Of a stretch of DNA of 29,440 bases, positions 1 through 29,440 are shown one piece after another. The position numbers were made by a program, and so were the translations under genes. How positions within the stretch are numbered: the first letter of the stretch is position 1; the number at the start of each line of letters is the position of its first letter. A model generated the notes under the pieces. The model was not told the DNA's origin. It made no database searches and worked only from the letters and a program-made list of their open reading frames with translations. Source of the DNA: a virus; IMG/VR virus record IMGVR_UViG_3300025128_000220, positions 1 to 29,440 of that record. One strand, written 5' to 3'.

Positions 1-171
1 CAGATCATATCAGAAAAAAAGGGAGTTATTGTTTGGTCAGATACAGGAAAACTCGTAGTTTCGGTTCCTGTAGGACAGGATGCAATTGATACCATGACAC
101 GCTTTTGTTTAACAGACAAGGGCTCATCTGTTCTCAATGAAATAAACAGGCAACTCGAAGAGATTGCTTAA
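1..171 (+). CDS. C-terminal end of an unidentified phage protein (partial)
   Basis: The reading frame is open from base 1 and closes with TAA at 169-171, giving the last 56 residues of a gene that starts outside the window. The fragment has a short beta-like stretch (VIVWSDTGKLVVSVPVG) and an amphipathic helical end (SVLNEINRQLEEIA). I do not recognise the family. It lies just upstream of a terminator and then of the virion operon, so a structural or morphogenesis role is only a guess from position. Confidence 0.7.
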   Translation, partial: QIISEKKGVIVWSDTGKLVVSVPVGQDAIDTMTRFCLTDKGSSVLNEINRQLEEIA

Positions 172-197
172 ATACATTTCATTTCTTCATAGCTGAA

Positions 198-226
198 GGG
201 AAAAGGGGGCACTGCTCCCTTTTTCT
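198..226 (+). terminator. Rho-independent terminator
   Basis: The 5' arm at 201-209 (AAAAGGGGG) pairs with the 3' arm at 215-223 (CTCCCTTTT) over nine pairs, including one G-U, around a five-base loop (CACTG), and is followed by more T. It sits 30 bases after the stop codon at 171 and ends the upstream gene's transcript before the next gene. Confidence 0.8.
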
Positions 227-234
227 TATATTTG
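227..234 (+). promoter_or_regulatory. Promoter-like -7 box (TATATTTG) for the virion operon
   Basis: TATATTTG matches the Bacteroidota -7 consensus TAnnTTTG and lies about 20 bases before the ATG at 254, directly after the terminator. A good upstream TTG at the usual 17-23 base distance is missing, because that space is taken by the terminator stem. It may therefore be weak or need a phage-encoded activator. The call rests on the box and its position only. Confidence 0.45.
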
Positions 235-253
235 CCATACAACTATAAATGTA

Positions 254-994
254 ATGGCAAGCGTAAGAGAGGTATACAACGCACTAAGCGATTTAGCTAA
301 CAAAGATGAGCGAGGGTTTGTTACTCCTACGGAGTTCAACTCTTTTGCTCCTATAGCACAACAGAATATTTTTAACAGGCTGTTTCAAGAGCTTACCAAT
401 GTAGAGGCTCTACGTAAAAGAAACGTAGATCCTGCAAGGGATAAGTCTAGAAGTAAGCAGATCAAAGAAGACCTTGCTGTCTTTTCTGTACAGACAAACA
501 TTGCTAAGGCAAGCGGATCGTTTGCTAAGCCTGACGACTTCGCTAGACTGATTAGCCTTAAGACGTTTGGTGATGTCCTTCTTGACGTAACAAACTCTGT
601 TATGATAGATTCGGTGTATGATGAAGAAAAGATTGACAGAATACTTTTAAGCAGCCTTTCTGCTCCTACTAAGTCAAAGCCTGTTGCGCTTGTAAGGGAT
701 ACAATCACTGTATTCCCGACAAGCGTAAACAGAATTACTATGCGCTACTACAAGCAGCCAGAAGGTTTAGATCCTCGTACTGATGCAAAAACTGTTGCTC
801 TTCCTAGGTTTGGATTTACTTTATCAAATGGTAAAGAAACTTACGAAGCATCAACATCGGTAGACTTTGAGTTACCAGAACACTATACCTCTGAGTTAGT
901 TTTAGAGATGGGTAAACTTATAGGAGTAAACCTTCGTGATAGAGATGTATATGCATACGCTACAGGAGGACAACAAACACAACAAAGACGATAA
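254..994 (+). CDS. Putative virion connector/neck protein
   Basis: This 246-residue protein opens a tightly packed virion operon; the next start is 3 bases after its stop. It has no signal peptide or membrane segment. Visible features are an N-terminal helical part (about 1-90), a central beta-rich part (about 145-195: DTITVFP, ITMRYYKQPEG) and the string DFELPEHYTSELV near 204-216, followed by a helix containing EMGKLIGVNLRD. This last pattern recurs, to my memory, in unnamed structural proteins of Bacteroidota podovirus-like phages next to neck genes. Position before the 269-residue protein and the giant tail protein supports a ring, adaptor or head-completion role. The exact function is inferred, not shown by any catalytic motif. 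Confidence 0.55.
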   Translation: MASVREVYNALSDLANKDERGFVTPTEFNSFAPIAQQNIFNRLFQELTNVEALRKRNVDPARDKSRSKQIKEDLAVFSVQTNIAKASGSFAKPDDFARLISLKTFGDVLLDVTNSVMIDSVYDEEKIDRILLSSLSAPTKSKPVALVRDTITVFPTSVNRITMRYYKQPEGLDPRTDAKTVALPRFGFTLSNGKETYEASTSVDFELPEHYTSELVLEMGKLIGVNLRDRDVYAYATGGQQTQQRR

Positions 995-997
995 GAG

Positions 998-1807
998 ATG
1001 GCAAGAAATTTAGTTACAGTAGATCAAGTAGTCAATGACTTTGTTCTTACACTAGAGGGTGACGATTACGCAAACAACGCCTCAGATACTCTTATCCATA
1101 ACTACGCTTTGCGTGGTATTAGAGAAATGGGTTTCGATTTGTTGCAGAGAGTACGCTCTATAAAGCTTTCAGCAGGCACAAACAATACTGTTGATTTGCC
1201 TGACGACTTTGTAAGTTTAGTAAAGGTAGGTATCGTAGGTAGCGATGGACTTGTGCATGTCTTTGGGGAAAACAAAAACATCAACTACTCTCAAGCTTAT
1301 AGAACTGATGCGGCAGGAAATTCTATTGATAGCGATGGAGACGGCGTATTTGATAGAGTAGATTCTAAAGGCAGTATAGCCACTGGCGGTGTGTTTGGTG
1401 CTGACGACTTTATCGTGTTTTCTAATTACATATACCAAAACAACATAGGTCAGATCTACGGTTTAGGCGGAGGTTTTTACGAGGGAGAGTATAGACTCAA
1501 CCTCGATCAAAACAGAATAGAGTTTTCTTCTAACAGTAGTGTTAACGAAATTGTTATAGAATATATTGCTGACGAAGCTAGATCTGTAAACCCTACTGTA
1601 CATATAGAGGCAGAGGAAGCTTTACGATCATATATATACTACAAGATTATAGAAAGGAAAAGCAGTGTCCCCATGGCTGAAAAGGCTAGGGCACGCTCAG
1701 AGTACTATAACGAGCGTAGAAAAGCTAACGCTAGACTAAAAGCATTTAGCAAAGAGGAAGCTCTTAAAACTATTCGTAAGAACTTTAAACAAGCACCTAA
1801 GTATTAA
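998..1807 (+). CDS. Putative neck/tail-tube adaptor protein with an EF-hand-like calcium loop
   Basis: The protein has 269 residues and its TAA overlaps the next ATG by one base (TAATG at 1805-1809), so the two are probably translationally coupled. The N-terminal helical part (about 10-55) leads into VDLPDDFVSLVKVG (65-78), a pattern seen in tail-tubular or ring proteins of podovirus-like phages. A loop at 111-122 (DSDGDGVFDRVD) carries Asp at loop positions 1, 3, 5, 9 and 12, matching an EF-hand or thrombospondin-type calcium site. The C-terminal 65 residues are helical and basic (EALRSYIYYKIIERK and onward). Connector function is inferred from order and from the DLPDDF segment; gp11-like tail tubular protein A would be an alternative name. 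Confidence 0.55.
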   Translation: MARNLVTVDQVVNDFVLTLEGDDYANNASDTLIHNYALRGIREMGFDLLQRVRSIKLSAGTNNTVDLPDDFVSLVKVGIVGSDGLVHVFGENKNINYSQAYRTDAAGNSIDSDGDGVFDRVDSKGSIATGGVFGADDFIVFSNYIYQNNIGQIYGLGGGFYEGEYRLNLDQNRIEFSSNSSVNEIVIEYIADEARSVNPTVHIEAEEALRSYIYYKIIERKSSVPMAEKARARSEYYNERRKANARLKAFSKEEALKTIRKNFKQAPKY

Positions 1808-4800
1808 TGGCTATTGATAAACTCATACCGCAGTACCTCAATAAAGATGAGGACGCTAGGCTTATTAAGGGAATAGAAATGTCAGACGCACTTAACGTGC
1901 GTGTATCTCATGAGTCTGATGGAGATCAAGGTATATTAAAAAACGTTCTTGGGAATACCGCTATAACCCCAAATTCCGATGCGGATTCAATCCCTACAGG
2001 ATCGGGGTTTGATAGTATTAACTTTACTATAGGAAGTGTTGCTAGTGAAAAGGGTAAGTGTATATACTTTTTTATATGGAATGCGGGTGGTGCTCACGGG
2101 ATTTATCAGTATAAGCATACCACTAACACTTACTTTAAAGTTTATGAAAACAGTATTTTAAACTTTAACTACTTAGACTTTGTAAAAGCTGATGTGGTTA
2201 TTAATCAATTTGGGGAGCACCTTCTGTACTTTACAGATGATAGAAACGAGCCACGTAAGATAAATGCAACAAGAGCTTTAGAAGGTGGGTATAACGCAAA
2301 TATAGACGCAGCTGCTAGCGCAGAGCTGTTTCTTACTGTGTGTAAGCAACCGCCACAAACGCCTCCTACAGTTACGTTTCTTAATGACGAAACATTAAAA
2401 GCAAATAACTTAAAAGAAAACATTTTTCAATTTACTTATCAGTATGTGTATGACGATGGAGAGGTAAGTGCTCTTTCTATGTATTCAGAAACTGCTGTAA
2501 GTCAGACGCATTTGTATTTTAGTACTACCGCATCTTCGTTTTTAGAAGATTTAAACAATGCTATAGACTTAAATCTAGTAGGTTCAGATGGGCCAGTTAC
2601 GAAATTAAGAATTTTTGCTAGAAAAAATAACGAAGGTGCTTTTGTAAGGATTGGAGAGATTGATAACGCTGGGCTTGATGCTCCTCATGTATTTAGATTT
2701 CTTAATGACGGAGTGTATACTTTTGCTCCAGACCAAGAGGTTAATAAATTATTTGATGCTGTTCCAAGGAAAGCTTTTACTCAAGCCGTTAGCAATAATA
2801 GAATTTTTTACGGTAATTACCTTGAAGGTTTTGACAATATAACTACTAGCGTTATACCTTTTCCTTTATACTTCCCTTCTTTTTTAGCAGGTCAAAACAA
2901 TAGTAATATTGACGTTGCTGGAGGGATAGCTCTTATTGTAAATTTTGATAGTAACGCTACAACGACTGATGCAGGCGCTCCTATCATACCTTTTGAGTCT
3001 GAAAGTATAGCTCTTGGTGCGCAAAATATATTAAATTATTGGCACGCTTGGAGTGGTGTAACTCAAAATGAAACAGCAGCTACAATTGCAGGTCCTAATA
3101 CCGACTTTAACGGTCAAGAGATATTTAATGCACAGCCCAATCTAGTACATACTTTTGAAGAGAATACAGACGGAGTGCATTTTGATATTGATCTAAGTGA
3201 TATAGATCTTTCAAACACAGCTCCAGGAACGATTAGTGCAAACGTCACTTTAGCGTGCAGTGAGTTTATGATAGCCTCTCATGGTGCTAGCAATCAAATG
3301 CAATTTGAAACTGATTTAAATATTGATTTTGCAGGCAATGGCGTTATTGATATTAGCGAAACTGTTACCTATTTAGATCCAGACTCTGCTAGAGGAAATA
3401 TAAATAACCTTTGGCCTAGCGGTAATGTAACTTTTAACGTACAAGTGCCTTACGATGGGACGGCTAGTACAGCACAAGAGTTTGCTGATATACTACTTGC
3501 AGCATTAGTTGGACAAACAGCGATAGTTGCTGTGAAAAGTCCTAGTGTAAGTGAATTTCAAGATTCGTACCCTACAGTATCTGATACTCATAGGTATTCT
3601 GGAGCTAGCACTATGGTTCAAACAGAGTTGCCTCCTGGTGATTACCCTAGTAATATACAAGATATGAATAGGATGTGGCTTTGGTTGCAAGGGCTGTTAT
3701 CTTTTAGAATAGACTCTGGAACTTTTATAGCTGGCAGTGATGTTGTTAGATGCAACGTAAGAATGATCAATGCTAGTTTAAGTGCATGGCAAGGTAAAGC
3801 TGATAGAAATGCAGCAAGTGTTCTCCCATTATCAATGTATGATAATATTTTTTATCCAGAAGATGCTGATGAACTTTATGGATTGCCGTTTGAAGCTAAT
3901 TATGTATCTCCAGGCGCTCTATTTAATAATAATGCAGGCGTACTGGGCGGTTATACACAAAATGTTATTTACAATGCCAGTCAAATAGGTATAGAACTAG
4001 GCTTTGGTCAAACCAATGGTTTTGGACAAACTCTTGCTGACAACCAAAACGCTAATGCTGAAATTACTACTTACTGGAGAAATTATAGGGTTATTAATGG
4101 GGACGTAACTATAATTCAAGAGGGTAGCGATCCGTTACAGTCTTATAAAGCTGGTGCTACACATGAGTTTGGTATTGTTTATTATGATCATAGAAACAGG
4201 TGCTCTGGAGTTCAGCCTATAGATAACGTAAACGTAGCGCATTTTGGAAATGCAGACAGATTTGGACACGAAGGGCCTACAAAAATAGACTTAAAAATAC
4301 TTCATGATCCTCCTTATTGGGCAACTAAATGGGCTCCAGTATATACATTAAATACAACGTACGAATCAATTCTTCAATTTGCTGTAGCAGAAGCAGCTTT
4401 AGGAACGACGACTCAATTTGATGGGGGGATATATACTGATAGTACAGAGCGTATTACAGAAGGTTTAGATGATGTTCTTACCTCTCAAATATTTTTATCT
4501 ATGAGGCCTTTGGAGGGAAAGGTCAATTCATATAAAGAATTAAAAGGAGCAAATAAAAGCTATGAATATTTAGAGGGAGATGTATTAAGGGTTATGCAGT
4601 ATAGAGATGCAGCTAACGCCGTGCAATACCCTATGTATGAGTTTAAAATAACATCGTATAAGTTTTACTCAGATGATGAAAAGAACCCGATAAAATTAAG
4701 CCATGATGGTCTGTCTTCAAACGCTGATGAAAAAGCGTACAGACGAACAGGTTGGTGGTTGACTATACAGGATAACAATATTAATGGGTTTACTAGAAAT

Positions 4801-7209
4801 GATGTTATTAGTAGTGAAGACTTTTTTAGCCAACGCTGTGTAGTAGAAATTTTTAGACCTAAAAAAAGTGTAGAAGAAAGGGTGTACTACGAGACTGGAA
4901 AAGTCTTTGATATTGTAGAGGTAAATGGAGAAAGAACACACGCTGGCGATAGAAGCAATTCTGTATCTAACTCTTTTGTGCCATCGGCGCTTAGTCAAAA
5001 TTCTTTTGTTACTAGCGAAAAACTTTTTGTAGGAGATAGAATAACAACAACTCTTAATTCTGTTTTTGGAATATTGCAGATTGTTGCAGTTTTACCTTTA
5101 GGGAATGGCCTCTTTCAATACACCGTGCATGAACTTACTCCTATAAACAATGCTCAGCAAGGAGTAAGTTATGTGCTTTCTGTCGATACAACTGGTCCTG
5201 GTAGTGTCTTTTATGGATCTGTTACTTTAGAGCAAGGAGACGTATACTATAGGTTAAGAGAAATGCTATTTAACCCAACCAGTTTAGCACTTGATGGGGG
5301 ACCTGGCTATGGAGGACTTGCGAGCCAAGTTAGTCACTACTACGATCCGACGAACATAGATGTTCAAGAGTATGACACTGTTTTTATAGAAGATCAAAGC
5401 GCAAATGATTTCTTTGATTCTAAAGCTGTAGATATTGGGAGGCCTCATATAGAATTACCTGACGGTGGAGAGGTGCACAGGATGTCATCTGTTACTTACA
5501 GTGAGGTTACGGCAGGTGATTCTTTAAGAAACTTTTACGGAAGTTTTAACCCTTCTTTATTTCCGTTTAAAGATTACAATATTTTACACGGTTCTATATG
5601 TTATCTTATAGATCAGAACGAAACGCTAATGGTGCTTCAAGAAAACAAAGTTGTAAGCACCCCTGTAGGTAGAACTTTAATACAAGATGCAGGTGGCGGT
5701 CAATTAGTAACCTCTATAGAGGTGTTAGGAACAGACACTTACTACGCAGGAGATTATGGCCCAAATCTTAATGCAAAAAGTGTTCAACACATTTTAGGTA
5801 AAGTTTATTTTGCAGACATTTCTCGTGGAGTTGTAGTAGAAATTAGTGGTAAAGGCCTTAAGGCTATAAGCTCTGCTAATATGGAGTCTTATTTTTCTAA
5901 TAAGTTTTCTGAGCTTTCATCGCTTTCACAAACTTTACATCTTCGTGGTGGATACGATCCAGATAATGATGAATATATTTTAAGTATTGCTGACATGCAT
6001 TCTTCTAGGGTTAGTGTTCCTGCCGAAAACGGGGGAACATTAAGCACTGTGGAAAAATCTACTATTTCTACAGCATCACAATCAAACACTACTTTTAGTG
6101 ATGGGTTGGTAGATGTGGTTTATAAGAAGGGAGGTCAAAATACGTGGGAGCTTTGTGCAGATAGATTTCAATTAGACTCTTCTAATTGGGAAAACTCTGG
6201 TAATGGCGTTGTGTTTTTAGATAAACTAGGAGAAAAGGGTAGTGCATATGTAGATACTTCTTACAGGGCAAGCGCAAGCTCTATAAGCGTAAAATTTATG
6301 ACAGGCGATGGAGCTTTAATAGGCTATGGTTCTTTATCTTTAAAAGACAATTCTATAGATATTCCATCAACTGTAACAAAACAATCTGACGGAAGCTCCG
6401 TAAGTGTAACTGTCACGGGGACAGACAATCATGTGAGTTCAGAAACTATAGCTTACTCTACAAAAAAAGAGTTTTGGTTAACGTTTTATTCTTTCGCTCC
6501 AGACCTGTATGAACATGTGCATAACAGATTTTTTTCTTTCAGATTAGGCCAAATGTATAGGCACAATGTAAATGAAACAAGAAATAATTTTTACGGGGTT
6601 CAGCATAGTTCTACTTTCACTATAATCTCTAGAGCTAACCCTAGCGATGTAAAAATATATGACGCTATGAGTCTAGAAGGTAACTCTTCTTGGAGCGCTG
6701 TAGTGTCTAATACAGAACAAACTACAGGTACTATGGCTTCGACAGAGTTTGAAGAACGAGAGGGTATGTACTACAGACAAATAGAAAAAGACGCTACAGC
6801 AAATTCTACAAACAATACATCTCATAAAGTTGTGTTAGGTCAGGTTGCTTCTGTTGATGGATCTACTATAACATTTACTTCAAAAATTAGTAACTTGCCA
6901 TTTGGAATTGGAGACACTTTGTTTAAATTAGAAAGCTCATCAGAGACAAGCCTTAGCGTCACTCTTTCTTCTGTATCAGGGAGGAAGGAAGTTACTGCTA
7001 GCGGCACTGTTTCTAATTTATCTGCAGGTGATACAGTTATGGCTGTGTCGTCAGCAAGTATTAATGGAGATAAAATGAGAGACTACCACGCTCAAGTTGC
7101 TTTGACAAATACAGCTACTACACCAGTAGAGTTGTTTGCTGTAAACATGGTGTACAAGTCTTCTCCTTTACATAATAATTCGTCAATGCCATCACAAAAT
7201 AAAAAGTAA
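1807..7209 (+). CDS. Giant tail nozzle / 'stabilization' (muzzle-like) protein
   Basis: This 1800-residue protein is beta-rich throughout, without signal peptide, coiled coil or collagen-like repeats, so it is not a simple fibre. The N-terminus (DKLIPQYLNKDEDARLIKG, then DALNVRVSHESDGDQG) and an internal block near 779-804 (YKAGATHEFGIVYYDHRNR) match patterns I associate with the 'stabilization protein' or muzzle family of crAss-like and related Bacteroidota podoviruses. The end (MRDYHAQVALTNT, then ELFAVNMVYKSS) also looks conserved. It probably forms the distal tail barrel or nozzle through which DNA and ejection proteins pass. It follows two neck candidates and precedes three probable ejection proteins, as expected. 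The family call comes from remembered patterns and context; a tail tubular protein B (gp12-like) label would describe the same role. Confidence 0.65.
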   Translation: MAIDKLIPQYLNKDEDARLIKGIEMSDALNVRVSHESDGDQGILKNVLGNTAITPNSDADSIPTGSGFDSINFTIGSVASEKGKCIYFFIWNAGGAHGIYQYKHTTNTYFKVYENSILNFNYLDFVKADVVINQFGEHLLYFTDDRNEPRKINATRALEGGYNANIDAAASAELFLTVCKQPPQTPPTVTFLNDETLKANNLKENIFQFTYQYVYDDGEVSALSMYSETAVSQTHLYFSTTASSFLEDLNNAIDLNLVGSDGPVTKLRIFARKNNEGAFVRIGEIDNAGLDAPHVFRFLNDGVYTFAPDQEVNKLFDAVPRKAFTQAVSNNRIFYGNYLEGFDNITTSVIPFPLYFPSFLAGQNNSNIDVAGGIALIVNFDSNATTTDAGAPIIPFESESIALGAQNILNYWHAWSGVTQNETAATIAGPNTDFNGQEIFNAQPNLVHTFEENTDGVHFDIDLSDIDLSNTAPGTISANVTLACSEFMIASHGASNQMQFETDLNIDFAGNGVIDISETVTYLDPDSARGNINNLWPSGNVTFNVQVPYDGTASTAQEFADILLAALVGQTAIVAVKSPSVSEFQDSYPTVSDTHRYSGASTMVQTELPPGDYPSNIQDMNRMWLWLQGLLSFRIDSGTFIAGSDVVRCNVRMINASLSAWQGKADRNAASVLPLSMYDNIFYPEDADELYGLPFEANYVSPGALFNNNAGVLGGYTQNVIYNASQIGIELGFGQTNGFGQTLADNQNANAEITTYWRNYRVINGDVTIIQEGSDPLQSYKAGATHEFGIVYYDHRNRCSGVQPIDNVNVAHFGNADRFGHEGPTKIDLKILHDPPYWATKWAPVYTLNTTYESILQFAVAEAALGTTTQFDGGIYTDSTERITEGLDDVLTSQIFLSMRPLEGKVNSYKELKGANKSYEYLEGDVLRVMQYRDAANAVQYPMYEFKITSYKFYSDDEKNPIKLSHDGLSSNADEKAYRRTGWWLTIQDNNINGFTRNDVISSEDFFSQRCVVEIFRPKKSVEERVYYETGKVFDIVEVNGERTHAGDRSNSVSNSFVPSALSQNSFVTSEKLFVGDRITTTLNSVFGILQIVAVLPLGNGLFQYTVHELTPINNAQQGVSYVLSVDTTGPGSVFYGSVTLEQGDVYYRLREMLFNPTSLALDGGPGYGGLASQVSHYYDPTNIDVQEYDTVFIEDQSANDFFDSKAVDIGRPHIELPDGGEVHRMSSVTYSEVTAGDSLRNFYGSFNPSLFPFKDYNILHGSICYLIDQNETLMVLQENKVVSTPVGRTLIQDAGGGQLVTSIEVLGTDTYYAGDYGPNLNAKSVQHILGKVYFADISRGVVVEISGKGLKAISSANMESYFSNKFSELSSLSQTLHLRGGYDPDNDEYILSIADMHSSRVSVPAENGGTLSTVEKSTISTASQSNTTFSDGLVDVVYKKGGQNTWELCADRFQLDSSNWENSGNGVVFLDKLGEKGSAYVDTSYRASASSISVKFMTGDGALIGYGSLSLKDNSIDIPSTVTKQSDGSSVSVTVTGTDNHVSSETIAYSTKKEFWLTFYSFAPDLYEHVHNRFFSFRLGQMYRHNVNETRNNFYGVQHSSTFTIISRANPSDVKIYDAMSLEGNSSWSAVVSNTEQTTGTMASTEFEEREGMYYRQIEKDATANSTNNTSHKVVLGQVASVDGSTITFTSKISNLPFGIGDTLFKLESSSETSLSVTLSSVSGRKEVTASGTVSNLSAGDTVMAVSSASINGDKMRDYHAQVALTNTATTPVELFAVNMVYKSSPLHNNSSMPSQNKK

Positions 7210-7212
7210 AAA

Positions 7213-8175
7213 ATGGCAGAGATAGATGATGATATAATAGCTGAAAATGCACTTATAGAATCAGGTGTTTTTCCAGACGGACAGACAACAAATACAAACA
7301 ATAACAACATGAGTGAAGGATTAACACAAGGACAAGCAGCGGCATTAGCAGGGGGGGCTGCAGGAGTAGGGCAACTTGTTGGCGGTATTGCTGGTGTGAT
7401 GAATCAAGGACAGTTAGAAGCCGATGCTACAGCTTCTTTAGATGCAGCGTTAGCAGAATTACGTGAAGCTCGTGCAAGTCAACCGTCTTTATCTACACCA
7501 TCAGCTTACTACGAAGGCGTAAAAGGGGCTTATGATCAAAGGCTTTTGCAGATGAGGATGGATGATATAAATAGATCGTTAGCTACTACAACTCAAGCTG
7601 CTGCACAGTTCGGTGCTAGAGGGTTAGGCGCTTTACCTGGAGCCGTATCGCAAGCGCAAAGGTCGCAAAGAGAGGAGGCTCTTACTCAACAGAAGCTTCA
7701 GTCTCAAGCTCTTATGCAGCTAGGGGCTGCTCAAGAAAGAAGTACTCAGTTACAAGAAGCTCGTAGTGCAAGAAATTTAGAGTTTGCATACGATGCTAAA
7801 GCTTTAGGTGAAGCAAGAGTAGCGCAGGCTGAACAGCAAAGGATTCAAAACTATGCTAATATAGCTTCAGGCATTGGAGGTATTGCTGGTGCAGCTGTAG
7901 GGGTTAGTATGGAAGACGGAGGCATGGTGGGCTACAGAGTAGGTGGTAAAACTAAAGAAGCCCCATTTGTTACAGAAGGGGAGTTCGATCACGACACAAA
8001 CAAAAAAGCTGTTGTCGATGAAGAAAGTGGGGAAAAGGAAGCTGAGCTTACTGGGGGTGAGTATGTATTCAACCCAAAGCAGTCTGAAACATTATTTAAG
8101 TTGGCAAAAGAAGGTGATACTCCGCTGCATAAATATTTATTAAAATTATTACTAAGATTCGAGAGAGATGTCTGA
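7213..8175 (+). CDS. Putative DNA-ejection (internal virion) protein, T7 gp14-like in type
   Basis: The 320-residue protein has two glycine-zipper segments that could enter a membrane: 43-62 (AALAGGAAGVGQLVGGIAG) and 217-232 (ASGIGGIAGAAVGVS). Between them lies a long Ala/Gln/Arg-rich helical region (about 66-215) suited to coiled coils. The C-terminal part contains EDGGMVGYRVGG (234-245) and LTGGEYVFNPKQ (279-290); a GGEYV-type segment near the end is familiar from internal virion and tape-measure-like proteins. It starts 3 bases after the tail protein and overlaps the next gene by 8 bases. By analogy with T7, such a protein would form the outer-membrane part of the ejection channel. That role is inference from composition, size and position. 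Confidence 0.5.
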   Translation: MAEIDDDIIAENALIESGVFPDGQTTNTNNNNMSEGLTQGQAAALAGGAAGVGQLVGGIAGVMNQGQLEADATASLDAALAELREARASQPSLSTPSAYYEGVKGAYDQRLLQMRMDDINRSLATTTQAAAQFGARGLGALPGAVSQAQRSQREEALTQQKLQSQALMQLGAAQERSTQLQEARSARNLEFAYDAKALGEARVAQAEQQRIQNYANIASGIGGIAGAAVGVSMEDGGMVGYRVGGKTKEAPFVTEGEFDHDTNKKAVVDEESGEKEAELTGGEYVFNPKQSETLFKLAKEGDTPLHKYLLKLLLRFERDV

Positions 8176-11100
8176 ACAAGGTACACGATTTAAAACAGGG
8201 TTTTTAGCACCCAATATAGACTACGGAGCTATTGGTCAAGGTGTAGCGGCTTCGTTTGCTAACCCTATTCTTGCTGTAGCTCAAGAAAGAGCTGCACAAA
8301 GGGACGCTAAGATGAAGGCATTAAATCCAATGGGCGCAGCAGGAGAGGCTGTCCCAGGACAAATCAATCAAAAGTATCAGGGTGCAGCACAAATGGCTTT
8401 AGACATCTATCAGGAAGCTGCTACAAATTTTGAGTTAGATCCTAGCGGTGCTAACGAAGCTGCTTTTGTACAGGCTAAAAATCAATACTTAAGCATTGTT
8501 GAAGACGCTAAGTTTGGGACGGAGTTTATAGCTAGAAAAACTGCTGAAATAAAAGGCAATACAGAGCTCGCTGAGTCAGGGCTTTTAGAGTCTAACATAA
8601 ATGCTATTAATGAGTACGCTATGCCTCCTGTATACACAAGGTCTGGTAACGTTGTTATGGTTGGGCAGGGTGCTGACGCAAAAGATTACTTCAACTCTGG
8701 AATAACGGCATCTAATGCAGACAATCTGTTTTACGAAACAGGATCTATAGTAGGTGATTATAAGTTTTTAGGTGGCGCAGTAGGTCAAGAAGTTTATAAC
8801 TCGCAGTTTGCTACTAAAAAAGGCTTGAGCGCCTCGCAAGGAGGGTATCAAGAAACGCAAATTGTACCAAACATTAGCCAACCTGTCGTTGTCGGTTTTG
8901 ACGAGGAAGGTTTTTCTGCAGACGTAGCAGATCAGTACAATGTATTTGCTAGCAACAACCGTACTATGTGGAACGCCGCTTCTATGGAGGGGTATAAGTT
9001 TATGTACGCTGGCAATAGAGACCTGCAGTCTGGAGATTTAGAATCTATAAACAATACGATGCACCCAGAGCTGTTTAATTTACGAAACAGTAACGGTGTT
9101 TCTATATCTAAAGTTACAGGCTTTGAACCTGACGGAACTCCTATATATGCTATAAGCATAGAAGATATAGAAGCAGGTATTTCAAGTGGTGAAATGCAAT
9201 TTATTGATCCTACAACTAATATGCCTACACAGCTTCCTCCAGGTATAACTATGGATGAAATAAATAACTTTAGGAATGGAGAGACTGTTCACGCAAGAGA
9301 GTACTATAATACTATACGTGGTCAGTTCCCGCAGGTAGATGAAGATGCTGTAGCAGAAATGCTATCGGGAGTAACGACAGGTCCTACTGGTCTTACTAGA
9401 ACAGTATTTACAGCGTATAACGATGATGATCAACCAACTGCAGATCCTACTTTAGCTAATGCATATTCAGGCATGACTGTAGGTAGTATAGCTAATGGTG
9501 GAAACTTTGATAAAATTACAGTAAGTAACGTTCAGATAGATGTAGAAAAAGCTATTATAGATTTATCTACTGGACAAGTAATAGGTTATAAGATTGCTAA
9601 AGATCAAGAGCTTATAGATAGATTACAGGGTATGCAAAACCGTACTCAAAGTCAAACAGATTTATTAGCGCTTCTTACAGAAGAGGCTGATATATACGTA
9701 AACTCTGAAACAGACAGCGCTGCCTTTACTAATATACAGCAGCAGCTAGAGGCGCAAGAAAGAACGGGTAAAGCTTCTACGTACAACATTCTACTAGCTC
9801 AAGCTATGAGTCAACTTGGATCATCTATTCAATCTCAAAGTAACAGTCAAACAAATCAAAACGTAAATAACTTAAACCAAGGAGCTGGAGGTAGTGGATC
9901 GAGTGGTGGTGGTGGTAACAGTAATGCTCAAGGCGGAAAAATTCAAATGGAGCAAGGAGGGGTAGTCCCTGGAGGTATTAACCCTATGTTTATGCCTAAT
10001 TTTGCGGAAACGGAAGATGAGGAAACAAACGGTGATCAGAAAAAAAAGAACGGTGATCAGGAAGAAAAAGAAGAGTCAAAAGATTTACAAACTGTTATAA
10101 ATCAAAACCTGAAATATGATCCTGTTTCAGGAAATATGGTGGAGATAACCGAGGAAGAAGCGAAAGATGAGTTAATCGAAAGAGAGAATGAAGAAGATAT
10201 AGAAAAACTACCAGCGAGGGAAGCAGGTCCTATAGATACTAATGTTGAAACTCCAAGCCTTCTTGCTGAAATAATTTCTTATAACGAGCCTACAAGAAAA
10301 GAAAAAAGAAGAGAAAAAAGGCGTAAGAAAAGAGACGATAAGGACATAGCTAAAATGACGAAAAAGCTAGGGGGCCAGGAAGTTATCGATCAGTTTGAGC
10401 GAGAGTTTGAACAAACTTTAGCAGATCAAGTTGCTTTAGAAGCTGAAACCAAACGAGCTGAAATTGAAGCTGAAGCAAAGCGTATTGAAGAAGGTAAGGA
10501 AAAGACTAAAGCTGGAATGGAAAGTGTTGCAGTTACTATTATGGAGTTTGAAGACGAAAACTTCTTAGACGGTCTTGTGCCTAATCCTTTTAACCCTGAA
10601 AACAAAGATATTTATGACGCAACAGGTTTCTTAGATTCAGAGTCAGACAACTATCAGTTTAATTTAGCTAATTATGTACTACGATTTGGTATGCCAGGAG
10701 AGGGTACAGAGCATTATGAAGCTGCTCAAAATCTTAACATAAACGAGTTTGGTATAATGAGCCCTGAGTTTGTAGCTGTTATGCCAAATACAGCAGAGTT
10801 GATTAACACAAACGCTCCTTTAAGCGAGTTTGTAGATTTCAACGCATCTAAATCTGAACAAGCTCTAGCTCTGTTTACCAATAAGTATGATCTAGGTGCA
10901 ACGGAAGAGGATCTAATGGAGCGTATAGAAACAGCTTTCAGAATGGTGTTAGTAGACGATCCTGTAAACCCCTTAAAAAGTGAAGCGAGTTTTGCAGGGT
11001 ATTGGGAGGATGAAACTGTTGATGTACCAGGCAATAGACAGGATAGAGAAAGAATTGATAGGCAGGAAAAATTACAGCAGGCAGGTATTGAGCTTCAAGA

Positions 11101-11746
11101 TGCTATAGCAGAATACGAAGCTAATCCAACTGAGGAGAATCGAAGAAAACAACAAGCTGCAAAAGAGAAAGTTGAAAAGGCAAAGGCAAAAGTAAAATCT
11201 AGAGTAGAGCCTGTACCAGCTTGGTGTGCTGCCCATATGGGAAGCCTTATACTAACAGTTAATGAAATGCAAGACCTGCAGAGTGAGGCAGAAGGTCAAG
11301 GTAATAGACCAGGGGCAATGAGGGCTAGAGGTTATACAGAAATAGGTGAAAATATTTTTGATAACTGGAACGCTACATCTAATCAAACATTTACTAATGT
11401 TGCAGAAATTGATAAAGAAACAGCTACATCAATTATTAGAAATGACGCTCAGATAGGAGATATTATTGTGACTCAAAACGCTGGAAGAGGACAGCACGTT
11501 GCAATGTATGCTGGTATGACACCTCAAGGTAGAATATTGATGTTTGGAGGTAATCAACAAAATCGTATGTCTATTATGGAATACCCTGTTCAAGCGGTAG
11601 GCAAAAACGGCAATACTTTTGGTGTTGTTAGTGTAAGAAGAGTTTCAGTTCCGCTTTTATCTGCAGCGGAAGTAGAAGCATTAAGTATATTAGCTTCAGC
11701 AAAAGAAGGTGATTATTTTACAGACGTATTTGGAAGCACTAGATAA
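8168..11746 (+). CDS. Large internal virion protein with C-terminal peptidoglycan hydrolase domain
   Basis: This protein has 1192 residues. The N-terminal 560 residues are a helical virion region, followed by a Gly/Ser/Asn linker (about 571-593), an acidic/basic low-complexity stretch (about 615-720, including KEKRREKRRKKR) and a predicted coiled coil (about 730-790). The C-terminal domain (about 1010-1175) resembles the NlpC/P60-CHAP-like family TIGR02594: the nucleophile is in AWCAAH (Cys1020), then QIGDIIVTQN, then GQHVAMYAG (His1110), then LMFGGNQQNRMSIMEYP. Catalytic Cys and His are both present, so an active muralytic enzyme is likely. Carried by the virion, it would open the cell wall locally during DNA entry, like the lytic domain of T7 gp16. 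Its start overlaps the preceding gene by 8 bases, suggesting coupled translation. Confidence 0.7.
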   Translation: MSEQGTRFKTGFLAPNIDYGAIGQGVAASFANPILAVAQERAAQRDAKMKALNPMGAAGEAVPGQINQKYQGAAQMALDIYQEAATNFELDPSGANEAAFVQAKNQYLSIVEDAKFGTEFIARKTAEIKGNTELAESGLLESNINAINEYAMPPVYTRSGNVVMVGQGADAKDYFNSGITASNADNLFYETGSIVGDYKFLGGAVGQEVYNSQFATKKGLSASQGGYQETQIVPNISQPVVVGFDEEGFSADVADQYNVFASNNRTMWNAASMEGYKFMYAGNRDLQSGDLESINNTMHPELFNLRNSNGVSISKVTGFEPDGTPIYAISIEDIEAGISSGEMQFIDPTTNMPTQLPPGITMDEINNFRNGETVHAREYYNTIRGQFPQVDEDAVAEMLSGVTTGPTGLTRTVFTAYNDDDQPTADPTLANAYSGMTVGSIANGGNFDKITVSNVQIDVEKAIIDLSTGQVIGYKIAKDQELIDRLQGMQNRTQSQTDLLALLTEEADIYVNSETDSAAFTNIQQQLEAQERTGKASTYNILLAQAMSQLGSSIQSQSNSQTNQNVNNLNQGAGGSGSSGGGGNSNAQGGKIQMEQGGVVPGGINPMFMPNFAETEDEETNGDQKKKNGDQEEKEESKDLQTVINQNLKYDPVSGNMVEITEEEAKDELIERENEEDIEKLPAREAGPIDTNVETPSLLAEIISYNEPTRKEKRREKRRKKRDDKDIAKMTKKLGGQEVIDQFEREFEQTLADQVALEAETKRAEIEAEAKRIEEGKEKTKAGMESVAVTIMEFEDENFLDGLVPNPFNPENKDIYDATGFLDSESDNYQFNLANYVLRFGMPGEGTEHYEAAQNLNINEFGIMSPEFVAVMPNTAELINTNAPLSEFVDFNASKSEQALALFTNKYDLGATEEDLMERIETAFRMVLVDDPVNPLKSEASFAGYWEDETVDVPGNRQDRERIDRQEKLQQAGIELQDAIAEYEANPTEENRRKQQAAKEKVEKAKAKVKSRVEPVPAWCAAHMGSLILTVNEMQDLQSEAEGQGNRPGAMRARGYTEIGENIFDNWNATSNQTFTNVAEIDKETATSIIRNDAQIGDIIVTQNAGRGQHVAMYAGMTPQGRILMFGGNQQNRMSIMEYPVQAVGKNGNTFGVVSVRRVSVPLLSAAEVEALSILASAKEGDYFTDVFGSTR

Positions 11747-11756
11747 TTAAATAAGC

Positions 11757-14700
11757 ATGAACGGATTTACAGAATATCAAAACAATATATTCAACATTGT
11801 AAGGGACGCTGGATACGTAGGTACTCAAGAGCAACTGTTTGATATGATGCAACAGCAGACATATTTTGACAGCACGTTCAATCTAGTTAGACAAGCTGGC
11901 TTCGAGGGTAACGAAAGGGATTTTATTTTCTTAGCTGGCGTAGGCCCAAAAAAAAAAGATTTAGTGCTATCGGAAGAGTACTCTACTCTATTAGGATATG
12001 GTGTAGAAGGTGGAGGTTTAGATGTTCAAACGGACACTACTGTGCCACCTTCAGAAAGGGAGGGCGATCTGTCACGATTGGCGTCACGACAAGAGGCACT
12101 ACAGGGTGATTTTTTTGAAAGCATCTTTGGTACGAGGGTAGATGTTTACGATGAGATGTCTAGGCAAACAGTAGATAGTTTTGCAGACACTCCCATGTAT
12201 TCTGAGGAGGATATCAATGCGGCGCATCGTGATATTCAATCAAAAATACTACAAGATCCAGAAAATAACAAAGGCAATTTAGATTACGAAATTTTTACGG
12301 AATCTAAAAAATGGATTGTTAATAGAGGCATGTCTGTTGGTTTGCCTGTAGGTGCGGATGACATTCCTAGTTTTGCAAACGAAATTTATGAAACTTACAG
12401 AGACTACGATTTTTTTGCTACAGCTACAGTAGAAGATTTTGAAAGAGTTATAAGAAGCAGTGGCTTACTTATGGATGATCCTAATTCTACTTTAGCTGTA
12501 GAAACTAAAAAAAGAAACATAATTAACAAAGAGTTTCATATAGGCGAGTATAGCGATTATGCTGAAAGTGTGATTCCTATGAGTCGTATTACAATGTACT
12601 TAGCTGAAGATGGACAGATAAAAAAAGTCTTTACTGAAGATATGGATGATGAGTTTTTTGAAAAAAACAACTTAGATCCTGAAGGAGATTACGATGGTTT
12701 CTTTTATGAGCCGCACTTAGATAATGTAAATAAATCATATATCCCAACAAACGAAGATGAGTTAGCTGTAGCTCAAGGTATTATGCCAGAAGTAATTAAT
12801 ACGTATGAAAAATGGAAAGAATATACCGCCAAAGGTACCGTTACCTATGTTGATGACGAGCAAGCTCAGGCTGATGCTGAGGCTGAAAGCTTAAAAGAAT
12901 ATTATAAAGTAGCTGGTTTTTATACGGCTAAAGCAGAGGTGGTTCAAGCTGCAAAAAATAGAGAGACAGTTAGACAATACGCAGAAAATTTTGCAAATGC
13001 TTTTTCTAAAGCAACAACTGTTGAGGAGCAAACACAATTGTTTGAAGAAATTAGGCAAACTGAAGCAGATATGATTTCTTTATACAATGAGTCTAACGAA
13101 GTGTTTGGTGTAAAAAGGAGAGCATATAATGCTGTTGATTTAGTAATGCAGTTTTCTATGGATGAAGTCTTTATGAACGCTGACACAGCTATTGAAAGGT
13201 ATAAAAGAAGTGCTGAGTCTATAGGTAGGAATTTCGATGACAGATCTTACTTTAAACATTTAGACAGTTTTGCAGGCTTCTTATTTTTTGGGGCAGCAGA
13301 TGCTGCTAATATGATGACATTTGGGATTATACCTAGCTCAGAAGAGTATATAACTGCATATGAAAAAAGCGATGCATATGGACTTGATATAGGCAGGGGA
13401 AACCCTTTGTTTGTAGAAGGACAACTTGATAAATATGGACGTAAAATAGATCAAGCTGTGCTTTCGTGGGGTGATATTTCTTCTTCTATGACGCAATCTA
13501 GATTGCTGGGAAAAGGTGTGACTTTAGAGGAAATAGAAAAAGGAATATTCGGACAAGGTTTGGGTAATTCTGAAGCAGGTCTAACATTGTTTTTAGACGG
13601 AGTTGGTGAAGTAGTACCACAAATAGCTGTTCAAATAGGACTCACTGTTATGGGCCATCCAGAAGTAGCTTTACAAAGTTTTGCTACGTCAGCTGCAGGT
13701 AATGCGTACAGTGATATAAAAGATGTTCCGCATTTAAATCACGCAGAAAAAATGATGTATGCTTCTTTTATGGGAGGGTTTGAATATCTTTCTGAGAAAA
13801 TTTTTATGAAGCAAGAGGTAATTTCTGCTAATGCTATACGAAAAATGTTTGGTATAGGCGGAAAAGAAATTGCAGGAGAAGCAGCAGAAACCATAGCTAA
13901 AAAAGGCTTCGTAGGGACAGCTAACAAATTATGGAGAAGAACAACAAAAAATAACGTATTTAAATTTTTTGAAGAAGGTATAGAGGAAGGGTTGGTTTCT
14001 TTTGCAGGTCAGCACCTTACTAATTATGCTCACGGTGTAGCTTTGACTAGAGAAATTTCTGATCTACAAACTAGACTTGACACACCAGGCATAGCTGATG
14101 ATGTGGCTTCTTCTTTACAAAGACAAATAGCTGGTAAAGAAATAGAAAAAACTAATTTAAAATATAACTATATAGAAACTCTTGATGCTTTTGCTTTAGG
14201 TACTGTAGCAGGAAATATACAAATGGGTATTGTAAGAGCGCCCTCTTATTTAGCTTCGAAGTTTAATTTTAAAGATCAAATAGCTTTAGAAAATAAATAT
14301 GAAGCTTTACAGAAAAAACTACAAACTGAACAAAATCCTGAAAGGAGAAAGCAAATTAAAAAAGAAATGCTTGAAACGCAGGATCAGATGTGGAGGGTGT
14401 CAGCTAGGGACATGGCTTTTTTAATGAATGTTAGTGATGAAGATCTAACAGAAATAAGTGGTTTAAACACTCGTATTAGACAGAATAGAAGAAAGGCTTT
14501 TGATACTAGAAAAAATTTAGAGGAAGCAAGAAGTCAAGGCAACGAGGATGCTGTTGCTGTATACGAGGCGGAACTTGCAACTTTGCAGGCAGATACAAAA
14601 CAAGCTTTTGAATCTAAGTTTAATATAGAGGGTAAGTACTCACAGAATCAATCTTTCCTAGAGCAAAACTTAGAAGATCCTGAAACTCAAGCTGTTATAG

Positions 14701-17700
14701 ATGAGGTAGGTAGAGTAGATCCAGATATAACAGATTACGGAAGAGTAAGCAGAGGTAATTCAGTAGAGCTTACTGGTAAAAATGCCAACAGCGTTATAGA
14801 TAGAATTATTAACGCTGGTAAAATTATATCTACTAAGTTTTCTAGTCGTGAAGAAATTATACGTGGATTACAAAACGTAAAGAAAATAATCCAGACTGTT
14901 GTAGGTCAGGGAGGTAAGGTCTTTATTCATGGTACAGCTAAAGCTTTTAAAAAAGCTACAGGGGCAGATGTATCAAGAGGTATTCATATAAAAGACGGCA
15001 ATCAAGTCCACCTTTTCTTACCTGCTTTAAAAGCAAACACCCCATACCACGAAGCTTTCCACTCTGCTGCTATGCAGATGGACGAAAAGCAAGGGGCAGG
15101 AACAGCATTGCGTAAGCTTGCACGCCAATTTGCTATGGCTTTACCTAATGCTAGAAGATATTTAGCTTTTATTAGTGAGTATCTAACTGAAGAGCAACAA
15201 GCTTTAGCAGAGGTAGCTGTAACAGATGCGCTTGCTAGAAAGTTGCTAGCTCAAATTGTAGAGCAAAACCCAGAAGCTGCTAAGGAACTTGTTATGGAAA
15301 TACTCGCTGACATTACTAACGGTGATTTGTCAGCGGAGTATAAGCAAGGTCTTATCTCGTCACTAAAAAATTATGTAGCCAAGTTGTTTGGTACAGAATT
15401 TAAAAACCCTACGTTGAAGAACGTAGTTGATGCTATCAAGTTTGTTACTAACACTATAGAAGGTGGCTTTGGTCTTGCAGGTATGCAATCGTTAGCTGAA
15501 GCTACAGAAGGTCTTAAAGATGTACCAACAGTAACCACTGATGATGAGGCTGAGGAAGCTCAAGCAGAGCCGACACCTGATCCAGCAATAGCTTCTGAGG
15601 TAGAGTCTTTAAATGAGTCTGAATCAAATGACAACACAGCAGAGGAGGGTAAAAGCGCACAGAAGATTGTAGAAACTGTAGCTGATATGCTTACAGAGGA
15701 TGGATTTACCTTGGTTATGGAGGGCAAGGGCAAGAACAAAAAGCTTGTTCTTAAACCATCTAAGCAAGTCAACTTGTTTAAGATGAAGAAGGATGAGATA
15801 ATTAAAGTTCTTCAGGATAGCGGTATGAAGAAAGAGCAAGCAGAAAAGACATATAAAAATGCTGTTCAGTTTGCTAGAGGAAGGAGAGCTGCTAGAAAAG
15901 AATCAGCTAAGATAGCTGCTCAAGCTAAACGTAGACAAGGTAAACTATCTACAGAGGCTAAAAATCTACGTAAGGAACTGCAAGAGCTTAAGGACAAGTC
16001 TAAGAGTTTACAGGAGTTCTTTAAGAAAGCGCAGGCTCTTATCAAAGAGCGTATGAAAGATAGGAAGACGTCTAACAAGTTTAGTGCTACACAGCTAAAG
16101 AGCTTCTTCGCTATAGCTGGACAGATGGCACGAACTTCAGCTAAGAAACTTTCGGAAAACGATCTCGATATTATAGACTCATTCCTCGATAAACTAGCTA
16201 CTATATTCGATAAGCAAGACGCAAGGAAAGCGATGGACGATCACCTTAACCTTGTCAAGAGTATGCGTAGCCTGCAGAAAACTTTGCTTAGAAAGTCTAG
16301 ACAAAAAGACTTTGGGGCATACAGATCTCTTGCAAGAATTGTAGCTGGGATAGATGCTTCGCTTATACCTGTTGATCAGATGCAGTCGTTCTCTGACTTT
16401 GTTAACGACGTCAACAACAGTATGAAGAGAGCTAGGTTTAGCAAAGACGAAGAGGGTAATCTTGTTGTAACAGAGTCTAACCTCAAAGAAGTAAAATCTC
16501 TGATGGCTATAGCTACAAACTTTAAAGCTATAGAAGAAACAGAGAGGGATGCAAACTTTAGAGCTAGGGCAACAAAAGCTGTTGAAGCAGCAAAGAAAGC
16601 TGGGAAGTCAACGACGTTTGCAGAAGAATATACAGCTCTACTAGAGAAGTATCATAGAAGTAGACTAAGCCCTACACGTAAGAAGATTGAGGATACAGCA
16701 AAAAAGCTAGGCCTTGATGTAAACAACGTGCAAGATCTAGAGATTATACTTGATGAGTTAGCTAAGGATAGCGCTGAGTTAGCAGAAGATAAAAAGGAAC
16801 TTATTTTATCTGACGCCATCATCCCAAGAGTTATAGCTAACCTTGAGGAGTTGCTGCAGGACAAGTCGTTTAGAACAATACTAGGTTTGTTTAGTATGGA
16901 GAACGTTTCTGTACCAGAACTTAAAGCTAGACTTATGCAGCTCGATATGAGACATCTAGCTGCTTTGGAGTACAAGATCAATGACTACTTAGTAAACTCT
17001 TCTACTATAGGTCTTGGATACTTAGCGTCTATAGTAAGGGGTAAGATATCTTTAGCTAGTGATATCAAAGCTCTTGTAGCAAAAGGTGTTAGATCTAAAA
17101 ACAAATCTTATGGAAGACATGCAGATAACGTGCCTTCATTTATACGTAACGTATTTAAAGTAGGTAACGTTGACGTAGCTAAGATATTAGTAGCGATAGG
17201 CTTCCAAAATGTTATGTCTAGCGTAAACCTACATGAGCAGGCTCATATGGAAAGAGTTACTGCTCTACAAAACAAGATCGATGAGATAACAGAAAAAGGT
17301 GGTGAAATAACGTCAGACTTATCCAATGCTATAGCACAGATATTTTCTATGGCTAATCAAAAACCAGAGACTTTATCTGAGGCAGAGTGGTTTATGAACC
17401 TACGTGACGCTATGGACTCTACGATTCAAGAGTACGAAGTAGAGCAGTCAGATATATATGATCCAGAAACTATACAAGAGTTTAAAGACGCTCGTGAATA
17501 TTTGTTTGGGCAGACTAATAACTTACAGGAGCTGCTAGATAAAGTTAGAAACGAAAGAACAGACATCGTAGAAATCGTAGACTTCTTATCCCAGATGCAT
17601 GAGTCTATGCGCCCACGCTTTGAGCAGTTCACAGAAAGATATCTAGGAAAAACCTTAGAGGTATTAAAAAACTACACTCCTTTTAAAGTTAGGAAGAAAG

Positions 17701-19916
17701 GGAATGAGGAAAAACTAGACTCTGTTATGGAGATACGTAGGCAGCTAGTAAAAGCTTTGAGTAGTGCAGGCAACAGCAATTACACAAAGACTCCTGGCGC
17801 TACATTTGAAAGGGAGGCACGAGCTGTTGGTGGTGATTCTATTTTAGGGCTAAACTTCTTGAAGATAAACGAAGCAACGCTGAGACAGAACTCGTTTATT
17901 ATGATGTCGCTTGAGGATGTGCTTGCTATGAAGTATGCCTTTCAAACTGAAGCTATGAAGGGGCTTATGCCAGATAGTATTAAAGCAAAACTATCAGAGA
18001 TGATAGATAACTACCTTGTTGCTGACGCTTCGGAGGTTCCGTTTATATTCCAAAAGTATATGAAGGTAGGCGGAAAGAAAATACGTAACCCATTTGAAAT
18101 GTTTAGGGTTGCTGCTGTAGTAAATGCTTTTGGTGGTGTGTTTGTACAGTTTTTTAAACAATCTACTGTTATGCTGTCTGCTTTTGCAAACACCAAAACT
18201 TTAGAGGGTAAAGCATACCTCATAAGAACTTTTGCGGAGATGCTGGCTCTAACTTTTGTAGGTAAGGATAGAGATGGAAAACTTAAAATTCTTAGCGATC
18301 CTAAAGTAAAAATTAACGACGGAAGATATGAGCTGTTGCGTCACACCACTTTATTCTTAAGAGACTACAAGGCTGGTAATATAGATCCGTTTACAGGTAG
18401 GGTAGAGTTTGATAAGAGTCGACTTGATAAAACTCGTGACTGGCTGCAAGACAAGTCTATGTGGACGCTAACAACGACAGATAAGGTAGCTGCCATAAGT
18501 TCTTTCTTTGCTTTCTATGCAGACTTTTTATTATCTGAGGGTATAGTAAATGACATTTCAGAAATCAATTGGGAGCAAGAGGCTGCTAATCCAAACATGG
18601 AGGGAATAGCGTATGCAGAAAACATAGTTAGTAAAGACCAAAATGTTTCTAGCTCTAGACTTGCTGCAAATGTTTACAAAGACACAAATCAGTTTGTAAG
18701 ATTTTTAGTGCAAACTATGCTTCCGTTCCAAAGCTTTGCTATCAATACAAAGAGATCGATTACTGGTGATGTTGGTCGTATTATTGATCCTTCTGATGCT
18801 CAAGCTAGAAAGGATGGATTGAGAGGATTGGCAGGAACAACAGCTTCTTTATTTGTGTTTGCATATATTTCTAGGGTGATGACAGCAGTAATCTCTGAGT
18901 TTGTTAAAAGCTTCGGAGATGATGACGATGAATCTAACTTAGATGAAATACTTACAGATCCTAAAACAATAAGGGAGTCTGCTGTACAAACAGTATTAGA
19001 CGCAATTCCACTTCCGTCTACACCTGCTATCGATAACAAAGTAAAAGACTTTTTCAACTACTACTTGTTCTTTAACGCTTCGGACTATGATGCTCCAGGG
19101 CTTGAAGATAAAGATGCTTTTGAATTGTTTAAACAATACGGTGATGCTGTAACAACTTACGGATCAGGAGTAACAGACAAAAAAGGACCAGTACAAAACG
19201 CTATACTAACAGCGCTTAGTGTGCTTGGACCTGGTGGTAAGTTTGCAATGGACTTGGAAAAGATGCTTGAGCCTACACTTAACGGTGGCACTTCGTATAC
19301 CACAGGATCGGGGCGTGAAAGGTTTATTAGACCAGAAGATCAAGCAGACTTTATGTTGAGTAACACATTAAGAACGCTTTTATCTTTTGCTAACCTAGCA
19401 GGTGTAGGGGTTAAGGAACTTGACTACGTAGCCAAAGCATTAGATGACATGCCTAAAGACAGGGCGCTTTCTTCAGAGGAACAGCTTGCAGCATTTGAAA
19501 CTATATTGATTGCAATAGGTAACGATCCTGAAATTCTAGCTACTATGGAAGCTGCAGAAGGTGCAGGACCAGGAAGGTTGCTTAGCATACTAAAGAAGCA
19601 AGCTGAAGAAGATCCAGTGACTTTAGCTAGAGGGTTGAGCCAGGCTAAATTTAATTCAGCATTAAAGGGAGCTGTAGGAGACAAGGTAACGGAGATGATG
19701 TTCCCTCAAGAGTACAAGAAATATTCTGCAGAGGTGCGCAGAATATCTAGGCGCTCCCCAAAAGAAATTGCTGCTGTTATCAGGGGTAAGGAAGGTGAGA
19801 TGAATCCTGATGACTTCAAAAGGTATAACAATTTCTTACTATATTACATCGCTTTAAACTCTGAAGCAACGTTTAACAACGTGCTGATAGAGTTGGATAT
19901 AAACACAGTAGAATGA
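11757..19916 (+). CDS. Giant internal virion protein with HExxH zinc-protease motif (polyvalent-type)
   Basis: At 2719 residues this is the largest product here. Residues 6-61 hold two helical repeats offset by 29 residues. A hydrophobic helical part near 615-690 (VVPQIAVQIGLTVMG and onward) resembles internal virion proteins. HEAFH at 1098-1102 is a zincin motif; a downstream Glu in ELVMEILADI could be the third ligand of a gluzincin-type site. An acidic spacer (about 1260-1300) and long basic coiled coils (about 1340-1520) follow. A likely membrane segment lies near 2358-2378 (TTASLFVFAYISRVMTAVI), ahead of DDDDE. It ends the presumed ejection trio and overlaps the endolysin start by ATGA. 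It probably enters the host with the DNA; the protease could act on the virion or the host. I see no crAss-type RNA polymerase DxDxD motif. Function is inferred. Confidence 0.6.
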   Translation: MNGFTEYQNNIFNIVRDAGYVGTQEQLFDMMQQQTYFDSTFNLVRQAGFEGNERDFIFLAGVGPKKKDLVLSEEYSTLLGYGVEGGGLDVQTDTTVPPSEREGDLSRLASRQEALQGDFFESIFGTRVDVYDEMSRQTVDSFADTPMYSEEDINAAHRDIQSKILQDPENNKGNLDYEIFTESKKWIVNRGMSVGLPVGADDIPSFANEIYETYRDYDFFATATVEDFERVIRSSGLLMDDPNSTLAVETKKRNIINKEFHIGEYSDYAESVIPMSRITMYLAEDGQIKKVFTEDMDDEFFEKNNLDPEGDYDGFFYEPHLDNVNKSYIPTNEDELAVAQGIMPEVINTYEKWKEYTAKGTVTYVDDEQAQADAEAESLKEYYKVAGFYTAKAEVVQAAKNRETVRQYAENFANAFSKATTVEEQTQLFEEIRQTEADMISLYNESNEVFGVKRRAYNAVDLVMQFSMDEVFMNADTAIERYKRSAESIGRNFDDRSYFKHLDSFAGFLFFGAADAANMMTFGIIPSSEEYITAYEKSDAYGLDIGRGNPLFVEGQLDKYGRKIDQAVLSWGDISSSMTQSRLLGKGVTLEEIEKGIFGQGLGNSEAGLTLFLDGVGEVVPQIAVQIGLTVMGHPEVALQSFATSAAGNAYSDIKDVPHLNHAEKMMYASFMGGFEYLSEKIFMKQEVISANAIRKMFGIGGKEIAGEAAETIAKKGFVGTANKLWRRTTKNNVFKFFEEGIEEGLVSFAGQHLTNYAHGVALTREISDLQTRLDTPGIADDVASSLQRQIAGKEIEKTNLKYNYIETLDAFALGTVAGNIQMGIVRAPSYLASKFNFKDQIALENKYEALQKKLQTEQNPERRKQIKKEMLETQDQMWRVSARDMAFLMNVSDEDLTEISGLNTRIRQNRRKAFDTRKNLEEARSQGNEDAVAVYEAELATLQADTKQAFESKFNIEGKYSQNQSFLEQNLEDPETQAVIDEVGRVDPDITDYGRVSRGNSVELTGKNANSVIDRIINAGKIISTKFSSREEIIRGLQNVKKIIQTVVGQGGKVFIHGTAKAFKKATGADVSRGIHIKDGNQVHLFLPALKANTPYHEAFHSAAMQMDEKQGAGTALRKLARQFAMALPNARRYLAFISEYLTEEQQALAEVAVTDALARKLLAQIVEQNPEAAKELVMEILADITNGDLSAEYKQGLISSLKNYVAKLFGTEFKNPTLKNVVDAIKFVTNTIEGGFGLAGMQSLAEATEGLKDVPTVTTDDEAEEAQAEPTPDPAIASEVESLNESESNDNTAEEGKSAQKIVETVADMLTEDGFTLVMEGKGKNKKLVLKPSKQVNLFKMKKDEIIKVLQDSGMKKEQAEKTYKNAVQFARGRRAARKESAKIAAQAKRRQGKLSTEAKNLRKELQELKDKSKSLQEFFKKAQALIKERMKDRKTSNKFSATQLKSFFAIAGQMARTSAKKLSENDLDIIDSFLDKLATIFDKQDARKAMDDHLNLVKSMRSLQKTLLRKSRQKDFGAYRSLARIVAGIDASLIPVDQMQSFSDFVNDVNNSMKRARFSKDEEGNLVVTESNLKEVKSLMAIATNFKAIEETERDANFRARATKAVEAAKKAGKSTTFAEEYTALLEKYHRSRLSPTRKKIEDTAKKLGLDVNNVQDLEIILDELAKDSAELAEDKKELILSDAIIPRVIANLEELLQDKSFRTILGLFSMENVSVPELKARLMQLDMRHLAALEYKINDYLVNSSTIGLGYLASIVRGKISLASDIKALVAKGVRSKNKSYGRHADNVPSFIRNVFKVGNVDVAKILVAIGFQNVMSSVNLHEQAHMERVTALQNKIDEITEKGGEITSDLSNAIAQIFSMANQKPETLSEAEWFMNLRDAMDSTIQEYEVEQSDIYDPETIQEFKDAREYLFGQTNNLQELLDKVRNERTDIVEIVDFLSQMHESMRPRFEQFTERYLGKTLEVLKNYTPFKVRKKGNEEKLDSVMEIRRQLVKALSSAGNSNYTKTPGATFEREARAVGGDSILGLNFLKINEATLRQNSFIMMSLEDVLAMKYAFQTEAMKGLMPDSIKAKLSEMIDNYLVADASEVPFIFQKYMKVGGKKIRNPFEMFRVAAVVNAFGGVFVQFFKQSTVMLSAFANTKTLEGKAYLIRTFAEMLALTFVGKDRDGKLKILSDPKVKINDGRYELLRHTTLFLRDYKAGNIDPFTGRVEFDKSRLDKTRDWLQDKSMWTLTTTDKVAAISSFFAFYADFLLSEGIVNDISEINWEQEAANPNMEGIAYAENIVSKDQNVSSSRLAANVYKDTNQFVRFLVQTMLPFQSFAINTKRSITGDVGRIIDPSDAQARKDGLRGLAGTTASLFVFAYISRVMTAVISEFVKSFGDDDDESNLDEILTDPKTIRESAVQTVLDAIPLPSTPAIDNKVKDFFNYYLFFNASDYDAPGLEDKDAFELFKQYGDAVTTYGSGVTDKKGPVQNAILTALSVLGPGGKFAMDLEKMLEPTLNGGTSYTTGSGRERFIRPEDQADFMLSNTLRTLLSFANLAGVGVKELDYVAKALDDMPKDRALSSEEQLAAFETILIAIGNDPEILATMEAAEGAGPGRLLSILKKQAEEDPVTLARGLSQAKFNSALKGAVGDKVTEMMFPQEYKKYSAEVRRISRRSPKEIAAVIRGKEGEMNPDDFKRYNNFLLYYIALNSEATFNNVLIELDINTVE
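11772..11939 (+). repeat. Two 29-residue tandem repeats at the N-terminus of the giant virion protein
   Basis: Residues 11-28 (IFNIVRDAGYVGTQEQLF) align with residues 40-57 (TFNLVRQAGFEGNERDFI) at a constant offset of 29, sharing the frame F-N-h-V-R-x-A-G-aromatic-x-G. The DNA copies have diverged, so the repeat is old and kept at protein level. Small helical repeats at the start of an ejection protein could dock it to a partner in the virion. Confidence 0.7.
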
Positions 19917-20380
19917 GACTAAGCAAAAACTTTACTCTCTCTGAGCTTACACGCAGTAGTACAGCAAAAAGAAAGGGTATAAAAAATGAGCCTACAGAAG
20001 CTCATAAGAAAAATCTACAACGTATTGTAACAGAGATACTACAGCCTATGCGTGATCAGTTAGGTCCTATCCGTGTAACTAGCGGATACAGATCACCTAA
20101 ATTAAATCGCTCTATTGGCGGTAGTACAAAGTCGCAGCACTGCAAAGGCCAAGCTGTAGACATCCAGTTCTGGGATAAAGGCGTTATGAAAAACCAAGTT
20201 ATATACGATTACATTGTACAAAACGGTGTTGAGTTTGATCAGATGATCAACGAGTTTGACTTCTCGTGGATACACATATCGTTAAAAGACAAAGACAACA
20301 GAAACAGAATCCTTGAAGCATACAAAGACGGTGATGGAGATACGTGCTACAAAGAAGTAAAAGAAAATATAGTACTATGA
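19913..20380 (+). CDS. Peptidase M15 endolysin (L,D/D,D-type peptidoglycan endopeptidase)
   Basis: The 155-residue protein is a single-domain M15A-like zinc peptidase that cuts peptide bridges of the cell wall at lysis. Key features are the FTLSELTRSSTA start, IRVTSGYRSPKLN (53-65), SQHCKGQAVDI (74-84) giving zinc ligands His76 and Asp83, and WIHIS (119-123) giving the third ligand, His121. This is the full normal set and length for phage M15 endolysins. There is no signal peptide, so release depends on the holin encoded next; both flanking junctions are ATGA overlaps. Exact bond specificity cannot be read from the sequence. Confidence 0.88.
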   Translation: MRLSKNFTLSELTRSSTAKRKGIKNEPTEAHKKNLQRIVTEILQPMRDQLGPIRVTSGYRSPKLNRSIGGSTKSQHCKGQAVDIQFWDKGVMKNQVIYDYIVQNGVEFDQMINEFDFSWIHISLKDKDNRNRILEAYKDGDGDTCYKEVKENIVL

Positions 20381-20805
20381 AAAAAATAAAAGAGACAAAG
20401 CTAGGTAGCTGGCTTGCTAGCAAAGCCCCACAAGTTTTGGATGTAGTAGGAGACTTGCTACCAGATAGCGGTGGATTGGGTGTAGTAAAAAATCTTATCG
20501 ATAAAGATCCAGAGGTAGACTCTGTAGATGCTCAAGCTCAAATCGATGCTGAGGTAAGGTTTCAAGAAAATGTAACGGAGCGTTGGAAAGCTGATATGGG
20601 TAGCGATGTAAAGCTAGCAAAGCTTATACGTCCTATAACATTGATTGCTTTGATGAGCATGTTTATGATCACAATGTTTATTGACAGCATGGATGAGGTG
20701 CCTTTTAACGTAAAGGACTCTTACGTAGACCTACTTCAGATCCTTATGCTTACTGCCTTCGGAGCTTACTTTGCTGGACGTACGATTGAAAAGGCTAAGA
20801 AGTAA
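20377..20805 (+). CDS. Holin (3TM-type family)
   Basis: Starting at the ATG that overlaps the endolysin stop (ATGA, 20377-20380) gives 142 residues; an in-frame upstream ATG at 20344 would extend into the endolysin and is less likely. The N-terminal half is soluble (KLGSWLASKAPQVLDVVGDL). The segment ENVTERWKADMGSDVKLAKLIRP precedes two hydrophobic segments: about 86-108 (ITLIALMSMFMITMFI) and about 116-135 (YVDLLQILMLTAFGAYFAG), ending with the basic tail RTIEKAKK. The RWKADM, IRP and FGAYFAGR elements match the holin family seen after M15 endolysins in flavobacterial phages and related to gene-transfer-agent holins. It would form membrane lesions that let the endolysin out at the end of infection. 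Confidence 0.78.
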   Translation: MKKIKETKLGSWLASKAPQVLDVVGDLLPDSGGLGVVKNLIDKDPEVDSVDAQAQIDAEVRFQENVTERWKADMGSDVKLAKLIRPITLIALMSMFMITMFIDSMDEVPFNVKDSYVDLLQILMLTAFGAYFAGRTIEKAKK

Positions 20806-20820
20806 ATTGTAAAGTGTATG

Positions 20821-20841
20821 TAGAATCATAGTGTGGTTCTA
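20821..20841. terminator. Hairpin between convergent operons, probable bidirectional terminator
   Basis: TAGAATCA (20821-20828) pairs with TGGTTCTA (20834-20841), eight pairs including one T-G, around the loop TAGTG. Flanking GTAT and ATAC can extend it. It lies in the only gap between the + strand virion operon (ends 20805) and the - strand operon (ends 20881). There is no strong T-tract on either side, so efficiency is uncertain. Confidence 0.55.
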
Positions 20842-20880
20842 TAATACATTCGTGACTTATTGTAGATGTGGTTACGTACA

Positions 20881-21324
20881 TTATCTTTTTATAATTGTCG
20901 TAAGATCTAGAGGTATTTGATAGAAGTACTCACCCCTTCCTACGTATTTGTTTTTTACCTCTACAGGTTTTAGGTGCTTTACCTTTTGACTCCAGAACAT
21001 AACGGCATGCGTTAATTGTTTGTTCCAAATGTAAAACAAAGTAAGCTTTTTAAAAAACTTTCTTTTACGTTGCGGTAATTGTACTGTATCGTAAGGGAAG
21101 TTTGGGCCAGACCACACTATTTTTACTTCGCACTCTACACAAAAAGGATCGCTATAGTTAACTCCCCACTCATCTGTTTTAGAAGCTATAAGATCCTGTG
21201 CGTACTTGTCGTGATGATCTACAGCAGTAAATCCTTTCTTTTTAAGGTGAGCTTTTGTAGCCACTCTGGCTAGCTTGTCATACTTTTCATATAACTTTTT
21301 ATCGAAAGGCTTTCTAGCTGACAT
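20881..21324 (-). CDS. Putative PD-(D/E)XK-type nuclease
   Basis: This is a 147-residue basic protein. Asp44 in YAQDLIAS and the string FCVECEVKIVW (61-71, with E64, E66 and K68) fit the D...ExK core of PD-(D/E)XK nucleases. The following PYDTVQLPQRKRKFF (78-92) and a beta-rich C-terminal half agree with that fold. The start is one base after the preceding stop (TAA-G-ATG). It is the last gene of the - strand operon, directly after the resolvase-like gene and a 74-residue protein, so a role in DNA processing or host DNA breakdown is plausible. The assignment is motif-based; a DNA-binding protein without nuclease activity is the alternative. Confidence 0.5.
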   Translation of the reverse strand: MSARKPFDKKLYEKYDKLARVATKAHLKKKGFTAVDHHDKYAQDLIASKTDEWGVNYSDPFCVECEVKIVWSGPNFPYDTVQLPQRKRKFFKKLTLFYIWNKQLTHAVMFWSQKVKHLKPVEVKNKYVGRGEYFYQIPLDLTTIIKR

Positions 21325-21325
21325 C

Positions 21326-21550
21326 TTACAGCTTTACTTTACTCTCATTGTATTCCTCACATGCTGTTCGTATACCCTCTATCTCTGCTAGCACTCCCTT
21401 TCTGTAGTCTAGCGCTAGATCTATAACAGTTTCCCAGTTGTTTATTGGTTCTCCATTGTCTTTGTGTAGATCTTCGTACAGCTGTGCTGTTATCGATTGT
21501 ATCTCATCGCAGGTGACGAAGTACAATCTACTTAGTTCCTTTGAGTTCAT
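21326..21550 (-). CDS. Small hypothetical protein
   Basis: I place the start at the ATG at 21550 (MNSKELSRLYFV, 74 residues) because a longer frame would run deep into the preceding nuclease gene; the chosen start overlaps that gene by 23 bases. The product is acidic and helical (DEIQSITAQLYEDLHK, then DYRKGVLAEIEGIRTA), without a membrane segment or known motif. It lies between two nuclease-like genes and may be an accessory subunit, but nothing in the sequence fixes a function. Confidence 0.6.
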   Translation of the reverse strand: MNSKELSRLYFVTCDEIQSITAQLYEDLHKDNGEPINNWETVIDLALDYRKGVLAEIEGIRTACEEYNESKVKL

Positions 21551-21986
21551 CCTGAATAATTTTGATTGTTGCGTCCACTTGTTTTCTATTCTTAGGGATA
21601 AACAACATGTAATCATCCATCTGATTATCAATTAGATACCTAAGAAAAAGTTTCCACCGCAACGGAAAGGTGTGTTGTCCATGCACGTAACCTTTCGTTT
21701 CGATGATAAACTTGTGATCGTGGGAAACAAAATCAGGAGTGTACTTTATACCAAGCACAGCCTTTTGAGTGTTATCTCTCATAACATCTCTACCCTTTGT
21801 CATCTTATGGTAGATACCGTTGTATCTAAAACCATCCATTAAGTAAAAGACATCTGTCTCATACCCAAACTTTAGTTTAGCATCCTTGAGCCTGTCATAA
21901 CAGTATGCCTCAAGAGCACTTTTAAGTTTGTTCCCTGCTCTTCTATGGCCTTTAGCCTTAGATCTATTCTTTACTTTTTTTCCCAC
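21528..21986 (-). CDS. Endonuclease I-like Holliday junction resolvase (PD-(D/E)XK)
   Basis: The 152-residue protein starts with GTG at 21986; no in-frame ATG lies upstream before the primase stop. The basic N-terminus (MGKKVKNRSKAKGHRR) precedes a helix with Glu26 (KSALEAYCYDRL), then YTPDFV (82-87, with P84 and D85) and FIIETKGY (93-100, with E96 and K98). The E...PD...ExK layout is that of T7 endonuclease I (gp3) and related phage nucleases, which cut branched DNA. It would resolve recombination or replication junctions before packaging. It follows the primase-helicase by 27 bases in the replication operon. Because the family is broad, a general phage endonuclease is the alternative. Confidence 0.72.
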   Translation of the reverse strand: MGKKVKNRSKAKGHRRAGNKLKSALEAYCYDRLKDAKLKFGYETDVFYLMDGFRYNGIYHKMTKGRDVMRDNTQKAVLGIKYTPDFVSHDHKFIIETKGYVHGQHTFPLRWKLFLRYLIDNQMDDYMLFIPKNRKQVDATIKIIQDELKGTK

Positions 21987-22013
21987 GTATGGGAATATAT
22001 AAACAAATAAATG

Positions 22014-23804
22014 TTAAAAGTGTTCAAACTCTAGCTGTTTATCAACATCTTCTATGTTAATATGTTGATATAGTGATGAAAAGGGGCCTGTCATAGTGAA
22101 TCCTGCGTGATTTGCATTGAAGTCAAAGTAAAACGGATCGTCTATTGCTGTTGGCTCACCACCAGTTTCTTGCTCTCTGACTTTACGCACATGGAACTCT
22201 GTCCTACTACGCTTTTCTACGTCTGGATGATGTATCTTTCTGTGTATTGTTAAGAAGCAGTCGGCTCTGTTAACCCACATACCACCGTACTCTGTGTCAG
22301 GAGCTAGAGGTGCAACAGGTTGACCGTCGTCACCTTTTTGCCTTTGAGCTGATGTTATGGAGTGTGCGTTCACCCATACAGCTATATCCAGTCTGTTACA
22401 GAACGTAAGGAACGCACCAGCGGCTTCGTAGTGGTACTCGAAAGCAGATCCTGACTTGTTCGATGTAAGAGCAACCTTGAGGGAATTGTATGGATCTATT
22501 AGCAATCCATCTATCTTTCTATGCCTAGTTATCTTTTCAGTATAAACAAGTAAGTCTGCATAGCTAAGCATCTTTGTGTTGTCTATAAGGATAAAATGCT
22601 TTGACACCCACTTCATCATATACCTTACCTCACCCTCAGTCATTTCATCTAGAGACTTACCACAAGCAAACTGCATAAGCTTGATCTTGACGTTAGCAGT
22701 TTTGTTTTCAGAGGAATAAATAACCCATACCCAACTATGATTTACTGCTATAGTAACCATCATGTACAGCATAAATGTAGTTTTACCTACAGAGCTATGA
22801 CCTGAGATCATAACAAACTCTTTTTTGTAGATAAAGTTTTTATCAAATAAAACGTTGCCTGTACCACACCCCTTCTCTATCTCTCCGTTTTTGTATCTGA
22901 TAATCCAGTCTAGATCTTCTACATCGGAACTCATAAACGACATGTCGCCGTCTGATAGTAGCAACTCCCTTTGAGCCTCCTCCTCAGCCTCTATCGTTTC
23001 ATGTATGGGGGCCATCTTACCACGCTCTATACCGTCACGAATAGTATTCTTAGCGACGTACATATCGTCAACTTCACGGAGCTCTATCTCACGCTCTAAA
23101 ACACGATATGCTTCAAGCTCATCTACCCTACCCACAGATATGTACCCACCCATAAGTATAGAAGCTTTCAGAAGTACGTTATGCTTTTCTCCGTCAGGAG
23201 CGTTGCGTATCATCCTGGCTGCAAGGTGTAGCTTGGTGTAGTCTGTAGATATTTCTTTTACCTCAGCTACCTGAGTCTTAGGGATATCATCAAAGAGCAT
23301 CTTCCCAAAAGGCTCAGACTCTATCTTGATAACAGCGTCAGGATCATAGCTTTCAAAGCACGCCCTGCTTTCATTGATGCCTGTGCTATCAACCTCTAGG
23401 TTGTATTTGTTATCAAAGTATTCTACAAGAGCTCTGAAATGATCTCTATGATTCTCTGAATTTGTAACCTTTACAACAGCTTTTAACCCATCACCAGAGG
23501 GACTAACCCAGCATGCTTTAACAAAAGGATCTAAAGCAAGCACAGCTTTGCTGTTGTCTACATCGATGTGATCGAAGTCTAGTACAATGTAACCACTGTG
23601 TTTTACTAGCGAAGAGTCCTTGCGTTCATTGAACTTCCCGCTAAATAAAACGACAGGTAGCTTTGACTTTAAAGATTTGTCTCCGCCTCTTATTTTTTCT
23701 ATAGCATCTTTCTGCCTACCAGACTTTACTCTGTCTAGGCATTGCTCTAAAGAAATATAGTTAGGAGAATCCTTGCTGTATAGATCACGATATATCGTCA
23801 GCAT
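22014..23804 (-). CDS. Fused primase (BT4734-like PrimPol domain) and DnaB/RecA-type replicative helicase
   Basis: The 596-residue protein has two parts. Residues about 1-170 match the BT4734-like/VirE-N primase-polymerase domain: VLDFDHID (74-81, metal-binding D76 and D78) and SPSGDGLKAVVKV (101-113). Residues about 310-560 form a RecA-like ATPase: Walker A GHSSVGKT (335-342, K341, T342), Walker B DGLLIDP (432-438, D437), NAHSI (479-483) and a late basic HVRKVRE (538-544). A helical linker (about 185-290) lies between. This is the layout of phage primase-helicases that prime lagging-strand synthesis and unwind the fork. Its start overlaps the DnaA-like gene by 20 bases. No DNA polymerase gene is in the window. 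Confidence 0.85.
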   Translation of the reverse strand: MLTIYRDLYSKDSPNYISLEQCLDRVKSGRQKDAIEKIRGGDKSLKSKLPVVLFSGKFNERKDSSLVKHSGYIVLDFDHIDVDNSKAVLALDPFVKACWVSPSGDGLKAVVKVTNSENHRDHFRALVEYFDNKYNLEVDSTGINESRACFESYDPDAVIKIESEPFGKMLFDDIPKTQVAEVKEISTDYTKLHLAARMIRNAPDGEKHNVLLKASILMGGYISVGRVDELEAYRVLEREIELREVDDMYVAKNTIRDGIERGKMAPIHETIEAEEEAQRELLLSDGDMSFMSSDVEDLDWIIRYKNGEIEKGCGTGNVLFDKNFIYKKEFVMISGHSSVGKTTFMLYMMVTIAVNHSWVWVIYSSENKTANVKIKLMQFACGKSLDEMTEGEVRYMMKWVSKHFILIDNTKMLSYADLLVYTEKITRHRKIDGLLIDPYNSLKVALTSNKSGSAFEYHYEAAGAFLTFCNRLDIAVWVNAHSITSAQRQKGDDGQPVAPLAPDTEYGGMWVNRADCFLTIHRKIHHPDVEKRSRTEFHVRKVREQETGGEPTAIDDPFYFDFNANHAGFTMTGPFSSLYQHINIEDVDKQLEFEHF

Positions 23805-24141
23805 TTTGAGAGTCGTTCTTTTCTTTTAGACTTAATGCTGTTTGGTAACACACCCTGTACAAAGGATGTGTTTTTAGATTGTCTTCATGCTTATCAAACA
23901 CATGATACATCGTTGTTCTTGCCATATCCCATGTCTGTGCTAGCACATTCTGATGACAGTATGTTTTGAAAGCATTGATAAATGCGTAACGTAAAAACAC
24001 AGACTCATGCTTACGTGTAGCTATATCTTGTTGCATTTCTGCAGGAAAAACTAGATCCACATACTCTTTCTTCAATTGCTCAACAGCTTCAAAAGAATAT
24101 CCTTTGTGCTTTGGCTTGCGCACTTTACTTAACTTTCTCAT
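23785..24141 (-). CDS. DnaA domain IV-like DNA-binding protein
   Basis: This 118-residue basic protein has a helical C-terminal block, TRKHESVFLRYAFINAF (42-58) then MARTTMYHVFDKHEDNLK (73-90) and HPLYRVCY (92-99). The order Arg-rich helix, loop, then a helix of the form xRTTxYHxxxKHE resembles the origin-binding domain IV of DnaA (GGRDHSTVLHA type) as found alone in Bacteroidota phage proteins. It is flanked by RecE (ATGA overlap) and the primase-helicase (20-base overlap), so a role in recognising the phage origin or loading the helicase fits. No AAA+ ATPase part is present. The resemblance is partial and the call is an inference. Confidence 0.5.
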   Translation of the reverse strand: MRKLSKVRKPKHKGYSFEAVEQLKKEYVDLVFPAEMQQDIATRKHESVFLRYAFINAFKTYCHQNVLAQTWDMARTTMYHVFDKHEDNLKTHPLYRVCYQTALSLKEKNDSQNADDIS

Positions 24142-24893
24142 ATGTAAGATGTTTCATAGTATGTTGTTGCTTTAACTCCACTATCTAAGTGTTCACGTAT
24201 CCTTGATACAGCAGTATCAAACTTTTGCTTCCCATACTCTAGCGTTTGATCCGTAGCAAAGTATAATCCTACTGCGTATGGGTATGCCTTTTCTTGTGCT
24301 ACCCACCTAAAATCTTTTATCCCTAAAACCTCTGTATAGATATACGCCTGTATATCGTAACCGAAGTCTCGCACAGCCCACTTAAACTTATCTAACTTCT
24401 GTGTAGTCTTTGAGTCAGCTATGTATTCGTCATTCAAAATGTCTAGGAATCCACGCACAGGGACGTCCCCAATGAAGTCGTTAAACTCATATTGAGCATT
24501 GCCCTGTAGTGATATTTCGTGCACCCCAGTTTCTTGTAATCTCTGTATCATTTCCTCAGCCTTCACCTTGTCTTCGACAGAAACTATTTGTTTTCCTGGC
24601 TCGGCTAAAGAATCTTTCCATTCTGAGTAAGCTTTGGTTCTCTGTGGAGCTTTACCACCTATCTCTAAACAGATAGCTGTATCGTCTGCGACCACGAACT
24701 GATCGCTAAACGACTCAGGAGTGAGGAGCAGACAGTCGTATAGCTTACCGAAAGCAAGAGCTGGACTTTCTATCTTGAGCTGGTCCCTCATCTTCATCTC
24801 AAACAACTGCATGTCTTTTAATGCGTATTTTATCGACGAGTAAGAGAGGTATCCCTTCCCATATTTCTCTGATAACTTAAGTGCTAAATCCAT
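24138..24893 (-). CDS. recE: RecE/exonuclease VIII-like PD-(D/E)XK exonuclease
   Basis: The 251-residue protein shows LSYSSIKYAL (16-25), ALAFGKLYDCLLLTPE (45-60), VRGFLDIL (146-153, D151), YIADSKTT (157-164, D160 and K162) and DIQAYIY (180-186, Q182). These match the motif series of RecE-type 5'-3' exonucleases (DUF3799-like). In many relatives the first block carries His where Asp53 stands, a small deviation. The enzyme would resect double-strand ends to give 3' single strands for the ERF annealing protein encoded just upstream. Its ATG overlaps the ParB-like stop by one base (TAATG), and its stop overlaps the next ATG (ATGA). Confidence 0.85.
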   Translation of the reverse strand: MDLALKLSEKYGKGYLSYSSIKYALKDMQLFEMKMRDQLKIESPALAFGKLYDCLLLTPESFSDQFVVADDTAICLEIGGKAPQRTKAYSEWKDSLAEPGKQIVSVEDKVKAEEMIQRLQETGVHEISLQGNAQYEFNDFIGDVPVRGFLDILNDEYIADSKTTQKLDKFKWAVRDFGYDIQAYIYTEVLGIKDFRWVAQEKAYPYAVGLYFATDQTLEYGKQKFDTAVSRIREHLDSGVKATTYYETSYI

Positions 24894-25630
24894 TACTTAT
24901 TTTTTTTAATATTTGCTAAAGCTTCAGAATAAATGTCAGTAAAATATTCTAACTGATCGTTTGATTTACTGTAAGTCTGTATGTAGTTCTTTTGACACAT
25001 TAAATTAATTGCGTCAATATTTAATCCTTGGTTGTCAAAGTGCAATACTTTTATGGATCTAGCTATTGATTGTTGAAAAGGACTTGCTTTCATTGGATGT
25101 TCATTCATAACCATAAGCGTATCGAAAATTTCTGTACCTGATTTTTCATTCATCTTATATGTCATGTCTTTTAACCTTGATCTTAAAGGGCTGTGAGTCC
25201 TGCCATCCATAAGTATTTCCAAGCCAGTAATTAAACTTAATTTATTTTTGGATTCTTTTCTCCATTGCTTTGAAATTTTTACTGCTTGTTGAACATCAAT
25301 ATTTCCGCTTTCAGCAGCGTAGTTTGCATAATCCATAGCTGTCCATTTAGAGGAAGTGTTATTTATAGCTATTGTATGCTCATCATTTTTCCAAGCCTTA
25401 CTTACGATATATGGGACTACATATTTTAGCTTTCTTAAAGCCCAAAATCTATGCTGACCATCAACGATGTACTTATCTTCATTGACGATTATAGGAATTT
25501 GCACTCCTATTTCTTTAATACTATCAGTTAATTTATTGAGTATCCTCTGATTAGGCTCTCTATTTGTATTAAGAAACTTGAACACTCCATATTCTCTAGT
25601 TTCATGAGTTTTAAATTTCGTAATATCCAT
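24893..25630 (-). CDS. ParB/sulfiredoxin-fold protein
   Basis: I choose the ATG at 25630 (MDITKFKTHE, 245 residues), which overlaps the ERF stop as TGATG; a GTG one codon earlier is possible. The N-terminal domain (about 14-85) is ParB/Srx-like, with LTDSIKEIGVQIPIIV (34-49) and the signature VDGQHRFWALRKL (56-68). The remainder is helical with SSKWTAMDYANYA (near 94-106), a part shared by phage ParB-like proteins of unknown role. There is no partner ParA or obvious centromere, so plasmid-type partition is not indicated. Placement between annealase and exonuclease suggests DNA recombination or nuclease work. Function beyond the fold is unknown. Confidence 0.7.
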   Translation of the reverse strand: MDITKFKTHETREYGVFKFLNTNREPNQRILNKLTDSIKEIGVQIPIIVNEDKYIVDGQHRFWALRKLKYVVPYIVSKAWKNDEHTIAINNTSSKWTAMDYANYAAESGNIDVQQAVKISKQWRKESKNKLSLITGLEILMDGRTHSPLRSRLKDMTYKMNEKSGTEIFDTLMVMNEHPMKASPFQQSIARSIKVLHFDNQGLNIDAINLMCQKNYIQTYSKSNDQLEYFTDIYSEALANIKKNK

Positions 25631-26199
25631 CACTTAATTACTTCAGCAAGATCCCCTAACGCCTTTAACTTTTTAACTTGATCTTTTGTAAGCTCAGATT
25701 CATACTTGCCTAGTATAAGCTTTACTGCAGAAGTCTTGTCTTTAGAATTGTTGATGTGAGCTAAGCTCTTTTCGTAAATGCTTTTTGCAGGAGCTTTCTT
25801 TTTAGCTGGAGTACCAGCGCCTGTGTTTGTAGCGTCGCTGTCTTTTGTATCATCAATACAGAACAGTCCGTTGAGTGCATACTTTCTTGCATAACTAGAC
25901 GATGCTCCTGTTACCTGGCTACCGTCCATACCTTTTTTGCTTTCTTCTTCCCTAGCAAAAGCTGTCGTTTGTACCTCAGACTGACCGTCGGTAAGCCTAG
26001 CTGTAGCCTTGACGTATACTCTGTCACCAACCATTACCATTTCGTCTGACAATGTTAGGATCAGACCGTGTTCTGATAGTAAAGGTTTTACAGATTCTAA
26101 AATGTCCTCAGCAGATCTGTATTTGTATCCGCCGAACTTGTTCATTTGCCCCTTCGGAGCCTTAAGATTGCCTTGAATAAGGCTTAGTTTATCTACCAT
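25630..26199 (-). CDS. erf: ERF-family single-strand annealing protein
   Basis: The 189-residue protein carries the ERF signature: FGGYKYRSAEDILESVKPLL (22-41) with the usual SEHGLIL after it, YVKATARLTDG, FAREEESKKGMDGSQVTG, and SSSYARKYALNGLFCIDDT. The C-terminal 60 residues are a Lys/Ala linker and a small helical tail. ERF proteins anneal complementary single strands coated by SSB, promoting recombination and end joining or circularisation of phage DNA. It pairs with the RecE-like exonuclease two genes downstream and the SSB just upstream. Its stop and the next ATG share one base (TGATG), implying reinitiation. Confidence 0.88.
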   Translation of the reverse strand: MVDKLSLIQGNLKAPKGQMNKFGGYKYRSAEDILESVKPLLSEHGLILTLSDEMVMVGDRVYVKATARLTDGQSEVQTTAFAREEESKKGMDGSQVTGASSSYARKYALNGLFCIDDTKDSDATNTGAGTPAKKKAPAKSIYEKSLAHINNSKDKTSAVKLILGKYESELTKDQVKKLKALGDLAEVIK

Positions 26200-26226
26200 G
26201 ATATATTATATTAAATTAAAAATTAG

Positions 26227-26301
26227 ACTCCTGCGTAGGATTCGAACCTACACTCTCGGGAAACCAATTAAACACGAGCCCATCCCAGTGGGTAGCAGGA
26301 G
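26227..26301 (-). tRNA. tRNA-like element with abnormal anticodon arm
   Basis: Read on the - strand, the ends form a perfect seven-pair acceptor stem (CTCCTGC at 26301-26295 with GCAGGAG at 26234-26228), then TA, a D-arm CCCA/TGGG with a GG-containing loop, and a perfect five-pair T-arm GTAGG/CCTAC with loop TTCGAAT. The anticodon region is 27 bases, too long for the normal layout. The best pairing is CTCG/CGAG plus a mismatch and one G-C pair, leaving a 12-base loop (TTTAATTGGTTT) and a 3-base variable region. No anticodon can be assigned and no CCA is encoded. It lies between SSB and ERF in the same transcript. It may be a divergent or decayed tRNA, a tRNA mimic, or an attachment-type remnant. 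Confidence 0.55.
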
Positions 26302-26304
26302 GTG

Positions 26305-26321
26305 TGCGGCACAAGGCCGCA
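26305..26321 (-). terminator. Hairpin after the SSB gene
   Basis: TGCGGC and GCCGCA form six pairs around a five-base loop, four bases after the SSB stop codon and four bases before the tRNA-like element. No T-tract follows, so it may be a weak terminator, an mRNA-stability element for the abundant SSB message, or a processing site beside the tRNA-like element. Confidence 0.45.
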
Positions 26322-26325
26322 TAAA

Positions 26326-26619
26326 TTAGAATGGTAAGTCAGCAGTTTCTGCTTCTGTCTCTACCTCTTCTTGCCTTTCAGCAGTAGTGATAGTTCCGTC
26401 AGTCCAGATAACTTTTGCATTACCTACATAATTTTTTGGTGTCTTTGCATCACGCTCTTCTTTTGTTTGTGAGCAGAAGATGCTGCAGTTGTCACCGAAT
26501 TGTCCCGTCTCATCGTTCACTGAAATAGTGAAGTCATAGTACGTTCCGTTTTTGCCTTTGATAAGTTTTTCTTTCGGCAGTTTGTTCAAATTAATTGAAC
26601 CTTTGATTAATGATCCCAT
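26326..26619 (-). CDS. ssb: Phage single-stranded DNA-binding protein (SSB)
   Basis: The 97-residue protein has a small OB-fold-like body: LIKGSINLNKLPKEKLIKGK, YYDFTISVNDETGQFGDN, SIFCSQTKEERDAKTPKNYVG and NAKVIW. It ends in an acidic tail (EEVETEAETA) with the tip DLPF, like the protein-binding tip of bacterial SSB (DDIPF). The NDETGQFGDN and QTKEERDAK segments are typical of short SSBs in Bacteroidota phages. It would coat single strands for the primase-helicase and hand them to ERF, encoded downstream. A hairpin follows its stop. Confidence 0.82.
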   Translation of the reverse strand: MGSLIKGSINLNKLPKEKLIKGKNGTYYDFTISVNDETGQFGDNCSIFCSQTKEERDAKTPKNYVGNAKVIWTDGTITTAERQEEVETEAETADLPF

Positions 26620-26629
26620 AGTTTTAAAT

Positions 26630-26857
26630 TTAAAGGGTTTGAATTAAAAGTTTATATCGTGTTCTAAATGCTGGTATGTGATCCATAGATCTATCTGCTT
26701 CTATCCAATGCAGAAACATAGGATCTTTGTGTACATTAACAGCTTCGGATATGGCTGAATAGCTCATGTCCTTGTGCTTAGCTAAGTATGCTATAGCTAA
26801 GCGTAATGCTTCGTCACCAGTAGCGCCAGTGATTCTTGTTACTTCTTCTACTATCAT
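26630..26857 (-). CDS. Small helix-turn-helix protein, weakly DnaA domain IV-like
   Basis: This 75-residue all-helical protein starts in an ATGA overlap with the secreted-protein gene and ends 10 bases before SSB. The segment ALRLAIAYLAKHKDMSYSAI (17-36), then SEAVNVHKDPMFLHWIEA (37-54), has the spacing of DnaA domain IV (helix, MSYSAIS turn helix, then an HKDPMFLH part where DnaA has RDHSTVLH). The resemblance is weaker than for the 118-residue protein further on. A DNA-binding regulator or origin-binding factor fits its place beside SSB, but this is inference. Confidence 0.5.
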   Translation of the reverse strand: MIVEEVTRITGATGDEALRLAIAYLAKHKDMSYSAISEAVNVHKDPMFLHWIEADRSMDHIPAFRTRYKLLIQTL

Positions 26858-27288
26858 GGCTCTGGAAAAAAATCAAAATAACCAGTTCCAATTCTTTCAT
26901 GTGTTTGTGAATTGTACATATAAAAATCATAACCTCCATAGGCGTCTACCTCAAGCTGTACATAGGGTTTATTATCAAATTCAGATAGATCGTTGTACTG
27001 ACGCTCGTCAATAGTTCTCGTCCATACTCCATCAACCTGTGTACAAACGTCATGTCTAGTAGCCTCCCAATAAACAGTTTCTACAATATCACCAGTTAAG
27101 TGTCTTACGTTGTCAAAATGATCCCAAGTAATTGGATAACCCTCTGCAAGTTCGTAATCAATAGATGCCACAAATGTTGGATCATAAAAGATTGTAAACG
27201 TATGTGAAACTTGCGCATACGATATTGTAGTTAGTAGCATAGATGCCACTAGCGGTAGCATCTTTAGTGTTTTATTAAATTGTTTCAT
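26854..27288 (-). CDS. Secreted/periplasmic protein of unknown function (possible second start at 27396)
   Basis: From the ATG at 27288 the product has 144 residues and a typical Sec signal peptide: basic MKQFNKTLK, hydrophobic MLPLVASMLLTTI, and SYA before Q26. The mature part (about 119 residues) is acidic, rich in Tyr, Phe and Trp, probably beta-sheet, with one Cys (HDVCTQ). I recognise no family. The same frame stays open upstream, and an ATG at 27396 would add 36 charged residues (MGKMKEVFIKDIED and onward); that start is almost at the expected transcription start of the promoter at 27405-27435. The longer form would hold the hydrophobic part internally, as a signal anchor. Early expression and export suggest an envelope role such as exclusion of other phages, unproven. 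Confidence 0.6.
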   Translation of the reverse strand: MKQFNKTLKMLPLVASMLLTTISYAQVSHTFTIFYDPTFVASIDYELAEGYPITWDHFDNVRHLTGDIVETVYWEATRHDVCTQVDGVWTRTIDERQYNDLSEFDNKPYVQLEVDAYGGYDFYMYNSQTHERIGTGYFDFFPEP

Positions 27289-27404
27289 AGCTTTTTTTTG
27301 TAGGTGTTTGCGGTAATGGTAGTCATCGTCAATATGTTCACGATGCTCCCCAAAATCTTCAATATCCTTGATAAATACTTCCTTCATCTTTCCCATAGCG
27401 TTGA

Positions 27405-27435
27405 CAAATATATGTGTTACAAACTTTAATTGCAA
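27405..27435 (-). promoter_or_regulatory. Bacteroidota-type promoter (TTG-N20-TATATTTG)
   Basis: On the - strand TTG (27435-27433) is followed after exactly 20 bases by TATATTTG (27412-27405), fitting the flavobacterial consensus TTG-N17-23-TAnnTTTG. Transcription would begin near 27400, just before the ATG at 27396 and about 110 bases before the ATG at 27288. It would drive the secreted protein, SSB and the recombination and replication genes. This is the best promoter seen in the window. Confidence 0.7.
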
Positions 27436-27458
27436 CTGTTGTTAATAATTTTCAAGGA

Positions 27459-27506
27459 GGGGTAGCCAGTTTAAAAGCTCAGCAAAAGTTTCTAAATAAC
27501 TACCCC
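27459..27506. repeat. Inverted repeat GGGGTAG...CTACCCC upstream of the promoter
   Basis: GGGGTAG (27459-27465) and CTACCCC (27500-27506) are perfect inverted copies around 34 AT-rich bases. They stand out in an AT-rich gap and lie just upstream of the promoter's TTG. The pair could be an operator for a dimeric regulator or the base of a structured RNA. No open frame covers this area; the rest of the 27289-27617 gap shows only the promoter and hairpins listed here. Confidence 0.45.
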
Positions 27507-27548
27507 ATCCCTTTGTCAGTAAACATAATAAAAGGATTACATGATCAT

Positions 27549-27565
27549 GAGTGATGCGTTCACTC
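27549..27565. other. Hairpin GAGTGA-TGCGT-TCACTC in the intergenic gap
   Basis: Six perfect pairs around a five-base loop, followed on the + strand by TAGACTTTTTAAAAATTT. On the + strand it looks like a weak terminator, but no + strand gene precedes it. On the - strand it may be part of the end signal for the small-gene operon or a regulator site. Confidence 0.35.
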
Positions 27566-27593
27566 TAGACTTTTTAAAAATTTATTATGTTAT

Positions 27594-27614
27594 ACTACTG
27601 GACCATCCAGCAGT
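27594..27614 (-). terminator. Hairpin ending the small-gene operon
   Basis: CTGGA (27598-27602) pairs with TCCAG (27606-27610) around CCA, extended by ACT/AGT after one mismatch. It lies 3 bases after the stop of the gene at 27618-27845. On the - strand it is followed by AT-rich sequence with a T run further on, so termination is likely but not strong. Confidence 0.45.
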
Positions 27615-27617
27615 GCG

Positions 27618-27845
27618 TCAATATGTGTGCTTTGTCCCATACCTAGGTGGGTTTGCAGCTGATTGCTTAGTAATGTACTCAGCTCGTTGTTTCTCAGCCT
27701 TACCTGAATGACTGTGTAGAATTTGGATACTTTCTTCAATGGCGTACACCCTAGCTCTAGTGTTCAGGTCATCCATGATCTCATAGAGAGATTTATTTGA
27801 TTCTAACAGAGTGCGTAACTCTTTAACTCCTATTAGTCTTTTCAT
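27618..27845 (-). CDS. Small hypothetical protein, basic C-terminus
   Basis: The product has 75 residues: a helical first part (MKRLIGVKELRTLLESNKSL, then NTRARVYAIEESIQILHSH) and a basic, disordered tail (KAEKQRAEYITK, PPRYGTKHTY). It starts 6 bases after the stop of its neighbour and is the last gene before the regulatory gap. There is no known motif; the basic tail would allow nucleic-acid binding. Early host-interaction role inferred from position only. Confidence 0.6.
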   Translation of the reverse strand: MKRLIGVKELRTLLESNKSLYEIMDDLNTRARVYAIEESIQILHSHSGKAEKQRAEYITKQSAANPPRYGTKHTY

Positions 27846-27851
27846 GTGAAT

Positions 27852-28079
27852 TTATTCATCGTATGTAGGTTCTTCAAAGTCTTCATCGGCTAACTCCTGC
27901 ATGTAGTCATAGAATTGTTTATCGTCTAGCAAGAAAGTCATCTCGTGTTTATTCTTTCCGTACCCATAGTACACATAATCTATATCTACACTTAGACCTT
28001 CAGGGTAATCGACTACATAGTAAACTAATGTAGCTTCAATACCACAACCTAGTTCAAATAATACTTCTCTTTTATCCAT
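27852..28079 (-). CDS. Small acidic hypothetical protein
   Basis: I choose the ATG at 28079 (MDKREVLFELG, 75 residues) because it overlaps the preceding gene's stop in the string ATGGATAA, the same junction used one gene upstream. An in-frame ATG at 28097 would add six residues. The product is strongly acidic at its end (ADEDFEEPTYDE) and has a Tyr-rich beta-like centre (LVYYVVDYPEGLSVDIDYVY). No family is recognised. Acidic small phage proteins can imitate DNA or bind host enzymes, but nothing here proves that. Confidence 0.6.
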   Translation of the reverse strand: MDKREVLFELGCGIEATLVYYVVDYPEGLSVDIDYVYYGYGKNKHEMTFLLDDKQFYDYMQELADEDFEEPTYDE

Positions 28080-28194
28080 TGTCGTTTTCTTTTTCATCAG
28101 CGTATTCACACGCATCATTGTATAAATTACTATTGCATTGTAGTATGTACTCCGCAAAGTTATCATACCACTCTAGTGCTTTGTCCTTATCCAT
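28072..28194 (-). CDS. Very small acidic protein (40 residues)
   Basis: ATG at 28194 to TAA at 28072 encodes MDKDKALEWYDNFAEYILQC and 20 further residues ending in ENDNG. Both ends sit in ATGGATAA overlaps with the neighbouring genes, which argues strongly that it is translated: its start uses the upstream gene's stop and its stop lies over the next start. It is helical and acidic, with two Cys. Function unknown. Confidence 0.6.
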   Translation of the reverse strand: MDKDKALEWYDNFAEYILQCNSNLYNDACEYADEKENDNG

Positions 28195-28423
28195 TATTGT
28201 ATTGTTTAATAAATTCTACTATAGTTTTGTACATGCTTTCGATGTTTAGTTCTGCAACTGAATCTCTTATCATTAAAATAATTTCATCATCCAATCCCCT
28301 CTCTTTATATATCTTCTCTGCTACTGGCATAAGCCAATCCCATGATGTGTGGTATTGTAGGTGCAACCCATGTAGACGAGTTGAGTCGCCCATAAATTCT
28401 GCTATTAGTTTATTGTCCGTCAT
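28187..28423 (-). CDS. Hypothetical protein, paralogue of the adjacent upstream gene
   Basis: The 78-residue protein begins NKLIAEFMGDSTRL and continues YHTSWDWLMPVAEKIY (24-39) and KTIVEFIKQYNNG at the end. It shares NKLIAEFMG, YHTSWDWLMPV and the VEFIK-YN ending with the 105-residue gene next to it, so the two are tandem duplicates. This NKLIAEFMG/WDWLMPV pattern is common in unnamed small proteins of Bacteroidota phages. It overlaps its paralogue by 14 bases and the next gene by 8 (ATGGATAA). Function unknown. Confidence 0.72.
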   Translation of the reverse strand: MTDNKLIAEFMGDSTRLHGLHLQYHTSWDWLMPVAEKIYKERGLDDEIILMIRDSVAELNIESMYKTIVEFIKQYNNG

Positions 28424-28727
28424 AATAAGTTACTTTATTGTAATCGGTGGTACGATTATATTCTTTAATAAATTCTACTACTCTATCGTACACTACTTCT
28501 ATATCCATTGTCAATAATGATTCGTTGATAAAGTAATGCTGACCTTCTGAAGGCTGTTGTGTATCAAAGCACTTCTGTACTACGGGCATCAACCAATCCC
28601 ATGATGTGTGGTATTCCAAATCGGAAACGTATTCTGCCGTTACAGGACATTCATATAGATGCCCTCTCATCTTAGCGTTATCGTTTTCAATACCCATAAA
28701 TTCTGCTATTAGTTTATTGTCTTTCAT
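28410..28727 (-). CDS. Hypothetical protein, longer tandem paralogue
   Basis: The 105-residue protein has the same frame as its neighbour: DNKLIAEFMG at the start, EYHTSWDWLMPVVQKCF (38-54) in the centre, and YDRVVEFIKEYN near 80-91. It differs by an insertion of about 15 residues after the first block (MRGHLYECPVTAEYV) and a C-terminal extension (RTTDYNKVTYYDGQ). Start ATG and the previous stop share one base (TAATG). Divergence of the ends with retention of three core blocks suggests selection on the core. Function unknown. Confidence 0.72.
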   Translation of the reverse strand: MKDNKLIAEFMGIENDNAKMRGHLYECPVTAEYVSDLEYHTSWDWLMPVVQKCFDTQQPSEGQHYFINESLLTMDIEVVYDRVVEFIKEYNRTTDYNKVTYYDGQ

Positions 28728-28915
28728 TATTTATATTTAATTCCGTTTGCTCTTGCTACATCTAATATCTCATCGTCTGAAAAGTATTCTCTGTTAGGAT
28801 TTTGGTCGTGAAGTTCTTCTGATATATCATCCCAGCATCCACCATATAGTATCATGCCGTCACATTCGTACCAGTAATCATCGCCTTCGTTGTATGGGTA
28901 TTTTTTATCGGTCAT
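28727..28915 (-). CDS. Small acidic hypothetical protein
   Basis: This 62-residue protein is rich in Asp, Glu, Tyr and Trp (YPYNEGDDYWYECDG, GGCWDDISEELHD) and ends in a short helix (DEILDVARANGIKYK). It starts in an ATGA overlap with the 55-residue gene and ends in a TAATG overlap with the next. No family recognised. Composition fits a soluble cytoplasmic early protein that binds a host protein, but that is a guess. Confidence 0.6.
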   Translation of the reverse strand: MTDKKYPYNEGDDYWYECDGMILYGGCWDDISEELHDQNPNREYFSDDEILDVARANGIKYK

Positions 28916-29079
28916 TTTGTATGTGATTTAATTGCATCAATAAGGCTTTCTCTAGCGTGTGTTGGATCTGATATCACTATACGCACTAGCCATTCAAACT
29001 CACCTACTAGCGATTCAGTGTCGCACTCATAGAAGTTATCTATGTATTGTTCCATTTGTTCTTGTGTCGTGTAACTCAT
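28912..29079 (-). CDS. Small hypothetical protein (55 residues)
   Basis: ATG at 29079 and TGA ending at 28912 give MSYTTQEQMEQYIDNFYECD, then EFEWLVRIVISDPTHARESL, and a short basic end (IKSHTK). It is a compact helical protein. It overlaps the gene before it by 44 bases in another frame and the next gene by ATGA. Start and stop placed exactly at coupled junctions, and protein-like composition, support it. Function unknown. Confidence 0.55.
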   Translation of the reverse strand: MSYTTQEQMEQYIDNFYECDTESLVGEFEWLVRIVISDPTHARESLIDAIKSHTK

Positions 29080-29176
29080 TTTGTTTTGGTTTAATTGGTT
29101 TTGTAATTAGCTCTGCTAGTTCGTGCATACTGAATGATGCGAAGCCTGATTGTGTTTTTGGTTTACGTTTACTCAT
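29036..29176 (-). CDS. Very small basic protein (46 residues)
   Basis: ATG at 29176 (ATGA overlap with the preceding stop) to TAA at 29036 gives MSKRKPKTQSGFASFSMHEL and 26 more residues, with KPIKPKQNE in the middle. The final 14 residues are read in the area shared with the next gene and look less natural, so the product may be mainly its first 30 residues. It is basic and could bind nucleic acid. Function unknown. Confidence 0.45.
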   Translation of the reverse strand: MSKRKPKTQSGFASFSMHELAELITKPIKPKQNELHDTRTNGTIHR

Positions 29177-29361
29177 ATCATTGTAATGTTTCCGTCTGTG
29201 TCTATGTAACCTGCATCGATAAGGGCTGATGCAGTTCTCCCGTAGCTACCTTGTAGTGTCCATGCTTTACCACTGCTGATTAGCTCAGCGAATAGTTCTA
29301 GCACTCCTGTGTCGTCTAAAAGACCGCACTCGAAGTCAATTATTTTGTCCGTTATGTTCAT
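29173..29361 (-). CDS. DUF7417-like small phage protein
   Basis: The 62-residue protein reads DKIIDFECGLLDDTGVLELF, then SGKAWTLQGSYGRTASALID, then AGYIDTDG. The order I-x-F/Y-E-x-G-x-L-D, ELF, G-x-A-W-x-LQGxYGRxA, LIxAGxI belongs to a small protein family found in very many unrelated phages (I recall it as DUF7417). Its role is not known to me. It begins 2 bases after the previous stop and ends in an ATGA overlap. Confidence 0.7.
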   Translation of the reverse strand: MNITDKIIDFECGLLDDTGVLELFAELISSGKAWTLQGSYGRTASALIDAGYIDTDGNITMI

Positions 29362-29363
29362 GA

Positions 29364-29440
29364 TTAAAATTGTTTTTTAATTAGTTCAACCTTCTCTGCG
29401 TCTGTTAGCTCATCGCTATCTAGTATGTTGATTAGATAGC
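29364..29440 (-). CDS. C-terminal end of a small phage protein (partial)
   Basis: An open frame enters from the right edge and ends with TAA at 29364; the visible 24 residues are YLINILDSDELTDAEKVELI followed by KKQF. It is a helical, acidic end with no clear family. The stop is 2 bases before the next ATG, so it belongs to the same early operon. Confidence 0.6.
   Translation of the reverse strand, partial: YLINILDSDELTDAEKVELIKKQF

Follow-up and report, generated by a model that had tools for sequence, protein, structure and literature searches.

The window, a stretch of viral DNA 29,440 nucleotides long, carries on its minus strand a tRNA-like RNA with well-paired acceptor, D- and T-arms and, at the anticodon position, only a weak stem closing a 12-nt loop. 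We consider it very likely that this element is a tRNA-derived RNA that is maintained by selection and does not decode; both its selection and its non-decoding status are well supported, and it is probably a tRNA-Arg that was turned into a regulatory or processing RNA. The RNA may switch genes instead of reading codons, because its conserved loop is complementary to a signal found ahead of many small genes in the same phages. The element and its immediate surroundings are as follows.

26301-26227, minus: tRNA-like RNA, 74 nt (26301-26228) plus discriminator U at 26227
26295-26301, minus: acceptor 5' strand CUCCUGC, 7 of 7 pairs with 26228-26234
26279-26292, minus: D-arm CCCA-CUGGGA-UGGG, 4 of 4 pairs
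26256-26277, minus: anticodon-position arm, weak stem UCGUG/CCCGA with one U.C mismatch
26261-26272, minus: 12-nt loop UUUAAUUGGUUU, the proposed pairing part
26235-26251, minus: T-arm GUAGG-UUCGAAU-CCUAC, 5 of 5 pairs
26228-26234, minus: acceptor 3' strand GCAGGAG; no CCA is encoded and UCU comes next
26305-26321, minus: hairpin UGCGGC-CUUGU-GCCGCA, 6 bp, no U-run, between the SSB stop and the element
26326-26619, minus: upstream gene labelled SSB, 97 aa, PHROG 24909 only, C-terminal DLPF
25630-26199, minus: downstream gene for an ERF single-strand annealing protein, PF04404 (E 3e-42), PHROG 155

Structure and genomic context of the element

Read 5' to 3', the element is CUCCUGC UA CCCA CUGGGA UGGG C UCGUG UUUAAUUGGUUU CCCGA GAGU GUAGG UUCGAAU CCUAC GCAGGAG U. 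A preliminary description had placed it at 26227-26301, correctly though with the strand (minus) unstated, and the complete acceptor (7/7) and T-arm (5/5, loop TTCGAAT) pairing that it reported is confirmed, as is its plausible D-arm, in which CCCA and UGGG pair 4/4. The minimum-energy fold is a cloverleaf whose middle part is exactly the one described there, CUCG/CGAG plus one inner G-C pair closing the 12-nt loop; the same stem can alternatively be described as UCGUG/CCCGA with one U.C mismatch. The combination of a 7/7 acceptor with a 5/5 T-arm of the TTCRA type occurs once in the window, compared with a mean of 0.007 per order-1 Markov copy.

A search for a standard tRNA fold, which the same description had proposed, returned none: ARAGORN called neither a tRNA nor a tmRNA in the window, and Rfam gave no match there at gathering score. 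The element does display the traits of RF00005 (a cloverleaf with acceptor, D and T arms and a UUCRA T-loop), and its homologue in contig L008 scores 39.4 bits with that model against a cut-off of 29, yet the L008 anticodon region is also abnormal, with UGUUUGAUUGGUUUC kept. The sole sub-threshold match of the window element in the Rfam clan was tRNA-Sec (8-bp acceptor, long variable arm, UCA anticodon), rejected at 14.8 bits against a cut-off of 47 and with no variable arm in the element. A tmRNA, with its tag reading frame and pseudoknots, was likewise rejected, given no ARAGORN tmRNA call and a length of only 75 nt. Allowing introns (ARAGORN -i) produced 5-nt introns with differing anticodons in the two lineages; since the proposed anticodons disagree and introns of that sort are not known from bacterial tRNAs, the suggestion that the element is a tRNA needing processing is unlikely in its intron sense.

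The element had been placed inside an SSB-ERF transcript. The ERF assignment stands (PF04404, PHROG 155), whereas the SSB assignment is weaker: PHROG 24909, of unknown function, is the sole match of the 97-aa product, a Pfam search gave no family, and the protein ends in an SSB-like tail, DLPF. We use the name SSB as a label only. The 26305-26321 hairpin begins 4 nt past the SSB stop codon, just ahead of the element, and its stem is the same in 9 of 9 aligned rows, L008 included. On the far side of ERF, a ParB-like gene (window 24893-25633, minus) lies between ERF and the exonuclease; it is there in L118 and missing at that place in L192 and G008, and thus seems to be a mobile insertion.

Conservation in related phages

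Searches with ERF and SSB recovered the element from the same SSB-ERF gap of nine other phage contigs, ten loci in total, and the comparison of related phages that the preliminary description had recommended thus found stems that are not decaying. The SSB gene neighbours the element in 10 of 10 loci. All ten also have the 12-nt loop and the mismatched anticodon-position stem, with no 5-bp stem and 7-nt anticodon loop, so that the reported lack of a normal anticodon arm holds for the whole set. The element is near-identical in eight of the nine other contigs; the ninth, L008/L192, belongs to a different species (ERF 86%, SSB 78% and primase 77% identical to the window).

Substitutions within the close group preserve the fold. 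In L010, 72 of 74 bases are as in the window, and both differences form one compensatory T-stem exchange (G-C to A-U), against 59% identity at fourfold-degenerate sites between the window and L010/L222 (46% for L192). The acceptor changes keep their pairs (C-G to U-G in L004, U-A to U-G in L008), as does a U-A to U-G change in the T-stem of L008, and the inner anticodon-stem pair is G-C, G-U or A-U across the relatives. No substitution falls in any loop within the close group, where UUUAAUUGGUUU is invariant. The L008 D-arm is wholly different in sequence but still paired, as a textbook GCUC-AAUGGUA-GAGC; its alignment with the window requires a one-base shift, and tabulated pair counts therefore understate D-stem pairing in L008. 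The L008 loop, UUUGAUUGGUUU, differs from the 12-nt loop of the window by one purine and is closed by a poor anticodon-position stem. Changes that keep pairs, a loop and T-arm conserved far above neutral sites, and 72/74 identity against 59% at neutral positions together argue strongly against the decay that had been offered as one option; they support instead the earlier view that the ends are conserved and the decoding part is altered, as in a tRNA-derived RNA.

A more distant relative, G015 (59 kb; primase 53%, structural protein 57-61%), was found by searching with one small leader-motif gene (see below). Its only tRNA-like element, 93 nt at 56145-56053 (minus), carries UUUUAUUGGUU; its acceptor stem is 7 bp long, four pairs form its T-arm, and besides a single long D-like arm there is an open loop, UUUUAUUGGUUAU. 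Because a covariance model of the element reaches G015 only weakly (9.6 bits), we count it as a member by its position, fold and loop. The pattern ATTGGTT...TTCGA was found in 0 of 50 other phage records. Many matches to the pattern ATTGGTTT were ordinary tRNAs with the word inside a normal anticodon arm, and these were set aside.

No relatives of the primase were found in bacterial genomes, and for this reason the host of these marine, flavobacterial-type phages is deduced solely from cultured relatives that infect Cellulophaga, Flavobacterium and Maribacter.

Relationship to the tRNA-Arg of sister phages

Five sister phages (G023, G027, G030, G031 and G034; primase 53-59%, ERF 54-71%) carry an ordinary tRNA-Arg(UCU), which is the sole covariance-model match in each and which immediately follows SSB in G023 and G027. 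The element probably descends from this tRNA-Arg(UCU). The two share the place after SSB (G023, G027), D- and T-arm sequence and a cloverleaf with a 7-bp acceptor, whereas the sister tRNA has a normal 7-nt anticodon loop (TCT) and the element a 12-nt loop, a weak stem and another acceptor sequence. Comparison of the arms is compatible with descent, but the resemblance is generic. A search of bacterial genomes for tRNAs with the same acceptor, as a source of the element, gave none close. Between SSB and tRNA-Arg, G023 and G027 have a G-C terminator-like hairpin followed by a T run (L348 13440-13545 and L349 14425-14530, respectively); the window has at the same place a shorter hairpin with no T-run. 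Neither the likely tRNA-Arg ancestor nor the conservation of the oversized loop and its complementarity to a leader motif had been seen in the preliminary description.

Complementarity between the loop and gene leaders

The invariant core of the loop, AUUGGUUU, is the exact complement of AAACCAAU. In a first scan for loop complementarity, the open reading frame at 28912-29079 stood out by a 12-bp match, placed 10 nt ahead of its AUG:

29090-29101, minus: candidate target AAACCAAUUAAA, complementary to the whole 12-nt loop; also inside an overlapping 46-aa frame
28912-29079, minus: small gene, 55 aa, whose leader contains the candidate target

Other clade members have AAACCAAT, the complement of the loop core, ahead of many small genes, and an unbiased tally of all leader 8-mers ranks it as the most widespread in the clade (13 of 105 gene families; 13 of 120 when more genomes were added). 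The genomes contain 35 copies, including six that belong to the element itself, and in 16 cases a frame-opening AUG follows within 18 nt, mostly at 4-6 nt. The motif occurs in 16 of 333 leaders of RNA-carrying phages, compared with 1 of 363 in the five tRNA-Arg sisters and 2 of 1348 in other phage loci; the Fisher value for clade versus sisters, 7e-5, ignores relatedness, and the genomes counted are mutually related. A composition-controlled permutation of the loop gave p = 0.017 when pooled by gene family and 0.01 to 0.6 for single genomes, so that the complementarity is only moderately significant; loop and leaders are both A/U-rich.

The element therefore has a conserved unpaired seed that is complementary to the starts of several genes (13 families; p = 0.017). 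Most motif leaders offer 8 bp of pairing only, with an adjoining mismatch. The core is invariant within the clade; G015 has a varied loop and only 2-3 motif leaders, and a motif-gene orthologue lacks the motif in both L309 and G015. As a repeated DNA motif within the window, the loop shows no excess. The sister phage G034 has a leader motif of its own, AAACCCTTAA, and no complementary RNA was found for it in the G034 sequence examined, which shows that a leader motif does not require such an RNA. Early genes of this phage (L340-L342, minus 25240-27241) share, ahead of the ATG, the long motif ACTAGAAACCCTTAAACACAA, which differs from AAACCAAT.

Proposed mechanism and alternatives

Bodies made of a 7-bp acceptor and a T-arm are cut by RNase P and RNase Z, and they can receive CCA. 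By its recognition shape, the element may be such a substrate. We tentatively propose a mechanism in which host RNase P and RNase Z would cut the SSB-ERF transcript at the tRNA-like body in tRNA fashion, so that a stable RNA some 75 nt long would be set free. The 12-nt loop would be its active part: AUUGGUUU would pair with AAACCAAU in the leaders of small early genes, where this motif mostly stands 4-6 nt ahead of the AUG, and the pairing would block ribosome binding at those leaders, activation being less likely. Translation initiation in Flavobacterium works without Shine-Dalgarno pairing and depends on the region from -3 to -13 being A-rich and unstructured (PMC6847099, PMC9976891); a duplex in that region should therefore repress. 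Early genes might, for example, be turned off in this way while the SSB-ERF operon is active. That the RNA is transcribed, processed and paired with leaders inside cells, and that it represses them, are all predictions here. As a working idea, a tRNA gene may have become a trans-acting regulator whose anticodon arm, widened to a 12-nt loop, recognises the 8-nt word AAACCAAU in early-gene leaders and not codons. As a proposal and not a demonstration, antisense pairing explains the conserved loop with the fewest assumptions.

The tRNA-like body could instead serve only as a cis-acting site for RNase P and RNase Z cutting, separating the SSB and ERF messages and leaving the loop without a partner, which we consider unlikely. 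The best-kept parts are those that the two enzymes recognise (acceptor, T-arm and elbow), and the conserved hairpin, which SSB would retain at its 3' end, stops 3 nt before the predicted RNase P site, while ERF would receive a short leader of 28 nt, A/U-rich and typical for the group. However, the loop is needless for cutting, and it is conserved like the T-arm across L008 and G015. Similarly improbable in our view is a reading in which the loop of the selected RNA binds a different trans partner, be it RNA or protein, the leader match being coincidental and the motif an early-gene or cassette-linker signal. The composition-controlled p of only 0.017 and the sister phage with a different leader motif and no complementary RNA fit this explanation, as do several motif copies that coincide in part with the last codons (AAC CAA TAA) of the gene before them, an arrangement possible for a cassette joint. 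Other copies, though, sit past the stop codon, so the motif is not only a coding effect, and it is lacking in phages with a normal tRNA-Arg and found in those that carry the RNA.

We give little credence to a trans-acting decoy or mimic, which would bind a tRNA-acting host factor such as a tRNA-cleaving defence enzyme through its body and altered loop. The loop is indeed enlarged and fixed, but we know of no nuclease that recognises it, and the leader motif would be left unexplained. Phage tRNAs with altered anticodon loops have been proposed to evade tRNA-cleaving defences (PMC10264068), and phage tRNAs are able to counter defences (PMC11555353); the cited cases, however, are decoding tRNAs that replace cleaved host tRNAs, and the element cannot decode. 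A decaying tRNA gene, suggested by the absence of a decoding arm and by a window version below the tRNA cut-off while that of L008 scores above it, is very improbable, as the loop is conserved and not drifting, and the close-group changes all keep pairs at 72/74 identity. A role at the DNA level, as an attachment site matching a host tRNA gene or as an ERF promoter or operator, we regard as most unlikely: AAACCAAT/ATTGGTTT could act in both orientations as an operator in DNA, and attachment sites often copy tRNA 3' halves, but the two halves of the cloverleaf have both been preserved, with compensatory changes, the lack of a tyrosine integrase (PF00589) in 13 related, possibly incomplete records counts against an attachment site, and a sigma-70-type scan, whose reach does not include flavobacterial promoters, found no promoter at the element.

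Comparison with known systems

Phage tRNAs with altered loops (van den Berg et al. 2023, PMC10264068) resemble the element in having a changed anticodon loop kept by selection; they carry point changes and decode, whereas the element is without any anticodon. The pairing proposed for the element at phage translation starts is shared with phage antisense and small RNAs such as the P22 sar RNA and lambda PreS (PMC12197685), from which the element differs in being a tRNA scaffold with one unpaired loop as its seed; tRNA-like sRNAs are not mentioned in that review. The T4 repressor RegA (PMC3014915) is likewise one factor acting on A/U-rich starts of many early messages, as proposed for the element, but RegA is a protein, and the element would be an RNA with a defined 8-nt complement. 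tmRNA, YrlA (a bacterial Y RNA) and other anticodon-less tRNA-like RNAs have a tRNA-like elbow and ends and do not decode. The element, unlike tmRNA, has no tag reading frame or tmRNA call; in YrlA the T-arm precedes the D-arm, whereas the arm order of the element is normal, and Rfam gave no match at gathering score. In the literature searched, with partial coverage, we found no anticodon-less phage tRNA-like RNAs and no antisense RNAs on a tRNA scaffold.

Other unusual tRNA-like RNAs were encountered in the phage contigs. A second, very conserved 76-nt RNA with the core TATCTCCTCAAGCTTATACCTTGTAGAAAGAGTAACTGGTCACAT adjoins tRNA genes (L022 5073-5148; L026 and L027 5276-5351; L057 4421-4496; L202 6269-6344). 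Its acceptor varies yet remains paired (TCGGAAG/CTTCCGA versus TGGCAAG/CTTGCCA), ARAGORN gives no call, and its middle is without a normal tRNA fold. Just downstream (L022 after 5148, L026 after 5351) lies a short acceptor-plus-T-arm-like element, GGGCGCATGGTG...GGTGTTCGATTCCCCTCCGCCCT, with an extra 7-bp hairpin in L022 that L026 does not have. In the tRNA-like RNA of an unrelated phage, L267 (4014-3949, minus), a 4-bp hairpin closed by a GAAA tetraloop forms the anticodon arm; this RNA scores 39.2 bits with the covariance model of the window element. At L024 2030-2766 and L028 1596-2598, tRNA-like elements whose anticodon arms are defective or replaced stand in clusters, where ARAGORN reports 'tRNA-???' with 2-base anticodons and the Rfam tRNA model scores 35-55 bits; L024 1163-1254 weakly resembles YrlA.

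Implications

The element illustrates how such genes escape tRNA finders. A selected phage tRNA that does not decode, alongside sister phages with the normal tRNA, provides an evolutionary before-and-after. If the loop pairs with the leaders, it would represent a route from a tRNA to a regulatory RNA, and a form of translation control suited to the Bacteroidota, where Shine-Dalgarno pairing is unused (PMC9976891, PMC6847099).
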